Below, one piece after another: positions 1 through 64,000 of a DNA stretch of 64,000 nucleotides; within the stretch, counting starts at the first letter, position 1; the number at the start of each line of letters is the position of its first letter. The DNA lies in NCBI GenBank assembly GCA_004195035.1, contig SGBD01000005.1:39241-103240 (forward strand), read 5' to 3'. Position numbers and translations under genes: made by a program. The notes below the pieces were generated by a model. That model did no database searches and had not been told where the DNA came from. It saw nothing but the letters and a program-made list of their open reading frames with translations. Source of the stretch: Candidatus Acidulodesulfobacterium ferriphilum. Lineage in GTDB: Bacteria > SZUA-79 > Acidulodesulfobacterales > Acidulodesulfobacteraceae.

Positions 1-84
1 CTGCTTACCTCGGGAAGAAACCCCTCCCTTGACATAGAATTAATAAATGATCTGGGGCTTGAAAAGGCGGAGTATGCCAAATAG
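1..84 (+). CDS. C-terminal end of an unidentified protein (partial)
   Basis: The frame is open from base 1 to a TAG at 82-84 and encodes 27 residues ending EYAK. It overlaps the chosen ruvX start (74) by 11 nt, an arrangement typical of translationally coupled genes. The tail is charged and shows no recognisable motif. In many bacteria ruvX follows alaS, but this tail does not resemble the end of alanyl-tRNA synthetase, so I do not assign a function. It could also be chance open frame, given how short it is. Confidence 0.4.
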   Translation: MLTSGRNPSLDIELINDLGLEKAEYAK

Positions 85-532
85 AAAAGCCCTTGGCATC
101 GATTACGGCTTAAAACGGATTGGACTTTCGTTAAGCGATGACACTCAAACAATTGCATTTCCGTTCAAATATATTCCTAACACTTCATTAAAAGAAATAA
201 TCGCCGAATTGGAAGAGATTATTTTTAACGAAAATATCGGCTTAATCGTGATAGGGATGCCGTTTGGCCTTAAGGGAAAACAAACCGATTTGTCGTTAAA
301 AATAAATGAATTTGTCGAGGAACTCTACCGCGCCCAAAACTCCGGCAAAACCGAAAACCCAATCCCTATTGTAATTTATGACGAAAGATTTTCAACGATT
401 CAGGCTCAAAAAAGCCTGATCAGCCAAAATGTTAAAAGAAAGAAAAGGAAAGAAATTGTGGATTCCGTGGCTTCCACTTTTATATTGCAATCCTATCTCG
501 ATAAAAACAAAAAAAACAATAAAAATTTATAA
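74..532 (+). CDS. ruvX: RuvX/YqgF-type putative pre-16S rRNA nuclease (Holliday junction resolvase fold)
   Basis: A 152-aa RNase H-fold protein of the YqgF family, which is known to process the 16S rRNA 5' end and was earlier called a Holliday junction resolvase. The family motifs are visible: GIDYG at residues 8-12 with the first catalytic Asp, an IVIGMP strand near 68-73, YDERFST near 115, and a C-terminal DSVAS with the last acidic residue. I chose the ATG at 74 over the in-frame ATG at 47 because family members begin only a few residues before GIDYG. The segment before 74 also encodes the end of the upstream frame. Length is normal for the family. An AT-rich non-coding stretch of 169 nt follows. 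Confidence 0.9.
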   Translation: MPNRKALGIDYGLKRIGLSLSDDTQTIAFPFKYIPNTSLKEIIAELEEIIFNENIGLIVIGMPFGLKGKQTDLSLKINEFVEELYRAQNSGKTENPIPIVIYDERFSTIQAQKSLISQNVKRKKRKEIVDSVASTFILQSYLDKNKKNNKNL

Positions 533-701
533 TTAATTGCAACTCTAAAAGTTTTTACTTACTTAAATTTATATAATTTTATATAATTTACAAGATGTTA
601 ATAATATTAATAAATATAATTAATAAAATATATATGACAAATTTACGAAACATAAAAAAACATAGATTAAAATAATTTAAAAAAATCAACAAATTCATTG
701 A

Positions 702-1736
702 ATGTGCTATTTTAACTATCCTGCCCATAAACGATTTAAAAAGATTGCGTTAATATTAGAATTTATTATTCCCTTAACCATTATTGCTTTTATCGCATCA
801 TATGCGTTCCTTCCGCAGTCATATCGCTATAGAAAGCCCGAACTTATTACGATTACCCGCGGAAATTCCTTAAAGGAGATAACATATAAACTTTACGATA
901 AAAAACTGATAAATAACCCATACCTATTTTATTTTATGGGCTTTATCAGCGGCTATTCAAGATATATCGAGGCCGGAACTTATTATGTATCCGCAAGCGA
1001 GTCTCCCGCTTCCATTTACCACAAATTTGTGAATGGCGATGTGGCATCGGCTAAGGTAACCATTCCGCCGGGTTTAAATATTTTTCAAATAGCCGAAATT
1101 CTGGCGAAAAAGAAAATTACAGGACAAAAACAGTTTTTAAAGGAGTGCTTTGATAAAAGATTTCTTTTAAGCCTTAAAATAGACGAAAAATCGGCTGAAG
1201 GTTTTTTATATCCCGATACATATATTTTTAAAATTCATTCAAACCCGCAAAATATAATTAAAGAAATGTTAAACGAATTCAATTTAAAAACAAAAAATCT
1301 AAAACTTAATTACGATGATTTGATAATAGCTTCCATGATTATCAAAGAGGCGGACGGAAATTATAAAAACGGCATGAGATTAATCTCATCGGTTATACAC
1401 AACAGGCTTAAGATAAATATGCCGTTGGATATCGATTCAACCTCCATATACGGTAAAAATTTATTAAGTTATAAAAAGTATAAAAAGGAGGATAAATTTA
1501 AAATCGACCTTAACATGAACCTGTCTTATTTAAAAATAAAGTCCCCGTATAATACATATCTAAATTACGGCCTTCCGCCCACGCCCATTGCAAACCCGAA
1601 CATCAGGGCAATTAAAGCAGCCATAGACCCCGCTAAAACACGATATTTATATTACATGTCCACAAAATCAGGAAAAACAATATTTGCCGAGACATTGATA
1701 AACCAAAATGAAAATATTAATAAATATCTTAGATAA
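702..1736 (+). CDS. mltG: Endolytic murein transglycosylase MltG (YceG family)
   Basis: A 344-aa membrane-anchored lytic transglycosylase that cleaves nascent glycan strands in the periplasm and is thought to terminate peptidoglycan polymerisation. One transmembrane helix spans about residues 15-37 and is followed by a LysM-like region. The catalytic core holds the conserved Glu in a KEAD motif (about residue 216), HNRL near 233 and SPYNTY near 281-286. It continues with GLPPTPIANP, the family hallmark. A lysine-rich insert at about 252-275 is longer than usual. The ATG at 702 has no clear ribosome-binding site. ruvX followed by mltG is a common neighbourhood. Confidence 0.9.
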   Translation: MCYFNYPAHKRFKKIALILEFIIPLTIIAFIASYAFLPQSYRYRKPELITITRGNSLKEITYKLYDKKLINNPYLFYFMGFISGYSRYIEAGTYYVSASESPASIYHKFVNGDVASAKVTIPPGLNIFQIAEILAKKKITGQKQFLKECFDKRFLLSLKIDEKSAEGFLYPDTYIFKIHSNPQNIIKEMLNEFNLKTKNLKLNYDDLIIASMIIKEADGNYKNGMRLISSVIHNRLKINMPLDIDSTSIYGKNLLSYKKYKKEDKFKIDLNMNLSYLKIKSPYNTYLNYGLPPTPIANPNIRAIKAAIDPAKTRYLYYMSTKSGKTIFAETLINQNENINKYLR

Positions 1737-1845
1737 GTAAAAACATAAAAATAAATTAATTTATTTTAAAAAATATATTATAATATCAATATGAGAAAGC
1801 TTGAAGGAGACCGTTTAAAATTTTTATTTATGGAGGAAAAACAAA

Positions 1846-2667
1846 ATGAAATCGTTAAAAGTCGGATATTTGACTAAATTATCCGCAAAAGACATGCTTT
1901 TGCATATAAAAACTTCGTTTTTATTTCAAAAATCGAACAGGGCATTAGCAACTCTTGCAGTGCTTCTTCTTCTGCCTGTTCTTGCCTTTTCGGGATGCGC
2001 CACAACCGCGGGACCGACAACCAGTGCAAGCGGGCTGTCTTCCGGCAATGTCGCGTTAAGCACCAAAATGAGCTCAAGCATATTTCTGCAGCCTGTTGCG
2101 CCGCAAAAAAAAGTTGTATATGTAAGTGTAAGAAACACTTCTACTGCTACGGGACTTAATTTTAGAAACGAACTTATTTCAGCCTTGATCGGCGAAGGTT
2201 ACCGCATAACGAATAATCCTCAGGAAGCCAATTTTATGCTTATGTCTAATGTTCTTTATATCGGTAAAGAATCACAAAATTATACGGTGGCCGGCGCTTT
2301 AGCGGGGGGTTTCGGCGGCGCTTTTATAGGCTCAAGATATAACTCAGGCACTTCGATGGTAGCAGGAGGAGCGTTAGGAGCCTTGGCGGGCGGTATTATA
2401 GGCTCGATGTTTCAAAACAAAAACTATATGATGATTGTAGATATTCAGCTTGAACAGAGACAGGCTGGAACCTACACCACGAACTCCACCGCCGCGGGTC
2501 AGGGAACGGCAAGTACCATCACGACTTATAATGCAGGCGTTAAAAACTGGGCCATATACAGGGATAGAATCGTATCGCAGGCATCGGCAATGAATCTGGA
2601 ATTTGCATCTGCCGAACCTTTATTAAAACAGCAGATGGCTCATTCGATAGCTAATTTATTGCCGTAA
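1846..2667 (+). CDS. TraT-like outer-membrane lipoprotein
   Basis: A 273-aa predicted lipoprotein resembling TraT, the F-plasmid surface-exclusion and complement-resistance protein. The N-terminus has a long n-region, a hydrophobic core and a lipobox ending in Cys51 (AFSGC). Residue +2 is Ala, which is compatible with outer-membrane sorting. Family resemblances run throughout: KMSSSIFLQP after the leader, two glycine-rich hydrophobic stretches (about 146-160 and 169-186), YMMIVDIQLEQR, and a C-terminal SIANLLP. The start is supported by GGAGG at 1832-1836. It is a stand-alone gene with its own terminator (2709-2736). No conjugation genes lie nearby, so a plasmid-style role is not implied. Confidence 0.8.
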   Translation: MKSLKVGYLTKLSAKDMLLHIKTSFLFQKSNRALATLAVLLLLPVLAFSGCATTAGPTTSASGLSSGNVALSTKMSSSIFLQPVAPQKKVVYVSVRNTSTATGLNFRNELISALIGEGYRITNNPQEANFMLMSNVLYIGKESQNYTVAGALAGGFGGAFIGSRYNSGTSMVAGGALGALAGGIIGSMFQNKNYMMIVDIQLEQRQAGTYTTNSTAAGQGTASTITTYNAGVKNWAIYRDRIVSQASAMNLEFASAEPLLKQQMAHSIANLLP

Positions 2668-2708
2668 ATAATTATAAATAATTAATTGGCTATTTAAAAT
2701 CTTAAAAT

Positions 2709-2736
2709 AAAAAAGGCGCCGTAGGGCGCCTTTTTT
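2709..2736. terminator. Intrinsic terminator after the TraT-like gene
   Basis: The hairpin GGCGCC-GTAG-GGCGCC is flanked by an A-run on the left and TTTTTT on the right, so it can work in both orientations. It lies 42 nt after the traT-like stop codon and separates this gene from the mod operon. Confidence 0.9.
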
Positions 2737-2774
2737 GCAGTTGCTATTGAAATATCTTATATAGATAATTTCCC

Positions 2775-2803
2775 TTGACAAAAGATTATTATCGTTATAT
2801 CAT
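2775..2803 (+). promoter_or_regulatory. Sigma-70-type promoter of the mod operon
   Basis: TTGACA at 2775-2780 is followed by a 17-bp spacer and TATCAT at 2798-2803, which matches the sigma-70 consensus at 11 of 12 positions. The predicted transcription start is about 70 nt before modA. The -10 box lies inside the ModE-type palindrome. Confidence 0.75.
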
Positions 2804-2816
2804 TACAGATATAACA
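2793..2816 (+). promoter_or_regulatory. Candidate ModE (molybdate-responsive) operator
   Basis: The inverted repeat CGTTATAT-N8-ATATAACA has perfect 7-bp arms (2794-2800 and 2809-2815). Both the half-sites and the 8-bp spacing match the known Escherichia coli ModE box upstream of modA. It covers the -10 element, so a bound repressor would block the promoter. No modE gene is visible in the window, so the regulator itself is inferred. Confidence 0.7.
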
Positions 2817-2880
2817 CATATAAAACAAGCCTGTAACAAGTAAGATAAGTAAATAAATAACTAATTAATGGAGGTCAAGC

Positions 2881-3720
2881 ATGAAAAATCACATTAAATC
2901 CATTTTAAGATTTGAATATTTATCATTATTTTTAGCACTATTGTCTATAAGTTTTGTAAGTTTTACGACATTTAATATCACCGCCGCAAATGCCATTACC
3001 CTGAGGATAATGGCAGCCGATGCCCTTCCAAAGCCGATTACGGAAATCGGCAATATCTTTAAAAAAGAACACCCGGGCGCCAAAATAGATTACGATTTTC
3101 TGGGCGCAGGCGTCCTTAAGGGCGATATCGAAGAAGGAGCGCCGTGCGATGTCTTTTTATCGGCAAACGGAAAATTTCAAAGGCAGCTTAAAAGAAAAGG
3201 GTTTTTAAATTCTTACAGGGTTTTTGCATACGATTACTTAGCAGCCGCCACGCCTTATAACAATCCTGCCCATGTTACAAAGTCTAATTTAATACAAAAA
3301 CTAATGGATGCCAATGTTACGCTTGCAACATCCAGTCCGCATTCCGACCCCGCCGGCGATTATACATGGAAGATGTTTAAAATAATAGACAAAAATATCC
3401 CCGGCGCTTTTGAAAAGATTACAAACCACGTCAATCACCTGCTTGACGCCGCATTAGTTATGCCGATCCTTGAAAACGGAGACACAGACTTGGGTATTCT
3501 CTATACATCGCAGCTTCTTGAGCTTAAAAGAAGCGGAGCTAAGATTAATATTATCAAGATACCCAAAAAATATAATACTCACGCAAAATTTACGGCGGCA
3601 GTTTTAAATCAATCAAAACATAAGGCTCTTGATGAAGACTTCGTAAAACTTCTTTTTTCAAAAAAAGGAAAAAAGATATTAAAGCACTGGGGATTTTCTC
3701 CCGTAAATTCCGCAAAGTAA
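2881..3720 (+). CDS. modA: Molybdate (or tungstate) ABC transporter substrate-binding protein
   Basis: A 279-aa periplasmic binding protein of the ModA/WtpA family. An export signal covers about residues 1-38 and is followed by an LRIMAADALP strand. CDVFLSAN and SDPAGDYTWKMFK are the anion-pocket regions of this family, and the C-terminus ends HWGF. The start has GGAGG at 2870-2874. It is the first gene of modA-modB-modC, and the ModE-type operator upstream supports molybdate as the ligand. Tungstate cannot be excluded from sequence alone. A molybdopterin oxidoreductase fragment at the far end of the window shows that the organism uses Mo/W enzymes. Confidence 0.88.
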   Translation: MKNHIKSILRFEYLSLFLALLSISFVSFTTFNITAANAITLRIMAADALPKPITEIGNIFKKEHPGAKIDYDFLGAGVLKGDIEEGAPCDVFLSANGKFQRQLKRKGFLNSYRVFAYDYLAAATPYNNPAHVTKSNLIQKLMDANVTLATSSPHSDPAGDYTWKMFKIIDKNIPGAFEKITNHVNHLLDAALVMPILENGDTDLGILYTSQLLELKRSGAKINIIKIPKKYNTHAKFTAAVLNQSKHKALDEDFVKLLFSKKGKKILKHWGFSPVNSAK

Positions 3721-3870
3721 AATATTTTTGTTTTAATTTATGTAAAAAGTGTGGATTTTTTGATTTTGAGATTTTAACAATCTTTATAATATTATAAAAT
3801 TATATCAATATGAATAAACAGAAATCAAAAAACTTCTGAAAAATAAAAATTTCACATATTAAGATAACAT

Positions 3871-4674
3871 ATGGCTTTTAATAAAAATAAAATATTCGAC
3901 ATACTTGTTTACATTATCTCGTTTTCATTTTTTATTGCGCTGGCACTGCTCCTTTCAGGCATATTTTTTCAAACATCGCTTAATCTTTTTATAAAAGAAT
4001 TAAAAGATATCCGGCTTTGGAACTCCATCTTTTTAAGTTTTAAAATATCTTTCATCGTTATTTTAATAAACTTGATAGTCGGCATCCCTCTTGCCTATAT
4101 ATTGTCGTTTAAGAGAAGCAAAATATCGTTTATACTTGATTTAATCTCCGCTCTTCCGCTCACGACATCGCCGCTTGTAATAGGTTTTGCCGTTCTAATT
4201 ACCATGGGTTCGTTAAATCCGATAGGCAAGTTTTTTATGAGCAGGGGAATAAAATTCGTATTTACCCCTCAGGGAATTATATTGGTTCAATTAATTATAT
4301 CCTTTCCGTTTTTCGTAAATATAACAAAAACCTCTTTTGATTCTATAAACAGAAAAATGCTGGATTCGGCTAAAACCGTAGGGGCATCATCTTTTGACGC
4401 TTTATTTAAAATTATTCTGCCGCTTTCATATAACGGCATTCTGGCGGGACTTGCGATGAGCTGGTCAAGATCGATGGGCGAGTATGCCGCAACACAGATG
4501 GTTTCAGGCGTTATTCCAAATGTAACTGAAACCGCCCCTATAGAAGTTTTTGTCAAAACCGGCTACGGCAATTACCCTGCCGCCATTGCCATCGCCAGCA
4601 TTTTAATGTTAATATCCATGTTTTCTCTTGGAATTTTTAAATACTTTAATTACAAAACAAGGACAAACAATTAA
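3871..4674 (+). CDS. modB: Molybdate ABC transporter permease
   Basis: A 267-aa inner-membrane permease with about six hydrophobic helices. It carries the cytoplasmic coupling loop of the binding-protein-dependent permeases (SMGEYAATQMVSG, about 206-218), which docks on the ATPase. It lies 150 nt after modA and 16 nt before the chosen modC start. The long modA-modB gap contains an 11-bp AT-rich inverted repeat (3756-3766 and 3822-3832) that could reduce downstream expression or protect the modA message. No strong ribosome-binding site is visible before the ATG. Confidence 0.88.
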   Translation: MAFNKNKIFDILVYIISFSFFIALALLLSGIFFQTSLNLFIKELKDIRLWNSIFLSFKISFIVILINLIVGIPLAYILSFKRSKISFILDLISALPLTTSPLVIGFAVLITMGSLNPIGKFFMSRGIKFVFTPQGIILVQLIISFPFFVNITKTSFDSINRKMLDSAKTVGASSFDALFKIILPLSYNGILAGLAMSWSRSMGEYAATQMVSGVIPNVTETAPIEVFVKTGYGNYPAAIAIASILMLISMFSLGIFKYFNYKTRTNN

Positions 4675-4690
4675 TCTTTCCTGCCTAAAA

Positions 4691-5836
4691 ATGAAACTAT
4701 TAGAAATTAAAAATATTTATAAAAGTTTTTCGGATAAAAAGGTCTTAACCGGCATAAATTTAGATATAGAAAGCGGGGAAATCTCCTCTATTTTCGGCTA
4801 TTCCGGCGAGGGTAAAAGCACGCTTTTAAAGATAATTTGCGGAATTATAAAGCAGGATAACGGCGATATCATGCTTAACGGGAAAAGCATAAACAGCCTT
4901 GAGCCTTATGAAAGACACGCCGTCCTCGTAATGGATGAACCACTCTTATTCCCGCACATGAATGTATTTGAAAATATAGCCTTCGGCTCAAAATTAAGCT
5001 CTAATAAAAAAAGGCATATAAACAATAACAGGAATATATTGAAATCTACAAAAGAAATAATGGAATTACTTGGAATTACGGGTCTTGAAAAAAGATACCC
5101 TGATGAAATAAGCATGGGGCAGGCTCAGAGAGTGTCTTTGGCAAGAGCGTTAATTGTGAACCCTGAAATTATACTTATGGATGAACCGTTTTCGAACCTC
5201 GACATTATTTCAAAAACCAAGGTTAGAAAACTAATTAAGGATATAAACAATGAACTTAAAATTTCTATGCTGCTTGTAACGCATGACATAGAAGATGTTT
5301 TAAATCTATCAAATAAAATGTTTATTTTAAATAACGGAAAAATTCAGGATTCCGGAAAACCTAAGGATGTTTTGAAAAAACCATCCTCTATGGATGCGGC
5401 TTTCCTTCTGGGAACGGAAAATATATTTGAGGGCATCATATCGGAAATAGACAAAAAAAATAATTTAATTAAAATTAAACTTTTAAATGGAAAACAAGGA
5501 AATAGTTATATCGAGACGGATTTTCAGGGAGATTTCGAAATAAACGAGCAGGTTTTTTTTGTAATAAGACCTGAAGAAATAATAATACTGAGGGATGACA
5601 GGCAAACTTCGAAACCGGTGAAGGAGAATCACTTTTCGGGAAGGATTATTTCAGCCGTTTTTACATCGCGGATGATGGAAATACTGATTAGCTCTGAAAA
5701 TGATTCCATGTTTAAGGTTTTAATACCCTTTCATGCTTATGAGGTTATGAACCTTTTTGAGGGAAAAACAGTCAATATCTCTTTAAAAAAATCGGCGATA
5801 CATATCATAAAAAAGAAAAAACCGATAAGACTTTAA
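4691..5836 (+). CDS. modC: Molybdate ABC transporter ATP-binding protein
   Basis: A 381-aa cytoplasmic ATPase. Walker A is GYSGEGKST (about 36-44), the signature is ISMGQ (140-144) in place of LSGGQ, Walker B is IILMDEP (about 160-166), and the H-loop is in VTHD. The C-terminal third contains the TOBE-type anion-binding region typical of ModC and related importers. Oddly, the Q-loop glutamine expected before LFPHM is absent: the segment reads VMDEPLLFPHM, with Asp at the aligned position. I chose the ATG at 4691 because the NBD fold begins immediately there; an in-frame ATG at 4628 would run into modB. The stop is 4 nt from the convergent xseA stop. Confidence 0.87.
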   Translation: MKLLEIKNIYKSFSDKKVLTGINLDIESGEISSIFGYSGEGKSTLLKIICGIIKQDNGDIMLNGKSINSLEPYERHAVLVMDEPLLFPHMNVFENIAFGSKLSSNKKRHINNNRNILKSTKEIMELLGITGLEKRYPDEISMGQAQRVSLARALIVNPEIILMDEPFSNLDIISKTKVRKLIKDINNELKISMLLVTHDIEDVLNLSNKMFILNNGKIQDSGKPKDVLKKPSSMDAAFLLGTENIFEGIISEIDKKNNLIKIKLLNGKQGNSYIETDFQGDFEINEQVFFVIRPEEIIILRDDRQTSKPVKENHFSGRIISAVFTSRMMEILISSENDSMFKVLIPFHAYEVMNLFEGKTVNISLKKSAIHIIKKKKPIRL

Positions 5837-5840
5837 CTCT

Positions 5841-7211
5841 CTATTTAACATCTCTCCCCTTGACCACGGCACTTAAGTTTCCGTCGCTTAAAGTTATTTT
5901 TATATTTTCGTTTTCTTCCACATTTAAAACCGATGAAATAACCCTTTTATCATCGGTAAAAACTATACTATACCCTCTCTTTAAAACATTGTAAGGACTT
6001 AATGAACTTAATGCCTTATTTTCGGTCTTAAGCCTATTTCTATAATTCAATATCACTATTTCCATTGCCTTTTTAAGTTTTCCCGATAAATCTGTGATAT
6101 AAGATTTGCGCTCATTAAAAACAGATAAAGGGCTTCTCAATAAAAGCCTTTTATTAAGATGTTCAAAATTAATTTTCGATAAATGAATACGCGAAACGAT
6201 GCTTTTACGCAGACTGTCCGCAAGATCATATAACCTGAGCGTTTTATCCTGAATAAACCTTTTTGGAGAGGCCGTTTCCCTGTTTTTAATTAAATTGGAT
6301 AAAGCATCTTTTTTAGTTAAAATAACATTAAAAATCCCCTGTTCTACCCTGCCTCTTAACGATTTTATCTGTTTTATAAGTTCAAGCTTTACAGGAACAA
6401 CCATTTCTGCGGCATTAGAAGGTGTTGACGCCCTTCTGTCCGCTACAAAATCGGCAATAGTAAAATCGGTTTCGTGACCGACTGCGCTTATTACCGGAAC
6501 TTCCGAATTATAAATAGCCCTTGCGGTAGTTTCTTCGTTGAAAGCCCATAAATCCTCGATGCTCCCCCCGCCCCTTCCGACTATAATCACATCGACTTTT
6601 TCCTGCGTCCTGCTATATAAATTTAACAAGTCAATTGCATAAGCTATTTCTGCTGAACTGTTTTTTCCCTGGACGCTCGCATTTGCAAATACTATAGATA
6701 CATTTTTAAATCTTGACCTTATTATTTTTATCATATCGTGTAAAACAGCCCCGCTTCTCGATGTAACTATTCCTATGGTTTCAGGTAAAAACGGAATCTT
6801 TCTTTTACGGGATTCGTCGAACAACCCTTCACTTTTAAGTTTTTCTTTTAACTGCTCGAATAATAGATAAAGCTCTCCATAACCCGAAGGCTCTATTTCC
6901 GATATTATAAAACTATATTCGCCCCTCGGTTCATAGACGTTAATCCGTCCATAAACGGCCACAGACAGCCCCTCTTTAATCTCAAACCTTATCTTTCGAA
7001 TATCGTTTCTAAAAATTATACATTTTAATTTAGCATATTCATCTTTTAAATCAAAATAAATACCCGAAGAATAATTAGTTTTTAAGCCGGAAATCTCCCC
7101 TTTTACCCTTATGTCGTAAAGACTCCCTTCCATCATATCTTTAATAAAACGGGTAATTTCGGATACGGTATAAACTGCCTCATCCGCAACATTATTCATA
7201 TTCATATTCAT
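5841..7211 (-). CDS. xseA: Exodeoxyribonuclease VII large subunit
   Basis: A 456-aa catalytic subunit of ExoVII, which degrades single-stranded DNA to oligonucleotides in the cytoplasm with the small subunit XseB. An N-terminal OB-fold (VSEITRFIKDMMEG onward) precedes the catalytic domain with IGIVTSRSGAV, VGRGGGSIEDLWAFN and VGHETDFTIADFVADRRASTP. A long helical region follows, ending YNVLKRGYSIV. The N-terminus reads MNMNMN, so the exact start among three nearby ATGs is uncertain. It is the last gene of the tetR-MFP-RND-MFS run (16-nt gap), while its partner xseB is 28 kb away. Confidence 0.93.
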   Translation of the reverse strand: MNMNMNNVADEAVYTVSEITRFIKDMMEGSLYDIRVKGEISGLKTNYSSGIYFDLKDEYAKLKCIIFRNDIRKIRFEIKEGLSVAVYGRINVYEPRGEYSFIISEIEPSGYGELYLLFEQLKEKLKSEGLFDESRKRKIPFLPETIGIVTSRSGAVLHDMIKIIRSRFKNVSIVFANASVQGKNSSAEIAYAIDLLNLYSRTQEKVDVIIVGRGGGSIEDLWAFNEETTARAIYNSEVPVISAVGHETDFTIADFVADRRASTPSNAAEMVVPVKLELIKQIKSLRGRVEQGIFNVILTKKDALSNLIKNRETASPKRFIQDKTLRLYDLADSLRKSIVSRIHLSKINFEHLNKRLLLRSPLSVFNERKSYITDLSGKLKKAMEIVILNYRNRLKTENKALSSLSPYNVLKRGYSIVFTDDKRVISSVLNVEENENIKITLSDGNLSAVVKGRDVK

Positions 7212-7227
7212 AATTTTATCATATCTC

Positions 7228-8778
7228 TTATAAATTTCTCCCTGATTTTTTATTTTTAATAAAGAAGGCTATAGCTGCTCCGGCCAATGTAATATAGCCC
7301 AGAATCGCAAATGAATCGCCGTAAGCGGCAATGGAAGCAAACATCTGTACAACATAATCAAAAAAGCTCAGGGATGGATTTGGAAAAATCGTTCCCTGCC
7401 TGAAATACGATGGCGCTTTGTTTATTAGACCGCCGCTAATAAAATTCATCATATTATGATATGCGTAAAAATTATATTTAATATCGCTTGCGTATTGATT
7501 TAAATGATAAACCTGCCTTACCACAAGTTCGTTGCCTATAAAAGCTATCCCGAACGAAGCCCCTACCTGAAGCGTTACAGGAATTAAACCTGAAACCTCG
7601 GGAATTTGTTCCGTTTTTACCGAATTTAGCGCGGCGCTCATAACAGGGGCATTTAACAGCCCTATGCCTACGCCTCTTATCAGTTGATTTATAACGATAT
7701 CATAAACGCTTGTGTTTAATGAGAGATTGTCGAACATAAACATAGATGCCGCAACAATCAAAAGGCCTAAAAAAAGCGGATACCTCGGTCCTATTTTATC
7801 GGATATTTTTCCTGAAAACAGAGAAACACACGCAACCGAAATTGCTGTCGGAGCCATTAAAATCCCTGTTCGCATAGCATTGTAATTTAAAACGTTTTCT
7901 ATGAAAAGCGGCAGTAAAAACATTGCCCCGAAAATTCCAACCGCCCTTATCATATTAACGATGGAAGCTATAACAAAATTATAATTTTTAAAAATGCCTA
8001 AATTAAGAAGGGGCGTTTCGACAAATAATTCCGTTATTATAAAAAAAACAAGTGAAAAGCCGCTTATAACCTCTGATTGGACTATAATAGGAGCATGCCA
8101 GCCATAGGTCTGCCCCTCGTTTAACGCATATAACAAGGAACCCATCGATAGCGCCATAAACAAAAAACCAAAAATATCAAATTTCTTTACATATTTTTTT
8201 ATAGGAATATCGTGCGGTAAAATTGCGATTGAACCCAATATAGAGATAATCCCTATCGGAACATTTACGAAAAATAACCATCTCCAGTCAACATAATCGA
8301 CAAAATATCCTCCGATAGTCGGCCCGATTGCCGGAGCCACCATTGCCCCTATAGACCAGATACCCATAGCCTCCCCTCTTTCCTCGGGAGCAAAAACCTC
8401 GGCTATAAGGGTTAGCCCTGTAGGCGTAAGCCCTGCGCCGCCTATTGCCTGTATAATGCGAAATATAATAATATCGGTAAACGACGGCGCCATCCCGCAT
8501 AAAGCTGAACCTATCACAAAAATACTAATGGAGACTATAAAAGGATATCTTATCCCGTATTTTCTTCTAAAAAAAGCTACTGGAAGTATAACGATAGAAT
8601 AAGCTATCGTATAGGCAATCATTACCCATTCGACATCGGTAACATTGATGCCAAAATGGGACATCATTTTTGGAAGAGCCACCGTTACGATATTGACATC
8701 GAGAATAGCCATAAAGGAAGAAACGACCACGAGGGCGAGAACTATCCATTTGTAATGCTTATGCGATTTTTCAACCAT
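7228..8778 (-). CDS. DHA2-family (EmrB/QacA-type) MFS drug exporter
   Basis: A 516-aa inner-membrane proton antiporter with about 14 hydrophobic segments. The first helix carries the DHA2 hallmark LDVNIVTVALP near residue 25. A motif-C-like GAMVAPAIGPTIGGYFVD lies near 145-162. Members export drugs or other amphiphiles, and in Gram-negatives they often need an EmrA-type adaptor. Here the only adaptor is the RND-type membrane-fusion protein two genes upstream. The gap to the RND gene is 22 nt. Expression should follow the TetR repressor at the head of the operon. Confidence 0.87.
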   Translation of the reverse strand: MVEKSHKHYKWIVLALVVVSSFMAILDVNIVTVALPKMMSHFGINVTDVEWVMIAYTIAYSIVILPVAFFRRKYGIRYPFIVSISIFVIGSALCGMAPSFTDIIIFRIIQAIGGAGLTPTGLTLIAEVFAPEERGEAMGIWSIGAMVAPAIGPTIGGYFVDYVDWRWLFFVNVPIGIISILGSIAILPHDIPIKKYVKKFDIFGFLFMALSMGSLLYALNEGQTYGWHAPIIVQSEVISGFSLVFFIITELFVETPLLNLGIFKNYNFVIASIVNMIRAVGIFGAMFLLPLFIENVLNYNAMRTGILMAPTAISVACVSLFSGKISDKIGPRYPLFLGLLIVAASMFMFDNLSLNTSVYDIVINQLIRGVGIGLLNAPVMSAALNSVKTEQIPEVSGLIPVTLQVGASFGIAFIGNELVVRQVYHLNQYASDIKYNFYAYHNMMNFISGGLINKAPSYFRQGTIFPNPSLSFFDYVVQMFASIAAYGDSFAILGYITLAGAAIAFFIKNKKSGRNL

Positions 8779-8800
8779 TATTTTAACCTGTTATTTTCCA

Positions 8801-11800
8801 CTACGACTTTTTAAAAAACCCTTTTAGATTGTCCGTATAGGAGTATAAAACGGGAATTACAAGCAGGGTAAGAAACATAGAGGTCAAAAGCCCGCCTATA
8901 ACATCGATTGCCATAGGCGCCCTTGAAGAAGAACCCACGCCAAGGCCGGTTGCGATCGGAAGCATGCCAAAAATCATTGCAAGAGTCGTCATTAAAATCG
9001 GGCGGAGCCTTATGCTGCCGGCTTCAACGATAGAATCATGCTTATTTAACCCCCTCTCTCTCGACAGTATTATAAAATCGACTAAAAGTATGGCATTTTT
9101 TACAACAAGACCTATCAGTAAAATTACCCCTATAAGCGCAATTACACTCAATGCCCTGTGCATTAAAAGCAGTCCTCCTATCGCTCCTATCAATGCAAAA
9201 GGAACGGAGACCATAATAACAAGCGGGTCAATAAAACTATCGTATAACGAGGCAAGAATCATATAAACTATAATGAGCGCCAAAAGCAATGCGGAACCCA
9301 TGGCGCCGAACGATTGATTCATTTTGGAAGCCATACCGCTAAACTGGTAAGTGTATAATGATTTTTTAGGTATTATACGGGACATATATTTATTAATCTT
9401 TGCAACCCCGTAGCTGAGGGGAACATGGTTTGACATATTCGCATAAATCGTAACGGCATTTTCAAGATCCCGTCTGTTTATAACCTGCGGGCCTATCGTT
9501 TTCTTAATCGTTATCAGATCTGATAAAGGTATTAATTTGCCTTCATTATTTGACACATATAAATTCTTTATATCGCTTACCCGGTTTCTTTCATTCCTGA
9601 AAAGCCTTATCTGCTCATTATAAATATGTCCCTGATAAATAAAATTGTAATTTTTAAATATATTTATATCCCCCCCTATAAGCGCATCAATTGTTTCGGC
9701 AATGCTCGAAACGCTCACCCCGAGGCTGCCAGCCATATTTCTTTTTATATGAATTAAAAGCTCCGGTTGATGGAACTGCATATTGGAAGTAACATCAATC
9801 AGGCCCGGCGTCTTCCTTAAATCATTTAAAAGTTTATTGGAATAAGCTACCGTTTTTTTGATGCTTGGACCCATCACGATGACCTGAAGGGGGGAAACAT
9901 TTGCGGAAGCGCCACCGACCACGGGCATATCCATAACCTGCGTAAAAACGCCGGGGACTTTGGTAAGCCTTTTTCTTAAAATAGCCATTATCTGCTGCTG
10001 ATTTACATTCCTATTATTTTTTAAGGAAATAAAAAATAACCCCTTATACCTTGAACCGTTAACACCTGAAGCGGTAGCCATGAAAATTGTCTTTCGGAAC
10101 GGGGTCTTTTTAACAACCATATATAAAGAATTGGAATATTTTTTCATAACCCTTACGCTTGTCCCTTCCGGCGCTTGAAAATAAACAAGAAAATTGCCCG
10201 AATTAGACGGAGGCATCATCTCTTTTCCGATATATTTTGTTAAATATAATGAAAAAACAAATATTATAATCGCCGATACTATAACGATTAATCTATGATT
10301 TAAACTCCAGCTAATCATTCTTTTATAAATATTAGTCGTTTGCGCCATGATATTTTCAAAAAAAGTAAACAAAAAGCCGTGTTCCTTTTTATGAACGATA
10401 AACCTCGATGACAGCATTGGGGTGAGCGTAAAAGAGACAAACAGGGATATTAAAACGGCAAAGGCAACGGTTAAAGCAAATTCATAAAAAAACTTTCCTA
10501 TCATGCCCGGCATAAATGCAACCGGAATGAAAACTGCAACGATGGAAAATGTGGTTGCCATTACTGCAATGCCTATTTCATTCATGGAATTAGACGCCGC
10601 AAACATTCTATCTTCTCCGCCCTCGACATGCCTGTATATGTTTTCGAGAACAACGATGGCATCATCTATCAAAAGGCCGACAGAAAGCGATAAGCCAAGC
10701 ATGGTCATATTATTGAGCGAAAAATTCATTAAGTGTAAAAAACCAAAGGCTGAAATTATTGCCGCAGGCAAAGCCGCCGCCGCAATTATGGTAATTCTTA
10801 AATCCTTTAAAAAGAAAAATACGATAAGCACCGTTAATAAAGCGCCCCAGATTATATCAAATTCGACGCTTTCTATGGATTTTTTAATATAAGTAGCGCT
10901 GTTATAAGCAACCTTCGCTTTAACGCCGGGAGGCAAAGAAAGCTTAACCAAATTTAAAAGATGTTTTGCTTCGGCAGCCACTCTGACTGCATTTGCGTGG
11001 GTTTTTATGGTAATGCCGAGCCCGACCGTAGATTTTCCGTCAAATGTAGTAATCGATGTTTCAGGAGCTTCATAGTTTACGGCATGCCCTATCTGCGAGA
11101 ATCTAACAGGTACTCCAAGGTAATTATTAATTATCATCCTGTTAAATTCTTTAGCGGTATGGAATCTTCCCTTAAGATATGTAAAATAGGTTTTTGTGCC
11201 GGTTTTTAAATTTCCGGTGGGCAGCGATACGCTTTGGGACTCGATGGCATTAATAACTTGATTAACACCGAGTCCATGGTTTGTCATTTCATTGTTATCG
11301 ACATGAAAGACCATCCTTCTGTTTCGAACTCCGCCCATAATAATTTGACCGGCTCCGGGAAGCCTTTCAAATTTTCTCTCTAAGACTTTTTCGGCATAAA
11401 ATGACAAAAATCTCTTTGACCTGTTGCCGTACAAAGTAATCCACATAACGGGAGAAGAGTTGACGCTGAGCTTTTTAATAACGGGAGTGTTGATATTTTT
11501 GGGCAGCGTATCTAAAATTGCATTGACATCGGCGGTAACGGTTTGATAACGATGGGCGATGTTTTTATTTAAATGAAACTCGACGGTTACAACGCTCATC
11601 CCCACGCTGCTCATAGACATTATATGCTTTATGCCTGAGGCAGAATTTACCGCGTCCTCTATCTTTTTAGTAACATCGAGCTCCATTTCCTTTGGACTTG
11701 CGCCGGGAAGAGTGGTTGTGATAGTAATTATCGGAAACTGGATGTTTGGATAAAGATTTACGGCAAGGGTAAAATACCCGAATATACCCAAAACGACAAA

Positions 11801-11860
11801 AACACTAACCATCATTACCGCAAAAACAGGGCGTTTGATGGAAATATCGGATATTTTCAT
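8801..11860 (-). CDS. RND efflux pump, HAE1 (AcrB/MexB-type) inner-membrane transporter
   Basis: A 1019-aa proton-driven exporter of hydrophobic compounds. Topology is typical: helix 1 at about 12-32, a large periplasmic loop, a helix bundle, a second periplasmic loop and a second bundle. The proton-relay residues are visible as LLIDDAIVVLEN in TM4 (paired Asp) and LVVKNAILLVDF in TM10 (Lys), which separates HAE1 pumps from metal-type RNDs. The GAxPxE-type segment GASPKEME lies near 53. It sits 7 nt after the adaptor gene. No TolC-like outer-membrane channel is encoded in the operon. Confidence 0.93.
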   Translation of the reverse strand: MKISDISIKRPVFAVMMVSVFVVLGIFGYFTLAVNLYPNIQFPIITITTTLPGASPKEMELDVTKKIEDAVNSASGIKHIMSMSSVGMSVVTVEFHLNKNIAHRYQTVTADVNAILDTLPKNINTPVIKKLSVNSSPVMWITLYGNRSKRFLSFYAEKVLERKFERLPGAGQIIMGGVRNRRMVFHVDNNEMTNHGLGVNQVINAIESQSVSLPTGNLKTGTKTYFTYLKGRFHTAKEFNRMIINNYLGVPVRFSQIGHAVNYEAPETSITTFDGKSTVGLGITIKTHANAVRVAAEAKHLLNLVKLSLPPGVKAKVAYNSATYIKKSIESVEFDIIWGALLTVLIVFFFLKDLRITIIAAAALPAAIISAFGFLHLMNFSLNNMTMLGLSLSVGLLIDDAIVVLENIYRHVEGGEDRMFAASNSMNEIGIAVMATTFSIVAVFIPVAFMPGMIGKFFYEFALTVAFAVLISLFVSFTLTPMLSSRFIVHKKEHGFLFTFFENIMAQTTNIYKRMISWSLNHRLIVIVSAIIIFVFSLYLTKYIGKEMMPPSNSGNFLVYFQAPEGTSVRVMKKYSNSLYMVVKKTPFRKTIFMATASGVNGSRYKGLFFISLKNNRNVNQQQIMAILRKRLTKVPGVFTQVMDMPVVGGASANVSPLQVIVMGPSIKKTVAYSNKLLNDLRKTPGLIDVTSNMQFHQPELLIHIKRNMAGSLGVSVSSIAETIDALIGGDINIFKNYNFIYQGHIYNEQIRLFRNERNRVSDIKNLYVSNNEGKLIPLSDLITIKKTIGPQVINRRDLENAVTIYANMSNHVPLSYGVAKINKYMSRIIPKKSLYTYQFSGMASKMNQSFGAMGSALLLALIIVYMILASLYDSFIDPLVIMVSVPFALIGAIGGLLLMHRALSVIALIGVILLIGLVVKNAILLVDFIILSRERGLNKHDSIVEAGSIRLRPILMTTLAMIFGMLPIATGLGVGSSSRAPMAIDVIGGLLTSMFLTLLVIPVLYSYTDNLKGFFKKS

Positions 11861-11867
11861 AAATCCC

Positions 11868-13010
11868 TCACTTTGCTATGGTTACTTTTTCGTTATCATG
11901 GACTAAATTAGAACCTTTGACTACGACAAGTTCGCCCTTGCTCACGCCTTTTATAATTTGCAAATATTCGTCTTTTGTCACTCCGGCAACAACCCTTTTT
12001 TGTTTTACGATGCCATTATTTTTATAAACAAACAAATAATCGCCTTTTAGACCTGTTCTAACGGCGGCTTGAGGCACAAAAAGGCCGTCCTTTACAAACC
12101 CCACGGGAAGTTTGACATCCGCAAAATATTGAGGCTTTATAAGATTTCTACTGTTTTGAAATAATGCTTTAACCCTGACCATGCGGGTTTGAGAATTTAA
12201 TGACGGACTTATAAAATAAATCTTCCCTGAAAAAATCTTTTTGGAATAGCCCTTAACGGCTGCAAAACAGGTCTCGAAATTTTTAATAAGAGGGACTTTG
12301 CTTTGAGGGACATAAAACTCCAGTTCTAAGGGCTTCAAGGCAACGACTTGATAGGACAATTTATTTACGGGAACATAGTCGCCGAGGTTAATATACCTTT
12401 TATAAACAATGCCGCTAATTAAAGAAACTATAAGCGTGTCCCTGTAATCTTTCCTGTCCAAGCTTAAAAGCGATACCCCTGCATTATAAGATGCCAGAGC
12501 TTTTTTATAATTAGAAACCGCGGTATCGTAATCTAAAGCGGTCAGAAGCTGTTTTTTATACAATATCGTGTCCCTTTTAAGAGTCGATTCTGCTAAAAAA
12601 AGTGCCGCTTTAGCCTGTTTCACGGCACTTTCCTGAGATTTCATTGTAAAATATGCCTTTTTTCTATCGATTATTGCGAGCACCTGTCCCGCTTTTACAA
12701 AATTTCCATCCCTGGCGATTATCTTAACAATCTGTCCTGCCGACCTCGAGGCAATATTTGCAGTCTTGTACGGCAAAAAATAACCCGGCTCTTTTAAATA
12801 AATCTTTGTACTTAAAATCTTGACTTTACTAATTGTTACAGGAAGCGCCGCTTTTGCGGAAACCTTCTTTTTCCCGCAAGCGGTAAGCGATAGAGCGGAA
12901 ACCAGAACAAGTATTACCAGAATAGGCAGTAATATTTTTATACTACCTGAAATTTTAAATTTAAAAAATTTATTTTTACTGGTTTGTTTGGTTTGCATCC
13001 CGTCCTCCAA
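11868..13010 (-). CDS. RND periplasmic adaptor (membrane-fusion) lipoprotein
   Basis: A 380-aa HlyD/AcrA-family adaptor linking the inner-membrane pump to an outer-membrane channel. A hydrophobic leader ends in a lipobox LTAC near residue 45. The lipoyl half-motif GQIVKIIARDGNFVKAGQVLA follows at about 92-112, then a hairpin of coiled-coil character and the beta-barrel and membrane-proximal domains. The gene starts 7 nt after tetR and is followed by the RND gene after 7 nt. This tight spacing indicates one transcript. Confidence 0.88.
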   Translation of the reverse strand: MEDGMQTKQTSKNKFFKFKISGSIKILLPILVILVLVSALSLTACGKKKVSAKAALPVTISKVKILSTKIYLKEPGYFLPYKTANIASRSAGQIVKIIARDGNFVKAGQVLAIIDRKKAYFTMKSQESAVKQAKAALFLAESTLKRDTILYKKQLLTALDYDTAVSNYKKALASYNAGVSLLSLDRKDYRDTLIVSLISGIVYKRYINLGDYVPVNKLSYQVVALKPLELEFYVPQSKVPLIKNFETCFAAVKGYSKKIFSGKIYFISPSLNSQTRMVRVKALFQNSRNLIKPQYFADVKLPVGFVKDGLFVPQAAVRTGLKGDYLFVYKNNGIVKQKRVVAGVTKDEYLQIIKGVSKGELVVVKGSNLVHDNEKVTIAK

Positions 13011-13017
13011 ATATATA

Positions 13018-13623
13018 TTAATGCTTACTTATTCCATAGATTAAAAGATTAAATATCTCTTCCGAATCGCTTTTAATCATTTCTTCGGTGAATTCAGGTT
13101 TATTATCGAGAAAATTATATATCGCGTTTGTTTTAATTAATGAAACAAGCATATATCCAACCTTCGTCGAATTTAAATCATGTCTGAACTCACCCGATTC
13201 GATTCCCGATTTAATAATTTCGCCGATAAAATCTGTATATCTCTTTCTTCTTAAATTAAAAGACTCCTGAGATTTTTTTTTCAAAAAAACAACATTAACC
13301 TCATCCAAAAAGACGGTTTTAAAAAAATACCTGTTTTCATAAATATGGTTAATATTCTCGGCAATTAGAACCCTCAATTTTTCTACATGACCTTTTTGCG
13401 TGTTGACTTTGGACTTAATCCTTTCAAACATCCTTTCAAATCCCTGCTCCAGCACTTTTTCCAAAAGTTCATTTTTATCTTTAAAGTAAAGATAGACCGT
13501 CCCCTTGGCAATGCCCGCCTTTTGCGCGACCTTGTCCATCGTCAAAGCCGAAAACCCTATTTCTTCTATCAGCTTCCTTGAGGATAATAAAATTAATTCG
13601 TATTTATCTACATTTTCTGCCAT
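13018..13623 (-). CDS. TetR/AcrR-family repressor of the RND-MFS efflux operon
   Basis: A 201-aa regulator. The N-terminal helix-turn-helix is canonical (GFSALTMDKVAQKAGIAKGTVYLYFKDKNEL, about 18-48), and the C-terminal ligand-binding half is divergent, as usual. It is the first gene of the efflux operon. A perfect 16-bp palindrome lies inside its own promoter spacer (13638-13653), so autorepression together with control of the pump genes is the natural model. The ATG lies only 8 nt after the -10 box and has no ribosome-binding site. Confidence 0.9.
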   Translation of the reverse strand: MAENVDKYELILLSSRKLIEEIGFSALTMDKVAQKAGIAKGTVYLYFKDKNELLEKVLEQGFERMFERIKSKVNTQKGHVEKLRVLIAENINHIYENRYFFKTVFLDEVNVVFLKKKSQESFNLRRKRYTDFIGEIIKSGIESGEFRHDLNSTKVGYMLVSLIKTNAIYNFLDNKPEFTEEMIKSDSEEIFNLLIYGISKH

Positions 13624-13631
13624 ATCTATTA

Positions 13632-13660
13632 ATTATAATGACTTTAAAGTCATAATTCAA
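13632..13660 (-). promoter_or_regulatory. Promoter and TetR operator of the efflux operon
   Basis: On the minus strand, TTGAAT (13660-13655), a 17-bp spacer and TATAAT (13637-13632) form a near-consensus promoter. The spacer is almost wholly filled by the perfect palindrome ATGACTTTAAAGTCAT (13638-13653). This type of operator is known for TetR repressors of efflux pumps. The start codon begins 8 nt after the -10 box, which predicts a leaderless mRNA. Confidence 0.8.
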
Positions 13661-13673
13661 CAAAAAAAATATT

Positions 13674-14225
13674 TTAATCTTGATTTTGACAAAACTGCAT
13701 CAGCGGCTGCCGTAATTTCTTTATTAAAAAGGATAGGGCTAAAAGCATTATAACAAGGTAAATTATGGAAAAGATTATATGGACGGAGTCGTTATTTTGC
13801 AATTCTAGACCATAGAGCAATAAATTTGCAAAAATCAGGAATGGAAATGACCACATTAAAATCCATCCCTCTATAAAATGGAAGCAATGGGCCTCTTTAC
13901 CGTAAAGACCTGCTAATCCGGCAAGGACAAATCCCATCGATATAATTAAAATCTCGGAATTTCTAAAAAACAAAAAACCCGCGCCAAAAATAATCCCCAA
14001 AATAATGCAGGACAATATAAATATTTTTACCTCTTTTTTCCATACCAAAAGAAATATTCCCGATATTAAAGAACCGAGATAAAAAACCGAAATGCCGAGA
14101 GCAAAACCCTGCCAATTAGAAAAAAGATACGACAAAGCAAACAAAAGAATACCTAAAAAGCCGATAACATAGCCTGACCTATAGATAATATCGTAAGTTT
14201 TGGGGTAATAAATATCGGTTTCCAT
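13674..14225 (-). CDS. Multi-pass integral membrane protein of unknown function (possibly DUF2301-like)
   Basis: A 183-aa protein with about six hydrophobic segments separated by short loops. A central GLYGKEAHCFHFIEG stretch carries His and Cys and looks like the most conserved part. It weakly recalls the DUF2301 family of uncharacterised membrane proteins, but I cannot confirm this by eye. It begins 3 nt after the M16 peptidase stop, so it is the last gene of the rimP-to-pnp transcript. No transporter or enzyme motif is evident. Confidence 0.65.
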   Translation of the reverse strand: METDIYYPKTYDIIYRSGYVIGFLGILLFALSYLFSNWQGFALGISVFYLGSLISGIFLLVWKKEVKIFILSCIILGIIFGAGFLFFRNSEILIISMGFVLAGLAGLYGKEAHCFHFIEGWILMWSFPFLIFANLLLYGLELQNNDSVHIIFSIIYLVIMLLALSFLIKKLRQPLMQFCQNQD

Positions 14226-14228
14226 AAA

Positions 14229-15470
14229 TTATCCAACCCTGCCGAGAACAGAAATATTCCTGTTCGCTTTGGCGGAAAACAGCTGTTTTGAAATTCTTTT
14301 TATAGCCTGGCTATCCACAGAATCTATCTTTTTTAAAATCTGCGCTTTAGAAATGTATCCATTATTATAAATTTCATTTATCGCATTATTATTCATTATA
14401 TAGCTTGTCGATTCCATTCCCAATAAAAAGCTGTCGGAAATATGCCTTTTTGCATTTAAAATTTCTTCGTCGCCGATATTATCCTGCACCAAGCTATCTA
14501 TTATATTAAAAATCAGTTTTTTAGAAAGTTCAAATTTTTTTGGAGAAACACCTGCATATATATATACATATCCATCGAATTTGTGAAAGGCGGCATTTGA
14601 ATAAATAGAGTAGGCAAGCCCTTTATTTTCCCTCACCTCTTGAAACAGCCTCGAACTGACGGAACCGCCTAACAGGGTATTTAAAACCTCTAAAGTATAA
14701 TAATCTTTATCCGTTTTTTTTATTCCGTCGAGACCGATAATAAAATGAGCCTGCTCCAGTTCCTTTTCCTGAAAAAATTCACCGTAATTCTTGTTCGTAT
14801 CGGGTTTTTCGGGAGAGACCATTTTTGCAAAACTTCCCGAAACCTTATCCATGTAATTATCTATGGACCTTGCAATTTTTTCATGGTCAAAATTACCGGC
14901 AACTGATATAACTACATTTTGCGGGGCATAATGTAAATAAAAATAATCCAGTATTTTCCCCCTGTCAAAATCGCCGACGGTTTCGAAGGTTCCAAGTATC
15001 GGATAAGCAAGCGAGGAATTTCCGTAAAAATTTTTATGGAAAAGTTCCATGGAATAATCGAAAGGGTCGTCTTGAACGCCTGAAATTTCCTGTAAAATTA
15101 CATCTTTCTCTTTTTTTACTTCATCAGGCGGAAATAATGAATTAAACATGAGGTCTATTAAAAGATTAATTGCATTATCATAGTTTTCCGAAAGAACGCG
15201 GGTATATAAACAGGTGAGCTCGGTTCCGGTAAAGGCGTTTAAAGCCCCGCCCATCAAGTCTATTTCTTTATTTATATCTTTATATGTTCTGGTTTTAGTC
15301 CCCTTAAAAAGCAGGTGTTCTATAAAATGCGATATTCCGTTTAAATTTGCAGGCTCATAAGCACTGCCCGTTTTAACCCACAATCCTATGCTGACGGAAT
15401 TAAAATACGATTTTTTTTCGGTTATCAGCGTAATGCCCGATTTTAATTCTTCTCTTTGGAAGTTTTTCAT
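14229..15470 (-). CDS. M16-family zinc metallopeptidase (processing-peptidase-like)
   Basis: A 413-aa single-unit pitrilysin/MPP-type protease. The inverted zinc motif HFIEH (HxxEH) is in HFIEHLLFKGT near residue 47-57, and the downstream acidic ligand region follows the TELTCLYTRVLSEN segment. The C-terminal half has the R/Y-containing GGSVSSRLFQEVRENKGLAYSI motif of active single-subunit forms. It overlaps pnp by 4 nt. In many bacteria an M16 peptidase follows pnp; the substrate is not known. No export signal is seen, so it is probably cytoplasmic. Confidence 0.9.
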   Translation of the reverse strand: MKNFQREELKSGITLITEKKSYFNSVSIGLWVKTGSAYEPANLNGISHFIEHLLFKGTKTRTYKDINKEIDLMGGALNAFTGTELTCLYTRVLSENYDNAINLLIDLMFNSLFPPDEVKKEKDVILQEISGVQDDPFDYSMELFHKNFYGNSSLAYPILGTFETVGDFDRGKILDYFYLHYAPQNVVISVAGNFDHEKIARSIDNYMDKVSGSFAKMVSPEKPDTNKNYGEFFQEKELEQAHFIIGLDGIKKTDKDYYTLEVLNTLLGGSVSSRLFQEVRENKGLAYSIYSNAAFHKFDGYVYIYAGVSPKKFELSKKLIFNIIDSLVQDNIGDEEILNAKRHISDSFLLGMESTSYIMNNNAINEIYNNGYISKAQILKKIDSVDSQAIKRISKQLFSAKANRNISVLGRVG

Positions 15471-17551
15471 AAAGTTTCTTTTCTGGAAAGTTTTATTTTT
15501 CCTGTTTTATCTATATCTATAACCTTTACTTTTATTTCTTCCCCCTCTCTTAGAACATCCGTCACCTTTTCGACTCTCTTGATATCTATTTGAGAGATAT
15601 GGACAAGCCCGTCCGTTCCGGGAAATATCTCTACAAAAGCTCCAAAATCCATTATCTTTCTAACCTTACCGTAATAAATTTTGCCAATCTCTGCCTCCTG
15701 CACTATATCGTTAACCATTCCTATTGCAATATCCAGCGCATTCCTGTTTGACGAAGAAATCGTAACCTTTCCAGAATCTTCGATATCGACGCGCGCGCCG
15801 GTTTTTTCGATTATTCCTTTAATAACCTTTCCGCCCTGGCCGATGACTTCCCTTACCTTCTCAGGTTTAACCATTATCGTAACAATTCTGGGAGCATTTT
15901 GCGCCAGCTCTTTTTTTGGTGCGGAGATTGTCTTTAGCATAATATTCAGTATATGTAAACGGCCTTCTTTGGCCTGTAAAAGCGCATGCCTTAAAATCTC
16001 TTTCGTAACACCCGAAATTTTAATATCCATTTGAAGCGCCGTAACCCCGTTTTCGGTGCCTGCCACTTTAAAATCCATATCTCCGAGATGGTCTTCGTCC
16101 CCCAAAATATCGGAAAGAATCGCAACCTTATCTCCTTCTTTTATAAGCCCCATGGCAATCCCTGCAACGGGGGCCTTTATCGGAACACCCGCATCCATTA
16201 AAGCCAAAGTTCCTCCACAAATCGTAGCCTGAGAAGAAGAACCGTTAGATTCGAGTATCTCTGACACAACCCTTATGGTATAAGGAAATTCCTCGAAAGA
16301 AGGTATAATATATCTTAAAGCCTTTTCCCCCAGAGAACCATGACCTATTTCCCTTCTGCCCGGCGACCTTAAAGGCGAAACCTCGCCGACGGAGAACGGA
16401 GGGAAATTATAATGAAGCATGAATCTTTTAACGGACTCTTTTTCGGGAGCGTCGATAATCTGTTCATCAAATTTTGTGCCGAGGGTCACAGCGACAAGCG
16501 CCTGTGTTTCTCCTCTCGTAAAAATGGCGCTTCCGTGAGCCATAGGAAGTTCATTAACGGAACAGCTAATCGGCCTGATATCTCTTAGTCCCCTTCCGTC
16601 AACCCTCAGCCCTTCGGTAAGAACCCTGCTTCTTAACAAATCCTTTTGGATAGATTCAAATATATGATTAATTAAAGCTTCTTGCCCCGAGTGTGATTCT
16701 TGAAGCAATTCGATAACTTTTGAATTAAGATTTGCTACCTGCTCGCTTCTTTCCTGTTTTGTAGATATTTGCAGGGCTTTTGACAAATCATTATTAACGA
16801 TTTCTTTAACCTTTTCATATAGCCCGTCAGGAATATCTACCGGTTTCAGGTCTATTTTATTAACGCTAATTTCCGAAAGAATAGCGTTTTGAAATTCTAT
16901 TAACTCTTTAATTTTATTATGTCCAAATTCTATTGCCGAAAGAAGCTCCTCTTCGCCAAGCTCGTTAAAGCTTCCTTCCACCATCGTTACGGCATCTTTT
17001 GAACCCGCTATTATAAGAAAGGTGTCGCTGCTTTCAAGCTCTTTATAGGTAGGATTTGCAATAAAAGCGCCGTTTACCCTTGCTACTCTCACTCCTGCAG
17101 TAGGTCCGTTAAACGGGGATTCGGAAATCATCAATGAAAACGAGACGCCGATCATGGCAGCCATATCGGGGTCGTTTTCCTGATCCATCGATATTACTGT
17201 AGCAATTATCTGGGTGTCAAAAAAATAGTTATCGGGGAAAAGGGGTCTTATCGGCCTGTCTAAAAATCTCGATGTTAAAACCTCTTTTTCGGATGGTCTT
17301 GCCTCTCTCTTAAAAAATCCTCCGGGAATTTTTCCTGCGGCATAAAATTTTTCCACATAATTTACCGTCAGAGGTAAAAAATCAACCCCTTCTTTTATAT
17401 TTTTGTCGATACATGCCGTAACAAGAACCTTAGTATCCCCAATAGTAACTAAAGCACTGCCCGAGGCCTGTTTTGCAAGCCTTCCCGTTTCAATAGTTAT
17501 TTTTTTTCCGTCAAGCGTAAAACTCCTCACCGCATTATAACTTGCCATCAT
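15467..17551 (-). CDS. pnp: Polyribonucleotide nucleotidyltransferase (PNPase)
   Basis: A 694-aa phosphorolytic 3'-5' exoribonuclease, part of RNA turnover and often of the degradosome. It has two RNase PH-type domains; the second includes RGETQALV, FPPFSVGE and RSPGRREIGHGSLGEKAL. A KH domain lies at about 553-612 (VREVIGQGGKVIKGI) and a C-terminal S1 domain from about 620 (GKIYYGKVRKIMDFGAFVE). The length is normal. It lies 84 nt after rpsO, the conserved rpsO-pnp pair. No clear leader stem-loop for RNase III control was seen in that AT-rich gap. Confidence 0.97.
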   Translation of the reverse strand: MMASYNAVRSFTLDGKKITIETGRLAKQASGSALVTIGDTKVLVTACIDKNIKEGVDFLPLTVNYVEKFYAAGKIPGGFFKREARPSEKEVLTSRFLDRPIRPLFPDNYFFDTQIIATVISMDQENDPDMAAMIGVSFSLMISESPFNGPTAGVRVARVNGAFIANPTYKELESSDTFLIIAGSKDAVTMVEGSFNELGEEELLSAIEFGHNKIKELIEFQNAILSEISVNKIDLKPVDIPDGLYEKVKEIVNNDLSKALQISTKQERSEQVANLNSKVIELLQESHSGQEALINHIFESIQKDLLRSRVLTEGLRVDGRGLRDIRPISCSVNELPMAHGSAIFTRGETQALVAVTLGTKFDEQIIDAPEKESVKRFMLHYNFPPFSVGEVSPLRSPGRREIGHGSLGEKALRYIIPSFEEFPYTIRVVSEILESNGSSSQATICGGTLALMDAGVPIKAPVAGIAMGLIKEGDKVAILSDILGDEDHLGDMDFKVAGTENGVTALQMDIKISGVTKEILRHALLQAKEGRLHILNIMLKTISAPKKELAQNAPRIVTIMVKPEKVREVIGQGGKVIKGIIEKTGARVDIEDSGKVTISSSNRNALDIAIGMVNDIVQEAEIGKIYYGKVRKIMDFGAFVEIFPGTDGLVHISQIDIKRVEKVTDVLREGEEIKVKVIDIDKTGKIKLSRKETL

Positions 17552-17635
17552 ATCTCCTTTGCAAATCTAAAATCATTAAAGCCGTTAAAATTGAATTATT
17601 TAATTAAATTAATTTATTATTTATAAATATGCCGT

Positions 17636-17905
17636 TTATTTGCGAAGTTCAAGCGAACTTATAAGGGTTTTATACCTTGTTTCATCTTTACTTTTTAAAT
17701 AATCAAGCAAATGTCTTCTTCTCGAAACCATTTTTAAAAGTCCTCTTCTCGAATGATGGTCTTTGGCAAATTTTTTAAAATGCTCAGATAATAAATTAAT
17801 ACGATATGTGAGCAGCGCAACCTGAACCTCAACAGAACCGGAATCCCCTTGATGCGTCTTAAACTTCTCGATTATTGTGTTTTTTTCGTCTTTTGAAATT
17901 GGCAT
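17636..17905 (-). CDS. rpsO: 30S ribosomal protein S15
   Basis: An 89-aa primary 16S rRNA-binding protein that nucleates the 30S platform. The hallmark [26 protein letters not shown] region (here [10 protein letters not shown]) is intact, and the length matches the family exactly. It lies 27 nt after truB and before pnp, the classic truB-rpsO-pnp order. GGAG lies just before the ATG. Confidence 0.97.
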
Positions 17906-17932
17906 TTAATTAACCCCTCCAGATATTATATA

Positions 17933-18706
17933 TTAAATATTATTATACTTTGTTATCGATATATCGTCATTATTATTAATAATCCTATGGCTGTGGACCT
18001 GCACAATATTTTCTATCATAAAATCTACACCCTTTGTCAGTGATTCAAAAGGTAAAGCCTCATAGATATCAAAACCGCCGGCGCTCGTTCTTCTAAGACT
18101 GAACAAATGGGCAGGAATATTGAATTTATCCATTATATCCTGAGCTATGGCTCTCACATAGGTTCCCTTTGAAACACTACATTTAAAATATATGAAAGCG
18201 TTATCGTAAGACTTTACTTCAAAATCATAAATATTTACAACCCCTGTCTTTTTATCGCCATATATACTGCCTATATCGATATTTTTTCTCGCATACTTAT
18301 ATAAAGGTACACCCTTAAACTTTTTTGCACTAAACATCGGAATTTTTTGAGTAAAATCCCCTTTTAGCTTGCTTAAATAATCGGCTATATTTGCAATTTC
18401 AGAACCTGACACCTGTTTCTTATCGACTTCTATGCCCGAAACATCAAGGGTGTTTGTGCTTACGCCGATTTTGAAAGCGCCTTCGTATGATTTTGGAATA
18501 TTAATGAGCTTATCCTGAATCTTTGTCGCCTTATTTATAAGAACGGGAAGCACTCCCGTTGCAAAAGGATCTAATGTCCCCGCATGACCGACCTTTAAGC
18601 AATTAAGCTCTTTTTTAATCATGGAATCCACTGTAAAAGAAGTCATATCTTTTGGTTTATCTATTACAAGAATACCGTTAATGTCACTGTTTTTAACTAC
18701 TTTCAT
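17933..18706 (-). CDS. truB: tRNA pseudouridine(55) synthase TruB
   Basis: A 257-aa enzyme that converts U55 in the T-loop of tRNAs to pseudouridine. The catalytic Asp lies in GHAGTLDPFATGVLPV (about 40-55), and the N-terminal GILVIDKPKDMTS and KKFKGVPLYKYAR motifs are typical. The protein lacks a long C-terminal PUA domain, which is common in this group. It belongs to the nusA-infB-rbfA-nrnA-truB-rpsO-pnp chain, with a 68-nt gap to nrnA that contains a small hairpin. Confidence 0.95.
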   Translation of the reverse strand: MKVVKNSDINGILVIDKPKDMTSFTVDSMIKKELNCLKVGHAGTLDPFATGVLPVLINKATKIQDKLINIPKSYEGAFKIGVSTNTLDVSGIEVDKKQVSGSEIANIADYLSKLKGDFTQKIPMFSAKKFKGVPLYKYARKNIDIGSIYGDKKTGVVNIYDFEVKSYDNAFIYFKCSVSKGTYVRAIAQDIMDKFNIPAHLFSLRRTSAGGFDIYEALPFESLTKGVDFMIENIVQVHSHRIINNNDDISITKYNNI

Positions 18707-18744
18707 ATCTTAATTTTTATATTTATTATAAACAAATAAGAGCG

Positions 18745-18761
18745 CCTGAATTATATTCAGG
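18745..18761. other. Short perfect hairpin between nrnA and truB
   Basis: CCTGAAT-TAT-ATTCAGG is a 7-bp perfect stem with a 3-nt loop. On the plus strand it is followed by TTTTATTTT, so it would act as a weak terminator for antisense transcription. On the coding (minus) strand no U-run follows. It may instead be an RNA stability or processing element of the operon mRNA. Confidence 0.4.
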
Positions 18762-18774
18762 TTTTATTTTAATT

Positions 18775-19899
18775 TTATAAAACCTCTTCGCAATATTTAT
18801 ATACCTCTTTTTTAATTTCGTTTAAATCGCCGCTGGCTTTGCATCCTGCAGCGAACTTATGTCCGCCGCCCCCAAATCTTTCGGCAACTTTTGCAACATT
18901 TGCATAACTTTTAGACCTGAAATTCAACCTGTATTCGTTAAAGGATACTTCTCTAAAAAATATCGCTATCTCCACGCCTTGAATCGACCTTGGATAATTG
19001 ACAAAATTTTCATATAACCCGTTAACCCTGTATCCATCCGCCTTCTGAAGAATATCGTTAATCATCTTTTTAGTTCCAACCATCGATGCTACTTTACCGT
19101 CTGCGGCAAACTCGAGAGTGCCTAAACTCTTTCCTAACAATATATACATTTCTGCAGGCTTTGTTTCAAAAATTTCGGTAGCTATTTTTGATGGGTTTAT
19201 ATCATACTCATTTAAAACGGAACAGATATAAAAAGATCTTTTATTTGCCGACGAATAATGAAACGAGCCCGTATCCGTCAATATCGATGTATATAACGCT
19301 AATGCAATTTCGCCGTTTATCTTAGACAAAATTTTATTTCTTTCATCCAAATTGCACGGCAGCGGCTCATTTAATTTTCCATTCAGAAAGCTGTCATAAG
19401 GAGAATAAGGGATTTTATTTTCATGAGCGGCATAAGATAAAAAAAGATAAAAAAGAATCTCTCCCGTTGAACTTGCATCTGGTATCACGAGGTTTGAATG
19501 CCCAAAGCGTGTATTAGTAAAATGATGGTCTATATTAATTATTCTATTTATACCCGAAAGATGTTCAAAATTAGCTCCAATACGGGAAAACTCGCCGCAA
19601 TCGACGACGATAAGCAAATCAATAGGCTCTCTTGGAAATTCATTTAAAAATTTCTCCGCCCATGGCAAAAATTTCAAGTTATTTGGAATAGAGTCCTTAT
19701 TGTAAAGAAACACCTCTTTATCTAACGAACGAAGAAACAGGGCTGCGGCAATAACGGAACTTATTGCATCGCCCTCAGGATTTTCATGGGTTGCGATAAG
19801 AATTTTTTTAGATGTCTCTATAACATGAAATATATCATTCGTCGAATTTTTTAGGTCTATTATATCCACATTTGAATATTCTTTTATTTCATGAATCAA
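18775..19899 (-). CDS. nrnA: Bifunctional oligoribonuclease/PAP phosphatase NrnA (DHH/DHHA1)
   Basis: A 374-aa phosphoesterase. Members hydrolyse nanoRNAs and convert pAp to AMP using Mn2+. The DHH motifs are visible: THENPEGDAISS (about 52-63), VVDCGEFSRIG, IDHHFTNTRFG and DTGSFHYSS. The C-terminal DHHA1 glycine motif is RFGGGGHKFAAGCK. At 374 aa it is longer than the usual 310-320 aa, because the N-terminus has about 30 extra residues and the middle has an insert around 160-190. It lies between rbfA and truB, as in many Gram-positive and delta-type genomes. Confidence 0.92.
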   Translation of the reverse strand: MIHEIKEYSNVDIIDLKNSTNDIFHVIETSKKILIATHENPEGDAISSVIAAALFLRSLDKEVFLYNKDSIPNNLKFLPWAEKFLNEFPREPIDLLIVVDCGEFSRIGANFEHLSGINRIINIDHHFTNTRFGHSNLVIPDASSTGEILFYLFLSYAAHENKIPYSPYDSFLNGKLNEPLPCNLDERNKILSKINGEIALALYTSILTDTGSFHYSSANKRSFYICSVLNEYDINPSKIATEIFETKPAEMYILLGKSLGTLEFAADGKVASMVGTKKMINDILQKADGYRVNGLYENFVNYPRSIQGVEIAIFFREVSFNEYRLNFRSKSYANVAKVAERFGGGGHKFAAGCKASGDLNEIKKEVYKYCEEVL

Positions 19900-19930
19900 A
19901 TTTATTCCTCTGCTTTATTTATTATTATAC

Positions 19931-20335
19931 TTAATTTTTAGGTTGCGCATGTTCGTCATTTGTCGAATTATGCTCGTTTATTATTCGGTTAATCTCAAAA
20001 GCCTTTTGCAATCCCCCATAATACTCGAATGTGATCTCGGGAACAACCCTTAAGAGTACTTTAGAAAATACCTCTTTTTTTATAAAATTTTTGGAACTCT
20101 TAAATCCGCCAAGAGCTTTATTTATTTCTTTTTCAGACCCCATAACGCTAAAAAATATTTTACAAAATTTTAAATCTTTTGAGGCTTCGGCGCCTACTAT
20201 CGTAACATTTTTTAATCTGTTGTCATTAACCTTAAATTCAAGCGCCAGAGATACTTCTCTGGCAATGAGTTCGCCAACCCTTTTATTTCTCTCTATCAAA
20301 TTCCTGCTACCCCCGCTCCAACCCTCCCCTAACAT
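19931..20335 (-). CDS. rbfA: 30S ribosome-binding factor RbfA
   Basis: A 134-aa KH-fold factor required for late 30S maturation. Family features are RNKRVGELIAREVS near the N-terminus and the VTIVGAEASKDLKFCKIFFSV strand-helix. The C-terminus is the usual charged tail. The first 12 residues (MLGEGWSGGSRN) are not family-like and are encoded by the repeat at the infB-rbfA junction. The ancestral start may be the TTG at 20299, just before IERNKRVGEL, or may have been replaced by the repeat-borne ATG. No good ribosome-binding site is obvious for either. Confidence 0.9.
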   Translation of the reverse strand: MLGEGWSGGSRNLIERNKRVGELIAREVSLALEFKVNDNRLKNVTIVGAEASKDLKFCKIFFSVMGSEKEINKALGGFKSSKNFIKKEVFSKVLLRVVPEITFEYYGGLQKAFEINRIINEHNSTNDEHAQPKN

Positions 20336-20402
20336 TACAGTAAAGGGGGGATGATTTATGCCCTGACTCCCCCATTGTAGAGGGAGAGGATAATTTATGC
20401 CT
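20308..20402. repeat. Two diverged tandem copies of a ~40-bp hairpin unit at the infB-rbfA junction
   Basis: The plus strand shows two units. Each has a CTCCCC arm, a short loop and a G-rich arm, and each ends in nearly the same 15-mer: GGATGATTTATGCCC at 20349-20363 and GGATAATTTATGCCT at 20388-20402 (2 mismatches). The second unit contains the infB stop codon, and the first supplies the ATG and first codons assigned to rbfA. The G/C-rich block contrasts sharply with the AT-rich surroundings. Confidence 0.65.
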
Positions 20403-22815
20403 CATTAGAAGAAGACTCAAGAGTTTGTTTGATATATTCAATCTCGTAAGCTTCTATTATGTCTCCGGCCTTAATATCGTTAAAATTTTCGAGAAGTATC
20501 CCACATTCAAAATTTACCTGAACCTCCTTAACATCCTCTTTGAACCTTTTAAGCGAATTTATGTGACCTGTGTAGATTACCACATTATCCCTTAAAAGTC
20601 TGGCGTTAGAAGACCTTTTAATAGTCCCGCTCAATATGAAAGAACCCGCAACCGTCCCCACCTTAGGAACGCTAAATACATCTCTTACCTCAGCCTTACC
20701 TGTTATCTTCTCTTTTTCGACGGGAGCAAGAAGTCCTTCCATGGCATCTTTAATATCTTTGACGGCGTCATAAATAATATTGTAGTATCGTATCTCTATA
20801 CCCTCATTTTCGCTTAAAATTAATGCTTTTGGCTCGGGGCGAACATTAAACGCTATTATTATAGAGTTTGTCGCTTTTGCAAGCATAACATCGCTTTCGG
20901 TGATTGCCGATGCGCCGCTATGGATAACATTGACTTTAACTTTAAGAGTCGAAAGTTTATTAAAAGATTGAATTAATGCCTCCATCGAACCGGAAACATC
21001 CGTTTTTACAATCAGTCTTAATTCTTTGATTCCCCCTGATTTTATCTTTAAATATAGTCCCTCCAGTGTCGTTTTGGCAGTGGAACTTAATTCAACCTCT
21101 CTATACTTTAACTGTCTTTCTAAACTAATCCTCTTAGCCTCTTTTTCATCCTTTAATGCGATAAAATTGTCGCCGGGAGAGGGAACCCCCTCAAGACCGA
21201 ACAGCTCGATAGGTGTTGACGGCCCCGCTTTTTCAATCTTAGCCCCTTTGTAATCCGCCATAGCTCTAACCTTAACATAATATAAACCGCATACGGCGCT
21301 ATCATTTACATGTAAAGTCCCGCTCTGTATCAAAACGGTAGCAACCGGCCCCCTTCCTTTGTCGAGCTTTGCCTCGATTACCGTTCCTCTTGCCAGTTTA
21401 TCGGGATTTGCCTTTAATTCTAAAATTTCGGACTGAAGTATTATGAGTTCGAGAAGTTCCTTTAATCCCTGTCCTGTTTTGGCAGAAACATTAGCATAAA
21501 GAGTGGTTCCGCCCAGGTCTTCCGAAACAAGGCCAAATTCCATCAGGCTATTTTTTATTTTAGCGGGATTTGCACCGGGCTTGTCTATTTTATTAATTGC
21601 AACGATTATCGGAACATTTGCCGCCTTTGCATGATTAATCGCTTCCACGGTTTGGGGCATAACGCCGTCATCGGCGGCGACGACAAGAACAACTATGTCG
21701 GTGATGCTTGCCCCTCTTGCCCTCATCTCCGTAAAGGCTTCGTGACCGGGGGTATCTAAAAATGTTACCATAGAGTCATCTACTTTAACGCTATAAGCGC
21801 CTATATGCTGGGTTATCCCTCCCGCTTCGTTCGATGTCACATTTGTTTTTCTAATAGCATCGAGCAAAGAGGTTTTGCCGTGGTCGACATGCCCCATAAC
21901 GGTAACAACGGGAGCTCTATGTATAAGGGATTCAGGGGAATCGGGCGACTCTTCCAGCGCAAAGGCCTCATTGAAGCTGACATTTTCCACAGTATAGCCG
22001 TATTCCGTGGCAATAAGCGATGCCGCATCGATATCTATTGCTTGATTTATAGTGGTTATAATACCGACATCCATTAATTTTCTAATAACCTCCGATGCCT
22101 TAACGCCCATAGCCTGCGATAAATCGTTAACGGTTATGCCGCTATTTATCTTGATCACCTTTTTGGAAGCTCTTTTTTCGGGTATAACCTGCTGTAATTG
22201 CGAAATCTGTTGAACCCCTCTATTCGACTTAAACCTTTTTTTATGCCTTCTATGGGCAAAATATTCGCTCTCTTCGGATGTATCTACGAATTTTTCGTTT
22301 TTATTAAACTTTATAGGAGATACTTTCTTAAATTCGTCTTTTTTTCCTATCTTTTTTGGGGATGCCTGGCTTTCAGGACCTTCTTCGCTTATGTGTTTTA
22401 CCTTATCTATATCTAAAGTCTTTACCACGCTTAATACATCGCCTGCGCCGGCTATGTGCCTTTTGGGTTCTTTTTTTTCGTTACCCTTTTTAAACGCGGC
22501 AATATTATCTTTGGCAGGCTTTTGTTTTTTTAAATCCTGCTTCGAAACTGTATTTTGACGGGCAGCGGCCTCAACTGCCGGTTCCTTGACAGCCTCAGGT
22601 TTAACGGCTTTTTCTATTTGCAACGCGGCTTTAGATATTTCCTGCGAAACCTTTTTAGCGGAACCTTCGGTTTCAGCGGAAATTGCCGGTGTGGCGGGAG
22701 AAACTGCAATTTCAGCTTCCTCTACCTTGCTTGCCCTTCTCCTGATTACGCCTTTTGATACTCTTCTTTCTTCCATTTTCTTTTCTTCCGTCCTTGCGGA
22801 ATTATTCATATCCAC
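20395..22815 (-). CDS. infB: Translation initiation factor IF-2
   Basis: An 806-aa GTPase that places initiator tRNA on the 30S subunit. A low-complexity Ala/Lys/Glu-rich N-terminal third (about 1-215) leads into an IF2N segment ([27 protein letters not shown]). The G domain follows, with GHVDHGKT (about 307-314), DTPGHEAF and NKIDKPGAN. Domains II-IV end [11 protein letters not shown]. It lies 7 nt after nusA and 59 nt before rbfA. Its stop codon lies inside the junction repeat, so the final codons may be repeat-derived. Confidence 0.97.
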
Positions 22816-22822
22816 AATATTT

Positions 22823-24118
22823 TTAATTAATTTCTTTATCTATCTTTTCTTTAAGCTCCATATCCGATTTTATTCTGGCAAGAAACTCACCTGCAGAATT
22901 TATAATTTTTTCAGCCTTCTTTGCATCTACCGAAATATCCTTGACCAATTCGGAAACAGAGGCATTTGCTATATCTTCGACAGAACTATAGCCGCTCTGA
23001 TATAAGAGTTTTGCTATAATATCGCCAATCCCCGGTATATCCATAAGAGCCTTATATGCCGACTGGTCCTTTTTGCCTGCTTTCGATTCGCTGTTAATAT
23101 CTATCTTGTAATCGGTTATTTTTGTTGCAAGCCTGACATTTTGCCCCTGCTTACCAATTGCGAGAGCAAGCTGATCATCGGGAACTATAACCGTAATTGT
23201 TTTTGTATCCTCGTTAACGGCAACCTTGGAAACCTCGGCAGGGCTTAAAGCATTTACGACCAATTTTGCGGGATTATCGGAATAAGGAATAATGTCAATC
23301 TTTTCTCCCCTTAATTCGTTGATTATGCTCTGTATTCTAAACCCCTTTACGCCGACGCATGCGCCGACAGGATCTATATCTTTATCAGTCGTATAAACCG
23401 CAATTTTAGACCTGAACCCAGGAGCTCTCGCTACTCTGACAATTTTAACGGCGCCGTCGTAAATCTCCGGTACCTCCAATTCAAAAAGCTTGATTAAAAA
23501 TTCATCGGAGGCGCGGGAAAGAATAAGTTTTGGTCCCCCTTTTTCCATTTTAATATTAGATAATACTGCCCTTATTCTATCGTTCGGCTTATATGTTTCG
23601 CTGTATATTTGCTCTTGTTTGGGTAAAATCGCCTCCGTTTTTCCCAAATCGACTATTATCATCGATTTTTCAACCTTTCTAACAAGGCCGCTTACAATTT
23701 CGCCCTTTCGTTCATTAAACTCGTCAAAAATATTTTTATGTTCTATCTCTTTTATTTTTTGAAAGATAACCTGCTTTGCAACCTGCGCTTCTATCCTGCC
23801 GTAAATATTTTTTTCTACTTTAAGCCCGAGGCTGTCTCCAACAATGGCATCGGGGTCATTTTTAACCGCATCTTTAACAGAAATTTCTGTTCTGGGGTTT
23901 TTAACCTCATCTACCACCTGTTTAAACATAAACACCTCTATTTCTCCCGTTTCTTCGGTATAATGCGCCTCCAGATCATATCCTATGCCTAGATTTTTCC
24001 TGGCAATAGCAAGTATTGCTTGCTCTAAAGCCTCGATAACTAAAGAGCGGTCGATATTTTTATCTTTAGAGACCTGATCTATTACCGAACTAAGGTCATT
24101 TATGATAAGTTGAGACAC
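22823..24118 (-). CDS. nusA: Transcription termination/antitermination protein NusA
   Basis: A 431-aa RNA polymerase-associated factor controlling pausing, termination and antitermination. Domains in order are the N-terminal polymerase-binding region (1-about 125), S1 ([21 protein letters not shown]), and two KH domains ([17 protein letters not shown] and [14 protein letters not shown]). A short helix-hairpin-helix tail ([19 protein letters not shown], about 360) closes the protein. It lacks the duplicated acidic repeats of gamma-proteobacterial NusA. It is followed by infB after 7 nt. Confidence 0.96.
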
Positions 24119-24158
24119 CTCTGAACTCCTTAAATATTAAATAATTAATTTATATATT

Positions 24159-24644
24159 TTATACGATTAGTAAATTTCCCTTTTTAATTTGAATAAAGGG
24201 AATAATTTGTGTTTTATTTTCGATTTCGTCAAATATTTTTATGGAAGGGTTTGCATAAGGTTCGCTATTTTCCACATCGATTATCTTTCCGATTAAATTT
24301 ACCCTTCCGTCAATTTTTTTTCGCAGGGATATTTTTACCCTTTTCCCCTTATATTTTTCATAATCGCTAAACTTTATAATAATCCTGTTGATACCCGGAG
24401 ATGAAACCTCAAGGGTGTATTTAAATTTTATCAAATCTTTGATATCCAGTATCATACTTAATTCTTTTGAGATATCGGACAACTGGGATATATTAACCCC
24501 TCCTTCGGCATCGACATAAACCCTCAAAATTACCCCGCTATCCCTTCTTGCCGGGACAAACACAACGCCGACAAGATAACATCCGTAATAAATAACAATA
24601 TCTTCTATCAGTTTTTCTATATTTTTTATCAAATTATCGTGCAT
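24159..24644 (-). CDS. rimP: Ribosome maturation factor RimP
   Basis: A 161-aa factor for 30S assembly, first gene of rimP-nusA-infB. Recognisable features are LVGVVFVPARRDSGVILRVYVDAEGGV (N-terminal half), DISKELSMILD and LEVSSPGINRI, matching the family YVEVSSPGLDR-type motif. The C-terminal half is an SH3-like barrel. I chose the ATG at 24644 because upstream in-frame sequence encodes a hydrophobic stretch unlike any RimP and overlaps a terminator-like hairpin. That hairpin ends only about 6 nt before the ATG, so no ribosome-binding site is present. Confidence 0.88.
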   Translation of the reverse strand: MHDNLIKNIEKLIEDIVIYYGCYLVGVVFVPARRDSGVILRVYVDAEGGVNISQLSDISKELSMILDIKDLIKFKYTLEVSSPGINRIIIKFSDYEKYKGKRVKISLRKKIDGRVNLIGKIIDVENSEPYANPSIKIFDEIENKTQIIPFIQIKKGNLLIV

Positions 24645-24674
24645 AAAACAAAAAAAGCGGGCAAAACCCACTTT
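24645..24674 (-). terminator. Terminator/attenuator hairpin directly upstream of rimP
   Basis: On the minus strand AAAGTGGG-TTTTG-CCCGCTTT forms an 8-bp stem with one G-U pair, followed by a run of T up to the rimP ATG. It lies about 95 nt after the truA stop. It may terminate the pilus-truA transcript, or act as an attenuator in the rimP leader. Rho-independent hairpins in rimP leaders are known from enterobacteria. Confidence 0.65.
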
Positions 24675-24766
24675 TATATAAAAAATCAGTAAAATATAAA
24701 AATAAGACAAATTACAAAATTTGTATATACTTATCTAATAAATTATAAATAAAATTTAATAAAATA

Positions 24767-25543
24767 TCAACAATAATTTTTATGCCTGTATTTTACCGAA
24801 TATAAAAAAAGCCCGCAAGGCGGGGCATTAAGCACCTTCCCCGCCAAGCTTTTTCCATTCAGCATGTCTGCTATATATCCAATATTTGCCTTGCCGCTGC
24901 CGCAGGCAATTATAGCGCCGACAATTCTTCTCACCATATGCCTCAAAAAACCTTCCCCCTCGACAAATATATCGAAACCGTAATTTTTTTGGCATATTCT
25001 TATATCGTTGACTACCCTGTAATAATTAATTAAATGCTTTTCTTTTCCCCTTTTGGTAAAATTAATAAAGTTGTTTCTGCCTGTAAAAATTTTTGCGGCT
25101 TCCTTCATAAGTTCCAAATTTAATTTTTCTTTAATGAACCATGAATATCCGGATAATAAAGAACTCTTAAACCCTGAATTTATTTTATACAAGTATGTCT
25201 TGGAAACGGTGTCGATGGTCGAATGAAAAGAATCATGAACTATCTCTATATTTTTTACGGATATGTCGGGCGGAAGAATGCCGTTTAGGGATGCCTTTAA
25301 CTTAACTATATCATAATAAAAGGGGAGTTTAAAATTGGCAACCTGGTTCAGAGCATGAACGCCCGCATCGGTTCTTCCCGAAACAAACAATTTCGGCTCA
25401 AATTTTGTTACGATACCGATAGCCTCTAAGAGTTCGCTTTCAATAGTTTTAACCTTCCCCGATTTCTTGGGATTATTTTGGCTCTGCCAGCCGTTGTAAT
25501 TTAAACCGTTATATTCGGCAACAATTAAGTAGTTCACGGTCAA
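24767..25543 (-). CDS. truA: tRNA pseudouridine(38-40) synthase TruA
   Basis: A 258-aa enzyme modifying the anticodon stem-loop of tRNAs. The catalytic Asp lies in VSGRTDAGVHALNQVANF (about 55-71). The N-terminal YNGLNYNGWQSQ and the C-terminal GEGFLRHMVRRIVGAI motifs are present. It overlaps pilR by 4 nt and so is co-transcribed with the pilus genes. A terminator-like hairpin separates it from rimP. Confidence 0.95.
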   Translation of the reverse strand: MTVNYLIVAEYNGLNYNGWQSQNNPKKSGKVKTIESELLEAIGIVTKFEPKLFVSGRTDAGVHALNQVANFKLPFYYDIVKLKASLNGILPPDISVKNIEIVHDSFHSTIDTVSKTYLYKINSGFKSSLLSGYSWFIKEKLNLELMKEAAKIFTGRNNFINFTKRGKEKHLINYYRVVNDIRICQKNYGFDIFVEGEGFLRHMVRRIVGAIIACGSGKANIGYIADMLNGKSLAGKVLNAPPCGLFLYSVKYRHKNYC

Positions 25544-27006
25544 CCCATTTTTGATAATATATACCTTAAAGACCTTAAAGACAAACCAAGACTCTTTGCT
25601 GCATCCAGTCTGGAATTATCCTCTTTTATCCTGTTTTTTACGATAATTTTTTCGATATTTTTAATGAAATCAGGCAGCGATAACTTTTTTTCATGGTTAA
25701 GACGGTCAAATATTTCGATTATTTTCGCAAAGTATTCACCTTCAAAATCGTTATTTATTTTTTTATTATTATCCTTTTTAAAAATATAATCGGGAAGGCA
25801 ATTTTCGCCTATCTCCATAGGCGAACCGGTTTTATCGCCGCCTTCACAGTAAATGCATGCCCTTTCGGTAATATTTTCAAGTTCCCTTACATTGCCGGGG
25901 TAATCGTAATCCATCAGTAATGATACCGCTTCCGGTGATATAGAATTTATCGATTTTGAAAACCTCTTTATAAAATATGACGCTAAAATAGGGATATCCT
26001 CTTTGTGCTCCCTTAACGGAGGCATTTTTATGTTTACACGGTTTAACCTGAAATATAAATCATCCCTAAATTTACCGGAAGAAACCAAAACATTCAAGTC
26101 TTTATTTGTAGCGGCAATTATCTTTGTAGCCATAAATTCTTCTTTGTTTGACCCTAATTTCCTGTATGACTTCTCCTGTAAAACCCTTAATAACTTTATC
26201 TGCAGCGGCAACGACAAATCCCCTATCTCGTCAAGAAAAATAATCCCGTTGCCGGCATATTGTATCAGTCCTGGTTTATTTGTTTCCGCACCGGTAAAAG
26301 CGCCCTTAACATAACCGAATAATTCGCTTTCGACAAGATTTTCAGGAATAGCGGCTAAATTTACGGGGACGAACGGGACATCTTTTGGGGTTCCATTATC
26401 TTTAGAATAAATCTCATGAATCAGCCTTGCGGCTAATTCTTTTCCTGTGCCAGATTCCCCTGTGATAAGAATAGTATTAAAATTTAAAGAAACGCGGGCT
26501 ATCTCGTTTAAAAGATTTTTTATAATTTTAGATTCTCCTTTTATCCCGCCCCTTATCGTTTCAGCACTTTTGATGGCGTTCAATTCTTCAAAAGCCTTAA
26601 AATAATCCAGCGCCCTTTTAACGATAATTTTAAATTCTTCATTATCGAAAGGCTTGGTTATGTAATCGAAAACCCCTTGTTTAATAGCTTCTACTCCTGT
26701 TTTGACATCTGAATAGGCGGTCATCAATATTATCGGCAGCAGCTTAGAGCTTAAATCCTGCCTTGCTTTTTTAAAGAATTCAATAAAATCTAATCCTGAT
26801 ATTCCGGGCATTCTCACATCGGAAACGATAAGATTAAAATCTTCTTCCTCCAAAAATTTTATAGCAAGGTTCACGCTTTCGGCGGCGGCAACATCATAGC
26901 CTTCAAAAGTAAGCATCATCTTTAAAGAATCCAGTATCGATTTTTCATCGTCTATGAGTAATATTCTTTTCTTTGAGCCGCTTGCGGCTATAAACCGTTC
27001 GTTCAT
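25540..27006 (-). CDS. pilR: Sigma-54-dependent response regulator, PilR-like
   Basis: A 488-aa NtrC-class activator. The receiver domain (about 13-130) has a paired acidic DDE and the phospho-Asp in NLIVSDVRMPG. The AAA+ domain carries Walker A GESGTGKE, an intact sigma-54 loop GAFTGA, Walker B-like GIIFLDEIGDL and NVRELENI. The C-terminal Fis-type helix-turn-helix includes AAKSLGLSLRSLRYIL. It lies 21 nt after a membrane kinase and within a pilB-pilT-pilC-kinase-regulator run, which supports PilR. Its usual target, a pilin gene with a -24/-12 promoter, is not in this window. Confidence 0.9.
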   Translation of the reverse strand: MNERFIAASGSKKRILLIDDEKSILDSLKMMLTFEGYDVAAAESVNLAIKFLEEEDFNLIVSDVRMPGISGLDFIEFFKKARQDLSSKLLPIILMTAYSDVKTGVEAIKQGVFDYITKPFDNEEFKIIVKRALDYFKAFEELNAIKSAETIRGGIKGESKIIKNLLNEIARVSLNFNTILITGESGTGKELAARLIHEIYSKDNGTPKDVPFVPVNLAAIPENLVESELFGYVKGAFTGAETNKPGLIQYAGNGIIFLDEIGDLSLPLQIKLLRVLQEKSYRKLGSNKEEFMATKIIAATNKDLNVLVSSGKFRDDLYFRLNRVNIKMPPLREHKEDIPILASYFIKRFSKSINSISPEAVSLLMDYDYPGNVRELENITERACIYCEGGDKTGSPMEIGENCLPDYIFKKDNNKKINNDFEGEYFAKIIEIFDRLNHEKKLSLPDFIKNIEKIIVKNRIKEDNSRLDAAKSLGLSLRSLRYILSKMG

Positions 27007-27027
27007 ATTTAAAAATTTGAATACGAG

Positions 27028-28782
27028 TTAAACAGGTATCGTTATTTTTATTAATGTTCCTTTATTAATCTTGCTCAGAACTTTTATTTCGCCGTTAAGA
27101 TTTTCAAGTATAGAGTAAACAATGGATAGGCCAAGGCCGTATCCGTCTTCTTTAGTGGTAAAAAGCGGCTTAAATATATTTTTTAGCGTAAAGTCGTCCA
27201 TCCCCTCTCCGTTATCTGACAAACATACCAAAAGTTGTTTTCTTCCATCCCTATTTTCTATTATTTTAGAACCGAATCTTATAATGCCTGCCCCATTTTT
27301 AATTTCCTTTTTTTGCACGGACTGTACGGCGTTCTGGAAAATATTGGCAAATATCTGATGAATCCTGTATTTTTCGGAAAAGACGACTATGTCAGGGTTA
27401 ATCCTATTGTATATACTTATTCTCATTTTATCGCCTGCGTTATTTTTTGATGAATCATAAAACCTGGATATTAAATCATTAACCATTGCAAAAAGATTAA
27501 AATTCTCATAATTGCCTTTATTGCATCCAATATTTTTTGATTTTATTTTCGCAAAACCTAAAAAGTCATTTACTAAGTTATTGAGTCTTAGCGATTCCGT
27601 CTTTATAATGCTTATTAATTTTTTATAATCACCGCCATTATAATCCAAAGTTTGCGAATTTAAAATATCTACCGATGTATTTATGGCAAAAAGAGGGTTT
27701 CTTACCTCGTGGGCGAGCCACCCAGCAAACTTGCCTGCGGTCATTAAACCCTCGTTTATTTTTGATTCCATTTCCACCTGCTTCATAAAGGTAATATCCC
27801 TGAATAACAGCATAAATTTTCCCGGAAAATTTTTATAATTAGCAAACTCCGTATGGGCAAACCCTAAAATCTTACCTTGATGCCTTACCTCAAATCTTTT
27901 TAGTTCATTGTGTTTATTTGCATACCCTGTATCATATCTTTCATTGTCCCCATTTAAAACGATGAGCGGAAAGTTATCTAAAATATCCCTTATATCGAGA
28001 TTAAAATTAAATAAAACACCGGCCTTATTTAAAAATGCCTGATTAAAATTATCTAAATTTAAAATCTGGACGGCCGCCTTATTTATGAAAACTATCGCAT
28101 AATTGTTATCGAGAACAATGACCCCCTGGGAGAAACCATTTATTAATTCCCTGTTAAAATTTTGGGAATTTTTTATAAATTCATCTCTTTCCACTATCTT
28201 TTTGCTTAAAATTCTCATCCCCCCGGAAAAGTGATGTAAAAGCGAACCGAATATCAGAACCCCTAATATATTAATGCTCGTCAGAAATAGCAGTTTATCA
28301 GGATTGGCCGTAAAGAAAAAGTGGTATCTAAAATTAAAATAGTATTGAAGGTCTGCCAGAAGCCCGATGGCAATCGAAGAAGCGATAGAAAATACTAATG
28401 CGCCAAGCCTTAAAAAAATAAATCCGCCGATTAAGATTAATAAATAATATAAAAAAATTAATTTACTGTTTAATCCCCCGTTAAATAATACTATTATGGA
28501 TATAATAGTAAAATCGATAAAAAGTTGAATAAAACCAAAATATTTTAAAAATTGAAAGTTTTCTCTTTTTTTTAGATATTGCAATATTCCGAAATAAAGG
28601 AATGACAAGCAAATTAAGGTAATTACTAAAAAATATACAATATTTTTATAACTGTAAAGATTATTAAAGCGGGTTAAAATATACGCGAGTATTATAACGG
28701 AAGAGGCAAGCGGCCTAAAGATTATTATAAATTTAAGTTTTTCATAAATTTTTTCGTAATCGTCTAAAATTGAACCTGCCAT
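27028..28782 (-). CDS. pilS: Membrane sensor histidine kinase, PilS-like
   Basis: A 584-aa kinase. About six hydrophobic segments lie in residues 20-190, followed by a PAS-like domain (about 205-325), the phospho-acceptor box AHEVRNPLFAINTSVDIL (about 355-372) and an HATPase_c domain. Its N and G boxes include NIFQNAVQSV, DNGEGMDDFT and GYGLGLSIV. It lies between pilC and pilR, exactly where PilS sits in delta-type genomes. In known systems PilS senses pilin levels in the membrane and controls PilR. Confidence 0.88.
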   Translation of the reverse strand: MAGSILDDYEKIYEKLKFIIIFRPLASSVIILAYILTRFNNLYSYKNIVYFLVITLICLSFLYFGILQYLKKRENFQFLKYFGFIQLFIDFTIISIIVLFNGGLNSKLIFLYYLLILIGGFIFLRLGALVFSIASSIAIGLLADLQYYFNFRYHFFFTANPDKLLFLTSINILGVLIFGSLLHHFSGGMRILSKKIVERDEFIKNSQNFNRELINGFSQGVIVLDNNYAIVFINKAAVQILNLDNFNQAFLNKAGVLFNFNLDIRDILDNFPLIVLNGDNERYDTGYANKHNELKRFEVRHQGKILGFAHTEFANYKNFPGKFMLLFRDITFMKQVEMESKINEGLMTAGKFAGWLAHEVRNPLFAINTSVDILNSQTLDYNGGDYKKLISIIKTESLRLNNLVNDFLGFAKIKSKNIGCNKGNYENFNLFAMVNDLISRFYDSSKNNAGDKMRISIYNRINPDIVVFSEKYRIHQIFANIFQNAVQSVQKKEIKNGAGIIRFGSKIIENRDGRKQLLVCLSDNGEGMDDFTLKNIFKPLFTTKEDGYGLGLSIVYSILENLNGEIKVLSKINKGTLIKITIPV

Positions 28783-28814
28783 ATAAAGCTAACCGTATGC
28801 GGGTTAATTATTTG

Positions 28815-30095
28815 TTACCCTTTAATAGCTTTTCCAAGGTTAAATATAGGCAAATACATTGCAACAACGAGCGTTCCTACAACTATTCCGAGAAATATTA
28901 TTAATGCTGGTTCTAACATCTGGGTTAAATTGTTAACGGCATTATCAACCTCTTCATCGTAATAATCGGCAACTTTGGCAAGCATGGCGTCTAAGTTTCC
29001 GGTCTTTTCGCCGACCATAACCATTTGAATTACTAACGGAGGGAACAAATTGGTTTTATTTAAGGCTGCCGAAAGGGGAGAGCCTGCGGAAACATCCTGT
29101 TTGGTTTGCATAAGCGATTCTTCGATGATTTTATTTCCGCTTGTTTTGGAAACAATTTCTAATCCTGCCAGTATCGGAACGCCGCTTTCCACCATCGTGG
29201 AAAGGGTTCTTGCAAATCTTGCTATCGCGACCTTTTTGAGTAATACGCCGATGAGCGGTATCTTAAGGAAAAGACGATCTATATTTCTCCTTCCGCTTTC
29301 CTTTTTATGGTAAAACCTTAAGGCAAATATAAGCGCTCCAACGCCTATTATTATGTATAAAATATATGCCCTCATAAAGTCGCTGAATGCTATCACATCC
29401 CTTGTTAGCGCCGGAAGTTTGGCACCGACGCTGGCAAAAAGATTGGCAAATACGGGAATAACGAATGTCATGAGTATAATAATGACGGCTACCGCAACGC
29501 TTAATACGACTATAGGATAAATCATAGCCCCTTTTATTTTCCTTTTTAGCCTGAGTATCTTTTCGAAATATACCGATAATCTTTTAAAGACCCTGTCTAA
29601 AACGCCGCCCTTTTCACCCGCTTCAACAAGATTTACATATAAGTCGTTAAAAACCCGGGGAAATTTTCTAAGGCTATCCGATAAAGATGCGCCGTTCTCG
29701 ATACTTTCTTTTATCTTAAGCAGTATCCCTTTTAATTCTTTATTCTTTTGCTGTTCTATCATTATGGTTAAACCCTGAAGAATTGGAACGCCGGAGTCTA
29801 TCAGCGAGGAAAACTGCCTTGTAAAAACAATCAGGTTATTATCGCTGATTTTGGTTTTAGGACTGATTTCTTTTGTCCCTTGAAGGCTTAGAGTAAAAAA
29901 CTCATTCTTCTTTCCGATATTTATGGGGTAAATATCCATTTTCCTAAGTTCTTCAGCGACGAATCTCGGGTCTGAGGCGGTAATTTCCCCTTTTAAATAC
30001 TCCCCCGAACGCCGCTTGCCTTTCCATTGATAGATAGCCATTTTAAATACATTACCTTCCTTATCCCTGCCCTGATACATTGCAGAGATGACCAT
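28815..30095 (-). CDS. pilC: Type IV pilus inner-membrane platform protein PilC (GspF family)
   Basis: A 426-aa platform protein on which the pilus motor ATPases act. It has two repeated T2SSF cytoplasmic domains (FTRQFSSLIDSGVPILQGL near 90 and FARTLSTMVESGVPILAGL near 290) separated by hydrophobic segments. The C-terminal membrane hairpin ends NLGKAIKG. The first 20 residues (MVISAMYQGRDKEGNVFKMA) are unlike the family; the methionine at about residue 19 is a possible alternative start. It lies between pilT and pilS. Confidence 0.93.
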   Translation of the reverse strand: MVISAMYQGRDKEGNVFKMAIYQWKGKRRSGEYLKGEITASDPRFVAEELRKMDIYPINIGKKNEFFTLSLQGTKEISPKTKISDNNLIVFTRQFSSLIDSGVPILQGLTIMIEQQKNKELKGILLKIKESIENGASLSDSLRKFPRVFNDLYVNLVEAGEKGGVLDRVFKRLSVYFEKILRLKRKIKGAMIYPIVVLSVAVAVIIILMTFVIPVFANLFASVGAKLPALTRDVIAFSDFMRAYILYIIIGVGALIFALRFYHKKESGRRNIDRLFLKIPLIGVLLKKVAIARFARTLSTMVESGVPILAGLEIVSKTSGNKIIEESLMQTKQDVSAGSPLSAALNKTNLFPPLVIQMVMVGEKTGNLDAMLAKVADYYDEEVDNAVNNLTQMLEPALIIFLGIVVGTLVVAMYLPIFNLGKAIKG

Positions 30096-30110
30096 TGTAT
30101 TATTATATAT

Positions 30111-31349
30111 TTATAGTTTGCTAAAATCTATACCGGCAAACGGCTTATCTTTATTCATATTAATCCTGCCGCCTGTCGCTCCGGCGTCACCGCTCCTTTC
30201 AGTCCCCGCCTTCTCTGAGGCGCTCATGAATGATTCGCCTTTGGATATACCCATATTTGTCCCGTTAATACCTGTTTTTGATGTGAGTCCCGAAGTTATC
30301 GCCTGTTTTAACTCTTCTGTGTCAGATGACCTGTTATAGGCATCCTCTTCGCTTATAATCCTTTTATTTGCCAGCGAGGCTAACGCCTGATTCAGTGTCT
30401 GCATTCCATATTTTTCTTGCCCTAATTGAAGTTGAGAGTATATCTGATGAATTTTATTTTCCCTTATCAAATTTCTGATAGCCGCATTCGGTATCATTAA
30501 CTCTGCGGCCAAAACTCTTCCCACACTGTCAATTCTGGGAATAAGCGTTTGCGATAAAACTGCCACAAGCGAAAGCGAAAGCGACGATCTAACCTCGGGC
30601 TGCTGATTTGGGGGGAATATATCTATAACCCTGCTTATTGTTTGAACCGCAGAGTTTGTATGCAATGTTCCAAATGTAAGATGTCCCGTTTCGGCAATTG
30701 TAAGAGCTGCTTCCATTGTCTCCATATCCCTGATTTCCCCTACAAGAACAACATCGGGGTCTTCTCTTAATATATGTTTTAAAGCCTCGGCGAAACTACT
30801 CGAATCCTGGCCTATTTCTCTCTGGTTGACAAGGCATCCTTTGTGGGGAAAAACATATTCTATCGGGTCTTCGATTGTTATTATGTGCTCGTGCCTGCTC
30901 AGGTTTATCGCGTCTATCATAGCGGCAAGCGTGGTCGTCTTACCTGAACCGGTGGGACCGGTTACAAGCACGAGTCCTCTCGGCGCTCTAATAATTTCTT
31001 TAACCATGGGAGGAAGACCTAATGTATCCATAGTGGGAATTTCATGCGGTATAACCCTGAAAGCGCCTGCGATGGCGCCTCTGTCATAATATAAATTTCC
31101 CCTGAATCTCGAAACATCCTTCTGGCTAAATGAAAAATCCAGTTCATGCGTTTCTTCGAACTTTTTCTTCTGTGAATCCGTTATAACGCTATAACAGATA
31201 CCCTGGGTATCGGACGGGGTTAATATGGGGTAGTTCAACGGGACCAGCGACCCTCTCAGCCTGATTTGAGGAGGCGTTCCCGCAGCTATATGAAGGTCTG
31301 AAGCGCCTTGATCCACGGTTGTTTTTAATAAATCCGCAATGGACGGCAT
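30111..31349 (-). CDS. pilT: Type IV pilus retraction ATPase PilT, with a C-terminal extension
   Basis: A 412-aa hexameric motor that depolymerises the pilus for twitching. It has Walker A GPTGSGKTTT (about 130), the Asp box HIITIEDPIEYVF, Walker B DVVLVGEIRD, the His box GHLTFGTLHTNSA and AELMIPNAAIRNLIRENK, the PilT-specific C-terminal segment. Family members end around 345-370 aa. Here about 60 Gly/Ser/Thr-rich residues follow TEELKQAI and end FAGIDFSKL. This tail looks disordered and could be a partner-binding or regulatory tail. Confidence 0.94.
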   Translation of the reverse strand: MPSIADLLKTTVDQGASDLHIAAGTPPQIRLRGSLVPLNYPILTPSDTQGICYSVITDSQKKKFEETHELDFSFSQKDVSRFRGNLYYDRGAIAGAFRVIPHEIPTMDTLGLPPMVKEIIRAPRGLVLVTGPTGSGKTTTLAAMIDAINLSRHEHIITIEDPIEYVFPHKGCLVNQREIGQDSSSFAEALKHILREDPDVVLVGEIRDMETMEAALTIAETGHLTFGTLHTNSAVQTISRVIDIFPPNQQPEVRSSLSLSLVAVLSQTLIPRIDSVGRVLAAELMIPNAAIRNLIRENKIHQIYSQLQLGQEKYGMQTLNQALASLANKRIISEEDAYNRSSDTEELKQAITSGLTSKTGINGTNMGISKGESFMSASEKAGTERSGDAGATGGRINMNKDKPFAGIDFSKL

Positions 31350-31456
31350 ATGTTAACCTTTTTAATTAATATTTATTAAAGTATAAGTTAATAATTAAAT
31401 TATTATATAATGTATAATAACTATTTATATCAATTTATGTCAAGCCATTTATTCAT

Positions 31457-31539
31457 CCCAAAATTGCCGATAAAAATTTCTAATCCAGTATTGATAATAC
31501 TTTGAAGCAGTTTTAAGAGTTTCTATCTGCAATTTTGGG
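31457..31539. mobile_element. Short (83-bp) MITE-like element just after pilB
   Basis: The ends are CCCAAAATTGCC (31457-31468) and its near-exact inverted complement, finishing GGCAATTTTGGG-like at 31539 with one mismatch (TGCAATTTTGGG). A perfect 5-bp duplication TTCAT flanks it (31452-31456 and 31540-31544). It lacks the internal palindromic core of the 166-bp relatives at 41467 and 57394, so it looks like an internal-deletion derivative. It sits 7 nt from the end of pilB. Confidence 0.75.
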
Positions 31540-31546
31540 TTCATCC

Positions 31547-33400
31547 TTATTCCAAATTCTCTCCTTCCATATATTGAATAATCTCCGAAAGCGATGTAGT
31601 TCCCTCCAAAAACTTTTCTTTTGCCGACTGCCGTAATGTCTTCATCCCCAATTTTATAGCAAGTTTATCTATTTCAAATTCGTTTGCATTTTCGTATATT
31701 AAATTTTTAATTTCATCCCGAACATTAAGGACTTCATAAATCGCTATTCTCCCTTTATATCCCGTTTTATTGCAAACGGAACACCCTTTTGCCGCATAAA
31801 AACGCTTGCCTTGGATTTCGCCGTCCGTAAACCCCAGCCCCTTTAAAACATTTACTTCGGGATAATAGGCCTCTTTACATTCGTTGCATAATTTTCTTAT
31901 AAGCCTTTGAGCGATTATAAGATTTAAACTGGAGGCAACCAAAAACGGTTCGACTTTCATATTTATAAGCCTCGATATCGTGGAAGACGCGTTATTCGTA
32001 TGAATAGTGGAAAGAACTAAATGACCTGTCAAGGCGGCTTTAATGGCAATCTCGGCTGTTTCCAAATCCCTGATTTCGCCGACCATAATTACATCCGGAT
32101 CCTGCCTTAAAAAAGACCTTAGAGCCTGAGCAAAGGTTAGACCTATTTCTTCGTTTACCTGAACCTGATTGATTCCCTGTATATTATATTCGACAGGGTC
32201 TTCCGCCGTTGAAATGTTGACATCTGGTTTATTCACATCCGACAGCGCACTGTAAAGGGTCGTCGTCTTACCCGAACCTGTCGGTCCCGTTACCAATATC
32301 ATACCGTAAGGTTTATGAATGGCAGTTTTAAAATCGGAAAGCTGCGATTCCGAAAAGCCCAGCTTTCTCATATCGAGTTGAAGGTTAGATTTATCGAGTA
32401 TCCTTATGACAATTTTTTCGCCAAATAGCGTCGGAAGACACGACACCCTCATATCAACCTCTTTACCGTCCATTTTAGCCTTTATACGGCCGTCCTGCGG
32501 CAGTCTTCTTTCCGCTATATCCATCTGGGACATGATCTTTAATCTTGAAATAATAGGATTTTTGAGCTGACCTGGAAGCTTCATCTGTTCAATTAACTTA
32601 CCGTCTATTCGATATCTGAATCTCACGACGGATTCGTACGGTTCTGCGTGAACATCGCTTGCGCCGGTTTTTACGGCATCAAAAAGAACCTTGTTGACAA
32701 ATTTAATAACGGGCTGATCCGAAGACGACCTCTGAAGTTCCGATATATCAAGCTCTTCGTTGATTTCCTCGATAGCTATCGAATTTAAATAATCTTTATT
32801 TTCCGTTAATATAGTAGATGCATTGTAATATTTCGATAACGCCTGTGCAATTTCGCTTTCGGAAGAAACAACGACCTCGACATTAAGACCCGTTAAAAAC
32901 TTTATATCGTCGAGCGCTCCTACCTTTGTAGGATCAGATACCGCAAGATACAGCGTATTCCCCTGTCTTTTAAAGGGAACAACCTGATACCTGACGGCTA
33001 AGTCAGGCGGAATAAGTTTTACGACGCTTTCGGGTATTTCCCCGTCAAGCAGGCTGACCGTTGCCGCGCCAAATTCTTTGGATAAGAAAGAAACCAGTTC
33101 GGAATCCTTCAGAAATCCCAGCTTTGTAAGCTGTCTGCCGATACTGCCCCCGACCCGCCTCTGTTCATCTAGAGCTTTGCTTAATTCATCCATAGTTATA
33201 ACTCCGTTTTTCACAAGAATCTCGCCCAGCTTCAGGTCCTGAACTTTTTCGCCTTTTGCAAGGCCCGAGCGTATCCTTTCCTGTATTAATAAAGCATTGG
33301 ATACATCATCCCTTTTTGCAATCCCCCGCTTTATTAAAATTTCGCCGATTTTATCGCCGGGATATTTGTTAAGCGGCATAAAGTCGTTATCCATACCCAA
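31547..33400 (-). CDS. pilB: Type IV pilus extension ATPase PilB (GspE family)
   Basis: A 617-aa assembly motor. An N-terminal MshEN/GspE_N pair (about 10-200) precedes the ATPase core with Walker A GPTGSGKTTT (about 367-376), Asp box, Walker B DVIMVGEIRD and His box GHLVLSTIHTN. A four-cysteine zinc motif, CNECKEAYYPE...CSVCNKTG, lies near residues 520-560, as expected for PilB/GspE. It starts the core pilus run pilB-pilT-pilC-pilS-pilR. A MITE-like element follows its stop codon. Confidence 0.95.
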   Translation of the reverse strand: MGMDNDFMPLNKYPGDKIGEILIKRGIAKRDDVSNALLIQERIRSGLAKGEKVQDLKLGEILVKNGVITMDELSKALDEQRRVGGSIGRQLTKLGFLKDSELVSFLSKEFGAATVSLLDGEIPESVVKLIPPDLAVRYQVVPFKRQGNTLYLAVSDPTKVGALDDIKFLTGLNVEVVVSSESEIAQALSKYYNASTILTENKDYLNSIAIEEINEELDISELQRSSSDQPVIKFVNKVLFDAVKTGASDVHAEPYESVVRFRYRIDGKLIEQMKLPGQLKNPIISRLKIMSQMDIAERRLPQDGRIKAKMDGKEVDMRVSCLPTLFGEKIVIRILDKSNLQLDMRKLGFSESQLSDFKTAIHKPYGMILVTGPTGSGKTTTLYSALSDVNKPDVNISTAEDPVEYNIQGINQVQVNEEIGLTFAQALRSFLRQDPDVIMVGEIRDLETAEIAIKAALTGHLVLSTIHTNNASSTISRLINMKVEPFLVASSLNLIIAQRLIRKLCNECKEAYYPEVNVLKGLGFTDGEIQGKRFYAAKGCSVCNKTGYKGRIAIYEVLNVRDEIKNLIYENANEFEIDKLAIKLGMKTLRQSAKEKFLEGTTSLSEIIQYMEGENLE

Positions 33401-33452
33401 ACCTTTTTTTAATTTAATTCGTCAATATTATTTTACCATATAAAAATAAATT

Positions 33453-34337
33453 TTATAACACGCTTTTAAGCGCGCTCAAATCAATCCTATGTCCCGTCCA
33501 TATATAAAAGCTTTCTATCGCCTGAAGAAGCAGCATGGATAAACCATTGGCAGATTTTACGGCCTTACCGCTTAAAAGCTCAAGAAACGCGGTTAAAGGC
33601 GGGTTATAGGAAATGTCCATAGCAAAAGATTTGCCGCTTAAAGCTTTTAAAGGAAGAGATTTAATTAATCCAAAACTGCCTTCCGACGGAGTTATAGTAT
33701 TAATAATAATATCACACTTTTCAAAACATTTATCATCCAAAATCCCCGTCAGGTTAAAACCTGAATAAAAAACTTCGGAATTTGACTTTAAAACGGCTTT
33801 CCATGAATTTGCTTCTTCGAAGAGTCTTTTTGCATTGCCTTCATTGCGGTTTATTATTAAAATCTCTTGCGCTCCCTCTTTTATTAACGAATATAAAACG
33901 GCTCTCGAAGCCCCGCCCGCACCCAAAATTACGGCATTTTTATTTTTCAATTCTATTCCGAATTCGTATCCGACACTTTTTGTAAAGCCGGTTGTATCGG
34001 TATTATAACCCCTGTAAAAACCGTCGCCCTCAAGATTAACGGTATTGACGGCCCCTATCAGTTCGGCTTCGCCGCTTAAACACTCTATATAATTTAATAC
34101 CTCTATTTTATAAGGCTGAGTAATATTGGCGCCTTTGAATTTAAGGCTTTTAAACCCGTTAAATGCGGCCCCGAAGGTTTTTGGAGAAATGTCAAAACTA
34201 CCGTAACAGATGTTCATATTTGAAAGTTTCGACATTTTGCTATGTATTAATGGAGAAAGGGAATATTTTATATTATAACCGAAAATACCTGTAAAAAGGG
34301 GGCGAACAAAAAGATTAAAATCTTTTTGTATTTCCAT
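33453..34337 (-). CDS. aroE: Shikimate dehydrogenase (NADP+)
   Basis: A 294-aa enzyme reducing 3-dehydroshikimate to shikimate in chorismate synthesis. The substrate domain shows IKYSLSPLIHSKM and GANITQPYK, with the catalytic Lys where NVTxPxK is usual. The NADP-binding domain has VILGAGGASRAVL with INRNEGNAKRL. The C-terminus carries NGLSMLLLQAIESFYIWTG. It is slightly longer than typical (about 270-285 aa) at the N-terminus. It lies 1 nt after the DUF4388 gene and 52 nt before pilB, so it may be co-transcribed with the pilus genes. Confidence 0.94.
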   Translation of the reverse strand: MEIQKDFNLFVRPLFTGIFGYNIKYSLSPLIHSKMSKLSNMNICYGSFDISPKTFGAAFNGFKSLKFKGANITQPYKIEVLNYIECLSGEAELIGAVNTVNLEGDGFYRGYNTDTTGFTKSVGYEFGIELKNKNAVILGAGGASRAVLYSLIKEGAQEILIINRNEGNAKRLFEEANSWKAVLKSNSEVFYSGFNLTGILDDKCFEKCDIIINTITPSEGSFGLIKSLPLKALSGKSFAMDISYNPPLTAFLELLSGKAVKSANGLSMLLLQAIESFYIWTGHRIDLSALKSVL

Positions 34338-34338
34338 A

Positions 34339-35286
34339 TCAAATACCCATTAACAACTGCTTCAAAAGATAATCAATCTTTGCGGCCTTTTTATCGTCTA
34401 TAAACATATAGACATACCTTTCGATTTCCTGCACGGCCTTCGCCAAAGATTCCTTATCCAGCTTTATATTATTAAAATTTACGGGTATTTTATCGGCCTT
34501 ATTGCCTAATTGTTCCTTTAATATTTTTTTTATGGAGCTAATAACATCGGTGTTTTTAACTCCTTCATTTTGAGGAGGCTCAAGCTCGATGTAACCGCTT
34601 TGCAACAGGTTATAAAGGGTTTTTAAAACAAAAAAATCATTTTCGACAGATAATGCAATAATCTGAATAATGCTTCTTTTCCCATCGACAAGGGAAAGTA
34701 TGTTCCAGAGGGCAGGGGTCAGTGAAAGCGGCCTTAAATTACCGCTTCTATTTGGCACAACGACAGGAATATAATTTTTAGACGGAATAACCTTTGTCAT
34801 CACTGCAAGTTCGTCCCTCCTTTTTTTGCAGGCGGTAAGGACAGGCAAAAAATTCATCGGGGAAGCAAAATTTATAACATCAGGCAAAGGCTTTTCGTCA
34901 AAAGCAAATTCTCCGTTGGTTAAAAACAGTATATAATTCAAGGTTTCCGATATGTAGTTAGAGGTAAATTCATGCTCTTTGCCTTCGGGTATTGCATCGG
35001 ATTTAAAAAAATATATATCGAAACCCGCGGTTGTCTTGTAATATGTTCTGTATTTTTCAAGCATTTGCAAATAATTCTGCTTATCGAGATTAAGCAGTTT
35101 CATGACCAATTTTTCCAGGATCAAGTTGTCGGAAATTGAAAGAAAATATAACATGCCGTCTTTTACAAAAAGCTTGGAAGCAAAATTTTCAAAGCGAAGG
35201 TTTAAAACCCCAGTTTTTTTGGAAATCTCTAAAAACCTTAAAACATCGAAGAGTTCAAGATTTGTTATATTTCCCTTTACATCCAT
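34339..35286 (-). CDS. DUF4388 (PATAN-like) domain protein
   Basis: A 315-aa cytoplasmic protein. The N-terminal about 90 residues (GNITNLELFDVLRFLEISKKTG, then LNL and LFVKDGMLYFL) match the DUF4388/PATAN pattern found in Myxococcus-type gliding and pilus regulators and in PatA-like proteins. The middle has a winged-helix-like segment (LWNILSLVDGKRSIIQIIALS). The C-terminus is charged and helical. Position before aroE-pilB suggests a role in pilus regulation or motility, but this is inference from neighbourhood. Confidence 0.7.
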   Translation of the reverse strand: MDVKGNITNLELFDVLRFLEISKKTGVLNLRFENFASKLFVKDGMLYFLSISDNLILEKLVMKLLNLDKQNYLQMLEKYRTYYKTTAGFDIYFFKSDAIPEGKEHEFTSNYISETLNYILFLTNGEFAFDEKPLPDVINFASPMNFLPVLTACKKRRDELAVMTKVIPSKNYIPVVVPNRSGNLRPLSLTPALWNILSLVDGKRSIIQIIALSVENDFFVLKTLYNLLQSGYIELEPPQNEGVKNTDVISSIKKILKEQLGNKADKIPVNFNNIKLDKESLAKAVQEIERYVYMFIDDKKAAKIDYLLKQLLMGI

Positions 35287-35341
35287 AATAACCCGTCCTT
35301 ACCTTAAATGTTCTCTAAAGTTATAATAGTTAATGCCGCCT

Positions 35342-35677
35342 TTATTTATCTAACGCTAATTCTTTAATTAAATGATAAACAAATCTATTAACTACCGCCA
35401 CAAAAACAGAGCCGAAAAATAAAACTAAACCGATAAGAAAATAAGATAAATTTATGTTATTAAGGGAGGTAATAAAAAAGAACGCGCCCGCTTCCGCCAA
35501 AAAGAAAAAAAACATAAAGAACCACATTATCAGAAGCCATTTTCCTACAAATCCCCCGGGTATTTTGTTCTTTAAAGAGGCCGCTATAAGCATATTCGAG
35601 AACATTATTACAGCGCCAAGCAAAACGAATACATAAAAAAGATTTTTAAGGGTTATGAGAGAGCCAAGCGTTAGCAT
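35342..35677 (-). CDS. Small integral membrane protein, function unknown
   Basis: A 111-aa protein with three hydrophobic helices (about 8-30, 45-68, 75-100) and very few charged residues. The start has AGGAGG 5-10 nt upstream. It is the first gene of the long minus-strand block, divergent from xseB, with 55 nt before the DUF4388 gene. No family was recognised. The composition suits an accessory membrane subunit or a two-gene partner of the DUF4388 protein. Confidence 0.65.
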   Translation of the reverse strand: MLTLGSLITLKNLFYVFVLLGAVIMFSNMLIAASLKNKIPGGFVGKWLLIMWFFMFFFFLAEAGAFFFITSLNNINLSYFLIGLVLFFGSVFVAVVNRFVYHLIKELALDK

Positions 35678-35795
35678 TTTCGCCTCCTAAATTTATTTAA
35701 CCGTTTACTTACTTTACTTATTTAAAAAATTAATAATAATTTAATAATACAAAATAGATTTATTTTTTTCAATATCTTTTTTATTAAAAGTTATA

Positions 35796-35824
35796 TTGAT
35801 AATTTTTGGCTTTTATTTTATAAT
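35796..35824 (+). promoter_or_regulatory. Promoter of the xseB-ispA-dxs-tlyA operon
   Basis: TTGATA (35796-35801), a 17-bp spacer and TATAAT (35819-35824) form a near-consensus sigma-70 promoter. The xseB ATG follows the -10 box after only 7 nt (TATTACT), so the transcript should begin at or next to the start codon. No ribosome-binding site exists. Confidence 0.75.
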
Positions 35825-35831
35825 TATTACT

Positions 35832-36134
35832 ATGGTAGAAAAAGATATAAATAGTTTAAATAATTTGACTTTCGAAGAAACCCTTAAAAAATTGGAGGGC
35901 AATGTTTCAAGTTTGGAAAGTGGCGATCTCGGCCTCGAAGAGGCGATTAAAGTCTATGAAGAAGGCATCAAATACTCTAATTACTTAATAAAAAAGCTTG
36001 AATCGGCGGAAAAGAAAGTTGAAGAACTGACTGCAAAAGATAACAATACGGGCGAACAGTCTTTAGACCGGAGAACCGCGGCTCGTGCTCCGCTCACCTC
36101 ATCCTTATCGACAAAACCCCTTGAAATCGACTAA
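35832..36134 (+). CDS. xseB: Exodeoxyribonuclease VII small subunit
   Basis: A 100-aa helical subunit that binds XseA in ExoVII. The family core is LTFEETLKKLEGNVSSLESGDLGLEEAIKVYEEGI, here at about 11-45, followed by a second helix. The last about 25 residues are a low-complexity extension. I chose the ATG at 35832 over an in-frame ATG at 35796 because the latter would add a hydrophobic 12-mer and lies within the promoter. xseB-ispA-dxs is a widely conserved order. Confidence 0.92.
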   Translation: MVEKDINSLNNLTFEETLKKLEGNVSSLESGDLGLEEAIKVYEEGIKYSNYLIKKLESAEKKVEELTAKDNNTGEQSLDRRTAARAPLTSSLSTKPLEID

Positions 36135-36169
36135 ATAAGATAATTATATACGATTCATCAAAGAAAAAT

Positions 36170-37084
36170 ATGACCGACATAGAAAAATATATCGAGGAAA
36201 ATAAAAATTTAATTAACGACTTCCTAAAAACTCACTTCGGTAAAAAAGCATATAATAAAAAATTCCCCCACAATAAATTTTCGCTTAACGACGCAATGCT
36301 GTACACTTTAACTACGCCCGGAAAAAGAATTAGACCTATAATTCTTTTAATTACCGCGGAAAGCCTTGGTTTTTCGGACAAAAAAAGGCTTATCCCTTTT
36401 GCCTCGTCTCTCGAATTAATACACTCCTATTCCTTGATACACGACGATCTTCCCTCGATGGACAACGACAGTTTAAGGAGAGGAAAACCCGCAAACCATA
36501 TAGTATTCGGGGAAGCTTCGGCAATACTTGCGGGAGATGCCCTTCTTACCGAAGCATTCGTTATCCTTTCGGACAACGAATACGCCGAAGGATTTGATCC
36601 GAAAAAAATTATCGAAATAATACGGGAACTTTCTTATGCCTCAGGCGCCGGCGGCCTCGCGGGAGGGCAATTTCTCGATGTCAATTCATTTGGAGCATCT
36701 TTAGGTTTTGAAAACATTGAATACATAAATAAAAATAAAACGGCAAGCCTAATCGGGGCAGCTTGCGCAATGGGCGCAATTTTGGCAGGAGGCGATAACT
36801 TGATTGTCGATAATTTTAAAAAATTCGGCTCGTGTTTAGGTCTTGCCTTTCAAACTATCGACGATGTCCTCGGTATTACCGGAAATAAGGAAATTCTTGG
36901 AAAAACGACAGGTATAGATAAAACAAATAAGAAATTCACCGTCGTCGAAAATATAGGGCTCGAAAAAACCTATGAATTAATTAACGAATACAATGAAAAA
37001 GCGCTGTTTTACCTTAATAAAACGGGTGCTCAATCTGATGCTTTAATAGAATTTACATATCATCTCACAAATAGAATAAAATGA
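36170..37084 (+). CDS. ispA: Polyprenyl diphosphate synthase, farnesyl-diphosphate synthase type
   Basis: A 304-aa trans-prenyltransferase condensing isopentenyl diphosphate with dimethylallyl and geranyl diphosphates. The first Asp-rich motif is LIHDDLPSMDND with the two-residue insertion of bacterial type-II FPP synthases, followed by LRRGKP. The second is FQTIDDVLGITG. Other family markers are TPGKRIRP, AGDALL and GGQ. It lies 35 nt after xseB and 46 nt before dxs. Product length (C15 versus C20) cannot be settled by eye. Confidence 0.93.
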   Translation: MTDIEKYIEENKNLINDFLKTHFGKKAYNKKFPHNKFSLNDAMLYTLTTPGKRIRPIILLITAESLGFSDKKRLIPFASSLELIHSYSLIHDDLPSMDNDSLRRGKPANHIVFGEASAILAGDALLTEAFVILSDNEYAEGFDPKKIIEIIRELSYASGAGGLAGGQFLDVNSFGASLGFENIEYINKNKTASLIGAACAMGAILAGGDNLIVDNFKKFGSCLGLAFQTIDDVLGITGNKEILGKTTGIDKTNKKFTVVENIGLEKTYELINEYNEKALFYLNKTGAQSDALIEFTYHLTNRIK

Positions 37085-37130
37085 TTAGATTCTGCGCTTG
37101 CCAGGGAATGGCAATTAAATATAGAATAAA

Positions 37131-39074
37131 ATGACAGCTATGCTTTTAGATAAGATAAAAAAACCCGGCGATGTAAAGACTTTATACATCGAAGACCTTA
37201 AAATTCTTGCTAAAGAACTCAGGGAAGAAATAATATCCACTTGCTCGAAAAATGGCGGACACCTTGCGTCAAGCCTGGGGGTCGTGGAACTTACTCTTGC
37301 CCTTTTAAAATCATTCGATATAGAAAATTCCGATAAAATAATATGGGATGTAGGGCATCAGTCATATTCGTATAAAATCCTTACCGGCAGAAAAGATAAT
37401 TTTGCAACTATCAGAAAATTGGGCGGCATCTCAGGATTTCCGTCTATAAACGAAAGCAAATACGACTTTTTTGGAACAGGTCACGCTGGAACTTCCATAT
37501 CCGCCGCCCTTGGCATAAGCGTAGCGCAAGATTTATCAAAAAAAGGCGATACGGGCAGGGTCATAGCGGTAATAGGCGACGCCTCGATATCTAACGGCAT
37601 TGCTCTTGAAGGTTTAAATCATGCAGGAGCATTAAAAAAAGATATCGTGGTAATTTTAAACGATAATGAAATGTCTATTTCAAAAAATGTCGGGGCAATT
37701 TCAAACTATCTTAATAAAATAATGGGTGGAGATTTTTATCAAAGCTTCAGAAATGACATCGAAAAATTATTAAAATCCATTCCGTTATTCGGAAGTCAGG
37801 TTGCAAGACTTGCTTCAAAATTAGAAGAGTCTTTTAAAAATTTGATAGTTCCCGGCATTATATTCGAAGAACTTGGCTTCACATATATAGGGCCGATAGA
37901 CGGGCATAGCATATCCAATCTTTTAGACACATTCGAAAATATAAAAAAAATAAAAAAACCGATCCTCCTGCATATTATAACGCAAAAAGGAAAGGGTTAC
38001 GAACCGTCGGAAAAAAACCCGTCCCTGTTTCACGGAATCTCTGCTTTTGACAAAAATACGGGACTGACCCTTAAAAAGACGGGCAATATCACTTACGGCG
38101 AGACTGCATCAAACTTTTTAATAAACCTTGCAAAAAATGATGATAAAATAATAGCTATTACGGCGGCAATGCCGGATGGCACCGGCCTTTCAAAGTTTTC
38201 CAAGATTTTCCCCGAAAGATTTTTCGATGTCGGAATAGCCGAAGAGCATGCGGCGACCTTTGCCGCAGGTTCCGCCGCATCAGGTTTGAAACCTTTTATA
38301 TTTATATATTCAACCTTCCTTCAGCGCTCTTTAGACCAGATAATACACGATATATGCCTTCAAAATCTCCCCGTGGTATTCTGCATCGACAGGGCGGGCA
38401 TTGCAGGAGAAGATGGGGCAACACACCAGGGATTATTTGATATTTCTTTTTTAAATTATATCCCAAATCTTATCTTTATGTCTCCAAAAGATGAATATGA
38501 ACTTATGCAAATGGTTAAAAGCGCCCTTTCGTACAATAAACCTGCCGCGATAAGATACCCTAAAATCGAAATCCCATATTTTGAAGCGCCGGATATAGAC
38601 AAGGTTGCGATAATAAATGAGGGGGAATTCGAGGTTCTGCAAAATTACGGCGAAAACATCATAATCAGCCTTGGCGCCCCCCATACCGAAATTATAAAAA
38701 ATATACTACGCAAAATAAACGAAAATATAACGGATGAGAGCCGTAAGATAGGACTAGTTAATGCAAGGTTTATATCCCCGATATCTAATAAACTGATAAA
38801 TAAAATAAAAAAGGCTAAAAAGATTATGACGGTGGAAGAAAATGTCGAGTATTCGGGATTCGGATCTAAACTTCTAACCATCCTGAGCCAGAATACTTCT
38901 ATGTTAAATATGGAGTACAAAATATTATCACTTAAGAATAGCTATATCGAACACGGTCCAAGAAAAGAACTTCTTGCCAATGCCGGGTTTTCCCATGAAG
39001 GGCTCAGTAATTCCATAAATCTTTTTTTTAATATAAACAGTGAAAAAATTAAGATTAGACATTCTTCTTTCTGA
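37131..39074 (+). CDS. dxs: 1-deoxy-D-xylulose-5-phosphate synthase
   Basis: A 647-aa thiamine-diphosphate enzyme that makes DXP from pyruvate and glyceraldehyde 3-phosphate, the entry step of the MEP isoprenoid pathway. Features are WDVGHQSYSYKILTGR near 76-91, the ThDP motif IGDASISNGIALEGLNHAG (about 149-167), DGHS and the transketolase-type DVGIAEEHAATFAAG in the central domain. FCIDRAGIAGEDGATHQG follows. The ATG at 37131 or the one 9 nt later could be used. It overlaps tlyA by 35 nt. Confidence 0.96.
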   Translation: MTAMLLDKIKKPGDVKTLYIEDLKILAKELREEIISTCSKNGGHLASSLGVVELTLALLKSFDIENSDKIIWDVGHQSYSYKILTGRKDNFATIRKLGGISGFPSINESKYDFFGTGHAGTSISAALGISVAQDLSKKGDTGRVIAVIGDASISNGIALEGLNHAGALKKDIVVILNDNEMSISKNVGAISNYLNKIMGGDFYQSFRNDIEKLLKSIPLFGSQVARLASKLEESFKNLIVPGIIFEELGFTYIGPIDGHSISNLLDTFENIKKIKKPILLHIITQKGKGYEPSEKNPSLFHGISAFDKNTGLTLKKTGNITYGETASNFLINLAKNDDKIIAITAAMPDGTGLSKFSKIFPERFFDVGIAEEHAATFAAGSAASGLKPFIFIYSTFLQRSLDQIIHDICLQNLPVVFCIDRAGIAGEDGATHQGLFDISFLNYIPNLIFMSPKDEYELMQMVKSALSYNKPAAIRYPKIEIPYFEAPDIDKVAIINEGEFEVLQNYGENIIISLGAPHTEIIKNILRKINENITDESRKIGLVNARFISPISNKLINKIKKAKKIMTVEENVEYSGFGSKLLTILSQNTSMLNMEYKILSLKNSYIEHGPRKELLANAGFSHEGLSNSINLFFNINSEKIKIRHSSF

Positions 39075-39801
39075 TACCTCGCCTGCGCATTCTTTGACCA
39101 GAACCAGGGCATCGTCATTAATAATGGAGGGCAAGGTATCGGTAAACGGGAATATCTGCACAAAGCCGGGGACATTGGTCGCTCCCGAAAGCAGTATAAG
39201 TATTAAAGAAACAAACCCCTATGTCTCAAGAGGCGGGTTAAAATTAAAAGGTGCGCTAACCGATTTTAACTTAGGAGTAAAAGGTAAAAGGGTTATAGAT
39301 ATAGGTGCTTCGACCGGGGGATTCACGGATTGTCTTTTAAAAGAAGGAGCGGATTTTATATATTGCATCGATGTAGGGTATGGACAGCTTCACTATTCCA
39401 TTAGAAATAATGACAAAATTAAAAACCTTGAAAATATAAACATAAAATATCTCCCGTTTGAAGAAATAGGCGAAAAACTTGACTTAGCAGTATGCGATGT
39501 ATCGTTTATATCGCTAAAAAAGGTTTTTCCTCATATCCCAAAATTTTTAAAAGACGGCGGTTTAATACTTTCATTGATAAAACCTCAGTTTGAAGCGGAA
39601 AATAAAAATATCCTTAAAAAAGGCATCGTAAAGGATGAAAACATACACAAATCAATTATAGATGCTATAATAGAATTTTCAAAAACATTAAACCTCATGA
39701 CCATTGGAGTAAAAAAATCATGCATAAAAGGAAAAAAGGGGAATACGGAATTTTTCATTCTTTTATCGAAAGATTCGGAAACAAAAGATTTAAAAAAATA
39801 A
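39040..39801 (+). CDS. tlyA: TlyA-family rRNA (cytidine-2'-O)-methyltransferase
   Basis: A 253-aa protein with an N-terminal S4 RNA-binding domain (LDILLSDTSPAHSLTRTRASSLIMEGKVSVNG) and a FtsJ-type methyltransferase domain. SAM motif I is VIDIGASTGGFTDCLLKEGA (about 88-107), followed by DVGYGQLHYSIRN and the SLIKPQFEA motif. In other bacteria TlyA 2'-O-methylates 16S and 23S rRNA; older databases label it hemolysin A. dxs-tlyA adjacency is common. Confidence 0.93.
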   Translation: MKKLRLDILLSDTSPAHSLTRTRASSLIMEGKVSVNGNICTKPGTLVAPESSISIKETNPYVSRGGLKLKGALTDFNLGVKGKRVIDIGASTGGFTDCLLKEGADFIYCIDVGYGQLHYSIRNNDKIKNLENINIKYLPFEEIGEKLDLAVCDVSFISLKKVFPHIPKFLKDGGLILSLIKPQFEAENKNILKKGIVKDENIHKSIIDAIIEFSKTLNLMTIGVKKSCIKGKKGNTEFFILLSKDSETKDLKK

Positions 39802-41483
39802 ACCATCTGCCTTTGTTTGTTTTGAGCATGTTTGTAGTTTTATTTTTTACGGCCGGCATTTTTAATTCCTCCTTTGGCGCAACAACGCAACAGACGTCTT
39901 TTATGCCTTTAAATTCAAAAAATATTAATAATCTTATTACCGGCTTTATTTATTATGATAGCGGCGATTATGTTCGCGCAATAAAATATTTTAAAAAAGA
40001 AACCCAAAAAATAAACAACGGTTACTGGAATTATATTCTTTCGGATGTTTATTTTAAGAATAAAGAATACGAGAAATCTTTATCCCGCGTTAACCTTGCC
40101 ATAAAATTAAAAAAGATTAAATTAAGAAAAAATTTAACAAAAAACGATATGCGGTATTTAATGCTTAAGGCAAAAATACTGGCTGAAAATAATAGTCTCG
40201 AGAAATCTATAGGGGTTCTTAAATTTATCCTTAAAAAAGAGCCGCTTAATTTAAAAGCCCTTTTATTTATTTCAAACCTCTATATCTACAAAAAAGAATT
40301 AAAAACGGCAATACTATATCTGAATATAGTAAAATTAAATTATCCGAGCAATATGGATGCTTATTATATACTGTCTAAAATCTATATCGCCGAAAATAAA
40401 ACGCAAAAAGCCGAAAAAAATCTGCTGCAACTCATAAAAATAGACCCGTATTTTAAAAAGGGATATTTTCAACTTTCTGCTATTTATATACTTTTAGGAA
40501 AAGAAGAAAATGCCATTAAGATATTCGACAGGTACTTAAAAATAGACCCGTATTCCAAAACGGCGCTTTATCAATCCGCCGTACTTAATTACGCGATAAA
40601 AAAATACGATACCGCCAGAAAACATTTTTTTAACTTTCTCGATATTACAAAGAAAAATAAAAATATGCTAAATTTCAGGAACAACTCCATTTTTTTTATT
40701 GGACTTTCTTATATACTTCAAAAAAATTATGCAAAAGGATTAATTTATTTAGACAGGCTTAAATTTGGAAAACATTATCTCGACGCAAAACTTGAGGAAA
40801 TAGAAATTTATTTGATTTTATACAGAAAGGGCAGGGATGATAAATATAAAGCAAAGGTAAAAGGCATTATAAGCATCCTGCTGAAGAATCCAAAATTAAA
40901 GAAAAATTTGAAGGTTTATTACTTTTCGGCAATCGCTTTAGCCGAAATAAAAAACTTTAACAAATCAAAAAATGTCATACAAAACGGGCTTAAATATTTT
41001 CCGGACAACACTGCCCTTTTATATGAGCTTGGCTCGGCATACCATTCTTTAAAAGAAGAAACAAAAGCAAACTCGGTAATGCAAAGAATTTTAAAAATAG
41101 ACCCGCTTGATGCGGAGGCTCTTAACTTTATCGGGTATTACCTCGCGGTAAAAAATAAAGATTTAAGAAAAGCAAAAATTATGCTGGAAAAAGCCTTATC
41201 TATAGATAAAAATTCGCCTTACATCTTAGACAGCCTCGGCTTCGTATATTATAGATATAAAGAATACGATAAGGCTATGAAGTTTTTTAAACTTGCGCTT
41301 AAAAAACTCGGCAAATCATCTACGGTCTTAAAACACGTGGGAATGGATTATTTTAGGCTAAAAAAATATGAAAAGGCGCTAAAATATTTTAAGGAGTCTT
41401 ATAAAATAAAGAAATCGAAAGAGGTCGAAGATTATATCAAAAGAATCGAAAATATTTCTAATACTATCTTAAATCACCGTTAG
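39720..41483 (+). CDS. Exported tetratricopeptide-repeat protein
   Basis: A 587-aa protein of about a dozen TPR-like units of about 34 residues (for example LNLKALLFISNLYIYKKELKTA and SPYILDSLGFVYYRYKEYDKAMKFF). A hydrophobic leader at about residues 28-53 ending SSFGA suggests export. The first 27 codons overlap tlyA in another frame (82-nt overlap), so the true start may lie later; the methionine at 39828 is the next ATG. TPR arrays scaffold protein complexes, for example outer-membrane or pilus assembly, but no specific role is seen. The last codons derive from an inserted MITE-like element. Confidence 0.8.
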   Translation: MHKRKKGEYGIFHSFIERFGNKRFKKINHLPLFVLSMFVVLFFTAGIFNSSFGATTQQTSFMPLNSKNINNLITGFIYYDSGDYVRAIKYFKKETQKINNGYWNYILSDVYFKNKEYEKSLSRVNLAIKLKKIKLRKNLTKNDMRYLMLKAKILAENNSLEKSIGVLKFILKKEPLNLKALLFISNLYIYKKELKTAILYLNIVKLNYPSNMDAYYILSKIYIAENKTQKAEKNLLQLIKIDPYFKKGYFQLSAIYILLGKEENAIKIFDRYLKIDPYSKTALYQSAVLNYAIKKYDTARKHFFNFLDITKKNKNMLNFRNNSIFFIGLSYILQKNYAKGLIYLDRLKFGKHYLDAKLEEIEIYLILYRKGRDDKYKAKVKGIISILLKNPKLKKNLKVYYFSAIALAEIKNFNKSKNVIQNGLKYFPDNTALLYELGSAYHSLKEETKANSVMQRILKIDPLDAEALNFIGYYLAVKNKDLRKAKIMLEKALSIDKNSPYILDSLGFVYYRYKEYDKAMKFFKLALKKLGKSSTVLKHVGMDYFRLKKYEKALKYFKESYKIKKSKEVEDYIKRIENISNTILNHR

Positions 41484-41632
41484 AAACTATTAAAATTGTT
41501 TCAACATATTATAAATTCTGGATTCCTGCCTACGCAGGAATGACGATACCGGAATTTAACTTTTCACCCAACGGGTGTCATTCCTGCGTAGGCAGGAATC
41601 CAGAAAAAGAGATTTCTAAAGGTGATTTAAGA
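41467..41632. mobile_element. MITE-like element (166 bp) inserted into the end of the TPR gene
   Basis: Perfect 12-bp terminal inverted repeats, TCTTAAATCACC (41467-41478) and GGTGATTTAAGA (41621-41632), are flanked by the 5-bp direct duplication TACTA (41462-41466 and 41633-41637). Inside, a perfect 27-bp inverted repeat (41518-41544 and 41577-41603), each arm itself partly palindromic, forms a large hairpin with a small ACCCAACGGGT stem in the loop. It has the same length and internal plan as the element at 57394. No transposase is encoded. It also sits between convergent genes and may act as a terminator. Confidence 0.85.
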
Positions 41633-41648
41633 TACTAAATAAAACCTG

Positions 41649-43070
41649 TTATCCCTGAGATGCGTCGCTAAGTTTTCTATAAATTGTCTTTAATCCGATA
41701 TTTAAATCCTTTGCGGTTTTTAACTTATTATATGAATTTTTCTCCAGAGTTTTTTGTATAATCAGGTTTTCCGCCTCTTCGAGGGTTAAACTGAAAGGTA
41801 TTTTAATATAACTTTCGGGGGAGGGGGAAGCGTTATCAGAAACATTACCTGCGCCGCCGGCAAACTTGTTTTCCTGATGCCTTTCTTTTAAGTAATTTGG
41901 CAGCATATGTTCATCCAAAATTTCGCTGTCAGAAATAGCCGTCATAAATTCTATCGCATTTTTTAGCTCTCTAATGTTACCGGGAAAATCGTACTTTAAT
42001 AAAATATCAAGCGCGTTCTTATTTAATCCCTTTATATTTTTGCCGTTTTCTTTGGAAAAATCCTCCAGAAACTTTTTTATCAAAAGCGGTATATCTTCTT
42101 TTCTTTCTCTGAGCGGTATAAGTTTCAGATTTACCACATTCAATCTGTAATATAAATCCTGCCTGAATTCCCCTTTTTCTACCTTTTTTTCGATATCCTG
42201 AGAAGCGGCAATAATTCTTATATCTATCCTTATGGTCTTATTCCCTCCAACCCTTTCGAACTCTTTTTCCTGAAGAACGCGTAATATTTTTGATTGCGTC
42301 CTTAGCGGAATTTCGCCTATTTCGTCAAGAAAGATAGTTCCGCCGTCCGCTATTTCGAATCTGCCTTTATAAAGCGAATCCGCCCCCGTGTAAGCACCCT
42401 TTTCATGCCCGAAAAGCTCGCTTTCCAGAATAGACTCGGAAAGCGCGGCACAGTTCACCTTTATAAAAGGTTTACTTTTTCTATGGCTGTTATTGACGAT
42501 AATGTTTGCGAGCATCTCTTTACCCGTGCCGGATTCCCCTTCTATTAGCACGGTAGAATTTTTATCTGCCACTGCCACAGCCGTGTTTACGATGTCAATC
42601 ATATTCTTTGACGAAGTTATTAAATTTCCAAAATTGAACCTTTCATCGAGTCTTGTCTTTAGAATATTTATTTCATCGATAAGCCTTTTATTGGATATTA
42701 TCCGCTTGATTATTAAACCAAGTTCATCGAGATTTATGGGCTTCGTTATATAGTCATAGGCTCCAAGCTTAATAGCTTCGACGGCGCTTTTTACCGAGCT
42801 AAACCCTGTAGTAATGACAACCTCCGCTCTTTGAACCATGCCTTCATTTATACTTTTTAGCAAATCCAGGCCTGTTCCGTCGGGAAGTTTAAGATCGGTA
42901 ATAATAATACCTATATTATTATTTGAATTTAAAATATTTAAAGCGGCATTAACGGTATCTGCCTCAAAAACACTATAGCCTTCAAGTTTCACGAACTCAA
43001 AAAGCCCCAAACGCGAGGCTTTATCGTCTTCGACTATTAATATTGCAGTGGCTTGAGATAATTCTTCCAT
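41649..43070 (-). CDS. Sigma-54-dependent response regulator (NtrC/AtoC class)
   Basis: A 473-aa activator. The receiver domain (about 10-125) has the phospho-Asp in IIITDLKLPDG. The AAA+ domain has GESGTGKE and IFLDEIGEIP, and the sigma-54 contact loop reads GAYTGA instead of GAFTGA, a tolerated Phe-to-Tyr change. The C-terminal Fis-like helix-turn-helix is KTAKDLNIGLKTIYRKL. It lies 18 nt after a histidine kinase gene, its likely partner. Target genes are not evident; no -24/-12 site was found upstream of nearby genes. Confidence 0.9.
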   Translation of the reverse strand: MEELSQATAILIVEDDKASRLGLFEFVKLEGYSVFEADTVNAALNILNSNNNIGIIITDLKLPDGTGLDLLKSINEGMVQRAEVVITTGFSSVKSAVEAIKLGAYDYITKPINLDELGLIIKRIISNKRLIDEINILKTRLDERFNFGNLITSSKNMIDIVNTAVAVADKNSTVLIEGESGTGKEMLANIIVNNSHRKSKPFIKVNCAALSESILESELFGHEKGAYTGADSLYKGRFEIADGGTIFLDEIGEIPLRTQSKILRVLQEKEFERVGGNKTIRIDIRIIAASQDIEKKVEKGEFRQDLYYRLNVVNLKLIPLRERKEDIPLLIKKFLEDFSKENGKNIKGLNKNALDILLKYDFPGNIRELKNAIEFMTAISDSEILDEHMLPNYLKERHQENKFAGGAGNVSDNASPSPESYIKIPFSLTLEEAENLIIQKTLEKNSYNKLKTAKDLNIGLKTIYRKLSDASQG

Positions 43071-43088
43071 TTTCTATTTGGAGGGATG

Positions 43089-44126
43089 CTAATTCTCTAA
43101 ATCTTTAAATATGACGGAAACCTTTGTTCCTTTGTTATAATTAGATTCTATATGCATTTTAAAACCGTGGGCATCCAAAATCTTTTTTACCAGCGCAAGT
43201 CCCAGCCCTACCCCATTTTTCTTTGTGGTAAAAAACGGCTCGTAAACTTTTTTAATTATTTCCTGTTTTATGCCTTTTCCGTTATCTTCGATAATTATTA
43301 ATATCTTATTAAGGTAAAAAGAAGAATATATTGAAACATCGCCTTTTTCGCCGTCATAAGATTCTATGGCATTTGATACTAAGTTAATAAAAACCTGCTC
43401 CATTAAATCCCTGTCCATTTTAACGGAGATGTTTTTATCTAATGAGACACGCAGGTTAATTCCTTTATCTGCGGCTTTCGGCTTTAATGTTTCCGCAACG
43501 AAGTTTAACAGGTCTGAAAGGTTAATTTCCTCAAGATTAAGGTGATAATCTTTTGTAAATTTGAGGATGTTCTCCATTGTTTGAACTAACTTATGCGTCT
43601 CTGTTTCTATAGCGCCGCTAATTCGGGTTATTTCCTCTTTTTCCCCTTCAAAATCCTTAACCCCTGCAACCCGCGCGCCCAAGACCCTTGAGTTTATAGA
43701 TAACGAATTAATATTGCCTTTAATTTCGTGTAAAATAGTTGACGGCATTTCCAGTATGTTTTTTTCGACGGATTTTAGGGTTGAAAGGGTTCCCTCTTCT
43801 TTGTCTATAAGCCTGTAAAAATAAGCAAACATAAAGATAATCAGGGATGCCGATAATATTAAAGAAATCGTAAAAAAGTAATAAAACGCGCTGTTATGCA
43901 AGTTGTTAAAGATATCAGGATAAGCAAGCTTAAGCCTGTCATTACCGCCGAAAAAAACCATATTAGACTGTTTAAGCGAATAAATTGCGCTGTTTTTTGA
44001 ATATAATGAGGAAAACAGGCTGTATGTTTCCGAGGCATAAAACCCTACCATTAAAATAAGCAAAAATGTAAAAAGGCTCAATAAGAAAACTCTGAATTTT
44101 TTAGTCTTAAAAAATTTTCTTATCAT
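43089..44126 (-). CDS. Membrane sensor histidine kinase
   Basis: A 345-aa kinase with two transmembrane helices (about 12-30 and 78-102) flanking a short periplasmic region. A dimerisation/phospho-acceptor segment is centred on LHEIKGNINSLSINSRVLG. The HATPase_c domain has NLVSNAIESY, DNGKGIKQEI and GVGLGLALVKKILDAHG. The gene has its own near-consensus promoter overlapping the ribF stop, with the ATG 8 nt after the -10 box and no ribosome-binding site. It pairs with the sigma-54 regulator downstream. Confidence 0.87.
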   Translation of the reverse strand: MIRKFFKTKKFRVFLLSLFTFLLILMVGFYASETYSLFSSLYSKNSAIYSLKQSNMVFFGGNDRLKLAYPDIFNNLHNSAFYYFFTISLILSASLIIFMFAYFYRLIDKEEGTLSTLKSVEKNILEMPSTILHEIKGNINSLSINSRVLGARVAGVKDFEGEKEEITRISGAIETETHKLVQTMENILKFTKDYHLNLEEINLSDLLNFVAETLKPKAADKGINLRVSLDKNISVKMDRDLMEQVFINLVSNAIESYDGEKGDVSIYSSFYLNKILIIIEDNGKGIKQEIIKKVYEPFFTTKKNGVGLGLALVKKILDAHGFKMHIESNYNKGTKVSVIFKDLEN

Positions 44127-44134
44127 AATGATTC

Positions 44135-44163
44135 ATTTTATTAAATTTTTTCACAAAAATCAA
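44135..44163 (-). promoter_or_regulatory. Promoter of the kinase-regulator pair
   Basis: On the minus strand TTGATT (44163-44158), a 17-bp spacer and TAAAAT (44140-44135) precede the kinase ATG (44126) by 8 nt. The -35 element begins 4 nt after the ribF stop codon. As for tetR and xseB, this geometry predicts a leaderless transcript. Confidence 0.65.
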
Positions 44164-44167
44164 TCAC

Positions 44168-45106
44168 CTAAATCGGAGCCGCATGTTCTTTGCTTAAGAT
44201 AACGGCTGCAAGAGCTATATCTTTTTTAATTCTATTTTCAAGGGATGCGGAATTGTCAAATTTTATTTCCGGTCTCAGTCTTGCAACGAAAAATACCTCT
44301 ATTTCTCTGTCGTATAAGTCCTTATCGAAATTAAATATATAGGTCTCTATCCTTCTTATTTCTTCATTAAAGGTAGGGTTTGACCCGACATTCGTTACCG
44401 AGTCGTGAAACTCGTTATCCACTTTTACAAGGGTGGCATATACCCCGTCTTTAGGAAAAAGTTCCTCTTCAGGAATAATGTTTGCCGTAGGAAACCCAAG
44501 GCTTTTACCCCTCCCGCTTCCTTTGACGACCTTCCCGTGAACGGAATAGTGTCTTCCTAAAAATCTCTTTACGGCGCAAACCTGTCCTAGTAAAACGAAC
44601 CTCCTTATAATGGTGCTGGAAACTATTTTTTTGCCCATTTTAACCGGACCGACGACCGTAAGGTCGAAATTCAGTTCATTCGCTAATTTCTCAAGAAGGA
44701 GGGTATTCCCCGATTTTCCAACGCCAAAGCCAAAATCATGGCCTACTATAACCTTAACGGGATTTAATTTTTTAACTATGACATTTTCTATAAAATCCTC
44801 CGGCGTCATTTTTGCAAACTCAGGCGTGAATGTGATGTAAATCAAATAATCTATGCCGATTGCCTCTATAAGCTCGACCTTTTTTTCAAAAGTGGTTATC
44901 AAATGTATCCTTTCCTCCGGATGAAGAATCTTTAAGGGGTGGGGATGAAAAGTAAGAACTACCGAAGGTAAATTTAATTTTGAAGCATAATCTTTTGTTA
45001 ATTCCATTAATTTTCTGTGTCCTAAATGGATGCCGTCAAAACTCCCTATAGTAATTACCGAACTTGTAAATTCAGGATTAAATTTGCTAATTTCGGATAT
45101 CTTCAA
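44168..45106 (-). CDS. ribF: Bifunctional riboflavin kinase/FAD synthetase RibF
   Basis: A 312-aa enzyme that phosphorylates riboflavin to FMN and adenylylates FMN to FAD. The N-terminal nucleotidyltransferase shows TIGSFDGIHLGHRKLM and LTFHPHPLKIL, and IIVGHDFGFG-like VIVGHDFGFGVGKSGN. The C-terminal kinase has GRGKSLGFPTANI and DGVYATLV. I chose a TTG start at 45106: it is preceded by a GGAAGGGGG ribosome-binding sequence about 11 nt upstream, gives the normal family length and avoids overlap with ubiB. The in-frame ATG at 45226 would add a non-homologous 40-residue leader. Confidence 0.9.
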   Translation of the reverse strand: MKISEISKFNPEFTSSVITIGSFDGIHLGHRKLMELTKDYASKLNLPSVVLTFHPHPLKILHPEERIHLITTFEKKVELIEAIGIDYLIYITFTPEFAKMTPEDFIENVIVKKLNPVKVIVGHDFGFGVGKSGNTLLLEKLANELNFDLTVVGPVKMGKKIVSSTIIRRFVLLGQVCAVKRFLGRHYSVHGKVVKGSGRGKSLGFPTANIIPEEELFPKDGVYATLVKVDNEFHDSVTNVGSNPTFNEEIRRIETYIFNFDKDLYDREIEVFFVARLRPEIKFDNSASLENRIKKDIALAAVILSKEHAAPI

Positions 45107-45171
45107 GTCTATGTTTACCCCCTTCCATTGCGCCTTAAGTAAGTTTAGTTTATATAATTTATATAATACCT

Positions 45172-46863
45172 TTATTTTAATCCTCTGATTAATAAAATCA
45201 ATATGTACAAAAATCCGAAAATCCATCCGATAAAACCAGCTATCAATATCCAGTAATGCAATAACGCCCCCCCTGTAAACATAAGAATACTGGAAGATAT
45301 TATAAGCGCGGCAACCAAGAATCCTCTCATAAGCCGCTTGCTTGATTTTTCCATCTCGCCCATAAGTCCTTCTAATCCCTTATGAATAAAATCTATAGAA
45401 AAATTATCCTCCGACATTTTTTTAAGGATTTTTTCCGCCTTCTTCGGAAACTCCCCAAAAAAATCTCTATAATTTTTTAATTTACTTATTATCTGCTCTT
45501 TAATATCTTTTACCTTTTCTTTTTTATTTATCAAAACATCGAAATCAAAAAATTCCGTACCGGAGGTGACAAAAGAAAAATCGGGGTCGAGAATTTTTGC
45601 AATGGACTCTATGGATAACAATGCTTTAAATAAAAGCGATAATTCGGCCGGAATAACAAGATTATGCCTTTGCCCGATTTTTAATGTTTTCAGAAGAATT
45701 TCCGCGCTGTAAATATCTTTAAACGGCCTGTTAAAAAAGCCTTCTATAAATTCCGCAAGCTCAAATTTAAATGCCTGCTCCTCTTTTTCGGAAAGGTCTC
45801 CCATACAAATTTCAATAAATTGGACGGCCATTTCTTCATAATTGCCGCCGATAAAATTAATAAAATATTCGAGAGCCATTCTTTTTAAATCTTTAGTAAG
45901 AATACCGACGGAACCAAAATCTATTAATCCAATTTTTTCTTCGTTTATCACAAAAACATTGCCGGGATGCGGGTCGGCATTAAAATACCCTAATATGAAT
46001 ATCTGCTTAAAATAATGGTTTAAAAATATTTTAAGTATATTTTTGGTGTTATAACCTCTTTTGAAAAGTTCTTCCGTATTCGATACCTTTATTCCATGGA
46101 TAAAATCTTCCACCAATAAATTATTAGATATGTAATTCCAGTAAATCTGCGGTATTACGACGGAATGTTTATCCATATTACTTCTTCTAATTTTTTCCGT
46201 ATATCCCGCCTCCGTCAAAAAATTTAGCTCGCAAATTATATTTTTTCCGAATTCTTGATATAATTCATCCAGATTATCTATATAAAGCAATTCTTTAACC
46301 GGTTTTCTTATAATATTTACGATAAAGTAAAGAACATCTAAATCGTTTTTAATAATTTTATCGATATCCCCTTTTTTGATTTTAACCGCCACGACGGTTC
46401 CGTCTTTAAGAACAGCCTTATGGACCTGGGCAAGGGAAGCCGACGCGATCGGGTTTTCATCGAAACTGCTAAAAATCTCGTCAGGATCCTTTCCCGTTTC
46501 CTTTTTAACGATGCCTTTAATTTCATCGAATTTAATATAATTTAGCTGAACGCTGTCCTGAAGCTTTTTTAATTCATTAATATATTTAGAGGGGAGCATG
46601 GTTACTTCCTGAGAGAGTATCTGCCCTACTTTAATAAAAGTAGGTCCGAGATCTTCTAACGCGTATCTCAGCCGTATTTCAGGGGGAACATTCAGGTAAT
46701 CGTCAACGGGATAGGCTGCTTTAAGGTATTTTTTAAAAATAAAAAATTTAGATAAACCGATGTTCGTTATGACTTGATAAAAACCATGCTTGGCAAAAAT
46801 CATGGTTATCTGTCTTATCCTTTTAACCGCCCTTATAAATTTAATAAAATCAGTTATCTTCAT
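45172..46863 (-). CDS. ubiB: UbiB/ABC1/AarF-family atypical kinase
   Basis: A 563-aa membrane-associated atypical kinase/ATPase of the ubiquinone-biosynthesis UbiB family. The signature KxGQ region is GPTFIKVGQILSQEVTMLPSKYINELKKLQD. The Ala-rich loop ASASLAQVHKAVLKDGTVVAVKI and the NADPHPGN/IGLIDFGSVG catalytic pair follow. Two hydrophobic helices close the C-terminus (about 508-560). It overlaps rnr by 14 nt. The name reflects family membership only; whether this organism makes ubiquinone or menaquinone is not shown. Confidence 0.88.
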   Translation of the reverse strand: MKITDFIKFIRAVKRIRQITMIFAKHGFYQVITNIGLSKFFIFKKYLKAAYPVDDYLNVPPEIRLRYALEDLGPTFIKVGQILSQEVTMLPSKYINELKKLQDSVQLNYIKFDEIKGIVKKETGKDPDEIFSSFDENPIASASLAQVHKAVLKDGTVVAVKIKKGDIDKIIKNDLDVLYFIVNIIRKPVKELLYIDNLDELYQEFGKNIICELNFLTEAGYTEKIRRSNMDKHSVVIPQIYWNYISNNLLVEDFIHGIKVSNTEELFKRGYNTKNILKIFLNHYFKQIFILGYFNADPHPGNVFVINEEKIGLIDFGSVGILTKDLKRMALEYFINFIGGNYEEMAVQFIEICMGDLSEKEEQAFKFELAEFIEGFFNRPFKDIYSAEILLKTLKIGQRHNLVIPAELSLLFKALLSIESIAKILDPDFSFVTSGTEFFDFDVLINKKEKVKDIKEQIISKLKNYRDFFGEFPKKAEKILKKMSEDNFSIDFIHKGLEGLMGEMEKSSKRLMRGFLVAALIISSSILMFTGGALLHYWILIAGFIGWIFGFLYILILLIRGLK

Positions 46864-49153
46864 AAAATTCGATAAACCTCAAATCTATTTCATGCTTCAA
46901 AAGATCTATGGAATATATGCTCACCGTCACATGGTCGCCCATTTTAAAAATCTTTTTGCTATGCCTTCCCTTAAGTATTTTTGTGTTATCGTTATACTCG
47001 TAATAATCATCGGCTATGGTGGAGACATGAACGAACCCTTGAATAAAAAATCCTGCTATATCGACAAAAAAGCCGAAATTCATAACATTTGTAATAAATC
47101 CTTCGTAAACCTTCTGGCTGTTTTTCTTTAAAAACTGCATCTTCTTAAATTCCGAATATTCCCTTTCCGCGTCCGTCGAAAGTTTTTCCCTTCGGGACAG
47201 TACATTGGAAATCATTTTTAAATTATCATGATTAAGCCATGAAGGCATTTTGCCGGTTTCCCTGTTTTCCGAAAAAACCTCTTTATCGTTATCGCTGTTG
47301 CCAAGCGCGCCTTTTCCGTTGTCGTTATACAATATCCATTTAAGAATTCTATGCACCATCAGATCGGCATATCTTCTAATCGGAGATGTAAAGTGGGTAT
47401 AAGATTTCAGGGCAAGTCCAAAGTGATGGCTATTGACCGGCGAGTACACCGCAATTTTCATAGACCTCAGAAATGCCTGCTCTAAAAAAGACGAAAGCGG
47501 TGTTTCTTTTAGTTTATTCAGCATTGTTTGATAGTCTTTAACCTTTTCCGGCAGCTTTTCCGGAAAAGAAAATTTAAAATATTTTAATATCTTTAAAAAT
47601 TCTTTTACCTTATCCTCATCGGGTTTTTCATGCACCCTGTAAATGGACGGAACTTTTTTTGACTCTATGAACCGTGCCACGGCGCAGTTTGCGGCAATCA
47701 TAAAATCCTCGATTAAATCGTGGACAAAATTTCTTGGCTCGGGAATAACCGATATGACTTCATTATCTTCATTTAATATAACCTTCCCCGATAATGAATC
47801 AAAATCGAGACCGCCGTTTTTAATTCTTTTATCCCTTAAAATTTCGGCAAGCCTCTTCATGTTAAGCAGCATATCTTTTATAGGGGACAGTTTATTGTCT
47901 AACTCATTAAATTCATTATCGTTTCGAGCCTTGCCCGCCTCCAAGCCCGCCGTTAAATATTTGCAAGTTTCGTTATAGGTAAGCCTTCCGAATGTTTTTA
48001 TAGACCCCTTATAAATCTTTGTTCCGGTTATTTTTCCCTTGCTGTCTATATCCATTTCGCAAACCATCGCAAAACGGTTTTTTTTCGGAAGAAGGCTGCA
48101 AAGATTGTTTGACAGCATTTCGGGAAGCATCGGATAAACGGTTCCAGGAAAATAAGTGGAATTGCCCCTTTTAAACGCCTCCTTATCCAGATAACTGCCG
48201 TCCCCGACAAAATAGGAAACATCGGCTATGGCAACATAAAGTTTACAGTTATTGTCTTTTTCCGAACCTTCCAGATAAACCGCGTCGTCAAAATCTTTAG
48301 CGTCTTCGCCGTCTATCGTTATAAACGGCAAATCGGTTAAATCGATCCTTTCTCCTCCTCCGTCCTCTGCCGGATTTTCTTCAAAATCTGCCGGTATTTT
48401 TTTAAGTTCTTTAACGGCGGCCTCGTCAAAAACTTTATATATATCGTATTTACTTACGATAATATCCTCTTCCGTTCCCCTTGATTCGATATCGCCCAAT
48501 ATCTTATCCACTGATGCTGTTCGTGAAGAAAAATCGTTAGTATCAGGCAAAACCGCATTTACTATAGCCCCGGTTTTTAATTTATCCCTGTCTTTAAATC
48601 TATGTAAATCAAAATAGAACGAACCGTCGAATTCAGGAGCAATGGGAGTTAAAATTGCTATACTTTTTTCGACCCTTACAACCGCTTTAAAATTTTTTAA
48701 TTCCCTCTTTATTATCCTTATAACCCTTCCCCGCCTGCTTTCAAATTTACCCCGCGCTTTTAGCTTTTCCCGTTTTCTCTTTTTTAAATAATAAGGATTA
48801 TCGGGTATTATTTTTAAGATAACGGTATCTCCGTATATTGCATCGCCGATATCGGAATTTTTAACAAAAATATCCCCGCCTCCGCCTGAGTTGTCGCTCA
48901 CAAAGGCATAGTTGCGCCTTTTTGAAAGAACTTTCCCCTGGATTAAATGTAATTTTTGGGGATACGCATATTTTTCTCCCTTGGTAAGTATCAGCTCGCC
49001 GTTTTTCACCATTAAATCAAGGATATTCTTTGCGGACGACAGCATTTTTGCCGATGTAATATTTAAATTGTGCTTAATATCGGTAAAAGAGAGCGGAATA
49101 TCGGATTTTTGGGAAAATAAATAAACTATATCTTCCTTAGTAACTGCTTTCAT
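46850..49153 (-). CDS. rnr: Ribonuclease R
   Basis: A 767-aa hydrolytic 3'-5' exoribonuclease that degrades structured RNA. N-terminal winged-helix and cold-shock domains lead into the RNB catalytic domain with TIDGEDAKDFDDAV (metal-binding Asp cluster), PRNFVHDLIEDFMIAAN and HFTSPIRRYADLMVHR. A C-terminal S1 domain follows (YEGFITNVMNFGFFVDI). It lacks the Lys-rich tail of enterobacterial RNase R. It is the first gene of the rnr-ubiB-ribF run. Confidence 0.94.
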   Translation of the reverse strand: MKAVTKEDIVYLFSQKSDIPLSFTDIKHNLNITSAKMLSSAKNILDLMVKNGELILTKGEKYAYPQKLHLIQGKVLSKRRNYAFVSDNSGGGGDIFVKNSDIGDAIYGDTVILKIIPDNPYYLKKRKREKLKARGKFESRRGRVIRIIKRELKNFKAVVRVEKSIAILTPIAPEFDGSFYFDLHRFKDRDKLKTGAIVNAVLPDTNDFSSRTASVDKILGDIESRGTEEDIIVSKYDIYKVFDEAAVKELKKIPADFEENPAEDGGGERIDLTDLPFITIDGEDAKDFDDAVYLEGSEKDNNCKLYVAIADVSYFVGDGSYLDKEAFKRGNSTYFPGTVYPMLPEMLSNNLCSLLPKKNRFAMVCEMDIDSKGKITGTKIYKGSIKTFGRLTYNETCKYLTAGLEAGKARNDNEFNELDNKLSPIKDMLLNMKRLAEILRDKRIKNGGLDFDSLSGKVILNEDNEVISVIPEPRNFVHDLIEDFMIAANCAVARFIESKKVPSIYRVHEKPDEDKVKEFLKILKYFKFSFPEKLPEKVKDYQTMLNKLKETPLSSFLEQAFLRSMKIAVYSPVNSHHFGLALKSYTHFTSPIRRYADLMVHRILKWILYNDNGKGALGNSDNDKEVFSENRETGKMPSWLNHDNLKMISNVLSRREKLSTDAEREYSEFKKMQFLKKNSQKVYEGFITNVMNFGFFVDIAGFFIQGFVHVSTIADDYYEYNDNTKILKGRHSKKIFKMGDHVTVSIYSIDLLKHEIDLRFIEFYEDN

Positions 49154-49290
49154 ATATTTTTTGCGTTTCTTGCTTAAATTATGATAGAATAAAAAATCAA
49201 AAAACTTTAAATAAATAAGTATTATAATAACACTAAGTAATTATTTTTTCATTAAAAAAGATTTAGGTTAATCCGAACGAATTTATTTAT

Positions 49291-49377
49291 GCCGGAATGG
49301 CGGAACTGGTAGACGCGCACGGTTCAGGGCCGTGTAAGATTAATCTTGTGGGGGTTCGATTCCCCCTTCCGGCACCA
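49291..49377 (+). tRNA. tRNA-Leu (anticodon CAG)
   Basis: An 87-nt class-II tRNA with encoded CCA. The acceptor arms GCCGGAA/TTCCGGC pair perfectly. The anticodon stem CACGG/CCGTG holds loop TTCAGGG with CAG at 49325-49327. A long variable arm and the T-arm GGGGGTTCGATTCCCCC follow. It reads CUG codons. The DUF3857 gene starts 36 nt downstream. Confidence 0.97.
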
Positions 49378-49413
49378 ATGTAAGTAAAACACTAAGTAAT
49401 CACGGGAGATTTT

Positions 49414-51321
49414 ATGCTAAAAAAGGGAATAATATGTTTGCTTCCTCTTTTATTGTTAATTAATTTTATAAATATTAATAATTCTTTTGCCTATAAAAAT
49501 GTTAAATCCGTCAAATCCGATAGTTCATCGAAAACTCTGCTTGATTTCACAAAAGAAAGGATTACGCGAAATTTTGAAGATATCATAACGGAACATGAAA
49601 TAATAAAGATATTAAACGAAAAGGGCATTAAAAAATATTCAGCGCTGAGCTTTCCTTTTTCTAAAAAAAATCAAAAACTTAAGGTGTATTTCATTAAGAT
49701 TATTCAGCCGAACGGCGATATTATTAATATCAATTTAAACAGTTTAAGGACTGTTACCGCTCCGTTTAACCCCGAAGCGCCGATATTTTCGAATCAATTA
49801 TTAAAAACGGTCCAGCTTCCGGGGCTTGTCATGGGCTCTATTATCGATTATAAATACAGAAGCACGGTTATGAAGCCGTATATGAAAAATAATTTTTTTA
49901 CGGAGGACTACTTCGGCGGGCTTCCTCCATTAAAAAAATCTGTTTACAAGTTAATTATACCAAAAGGTATTCATTATCAGTATGCCGAATATAAATTCAA
50001 CGAAAAACCGCGCATAATTAACGGCAGTAAGAATACCGCGCTTATATGGACGATGCGGAATAGAAAAAAGATATCCCCCGAAGAATTGGGGCCGCGCGAA
50101 TCCGTTATAATTCCACATGTTACGGTGTCATCGGTTAAATCATGGGATGAAGTAGCGGAGTGGTATGCCCATCTTACGAAAGACAGGATAAAACCGGGCG
50201 TTAATCTTGCTAAATTTATAAAAAAATTGACCGAATCCAAAGAAAGAAAATTAAAAAAGATTAAAGCCGTATATAATTTCGTGGCAAAAAAAATCAGGTA
50301 TGTCGGATATGAATTCGGCATCGATGGATATAAGCCAAGCAATGTCAATTCTATTTTTAAAAATAGGTTAGGCGACTGTAAGGACCATGCAACCCTGTTC
50401 GCATCGATGTTAAACCAGATAGGCGTTAAAGCATACCCTGTCCTTATTCCCACGACCGAAATTCCCGATATGAATCCCGTTATGCCGACGCCGTTCGTAT
50501 TCGACCACGAAATAACGGCAATAAAGCTTAAAAACGGCAAGTTTATGTTTGCGGATACAACATCCAATGTAACAACCTTCGGCGATCTTCCCCCGATGGA
50601 TCAGGGCAGAAATGTTCTAATAATTGCCGGCGGCAAGGGTATAACGGCAAAAACCCCTATATTCCCCGCCGAAAAAAATAACATATCGACAAAAGAATAT
50701 GCAACCGTCAAAAGCAACGGAAGTCTATCCGCAAAAACAACCCTTATTTACACGGGGGCTTACAATATGTATAAAAGATATTTATATTCATCGACATCAA
50801 AAAGAAAGAAAAGGGACGGCATCTTAAAAGATATTCTTAACATAACTCCAAATGCTAAACTAACGGGATATTCTTTTGAAAACGGCAACAGCCTTTCCAA
50901 GCCATATATCGAAAAAATTTCCTTTTCCGCCAAAAATTATTCAGAAAAAAACGGACGGCTTGTTATAATAAGACCCCCCCTCAGAACAAGGACGACATTA
51001 TCCCAACTAACAGCCCTTAATTACAGAAAGTATTCTTTAAGGATCGGATATAATTTTTCGGAAAACTCCGTCGTAAGTTTAAAATTTCCAAAAAATTACA
51101 AGCCTGTTTTTATTCCTAAAGATATAGAAATCAAAAATACCGTCGGGACTTTCAAAACAAGTTACACGGTTAAAAATAACAGGATTATATTCAGATCGTT
51201 TTTTAGCGTCAACGGCTATAAAATTCCCGTAGAAAACTATTCGAAGGCAAAACATTTGTTTAATGCCGCGATAAAAAACCTGAAAGATCAGATATTGATA
51301 TTTAATGAATCCAAACGATAA
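49414..51321 (+). CDS. Exported DUF3857/transglutaminase-like protein
   Basis: A 635-aa protein with an N-terminal signal peptide (about 1-26). A DUF3857 beta-sandwich follows (LYFIKIIQPNGDI... GSIIDYKYRS). A transglutaminase-like core starts at KIKAVYNFVAKKIRYVGYEFG. Its catalytic triad candidates are Cys322 in LGDCKDHATLF, His in FVFDHEI and Asp in FADTTSN. A DUF3858-like C-terminal domain completes the usual architecture. These proteins are periplasmic or cell-surface putative proteases or cross-linkers of unknown substrate. It overlaps cobO by 17 nt. Confidence 0.88.
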   Translation: MLKKGIICLLPLLLLINFININNSFAYKNVKSVKSDSSSKTLLDFTKERITRNFEDIITEHEIIKILNEKGIKKYSALSFPFSKKNQKLKVYFIKIIQPNGDIININLNSLRTVTAPFNPEAPIFSNQLLKTVQLPGLVMGSIIDYKYRSTVMKPYMKNNFFTEDYFGGLPPLKKSVYKLIIPKGIHYQYAEYKFNEKPRIINGSKNTALIWTMRNRKKISPEELGPRESVIIPHVTVSSVKSWDEVAEWYAHLTKDRIKPGVNLAKFIKKLTESKERKLKKIKAVYNFVAKKIRYVGYEFGIDGYKPSNVNSIFKNRLGDCKDHATLFASMLNQIGVKAYPVLIPTTEIPDMNPVMPTPFVFDHEITAIKLKNGKFMFADTTSNVTTFGDLPPMDQGRNVLIIAGGKGITAKTPIFPAEKNNISTKEYATVKSNGSLSAKTTLIYTGAYNMYKRYLYSSTSKRKKRDGILKDILNITPNAKLTGYSFENGNSLSKPYIEKISFSAKNYSEKNGRLVIIRPPLRTRTTLSQLTALNYRKYSLRIGYNFSENSVVSLKFPKNYKPVFIPKDIEIKNTVGTFKTSYTVKNNRIIFRSFFSVNGYKIPVENYSKAKHLFNAAIKNLKDQILIFNESKR

Positions 51322-51937
51322 TACAGACAACGCACGAACAGGTAAAACCGATAACAAGAATCTATCGGTTCATAATAATTGGTTTAAGGAAATTTCTAAC
51401 CGAAAAGCCCTCGAGATTGGTTTAGTTCAGGTTTATACAGGCAACGGCAAAGGAAAAACAACGGCCGCATTAGGGCAGGCTTTAAGGGCAAGCGGCCATA
51501 ACTTAAAATCGGTAATAATCCAGTTTCTGAAGGGCGGTTCGTATTCGGGAGAGTTTAAAGCAATAGAAAAATGCCTCCCCCTAATTAAGATTTATCAAGT
51601 CGGCAGGCCATTTTTTATCGATAAAAAAAATATTCCGAAAAAAGATATAGAACTTAACAGGGAAGGTCTAACCCTCGCCGAAAATATTGCCGCGGGCAAA
51701 AACGATATAAGCATTTTGATTTTAGATGAAATAAATGTCGCTTTAAATTTGGGAATAATAAAAACGGAGGAAGTTATAAACTTAATAAAAAATAAAAGGC
51801 CGGATATAGAATTAATACTGACTGGAAGAAATGCCCCCAAAGAAATAATAGATGCGGCTGATTTGGTTACCGAGATGAATGAAATCAAACACTATTATTC
51901 TAAAAATATTCCGTCGAGAACGGGAATAGAAAAATAA
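51305..51937 (+). CDS. cobO: Cob(I)yrinic acid a,c-diamide (corrinoid) adenosyltransferase, CobA/CobO/BtuR type
   Basis: A 210-aa P-loop enzyme that adenosylates cob(I)alamin or precursors. The P-loop is YTGNGKGKTTAALGQALRASG (about 45-65), IQFLKGG follows, and the LILDEINVALNLG and RPDIELILTGRNAP motifs are typical. About 38 extra residues lie N-terminal to the family start; the initiation codon may be later. No other cobalamin genes or a cobalamin riboswitch were seen nearby, so it may serve corrinoid salvage. A putative operator overlaps its stop codon. Confidence 0.9.
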   Translation: MNPNDNTDNARTGKTDNKNLSVHNNWFKEISNRKALEIGLVQVYTGNGKGKTTAALGQALRASGHNLKSVIIQFLKGGSYSGEFKAIEKCLPLIKIYQVGRPFFIDKKNIPKKDIELNREGLTLAENIAAGKNDISILILDEINVALNLGIIKTEEVINLIKNKRPDIELILTGRNAPKEIIDAADLVTEMNEIKHYYSKNIPSRTGIEK

Positions 51938-51956
51938 TAAAACGAGCGTTCATTTT
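51936..51956 (+). promoter_or_regulatory. TetR-type operator, copy 1 (upstream of promoter)
   Basis: AATAAAACGAGCGTTCATTTT contains the palindromic core AACG-AG-CGTT. An identical 21-bp copy lies 66 bp downstream on the other side of the promoter. The site ends 4 bp before the -35 box and overlaps the cobO stop codon. Confidence 0.75.
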
Positions 51957-51960
51957 TTTA

Positions 51961-51990
51961 TTGACAAATTATTTTTAAATAACTTATAAT
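51961..51990 (+). promoter_or_regulatory. Promoter of the tetR-sulfur relay operon
   Basis: TTGACA (51961-51966), an 18-bp AT-rich spacer and TATAAT (51985-51990) give a perfect -35 and -10. The predicted start is near 51997, just before operator copy 2 and about 37 nt ahead of the tetR ATG. Confidence 0.85.
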
Positions 51991-52001
51991 GTTTCAAATA
52001 A

Positions 52002-52022
52002 AATAAAACGAGCGTTCATTTT
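52002..52022 (+). promoter_or_regulatory. TetR-type operator, copy 2 (start-site region)
   Basis: A 21-bp exact repeat of the 51936 site, with core AACG-AG-CGTT. It covers roughly +5 to +25 of the predicted transcript. The 66-bp separation from copy 1 brackets the promoter and suits cooperative repression or looping. Confidence 0.75.
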
Positions 52023-52033
52023 AAAAAATAGAA

Positions 52034-52621
52034 ATGAGTTCAATAAAGGAAAATATAGCAAAAAAGAAGATATTTGAATTTTGCATAAGAGAATTTGCAA
52101 GGGCTGGTTATGCAAATGTAAGCATTAGAAATATATCGAAAGGCGTCGGCATAAGCATAGGAGCAATATATTACTATTTTTCTTCCAAAGAACAGATAGG
52201 ACAATTTTTATACGATAAGACTACAGAAATTATTCTAAATAAAATCAGGTTGGGTATCAAAAAAGCTCCGAATGACAAAGAAGCGTTAAGATCAATTATA
52301 TATAACTTGTTCGATATGTCGGAAAAAGAACCGCATCTAATGGAATTCATCCTTTATGTTAAGCACAAAGAATTTTTGCCTGACGCCCCGCCGATATGCT
52401 CTTCAAAACCTTTTGAATTTATAAAGAATTTTATCAAAGAAAAGATCGAAAGCGGAGTCTTCAGGGATATGGATATCGTCATTGCATCGGCTTTAATAAT
52501 GGGACCTGTCATCAGGATAATCCAGTTGAGGATGGATAACATTTTAAAGAATGACATAAGATTATACACCAAACCTTTATTAAACGGCATCGTTAAATCT
52601 ATATTTAAAAAACAGGCTTGA
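52034..52621 (+). CDS. TetR/AcrR-family regulator heading the sulfur-relay operon
   Basis: A 195-aa regulator with an N-terminal helix-turn-helix (GYANVSIRNISKGVGISIGAIYYYFSSKEQI, about 21-51) and a helical C-terminal half. That half contains MSEKEPHLMEFILYVKHKEFLPDAPPICSSKPFEFIKNFI, a pattern seen in regulators of this type. It is preceded by a strong promoter with two identical operators, so autoregulation is likely. The next gene begins 6 nt after its stop. The ligand is unknown; the Cys in PPICSS could allow response to reactive sulfur, but this is speculation. Confidence 0.9.
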   Translation: MSSIKENIAKKKIFEFCIREFARAGYANVSIRNISKGVGISIGAIYYYFSSKEQIGQFLYDKTTEIILNKIRLGIKKAPNDKEALRSIIYNLFDMSEKEPHLMEFILYVKHKEFLPDAPPICSSKPFEFIKNFIKEKIESGVFRDMDIVIASALIMGPVIRIIQLRMDNILKNDIRLYTKPLLNGIVKSIFKKQA

Positions 52622-52627
52622 CTTGAA

Positions 52628-53596
52628 ATGAAATTTCGCAAATATTTCTTAGTTTTCCCCTTGTTAATTATCTTTCTGATTAATATCGGATATATTCATA
52701 ACGCGAATGCGTTAAATTTTAAAGTCGGAAGGTCGCCTTACGGGCTTGCCGTGGGAAAGAAAGATAATATTTATGTTGCCATCGGCGGATTTTTAAATGT
52801 TATTAAACTTAACGAAAAAGGAAAGATAATTAAGAATATGAAAGCAGATTTTGCTCCATCCGGGGTTGTAATAAATAAAAACGGGCGCATTTATGTTACG
52901 ACGGGCATTGGATATGTAGTAAAGCTCGGCAGAACCGGAAAAATCATTAAGAAGGTTAAGGTTGGAATGATTCCTGCCGGAATCGCGATAGGTCCGGATG
53001 GGAATATTTATGTTGCATCAATCCACTCTAAGACCGTTACAAAATTAAACCCGTCGCTTAAGATATTAAAGGTCTTTTACGCGGGAATTGCCCCTTACGG
53101 TATAGCAATAAACGGGAACGGCGATATTTATGTTACGAATTTTTTAAATAAAGGAACCGTTACCGTTTTAAATAAAAGCGGAAAGATAGAAAAAATATTC
53201 AAAGCTCAAAGAAAGCCGGAGGGTATTGCTATAGGTCCCGCGGGTAATATTTATGTTACAAACGGGTTAAGCGACAGTGTATTGAAATTCGATAAAACAG
53301 GGAAAATTTTAAAGACATTTCATGTGAAAGGCGCACCGTACGGAATTGCGTTAAGCACTTCGGGAAATATGTTCATATCCTGCATATATTCCAATAATGT
53401 CGTCAAGTTGAGCCATGCGGGAAAGATTCTAAATACTTACGCAACAGGGATGAACCCTAACTTCATCGCAATAGACAATAAAGGCAATGTCTGGACGGCA
53501 AACTGGGGAGACGGTACGGTAACTAAAATTGCAGGCGCAACAAAGGGAATAGAGTTTTTCCCGTATAAAGGACCAATTTGGCAGGAAAGTTTTTAA
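52628..53596 (+). CDS. Exported NHL/YVTN-type beta-propeller protein
   Basis: A 322-aa protein with a signal peptide (about 1-28) and six or so repeats of about 41 residues with the pattern GIAIGPDGNIYVA... VTKLN. This is the NHL/virginiamycin-B-lyase-like beta-propeller fold. No catalytic His/Glu pair typical of Vgb lyases is evident, so I read it as a periplasmic or surface binding propeller. It follows tetR by 6 nt and lacks a strong ribosome-binding site, so translation may be coupled. Its presence at the head of a sulfur-relay operon is unusual. Confidence 0.8.
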   Translation: MKFRKYFLVFPLLIIFLINIGYIHNANALNFKVGRSPYGLAVGKKDNIYVAIGGFLNVIKLNEKGKIIKNMKADFAPSGVVINKNGRIYVTTGIGYVVKLGRTGKIIKKVKVGMIPAGIAIGPDGNIYVASIHSKTVTKLNPSLKILKVFYAGIAPYGIAINGNGDIYVTNFLNKGTVTVLNKSGKIEKIFKAQRKPEGIAIGPAGNIYVTNGLSDSVLKFDKTGKILKTFHVKGAPYGIALSTSGNMFISCIYSNNVVKLSHAGKILNTYATGMNPNFIAIDNKGNVWTANWGDGTVTKIAGATKGIEFFPYKGPIWQESF

Positions 53597-53630
53597 TTTT
53601 AATATATAAAATTATAAAAGGAGGCTTGAA

Positions 53631-53891
53631 ATGGCTGAAGAAAAAAATTTAGAAAATGTAAAACCGGATGAAACATTAGATGTGTTGGGCGAAACATGTC
53701 CTATTCCTGAAGCTATGGCTCATAAAAAGCTCAACAAAATGAAAGTGGGGCAGGTGCTGGAGGTTTACACCGACCATGCGGCGGCGGTTGAAAACTCGTT
53801 TCCATCCATGCTCAATAAATTAAACTATCCTTACTGCGTAACAAAAACAGGTCCGGGCGAGTTTACTATCAAAATTAAAAAAACATCTTAA
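53631..53891 (+). CDS. tusA: TusA-family sulfur carrier protein
   Basis: An 86-aa sulfur-transfer protein. The motif LDVLGETCPIPEAM holds the active Cys (about residue 23) in CPxP, followed by the KLNKMKVGQVLEVYTDHAAA fold. The C-terminal strand ends TIKIKK. The start has AAAGGAGG. TusA proteins carry persulfide between partners and are commonly adjacent to YeeE/YedE permeases and DsrE-type proteins, as here. The symbol denotes family, not proven tRNA thiolation. Confidence 0.92.
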   Translation: MAEEKNLENVKPDETLDVLGETCPIPEAMAHKKLNKMKVGQVLEVYTDHAAAVENSFPSMLNKLNYPYCVTKTGPGEFTIKIKKTS

Positions 53892-53952
53892 ATAATTCAG
53901 TTATAATTTAATAATTTAATAATTTTATTTTAAGTAAAGGGGGCATTATATT

Positions 53953-55131
53953 ATGAATCCTTATTTTCTCGAATATACTATAATAGGTATTGCAGGATTA
54001 ATTTTTGGCGCGGCGCTCGAAAGGGGAAGAATGTGTTTTGTGCTTGCCACAAACAACATGTTCATGGCAAAAGATACAAAAATATTGGAAGGTATTTTAT
54101 GGGCTTTTGGAATTTCTATTCTTGCTTTCGGCATTATAGAATCGCTTGGAATCGTTCCAATAAAAGCCGCGGTTGAAGGCGTATTTCCTTCGGGATGGTA
54201 TGATTTGGTCGGCGCGCTTTTATTCGGGTTTGGCATAGGACTTTGCGGCGCATGCATGAGCGGTTTGATATTCAGGGCGGGTTCAGGATTTACGCAAAAT
54301 TGGATGCAATTATTTGGAATACTGGTAGGAACGATATTCTTTGCATTCTTGATTTTTCCATTAACTAATTTTCTTTACTGGATTTTGCATACTATACCAT
54401 GGCTTACTATAAAACCCGGCCTTTCCGATTATATTCCTCATCAGTGGTTTGGAAATGCCGTATGGGGACCCTTTGTCGTAGCTTTAATTTTTGGCATTTT
54501 TTTCCTTGGTTTAGGGTTATATCTTACCAAAAGAAGATTTACGAAGATTGGCAAGGAGCGGGGCGAGAACTATAAAGAGCCTGTCATAACATGGGATATG
54601 TTAAAATTTAAAGAGGCTTTTTCCCCGAGATTGGGCGGATTATTGTTTGCCGTCGTTGCAATTATAGTTTTTTTAGTCTCATATTTTACCGTACATAAAG
54701 CGGCCTACATGGGCGTTACCACTCCTTACGGCAGTTTCGACACATACATTTTGGCTCCTTTCATAAATTTATATACCACGGTCGGACATTATAAAGCCTC
54801 ATTTTTACCGAAAATATCGTCAAATTGGTTTCAAATAGTCCCCGTAGCTATTCCGATGACCTTGCTTGTTATAACCACATTCGCCGGTTCTACGACCACA
54901 GCTATTTTAGGAGGAGAATTTAAATGGAGAGTGCCGAAAAGGAAAATAATGTTTCTTCAAAATTTTATTGGCGGCATTCTTACAGGCGTGGGCGCAAGAA
55001 TAGCGTTAGGGTGCAATATCGGAACTCTATGGTCAGGGTTTTTGATGTTTTCATGGGCAGGGGCGTTATTTTTACCGACGCTGGTTCTCGGAATGTATCT
55101 TGCCCTTAAGTTTCAACAGGCGATATGGTAA
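53953..55131 (+). CDS. yedE: YeeE/YedE-family sulfur-compound permease
   Basis: A 392-aa inner-membrane protein with about ten hydrophobic segments. Duplicated sulf-transporter motifs are present: ERGRMCFVLATNN (about 24-36), GLCGACMSG (about 96-104) and ARIALGCNIGTLWSG (about 349-363), with conserved Cys for relay of a sulfur atom or thiosulfate. The E. coli homologue YeeE imports thiosulfate and works with the TusA-like YeeD. It lies 61 nt after tusA with a strong AAGGGGG ribosome-binding site. The exact substrate (thiosulfate, polysulfide, other) is unknown. Confidence 0.9.
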   Translation: MNPYFLEYTIIGIAGLIFGAALERGRMCFVLATNNMFMAKDTKILEGILWAFGISILAFGIIESLGIVPIKAAVEGVFPSGWYDLVGALLFGFGIGLCGACMSGLIFRAGSGFTQNWMQLFGILVGTIFFAFLIFPLTNFLYWILHTIPWLTIKPGLSDYIPHQWFGNAVWGPFVVALIFGIFFLGLGLYLTKRRFTKIGKERGENYKEPVITWDMLKFKEAFSPRLGGLLFAVVAIIVFLVSYFTVHKAAYMGVTTPYGSFDTYILAPFINLYTTVGHYKASFLPKISSNWFQIVPVAIPMTLLVITTFAGSTTTAILGGEFKWRVPKRKIMFLQNFIGGILTGVGARIALGCNIGTLWSGFLMFSWAGALFLPTLVLGMYLALKFQQAIW

Positions 55132-55166
55132 TAAAACATTAAATATTAGTACTAAGGAGGATTTAA

Positions 55167-55460
55167 ATGGCTGCAGCTAACATGAAAAAAAGAAAAAATC
55201 ATAACTGGTGCGGAATAACATTTTTAGCTTTATATGGATTATTTACTATATACGCATCATTTTTCTTATCTTCTTTAAATAAAGGTAAGGTCATAGGAAA
55301 ATTATCCGATGAAGCCGTTACCGGAATAAAAGAGAGTTTTATCCTGTGGGGTATAATCATGATTATAGGCGCTATTCTTCTTTTAATAAGAGAATATGTC
55401 CTGAAATCCGGGCAGGAAGAGGTTAAGGATACGGAAAGCGGCGTGTCTCCACATTATTAA
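55167..55460 (+). CDS. Small two-helix membrane protein of the sulfur operon
   Basis: A 97-aa protein with two hydrophobic helices (about 16-37 and 54-77), a basic N-terminus and a Cys at residue 15 at the membrane edge (HNWCG). The tail is acidic. AAGGAGG precedes the ATG. No family was recognised. Its place 35 nt after the YedE gene suggests a YedE-associated subunit; this is inference. Confidence 0.8.
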   Translation: MAAANMKKRKNHNWCGITFLALYGLFTIYASFFLSSLNKGKVIGKLSDEAVTGIKESFILWGIIMIIGAILLLIREYVLKSGQEEVKDTESGVSPHY

Positions 55461-55503
55461 AATTCCCTTACAAATAATATATATAACATTCGAGGATTTT
55501 TAA

Positions 55504-55809
55504 ATGAAACTTGCAATTTTAATAACAACAGATAAATATAAGGGTCATGTCGAAAATATTATAGGCAGCGCTAAACATTTGGGTTATGAAATAAAATGCT
55601 TTATAATGGATGATGGAGTAAATTTATTAAACGATAAAAATTTTGTCGGTAAATTAAAAGAAGCCGGTTCGGATGTCTCGCTTTGCGAATATTCGTGCAG
55701 CATTAGAAGCATACATGAAAAGGTTGAAGGTTTCCTGTACGCTTCTCAATACGAAAACGCAAGCATAATAAACGCATTAACAAACGAAGACAGGCTTTTG
55801 GTTTTTTAA
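55504..55809 (+). CDS. DsrE-like protein (first copy)
   Basis: A 101-aa cytoplasmic alpha/beta protein: an LAILITTDKY first strand, a helix, then CFIMDDGVNLLND (the DGV region typical of DsrE/DsrF) and a SDVSLCEYSCSIR segment. Its Cys61 and Cys65 sit where DsrE-fold proteins carry the sulfur-accepting Cys. Cys32 is also present. The length fits the family. It is followed after 17 nt by a second related gene, so the two may form a hetero-oligomer as in DsrEFH. The assignment is by fold pattern, not by search. Confidence 0.75.
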   Translation: MKLAILITTDKYKGHVENIIGSAKHLGYEIKCFIMDDGVNLLNDKNFVGKLKEAGSDVSLCEYSCSIRSIHEKVEGFLYASQYENASIINALTNEDRLLVF

Positions 55810-55826
55810 TGTAGGAGGTAAAAAAA

Positions 55827-56099
55827 ATGACTAAAAAAATTGCGGTTTTTACCCGCGACAGACAGGCTGAAGCGCTTAGAATGTCGGGGGGGCTTACGCT
55901 TCTCGATGATAAGGTCGAAGTATATGTTCTTGATAAAAAGCTCGAGGATAATAAAGTTATAGCCAAGCATCTCGATATGGTTCAAAACATGCTTGAACTT
56001 CCCGTTTTTACAAATTGCAGGGACAACCCTTTCGAATATTTGACAAATGAAGAATTGGCAAATAAAATGCTTGAATTCGATGTGGTTATACCTTATTAA
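55827..56099 (+). CDS. DsrE-like protein (second copy)
   Basis: A 90-aa protein: KKIAVFTRDRQAEALRMSGGLTLLDDKVEVYVLDK is the N-terminal half pattern of DsrE-fold proteins found in sulfur-oxidation and sulfur-reduction clusters. A single Cys (Cys64, in FTNCRDNPF) could carry persulfide. AGGAGG precedes the start. It differs clearly from the preceding DsrE-like protein, so the pair are not recent duplicates. Confidence 0.75.
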   Translation: MTKKIAVFTRDRQAEALRMSGGLTLLDDKVEVYVLDKKLEDNKVIAKHLDMVQNMLELPVFTNCRDNPFEYLTNEELANKMLEFDVVIPY

Positions 56100-56145
56100 A
56101 TTATTCTAAACAATAAATGAATGTAAATGGCAGGGAGAGCTAAAT

Positions 56146-56316
56146 ATGAAAATACTTCATGTATTAAAAAGAGAGCCGTCAAAAACGGAAACCGAAATTA
56201 TCGATATCCATTCCAAGTCTTATGATACAAGCGTTATTAGGCTTTACGAAGACGGCATCGACTATAACGGCTTCTTAAAGGATGTATTTAAATATGACAA
56301 GGTATTTTGTTGGTAG
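56146..56316 (+). CDS. DsrH/TusB-like mini protein
   Basis: A 56-aa protein read directly from the sequence (ATG 56146, TAG 56314-56316) with GGGAG upstream. It starts MKILHVLKREPSKTETEIID, continues VIRLYEDGIDYNGFL and ends DKVFCW. The first strand, the LYEDGIDY element and the terminal Cys55-Trp56 recall short DsrH-like partners in sulfur-relay clusters. It lies 46 nt after the second DsrE-like gene, completing a DsrE-DsrE-DsrH-like trio. Its size makes it easy to miss. Confidence 0.7.
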   Translation: MKILHVLKREPSKTETEIIDIHSKSYDTSVIRLYEDGIDYNGFLKDVFKYDKVFCW

Positions 56317-56400
56317 TTTAAAAGATTATCATTATAATATATAGTTAATATATATATTATAATAAATTTAATGCAATACTACTAAAAAGGAGTTAAGATT

Positions 56401-56919
56401 ATGAAAAAGATTATTATCTTAAGCGTGATTTTCTTACTTTCGTCAGCGGCCGTTTCTTATGCCGGAAATTTTAATCAAGTGTTGGCGCAAAAGGCTTATG
56501 AAGCGCTGAACCCTCATAATGTCGGTCCAAAACCGAACGCCGTCGGAGTGGTGGGCGTCCCCCAAATTATGGCGCCGGTGCTTTACAAAGAGTATGTCGT
56601 AGAACACAACCCGAAACACTATTTTCTTTTAGATGTAAGAGAGCATGCCGCATTTGTGAAAATGGGTCATATTGCCGGCGCCCATAATATTCCCCTGCAG
56701 GTGCTTTTTACTCCAAAGTATTTAGAGATGCTTCCAAAACACCATACAATTATCAGCATCTGCTATGTCGGGCAGTGGGAATCGATGGCTGCATCGCTGT
56801 TAAAGGTAATGGGCTATAATGTTAAAATATTAAGATTCGGCATGTCTTCATGGAATCCCAAAATAGACTTGCTTCACCGGAATAAAGTAGTATTTGGAGA
56901 CTTTCCCCTTGTTCATTAA
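56401..56919 (+). CDS. Exported rhodanese-domain protein
   Basis: A 172-aa protein with a signal peptide (about 1-21) and a single rhodanese domain: FLLDVREHAAFVKMGHIAGAHNIP (about 76-98) and the active loop starting at Cys121 (CYVGQW). The usual loop is CxxGxR; here the sixth position is Trp and the fifth Gln. The Cys is retained, so a persulfide can form, but the anion-binding Arg is absent. It should act in the periplasm as a sulfane-sulfur carrier or transferase feeding YedE/TusA. AAGGAG precedes the start. Confidence 0.88.
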   Translation: MKKIIILSVIFLLSSAAVSYAGNFNQVLAQKAYEALNPHNVGPKPNAVGVVGVPQIMAPVLYKEYVVEHNPKHYFLLDVREHAAFVKMGHIAGAHNIPLQVLFTPKYLEMLPKHHTIISICYVGQWESMAASLLKVMGYNVKILRFGMSSWNPKIDLLHRNKVVFGDFPLVH

Positions 56920-57040
56920 TTTAGAAAGGGACATATACAATCTTATGTGTTTATGTTATACTGTTAAAAATTGGTTAATATAAGTACGATTATTATTAAA
57001 ATTAATTCTAAATCAATTAAAAAAGGAGATGATCAATACG

Positions 57041-57259
57041 ATGAAAAAATTCATTATCAGTACTGTTTTTACCGCCGCCGCAGCTTTTATATTCATGGTC
57101 AGTTTTAGCATGGTTTCGGGCATAAATAACAGTTATGCTTTGCAAGGCAGTCATTTGACGGGCAGCGGTAAGATAACGGCTAAAAAAAATTCAAAGACTA
57201 AAAATGACGAAAATAAGTCAAAAAAGAAATTAAATAAAATGGGCGCCGGTTGCTTATAA
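57041..57259 (+). CDS. Small exported Lys-rich protein with C-terminal cysteine
   Basis: A 72-aa protein with a signal peptide (about 1-34, ending NSYAL or so), a Lys/Asn/Ser-rich low-complexity middle and the C-terminal end MGAGCL, which has the only mature Cys. I chose the ATG at 57041 because AAGGAGAT lies 12 nt upstream; the ATG at 57029 is too close. No family was recognised. As last gene of the sulfur operon, its lone Cys might bind sulfur, metal or be lipid-modified after cleavage, but nothing proves this. Confidence 0.65.
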   Translation: MKKFIISTVFTAAAAFIFMVSFSMVSGINNSYALQGSHLTGSGKITAKKNSKTKNDENKSKKKLNKMGAGCL

Positions 57260-57308
57260 TCATTTATAATCTTTATTTAAACCTGCCCCACGGCTCTAAT
57301 TAAAGTTG

Positions 57309-57350
57309 AAAAGCTCCGATAAAATTATTTATCGGAGCTTTTTGTTTTTT
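57309..57350 (+). terminator. Intrinsic terminator of the sulfur operon
   Basis: A 15-bp stem (57309-57323 with 57328-57342, loop ATTA) containing GCTCCGATAAA is followed by TTTTTGTTTTTT. It lies 49 nt after the last small gene. The rest of the 422-nt gap to 57681 holds a MITE-like element and the dehydrogenase promoter. Confidence 0.92.
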
Positions 57351-57393
57351 AAAGAACTTACTCATTATAACTAACGGCTTAATATAAATTATA

Positions 57394-57559
57394 CCAAAAA
57401 TTGCCGATAGAGATTGTTAAACATATTGCAATGCATTAAGAACACTGGATTCCCGCTTTCGCAGGAATGACACCCAACGGGTGAACTTTTAAAATCCCTC
57501 AAAGTCATTCCCGCGAAAGCGGGAATCCAGAAAAATAAATTTCTATCGGCAATTTTGAG
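57394..57559. mobile_element. MITE-like element (166 bp) before the dehydrogenase gene
   Basis: Ends are CCAAAAATTGCC (57394-57405) and the inverted match GGCAATTTTGAG (57548-57559), with 14 bp of outer repeat matching around ATTGCCGATAG. The 5-bp duplication TTATA flanks it (57389-57393 and 57560-57564). The core is a 27-bp inverted repeat with one mismatch (57445-57471 and 57504-57530), CTGGATTCCCGCTTTCGC-type, plus a small ACCCAACGGGT stem. Same length and plan as the 41467 element, with its inner loop in the opposite orientation. Confidence 0.85.
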
Positions 57560-57572
57560 TTATAATTATTTA

Positions 57573-57602
57573 TTGATTTTTTAGGCGGTTATATTATATA
57601 AT
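57573..57602 (+). promoter_or_regulatory. Promoter of the malate/lactate dehydrogenase gene
   Basis: TTGATT (57573-57578), an 18-bp spacer and TATAAT (57597-57602) lie about 80 nt before the ATG. It starts 8 bp after the downstream TSD of the MITE-like element. Confidence 0.55.
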
Positions 57603-57681
57603 TTATTTTTTTCAAATTAAATAAAATTAAAACAACATTAACATTTACAGTTACAGTCCCTTATTCAGGAGGCAATTTTTA

Positions 57682-58614
57682 ATGAAAGTTAGCATAATTG
57701 GAGCAGGCAGGTTGGGAGCAACTCTGGCTTACACTCTAACTCTTAAAGATATTGTGAGAGAGGTTACCTTAATCGATATTAACCACAATTTATCGAGAGG
57801 CGAAATGCTTGACATTTCCCATGGAATATCGCTTACAGGATACACAAGGGTTAAAACTGCGGATTACGATTCGGTCAAGGATGCCGATATCATCGTTATA
57901 ACAGCGGGGATTCCCAGAAAACCCGGCGAATCGAGGCTTGATTTAAATAAAAAAAATGTTCATATATTGAAAGATATTGTCGCCAACATAACCAAATACA
58001 ATAAAACCGCTATTCTATTCGTTGTTTCTAATCCCGTTGATATAATGACCTATGTTACTTATAAAGTTTCCGGTTTCGAAAGAAAAAGGGTATTTGGCAT
58101 GGGGACAATGCTTGATACGACAAGGCTTCGTTCCGCCATAGGCTCATATTTCGATTTAAATCCCAAAGATGTCGATATAATGTTTCTGGGGGAACACGGA
58201 GATAGTATGACGCCGGTATTTTCTCTTGCAAGCATTAACAGCGTACCTTTGAGCGCAATTCCAGGTTATAATAAAGAAAAGCTTGAAGAGATAGCCGAAC
58301 ATTCAAGAACCTGCGCCGCCGAAGTCATCGCCCTTAAAGGCGGAACAATATTTGCCCCTGCCGTCGTAATGGCCGAAATTATCGAATCTATGGTAAAAGA
58401 CAGAAGGCAGATAATGCCGCTTTCCGTTTATCTTGAAGATTACTACGGGATTGACGGAATATATACCGGCATTCCAGCTATTCTTTCGAAAGACGGTATA
58501 GAAAAAGTAATAAAGCCGCCGTTAAATGAAAAAGAAATAGAGGGGTTAAAGAAATCCGCATCCGTAATTCAAAATGCGATAAAAGACCTACGAGACGGCG
58601 GATTTATAGACTAA
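57682..58614 (+). CDS. mdh: NAD-dependent malate dehydrogenase (LDH-like MDH group)
   Basis: A 310-aa dehydrogenase with the Rossmann motif GAGRLGATLA (about 7-16) and the NAD-preferring acidic residue in LIDINHN. The catalytic pair is His in LGEHGDSM and Asp/Arg in MLDTTRLR. In the specificity loop, AGIPRKPGESR has Arg at the position that is Gln in lactate dehydrogenases, favouring oxaloacetate/malate, but GESR rather than GMSR as in lactate enzymes. I therefore prefer MDH, with lactate activity not excluded. AGGAGG precedes the ATG. Confidence 0.87.
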   Translation: MKVSIIGAGRLGATLAYTLTLKDIVREVTLIDINHNLSRGEMLDISHGISLTGYTRVKTADYDSVKDADIIVITAGIPRKPGESRLDLNKKNVHILKDIVANITKYNKTAILFVVSNPVDIMTYVTYKVSGFERKRVFGMGTMLDTTRLRSAIGSYFDLNPKDVDIMFLGEHGDSMTPVFSLASINSVPLSAIPGYNKEKLEEIAEHSRTCAAEVIALKGGTIFAPAVVMAEIIESMVKDRRQIMPLSVYLEDYYGIDGIYTGIPAILSKDGIEKVIKPPLNEKEIEGLKKSASVIQNAIKDLRDGGFID

Positions 58615-58703
58615 CCGCCGGCACTGACGGATTTCAAAAGCAAGCCAAATACCCGATATATATATCGTTAAGCCGGAAAGATATTTTCTAATAATGGATA
58701 TGT

Positions 58704-59300
58704 TTAATACCTGCCGCTTGTAAGCACACCTAATACGCCTTTATTGCTTTTCGTTTTAGTTTCAATTAACGATGTTATTTTAAAACTGCCCGTATGCATC
58801 TGCAAACTGTAAATGTTTAAATATACGGCATAATCCCTCATAAGACGCAAACCCTTAAGAAATCTTCTGCCAGAGGACATCATCCCGATATAAATATGTC
58901 CATCGCGAACCGTAATGGATTGAACATAAGTTAAACCAAATCTATGTATTGACAAAAGATACAATAAATTTGAAATATTTACCTGATTTTTATTTACCTG
59001 TTTAAAAAAAATAAGGTTAGTCTTAACTTTGTTATATCTTAATGTATCCCCTTTTAAATTTAAACTTAATCTGCTTAAAATGCCATTATATTTTTTTGAT
59101 GAATTTACATATGACAGATAATAAAAATACACCGAAAGCCATGTGATAACGATAAGAGTGATAAGCAATATGATTATAAATAGGCTTAACGCATCCCGTT
59201 CTTTTTTATTTGTATTTTTATTAAAAGGAATATTCCTATCGTCTTTGAAAAGTTTATGCAAATCGGACTCGCTAAGTTCGGTCATATCATTTGTCCTCAT
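58704..59300 (-). CDS. Single-pass membrane protein, possibly PilN-like
   Basis: A 198-aa protein with a charged cytosolic N-terminus (about 1-35), one transmembrane helix (about 38-65) and a periplasmic domain with LLYLLSIHRFGLTYVQSI... HIYIGMMSSGRRFLKGLRLM. This pattern weakly recalls PilN/GspL-type assembly proteins (helix, then a ferredoxin-like domain). The methionine at 59285 has AGGA 8 nt upstream and is the better start by that criterion. It is a single gene convergent with mdh, far from the pil block. Function unproven. Confidence 0.55.
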   Translation of the reverse strand: MRTNDMTELSESDLHKLFKDDRNIPFNKNTNKKERDALSLFIIILLITLIVITWLSVYFYYLSYVNSSKKYNGILSRLSLNLKGDTLRYNKVKTNLIFFKQVNKNQVNISNLLYLLSIHRFGLTYVQSITVRDGHIYIGMMSSGRRFLKGLRLMRDYAVYLNIYSLQMHTGSFKITSLIETKTKSNKGVLGVLTSGRY

Positions 59301-59484
59301 TAAATTTAGTTATTATTTAAATCCCGTTTTTTATATTTATCGGAATAATTTTCCTATTGCTAAATATAAATTTTTGCGCTTCGAGGTTTTTTCTTATGTT
59401 TTTTTCTTGAATTTTAATAAATTCTAATGTAAAATTTTACAATATCCCATTCTAAATAACAAGCCTATTTTAACGATATATTAT

Positions 59485-59571
59485 GCCGAAGTGGTGGAAC
59501 TGGTAGACGCACCGGACTCAAAATCCGGCGGGAGCAATCCCATGGGGGTTCGATTCCCCCCTTCGGCACCA
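59485..59571 (+). tRNA. tRNA-Leu (anticodon CAA)
   Basis: An 87-nt class-II tRNA with encoded CCA. The acceptor arms GCCGAAG/CTTCGGC pair. The anticodon stem CCGGA/TCCGG holds loop CTCAAAA with CAA at 59519-59521. A long variable arm and T-arm GGGGGTTCGATTCCCCC follow. It reads UUG codons. It is flanked by genes on the opposite strand. Confidence 0.97.
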
Positions 59572-59639
59572 ACTTACAACCCCTTTATTTTCGACATATA
59601 ATGCAACTGCTTCCTTAAACCCAAAATTAACTAAAAATA

Positions 59640-60707
59640 CTATAATTTTGCCCTCAAATACTGCTTGGGCCATTCTATATTAACGCCGAGCTTATAAGCG
59701 GCGTGTAAAGGCCAGTAAGGGTCTCTTAACAACTCCCTGCCCATCTCGACCATATCGGCAGTTTCCGAACTTATTATAAAATCGGCAAATTCCGGCTTTG
59801 TAATAAGCCCCACACCCGAAACCGCAATCCCCGCCTTTTCCCTAATCTCTTTTGCAAAACCAAGTTGATAGCCAAAATATATATTCATTTTTGCGGTTGG
59901 CGAAATTCCGCCCGAAGAACAGTCTATAAGGGATATTCCGCTCTCTTTTAACATTTTAGCTAATATTACCGCTGATTCTATGTCAAAACCGCCTTTTACC
60001 CAATCGACCGCAGAAATCCTCACAAAAATAGGTTTGTTTTTTGGCCAGTTTCCGCTTTTTATAGCTTCTATTATCTCCAATAGCAGCCTTGCCCTGTTTT
60101 CAAGGCTTCCGCCGTATTTATCCTTTCTTTTATTTGAAACGGGGGATAAAAACTCGTTTATTAGATACCCGTGCGCCGCATGTATTTCTATGACATCAAA
60201 CCCCGCCTTATCGGCATTTTTTGCGCCGTTTGCAAAATCTTTTACGACCTTTTTAATATCATCCTCATTCATTTCTTTTGGAACGGGATAACCTGTATCA
60301 AACGGAATTGCGCTTGGCGCAAGAACCTGCCACGCCCCTTCTTCCTGTTTTAACGGCCTTTCTCCCAGCCAAGGGGCGTTTGTCGAAGCCTTTCTCCCCG
60401 CATGCGCCAGCTGAATCCCCATTACCGACCCGCATAACTTGCAAAAATTTATTACAGGCTTAAAAGCCTCGACCTGTTTTTCATTCCATATACCTGCGTC
60501 ATACGGGCTAATTCTGCCTTCGGGACTTACGCCGGTTGCTTCTACGATAATAAGTCCGACGCCGCCCACGGCGCGGGCGCCAAGATGAGCCATATGAAAA
60601 TCTCCGACAACCCCTTCTTCTGCGGAATACATGCACATCGGCGCCATCATTATTCGATTTTTCATCTTAATCCCGCCTATTACGATAGGCTCAAAAAGCA
60701 TTTTCAT
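59640..60707 (-). CDS. NADH:flavin oxidoreductase, Old Yellow Enzyme family (YqjM/NamA-like)
   Basis: A 355-aa FMN enzyme that reduces activated alkenes. Visible features are IGGIKMKNRIMMAPMCMYSAEEGVVGDFHMAHLGARAVGG at the N-terminus, which has the YqjM-type MCMYSA substrate/FMN signature. GIQLAHAGRKAS, IHAAHGYLINEFLSPVSNKRKDKYGGSLENRARLLLEI and a C-terminal VGLITKPEFAD with MGRELLRDPYWPL follow. The start has GGAGG upstream. It probably serves detoxification or redox balance; the substrate is unknown. It stands alone. Confidence 0.93.
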   Translation of the reverse strand: MKMLFEPIVIGGIKMKNRIMMAPMCMYSAEEGVVGDFHMAHLGARAVGGVGLIIVEATGVSPEGRISPYDAGIWNEKQVEAFKPVINFCKLCGSVMGIQLAHAGRKASTNAPWLGERPLKQEEGAWQVLAPSAIPFDTGYPVPKEMNEDDIKKVVKDFANGAKNADKAGFDVIEIHAAHGYLINEFLSPVSNKRKDKYGGSLENRARLLLEIIEAIKSGNWPKNKPIFVRISAVDWVKGGFDIESAVILAKMLKESGISLIDCSSGGISPTAKMNIYFGYQLGFAKEIREKAGIAVSGVGLITKPEFADFIISSETADMVEMGRELLRDPYWPLHAAYKLGVNIEWPKQYLRAKL

Positions 60708-60785
60708 AATTAATATGCCTCCAATTTACAATTATTTTTCCGGATTAAAATTATTATACCACAATTTTTATTAATTATTCTTTTG

Positions 60786-61661
60786 CTACGGCTTGAATAC
60801 ATAAAACACGCCGATAAAAAATAGTAAAACTATTAAGGTATATTTTAACCATTTTTCGTTTAAACGCTGAGAAATTTTCGGGCCTAATGCCGAACCCAAT
60901 ATAACCCCTGCAACTGTCACTAAAAGAACTGGGATTATAATATGAACCCCCATTCTGATATAATTTGATACGCTGGTTATAGACGAAATTAAAACCACTA
61001 ATATGCTTATGCCGGCGGCTAAAAAAACAGGCAGTCCGTTTATATCGGTTAAAAACGGAACAATCAAAAAACCGCCGCCTACGCCGAATATGGAAGATAT
61101 TACCGCTATTATAAACCCGGCAAAAAACAAAAATGGCGGGCTGACCGAGTAGTTTTTAGATAGACATTCAAAGTCGATTCTCTTAAAAGAAACCCTGCCG
61201 ATTGACGGCAATTTATTTAAATCTTCAACGGGGGTATCCTTCTGTTTTATTTTTTTTCCTTGTTTCAAAATATTGTAAATCATCAAGCCCGCCACCAGAA
61301 ATGTCAGGTAGCCGAACAGGTACTTAAAGGATTTAAGTTCAGAAAGATATTCCTTAGAGAACCACGACCCGAAAAGAGCTCCGATTATGGCACCGAAGGC
61401 TATGATAAAGCCGAGATAAAATAAAATACTTTTTATTTTTTTAGTCCTGTCCTGCCGCAAGTAAACGGGAAGCGCGATTAACGGCGAGATAATAATTAAA
61501 ATTTGGCTCATTACCTTTACCGAATTTGCAACCGGGATATGCAAAACGGTTATAAACCCAAAACTTGCAAGTATTCCACCTGCGGCTCCAATCGATGAAA
61601 AGATAAATCCGGTAAATATAGCCCATAAAAATGCGATTAAATAATAAATTAGGCTATGCAT
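60786..61661 (-). CDS. TauE/SafE-family sulfite exporter-type permease
   Basis: A 291-aa inner-membrane protein with about eight hydrophobic helices arranged in two halves. The first half begins with a glycine-rich SSIGAAGGILASFG, the second with SSIFGVGGGFLIVPFLTDI, the paired TauE/SafE motifs. Members export sulfite, sulfoacetate or related organosulfonates. An insert of about 45 residues (KQGKKIKQKDTPVEDLN onward) links the halves. TGGAGG precedes the ATG. Its neighbourhood of sulfur genes makes sulfite or thiosulfate handling plausible. Confidence 0.88.
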   Translation of the reverse strand: MHSLIYYLIAFLWAIFTGFIFSSIGAAGGILASFGFITVLHIPVANSVKVMSQILIIISPLIALPVYLRQDRTKKIKSILFYLGFIIAFGAIIGALFGSWFSKEYLSELKSFKYLFGYLTFLVAGLMIYNILKQGKKIKQKDTPVEDLNKLPSIGRVSFKRIDFECLSKNYSVSPPFLFFAGFIIAVISSIFGVGGGFLIVPFLTDINGLPVFLAAGISILVVLISSITSVSNYIRMGVHIIIPVLLVTVAGVILGSALGPKISQRLNEKWLKYTLIVLLFFIGVFYVFKP

Positions 61662-61744
61662 AGGTATTCCTCCATTTGTAAATTTTTATTTTTATATAAG
61701 AAATAAAATTTATTTGGAGAAAAACGAAACTTTTAACGCAGGTA

Positions 61745-61858
61745 TTAACAGGAAATAATATAGGAAGTAAGATAGCCCGGGCAGGTAAATAGTTGACAGG
61801 TAATAACAAAAAGGGGGACAAGAAAAAACCATCCTGGTTTCTTGTGTAAAATATTCAT
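61745..61858 (-). CDS. Possible 37-aa hydrophobic small protein (tentative)
   Basis: In the 354-nt stretch between the TauE permease and the chaperone gene, one short frame encodes a hydrophobic peptide. It has a KKPGWFFLVPLF core and four Cys, starting with ATG at 61858 or TTG at 61864, with AGGAGG further upstream (about 15-21 nt). The spacing to the ribosome-binding sequence is poor, and no homologue is known to me. The remainder of this stretch holds the terminator at 61957-61992 and AT-rich sequence with no other signal. Confidence 0.2.
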   Translation of the reverse strand: MNILHKKPGWFFLVPLFVITCQLFTCPGYLTSYIISC

Positions 61859-61956
61859 CCGCAATCCATATTTAATTAACCTCCTGCTCAATTTATACGA
61901 AGCATTGCGATATTATATTACAATTTAATTATAAAAAGCAACGATAGGCAAAAACC

Positions 61957-61992
61957 CAAAATGAAAATGCCCCGCTTTTTGAAGGCGGGGCA
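61957..61992 (-). terminator. Intrinsic terminator of the molybdoenzyme-chaperone transcript
   Basis: On the minus strand TGCCCCGC-CTTCAAAAA-GCGGGGCA forms a perfect 8-bp stem followed by TTTTCATTTT. It lies 23 nt after the chaperone stop codon. Confidence 0.85.
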
Positions 61993-62015
61993 ATAAATGC
62001 GTTTAAGATTTTGTT

Positions 62016-62750
62016 TCAATTTTGCAACAATAGCGTCTCTAAATCACTTTGCTCCGAACTCGCAAAACTTTGCATAAGCCTCGCCATTTCAACATAAAAT
62101 GGGGAATTAGCCCTTTCCGCCACCTCGTCCGCAAATAAGTTTATCCAGTTTTTAATAAATTCGTTAAAAAAGGAAAATTCATTGCTTATAACCTCTTTAA
62201 AAGGAAGCTGTTTTTTAACCTGCCCCGGCTGATGCCTTTCCTCGAGACCGACTAAAGCGGCCATAAAACCTAAAATATAAGAAATATGGTCAGCCCGTTT
62301 TAATGATACCTCGCTTGCATCCCTTAATGTAAAATTTAACTTTTTATACAAAAGTTCAAGCTTGTTTACGAGTGCAACACCGCCCTCGTCCACACCTTTC
62401 ACGTCCTCAAGATTAATCCTCTCCGATTTGTTGCCTAAATAATAACTGATATACGGAGGAATAAATCTGTCATTTACGGGAACCACAAAAAGCCCTTCAA
62501 ATTCCCTTTCAACTTCAAAGAATTTATCGCTATTAGAAAGAATATTCCTTATCGTCTTTGTTAATTTCCCTGAAGACTCTTCGTTTTCGCAGACGCCGCT
62601 TATGATATCAATAATCTCCCGGGACATAAGGCTTTCTAAAAATTCTCTATCGACCTTTCTTGCAAAAACTCTGGAAAAAAGGTTATAAATCATACTTCTG
62701 TATCGTGAAAGTTTTGCAAAATCATCGAAACGGATAAGCTCTTTTCCCAT
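62016..62750 (-). CDS. TorD/DmsD-type molybdoenzyme chaperone
   Basis: A 244-aa all-helical cytoplasmic chaperone that binds a molybdoenzyme catalytic subunit before Tat export and cofactor insertion. Family features are YRSMIYNLFSRVFARKVDREFLESL at the start, the signature EREFEGLFVVPVNDRFIPPYISYYL (about 90-115) and DHISYILGFMAALVGLEER (about 155-173). I chose the ATG at 62750 because AGGAGG lies 9 nt upstream; extending the frame to 62957 would read through an inverted-repeat element. It lies directly after the molybdoenzyme fragment, its natural partner. Confidence 0.87.
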   Translation of the reverse strand: MGKELIRFDDFAKLSRYRSMIYNLFSRVFARKVDREFLESLMSREIIDIISGVCENEESSGKLTKTIRNILSNSDKFFEVEREFEGLFVVPVNDRFIPPYISYYLGNKSERINLEDVKGVDEGGVALVNKLELLYKKLNFTLRDASEVSLKRADHISYILGFMAALVGLEERHQPGQVKKQLPFKEVISNEFSFFNEFIKNWINLFADEVAERANSPFYVEMARLMQSFASSEQSDLETLLLQN

Positions 62751-62777
62751 ATATAAATACCTCCTTATTTCAAAGTA

Positions 62778-62862
62778 TGGATTACCGCTTCGCCATCTCC
62801 AGCACGCATCAAAGACATGCTTTGACAGACGCAGGCCGGAATATCTGCGAAAGCGGTAATCA
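62778..62862. repeat. Inverted-repeat element between the molybdoenzyme fragment and its chaperone
   Basis: Arms GGATTACCGCTTCGC (62779-62793) and GCGAAAGCGGTAATC (62847-62861) are inverted copies (one base missing in one arm), around an inner TCAAAG/CTTTGA stem. The arm sequence resembles the GGATTCCCGCTTTCGC arms of the MITE-like elements, so it may be a related family. No target duplication was found. The element keeps an open frame, which makes the chaperone gene look longer than it is. Confidence 0.6.
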
Positions 62863-62878
62863 AGAGTCTTTAAGGCCT

Positions 62879-63946
62879 TTACGCTTTTTCCACCCTGACC
62901 GGCGCATAGTAGTAAACCATAGAGCCGCCCACGGGGTCGGTTAAGACGGTCGTCCATCCGTCTTTAGCCGCAATGGAGTTATCGAGCAGGAATAGCGCGT
63001 TCGGATGGACGCCCTGATTCCTTGCGGGGTCTCCCGTATATTTCTTTCCGTTTATATACCACTCTCCCGAGCCGTAAAGCCACCTTCCGAATGCGGTGGG
63101 CGCGGTGATTACGCCTGGTCTTATAGACGGCAAAATCCTTACGCGGTGGGTAATCCCCTTTTCGTAAGTGGGGGATATTACCTTTATAGTATCCCCGTCG
63201 GATAGGCCTAATTTCCTGGCGTCTATTTCGTTTAATTCCCAGAAGGCGTCGGGTAAAAGCTCCTGAAGCCACGGGTCTGCCATGGTCCTTGATTTTGAAT
63301 GTATCGGCTGCCTGTGGGTGGAAGCCATTAACGGATATTCTTTCTTAGGGTATAATTTACCCAATAATTCACCCTTCATATTTCTATGGGGAAGTAAAAC
63401 GGTGGTTCCGTTAAACCTTTCCCCCGTTATAGCGTTATGAGTAGTTGCAACGTCTTCGTTATACAAATTGACGGGGGTTTTGGGTCCCCAGAGGTGTGTT
63501 ACCCATTTCGGCTTTCCCCACGGGAGGTATCCTGTGTCGTAGTTCTCGAACCTTCCTCCCCTCGATATCACATAGGCAACCTTTGTCCATTCGAAAGAAT
63601 GGAGCGCCTTAGGATATTTTTTTATGTATTCCTTTACGGACTGCATCTCGTCCGCATTTGCGTTGGGAACGGGTCCAAGATGGACGAAGCCGTTTCCCTT
63701 TTTGGCAAGGAAGGTCTTGGGGTCGTAGGCAATATTTGCGGCCATTTTAAGGTAATAGTCCTCCCTTTCGTCAAGGCTCCCTCCTTCGAGGAAGGCGTTT
63801 TTCCCGAAGCCGGGAAGGGAAAGAGCCTTGGCGACATCTATCAGGAAGTTCTCCACGCAGATAGGCCTTCCGTCCGGGGTCTTCTCCGTCATAGGCTCTA
63901 TGACGGGCTGCCTGATGGATTCAAAAAAATAAAGATTTCCCTTACC
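62879..63946 (-). pseudogene. C-terminal fragment of a molybdopterin oxidoreductase (PsrA/PhsA/TtrA-type)
   Basis: The frame encodes about 355 residues matching the C-terminal third of a molybdopterin oxidoreductase large subunit. Recognisable regions are SIRQPVIEPM near the start, AYVISRGGRFENYD, THRQPIHSKSRTMADPW, the molydop-binding segment INGKKYTGDPARNQGVHPNALFLLD and LTDPVGGSMVYY. Typical members are about 750-1000 aa with an N-terminal Fe-S motif and Tat signal, which are missing here. The family-like sequence continues 18 codons before the first ATG (63892), up to an in-frame TGA (63947-63949), with a TAG a few codons further (63965-63967). The gene is therefore frameshifted, degraded or broken at this end. 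G+C is distinctly higher than in the rest of the window. Confidence 0.75.
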
Positions 63947-64000
63947 TCACTGGTATTCCGCTTTCTATAAAGGATATTTTTTTGATAAAAGGTAAAAAAA

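Follow-up and report, generated by a model that had tools for sequence, protein, structure and literature searches.

The closest described system is the YTD cluster (Umezawa 2020, as characterized in PMC12998232, PMC9751629 and PMC8780430), in which yedE-related, tusA and dsrE-related genes and the genes of two conserved small proteins lie adjacent on one strand. DsrE, Chp1 and Chp2 of YTD constitute DsrEFH type II (PMC12998232, PMC9751629, PMC13293266), a trio whose sulfur transferase activity was demonstrated in 2026; with the cable-bacterial homologues, sulfur was transferred in vitro from TusA to DsrE type II and on to DsrC (PMC13293266). In published tests thiosulfate gave no direct loading of TusA or of DsrEFH type II, and the latter usually accompanies reductive-type dsrAB (73.9% of genomes). 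A further relative is found in the SoxT/YeeE import modules of Hyphomicrobium, whose YeeE-family channel, governed by dedicated repressors, has been proposed as the route by which sulfane sulfur from Sox reaches carriers in the cytoplasm (PMC11582611). Our literature search found no paper that names YTD for Ca. Acidulodesulfobacterales.

The window analyzed here, 64,000 nucleotides of the genome of Ca. Acidulodesulfobacterium ferriphilum, contains at 52034-57259 a run of ten open reading frames, all on the + strand, in the order tetR–propeller–tusA–yedE–2TM–dsrE–dsrF–dsrH–rhodanese–small exported protein. They lie between a strong promoter and a strong terminator, just where the initial annotation had placed them:

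51939..51956, + strand: putative operator copy 1, AAAACGAGCGTTCATTTT, 5' of the -35 element, an exact pair with copy 2
51961..51990, + strand: promoter TTGACA-18-TATAAT, 12/12 match to the sigma-70 consensus
52005..52022, + strand: putative operator copy 2, AAAACGAGCGTTCATTTT, just 3' of the -10 element, identical to copy 1
52034..52621, + strand: TetR-family regulator, 195 aa, PF00440 45 bits (cut-off 24)
52628..53596, + strand: exported NHL/Vgb-like beta-propeller, 322 aa, Pfam Vgb_lyase/NHL over cut-off
53631..53891, + strand: TusA, 86 aa, PF01206 63.9 bits, motif CPIP with Cys23
53953..55131, + strand: YedE/YeeE-type permease, 392 aa, PF04143 165 bits
55167..55460, + strand: two-helix membrane protein, 97 aa, no curated family, kept in 12/12 clusters
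55504..55809, + strand: DsrE type II, 101 aa, PF02635 over cut-off, active-site Cys61
55827..56099, + strand: DsrF type II (published as "Chp"), 90 aa, model pLDDT 93.8, fold match
56146..56316, + strand: DsrH type II (published as "Chp"), 56 aa, model pLDDT 94.7, homologues of 55-66 aa beside dsrF
56401..56919, + strand: exported single-domain rhodanese, 172 aa, PF00581 49.7 bits
57041..57259, + strand: small exported protein, 72 aa, Lys-rich divergent body, C-terminus LxKMGAGCL
57307..57344, + strand: intrinsic terminator, 15-17 bp stem (15 nt perfect arms), T run

Pfam models were matched over their cut-offs for TetR_N, the NHL/Vgb-type propeller, TusA, Sulf_transp (YedE), DsrE and Rhodanese; for the 97-, 90-, 56- and 72-aa proteins neither Pfam nor NCBIfam offered a curated family. 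Judged by gene content, the core (yedE, tusA, dsrE and the genes of two "hypotheticals") is the already published YTD cluster: a yedE-related gene, tusA and a dsrE-related gene are adjacent to those of two to three conserved small proteins. The combination had been taken for an unfamiliar one, a view that does not survive comparison with the published cluster (PMC12998232, PMC9751629, PMC13293266). Homologous YTD loci were recovered (L080, L086, L096, L130 and L145), and searches with the trio retrieved YTD clusters of Nitrospirota and proteobacteria. The novelty lies in what this uncultured acid-mine order has added to it: a TetR switch of its own, a rhodanese and a propeller that are both exported, and a very small exported protein ending in a SoxY-like cysteine tail. 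The locus differs from YTD by a tetR gene with its own operators, the propeller, the two-helix protein, the exported rhodanese and the C-terminal-Cys protein, and its host possesses a DsrEFH of type I as well as sox genes.

A search for the gene order across genomes, the check proposed at the outset, recovered the complete ten-gene order in 12 of 30 genomes of a single family, assigned to Ca. Acidulodesulfobacterales by a named record, with core proteins 58-97% identical among the 12 clusters; Ca. Acididesulfobacter diazotrophicus AP1 has the same cluster. This conservation implies that the arrangement is more than chance, and the ten genes are one unit. The gaps between them, described initially as short, are 6, 34, 61, 35, 43, 17, 46, 84 and 121 nt from 5' to 3'. 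The first seven measure 6-61 nt; the rhodanese and the small exported protein sit behind longer gaps (84 and 121 nt) and may have a promoter of their own. A 10/12 promoter-like site at 56310-56338 is a possible start of a second transcript, promoter-like sites overall being in no excess (37 versus 29.0 +/- 6.2 expected by chance).

We propose that the cluster is an order-specific, TetR-headed version of YTD that imports periplasmic sulfane sulfur to DsrEFH, DsrC and the Dsr pathway, a reading to which we assign a probability of about 0.6. Most likely it serves to import Sox-derived sulfane sulfur from the periplasm and to deliver it to DsrC. Thiosulfate, processed by Sox (SoxB, SoxYZ), would be the main source of this sulfur, with polysulfide made by SQR as a possible second one. 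Two exported proteins, the rhodanese and the small one with the C-terminal Cys, would collect the sulfur and present it to the membrane, GAGCL acting as a SoxY-like swinging arm, while the propeller and the two-helix protein may dock or hold either of them. Sulfur would pass inwards through the three-cysteine channel of YedE, be taken up as a persulfide on Cys23 of TusA, and move to Cys61 of DsrE in the DsrEFH trio and then to DsrC, for oxidation by DsrAB, AprBA and Sat; alternatively, disproportionation might use the same entry. The initial annotation had likewise read the locus as one TetR-headed unit of sulfur import and relay running from the periplasm to YedE, TusA and the DsrE-like trio, and in this respect it stands.

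The permease shows a Sulf_transp domain and three channel cysteines (C28, C101 and C354), which align with those of S. thermophila YeeE in the 6leo alignment and place it in the YeeE/YedE transporter family. These cysteines and the adjacent tusA could also be expected of assimilatory uptake of thiosulfate (or selenium), as with TsuAB/YeeED of E. coli, but the protein scores far under the equivalog cut-offs for TsuA (90 versus 400 bits) and YedE/FdhT (104 versus 350 bits), and such a function leaves no place for the trio, the exported rhodanese or the sox neighbourhood, which makes it quite improbable. Plasmid records contained distant YedE paralogues only.

The three trio genes are syntenic beside tusA/yedE in 12/12 clusters. 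Cys61 of DsrE is invariant in 15/15 sequences, other phyla included, and aligns with the active Cys of type I; the best match of the protein among solved structures is DsrE (2hy5_A). DsrF had no Pfam match by sequence, yet its model has the DsrE/F fold, with VIA-align Z scores of 9.1-11.4 to 3mc3, YchN, TusC and DsrF 2hy5_B (Z 11.4 and rmsd 2.1 over 89 against 3mc3; Z 9.1 and rmsd 2.1 over 85 against 2hy5_B). The DsrH model matched A. vinosum 2hy5_C weakly in VIA-align (Z 4.2, rmsd 2.4 over 53), amid many Rossmann-like rows. In Foldseek neither DsrF nor DsrH had a significant match, and profile comparison with the genome's own type I subunits was unsuccessful. DsrH had been called miniature; however, it stays at 55-66 aa next to dsrF in several other phyla and in another YTD type that this family has, so that 56 aa is the usual size for this kind. 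The trio resembles its cable-bacterial DsrEFH type II counterpart (PMC13293266, PMC13047784) in having three small genes of the DsrE superfamily next to tusA and yedE, the conserved active Cys of DsrE and a host with dsrAB; it differs in totaling 247 aa, less than the 33 kDa cable-bacterial trimer, and cable bacteria are without Sox and DsrL. TusA together with DsrE-family proteins might also suggest a TusBCD-like branch devoted to tRNA 2-thiolation. This is hardly credible, because none of the cluster trio reached the TusB/TusC/TusD (DsrH/F/E) cut-offs, whereas the trio of the dsr operon in the same genome did, and because exported partners would make no sense for tRNA thiolation.

That other trio, a second DsrEFH, which is of type I, lies within the dsr operon, so the trio of the cluster may act on a different acceptor or in a different direction. 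The same genome encodes DsrA (486 bits), DsrB (504 bits), DsrC, DsrMK and Sat, as well as SoxYZ and SoxB (645 bits), and an SQR-like gene adjoins two tusA-like genes and one dsrE-like gene. DsrL of the host dsr locus has the YNK motif, given in PMC7596348 for Ca. Acidulodesulfobacterales only. This motif, dsrAB, the dsrEFH genes within the dsr operon and close relatives among named genomes place the host in that order. Between dsrB and the dsrL-like gene there is a gene for a 76-aa protein, in the position of DsrD, that matched no Pfam or NCBIfam model.

In two relatives (G014 and G018), soxB and genes for exported DsrE-like proteins and a cytochrome c are directly upstream of tetR, and in a third (G024) soxB is nearby. 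Among the eight cluster-bearing family genomes tested, dsrA was found in 8/8 and sox genes in 7/8. Across 19 family genomes both dsr and sox were detected in 9 of the 11 with any YTD and in 1 of the 8 without (Fisher p 0.005, uncorrected for kinship); these co-occurrence figures are drawn from family searches and the stretches around their matches. G007, a genome rated 100% complete, has the cluster, and neither soxY nor soxB was detected in it. The initial annotation had reported no dsrAB or sox genes in the window and suggested a self-contained import and relay module without a Dsr or Sox partner. For the genome as a whole that absence is untrue, and the presence of dsr and sox genes together with soxB just upstream of tetR in relatives argues against self-containment, which we consider highly improbable.

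A different outcome for the imported sulfur would be disproportionation of S0 or thiosulfate to sulfide and sulfate, as first proposed for YTD, instead of respiratory oxidation. The dsr and sat genes of the host agree with this, YTD proteins were commoner in Desulfolithobacter during thiosulfate disproportionation, and for Desulfobacterota and Nitrospirota YTD has been named among the best candidates. On the other hand, DsrEFH type II occurs in only 25 of 63 cultured disproportionators and also in many sulfate reducers that do not disproportionate; YTD alone is unusable as a marker; in addition, the order was described, from acid mine drainage, as facultatively anaerobic, and it has sox genes. 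We regard disproportionation as unlikely, and as the strongest competitor of Sox-linked import.

With regard to regulation, the first gene product has a TetR_N DNA-binding domain and a palindromic putative operator nearby. A relaxed operator pattern occurs twice in the entire 1.87 Mb genome, at the two sites flanking the promoter, and a version of it is kept at the copy 2 position in 11/11 clusters with a readable upstream region; the predicted operator pair is thus a new element specific to the cluster. Cys17 of TetR is invariant among the TetRs of this cluster type. Cys122, in the motif [IV]CS, is invariant also in paralogues that head sox operons, four of which adjoin soxY/soxZ or soxB; as read from these alignments, the regulators at the head of this cluster and of sox operons make up a new TetR subfamily that shares an invariant cysteine. 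A two-cysteine switch was considered and dropped, since the sox-linked paralogues lack Cys17 and only Cys122 is general. TetR would occupy the two operators around the promoter and be released once sulfane sulfur modifies Cys122. The Hyphomicrobium modules differ here, with ArsR-type repressors and an sHdr-LbpA pathway in place of TetR and Dsr.

Regarding the exported and membrane proteins, the propeller has a single invariant Cys (252), the two-helix protein an invariant NHNWCGI motif and the rhodanese one invariant Cys (Cys121). For the small exported protein the start at 57041 (72 aa) is preferable to that at 57029. Its LxKMGAGCL C-terminus is invariant in 9/9 relatives while its body diverges, which makes it, on alignment, a new exported peptide with an end resembling the VTVGGC tail of SoxY in the same genome. 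Both are exported and carry Gly-Cys at the C-terminus; the small protein, however, showed no match to the SoxY domain PF13501 in Pfam, and a Lys-rich stretch alone precedes its tail. In the loci sampled, which were chosen around sulfur genes, a C-terminal GC was found among exported ORFs in three families only: the tail protein, SoxY and an LTXXQ neighbour. The tail could have another role, for example in metal binding or as a disulfide anchor. Tentatively, we suggest that the exported proteins with (G/N)AGCL tails (the 72-aa protein and the LTXXQ-type neighbour in relatives) might be new SoxY-like periplasmic carriers handing sulfane sulfur to the YeeE-family channel, and that the [IV]CS TetR subfamily might be a sulfane-sulfur sensor switching the import cluster and sox operons.

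In summary, the locus ties YTD to Sox by position and by regulator family, in organisms that have dsrAB and both DsrEFH types. It bears on the way in which YeeE/SoxT channels receive periplasmic sulfane sulfur and on the purpose of YTD, oxidation or disproportionation. It also puts forward a small protein as a candidate carrier and a TetR as a candidate sensor; in either of them a single cysteine can be changed. If the proposed carrier class and TetR sensor are real, they would provide the link that is lacking between Sox in the periplasm and Dsr in the cytoplasm.

All ten ORFs of the operon, together with a perfect promoter and a terminator, were found at the positions proposed in the initial annotation:

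52034-57259, + strand, operon of tetR, a propeller gene, tusA, yedE, a two-helix membrane protein gene (97 aa), dsrE, dsrF (90 aa), dsrH (56 aa), a rhodanese gene and a tail protein gene (72 aa).

Pfam recognised TetR, the propeller, TusA, YedE, a single DsrE and the rhodanese. A search of Pfam and curated models gave no family for the proteins of 97, 90, 56 and 72 aa; their ORFs are taken to be real genes because each keeps its place in the gene order of relatives. The gene set had been regarded as unfamiliar, but its core is the published YTD cluster, defined in the literature by yedE, tusA and dsrE together with genes for two small, conserved proteins (PMC12998232, PMC9751629, PMC8780430). 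The search of gene order across genomes upheld one conserved unit in relatives, but not the novelty of a core order already published as YTD. Among clusters of the YTD or DsrEFH type II kind, the operon is a variant both conserved and new; none of the papers in the collection searched paired YTD with the order name Ca. Acidulodesulfobacterales.

The same gene order was present in 12 of 30 genomes of the family, placed as Ca. Acidulodesulfobacterales, some copies ending at contig edges; the genome carrying the window is 1.87 Mb and 97% complete. A scan of named genomes located the cluster in Ca. Acididesulfobacter diazotrophicus AP1 and identified isolate SZUA-79 as a member of the family; these loci duplicate records already in the family set and add no support for conservation. 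The propeller is missing on one contig of G018 and precedes tetR in G007, and there is one additional rhodanese in G024 and one additional tusA in G009 and G011. A second arrangement, without the window's type of tetR, also occurs in the family:

L145 (G005), L154 (G003) and, in part, L153 (G001), second YTD type: yedE, two TusA-like genes, dsrE, dsrF and dsrH (63-66 aa), then genes for two exported proteins, a two-domain rhodanese and one that is LTXXQ-like.

It was read completely from G005 and for the most part from G003; the G001 ORF list holds yedE split in two, a TusA-like gene and the two-domain rhodanese. Close to the operon lies a repeated element:

57384-57569, and also 31459-31537, MITE-like element with a terminal inverted repeat around CAAAATTGCCGATAGAAAT and an inner inverted repeat CTGGATTCCCGCTTTCGC.

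Its 17-bp core has 33 copies in the window's genome and 45-50 in G009 and G011, and none in the genomes tested from outside the family.

In 2026, dsrE and the two small YTD genes were identified as DsrEFH type II, and in vitro work with cable-bacterial homologues showed persulfide passing from TusA to Cys67 of DsrE and then to DsrC (PMC13293266). The trio of the window fits this type. Cys61 of its DsrE does not vary across 15 sequences that span several phyla, and it aligned to the active cysteine of type I; A. vinosum DsrE was the best solved match of the DsrE profile. Sequence searches with the 90-aa protein gave no match; the structures to which its model (pLDDT 93.8) aligned best belong to the DsrE/DsrF family, TusC and A. 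vinosum DsrF among them. The 56-aa protein has a confident beta-alpha-beta-alpha-beta model whose structural match to DsrH is weak, and it was assigned to DsrH because of gene order, as family members of 55-66 aa adjoin dsrF in several phyla. Described before as a miniature DsrH, it has the size usual for its counterparts in Nitrospirota, proteobacteria and other groups. All members of the trio stayed below the TusBCD/DsrEFH type I models, which another trio, encoded within the dsr operon of the same genome, does reach: both DsrEFH types exist in one genome.

Nor is the operon a self-contained module, since dsrAB, dsrC, dsrK, sat, SoxY, SoxZ and SoxB are encoded by the same genome:

G000:C1:294001-314000 (L063), dsr locus: dsrA-dsrB-(76 aa)-dsrL-dsrC-dsrM-dsrK-dsrEFH-sat-aprBA (dsrM, dsrL and aprBA named by eye).
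G000:C4:170001-181000 (L068), an SQR-like oxidoreductase, two tusA-like genes and a dsrE-like gene together.
G000:C6, L156:75-569, 164-aa soxB-like ORF near a contig end, adjoining a TetR gene.

The dsr locus agrees with the published account of Ca. Acidulodesulfobacterales, including the YNK motif in DsrL (PMC7596348); its type I DsrEFH is canonical, and the 76-aa protein, which occupies the DsrD position, was matched by neither Pfam nor NCBIfam models. One TusA-like protein of L068 has CCMP in place of CPxP. The 164-aa ORF is possibly a broken or misassembled copy of soxB, the full gene being on C4.

The cluster is also linked to sox. In G014 and G018, tetR is directly preceded, in the same orientation, by genes for SoxB, exported DsrE-like proteins and a cytochrome c; in G024, soxB ends some 5 kb upstream. 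Upstream of the G024 cluster, L047:9286-9687 encodes an exported protein in which GCLAPYHMQK comes after a long stretch of glycines; its neighbours are exported rhodaneses, and soxB is nearby. Among 19 family genomes, dsr and sox were both present in 9/11 with any YTD versus 1/8 without (p = 0.005, kinship ignored); three of these 11 (G001, G003, G005) have the second type. Counting the tetR-type cluster only gave 7/8 versus 3/11 (p = 0.02).

The best-supported reading is the import of periplasmic sulfane sulfur via YedE, TusA, DsrEFH type II and DsrC. Sulfane sulfur, largely Sox-derived, would enter through YedE and pass to TusA, then to the type II trio and finally to DsrC. The steps past TusA, demonstrated for cable-bacterial homologues, would apply here by analogy, and we infer the sulfur source, flux direction and carrier role. 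The main rival is use of the cluster in disproportionation, consistent with the rise of the same proteins in Desulfolithobacter during thiosulfate disproportionation.

As for the tail protein, the product of the last gene in nine clusters consists of a signal-like segment, a variable-length stretch rich in Lys and Ser, and the invariant C-terminus LxKMGAGCL; several relatives have, as the following gene, one for an LTXXQ-type exported protein with the C-terminus LNAGCL[A/G]K. In 470 kb of DNA of this order, 258 ORFs have a hydrophobic N-terminal segment, from which export was deduced; among them, GC within the last five residues was restricted to these two families and SoxY, a pattern that is suggestive only, because sampling of the loci centred on sulfur genes. 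The SoxY proteins of this order terminate in VTVGGC, Cys being the last residue (L149:8637-9161; L150:5744-6265; L169, L170, L172). In two other YTD loci (L086, L127), small exported proteins ending in QGC or EGC follow yedE, and in L093 two proteins ending in PTGC precede dsrE.

Two identical 18-bp sites, candidate operators, flank the promoter, and a closely similar site lies just past the -10 in all 11 clusters with a readable upstream region. A relaxed operator pattern had exactly two matches in the window's genome, both at this cluster, and in relatives matched almost only there. TetR paralogues were found beside sox genes:

L169, L170, L172 and L171, TetR paralogues that carry [IV]CS, adjacent to soxB or to soxY/soxZ and a DsrE2-like protein of 136 aa.

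Those of G009, G011 and G018 adjoin the DsrE2-like gene, then soxY or soxY/soxZ, and that of the window's own genome adjoins soxB. Cys122, within this [IV]CS motif, is invariant in the cluster-type TetR and the sox-linked paralogues, and Cys17 is kept in the cluster type only. Cys122 may act as a sulfur sensor; conservation argues weakly for sensing, because a third of all columns (65/195) are invariant in the cluster type. Two parts of this variant are new and testable, the exported protein with its C-terminal Cys and the TetR subfamily that the cluster shares with sox operons, and TetR-type control of Sox is likely in this order.
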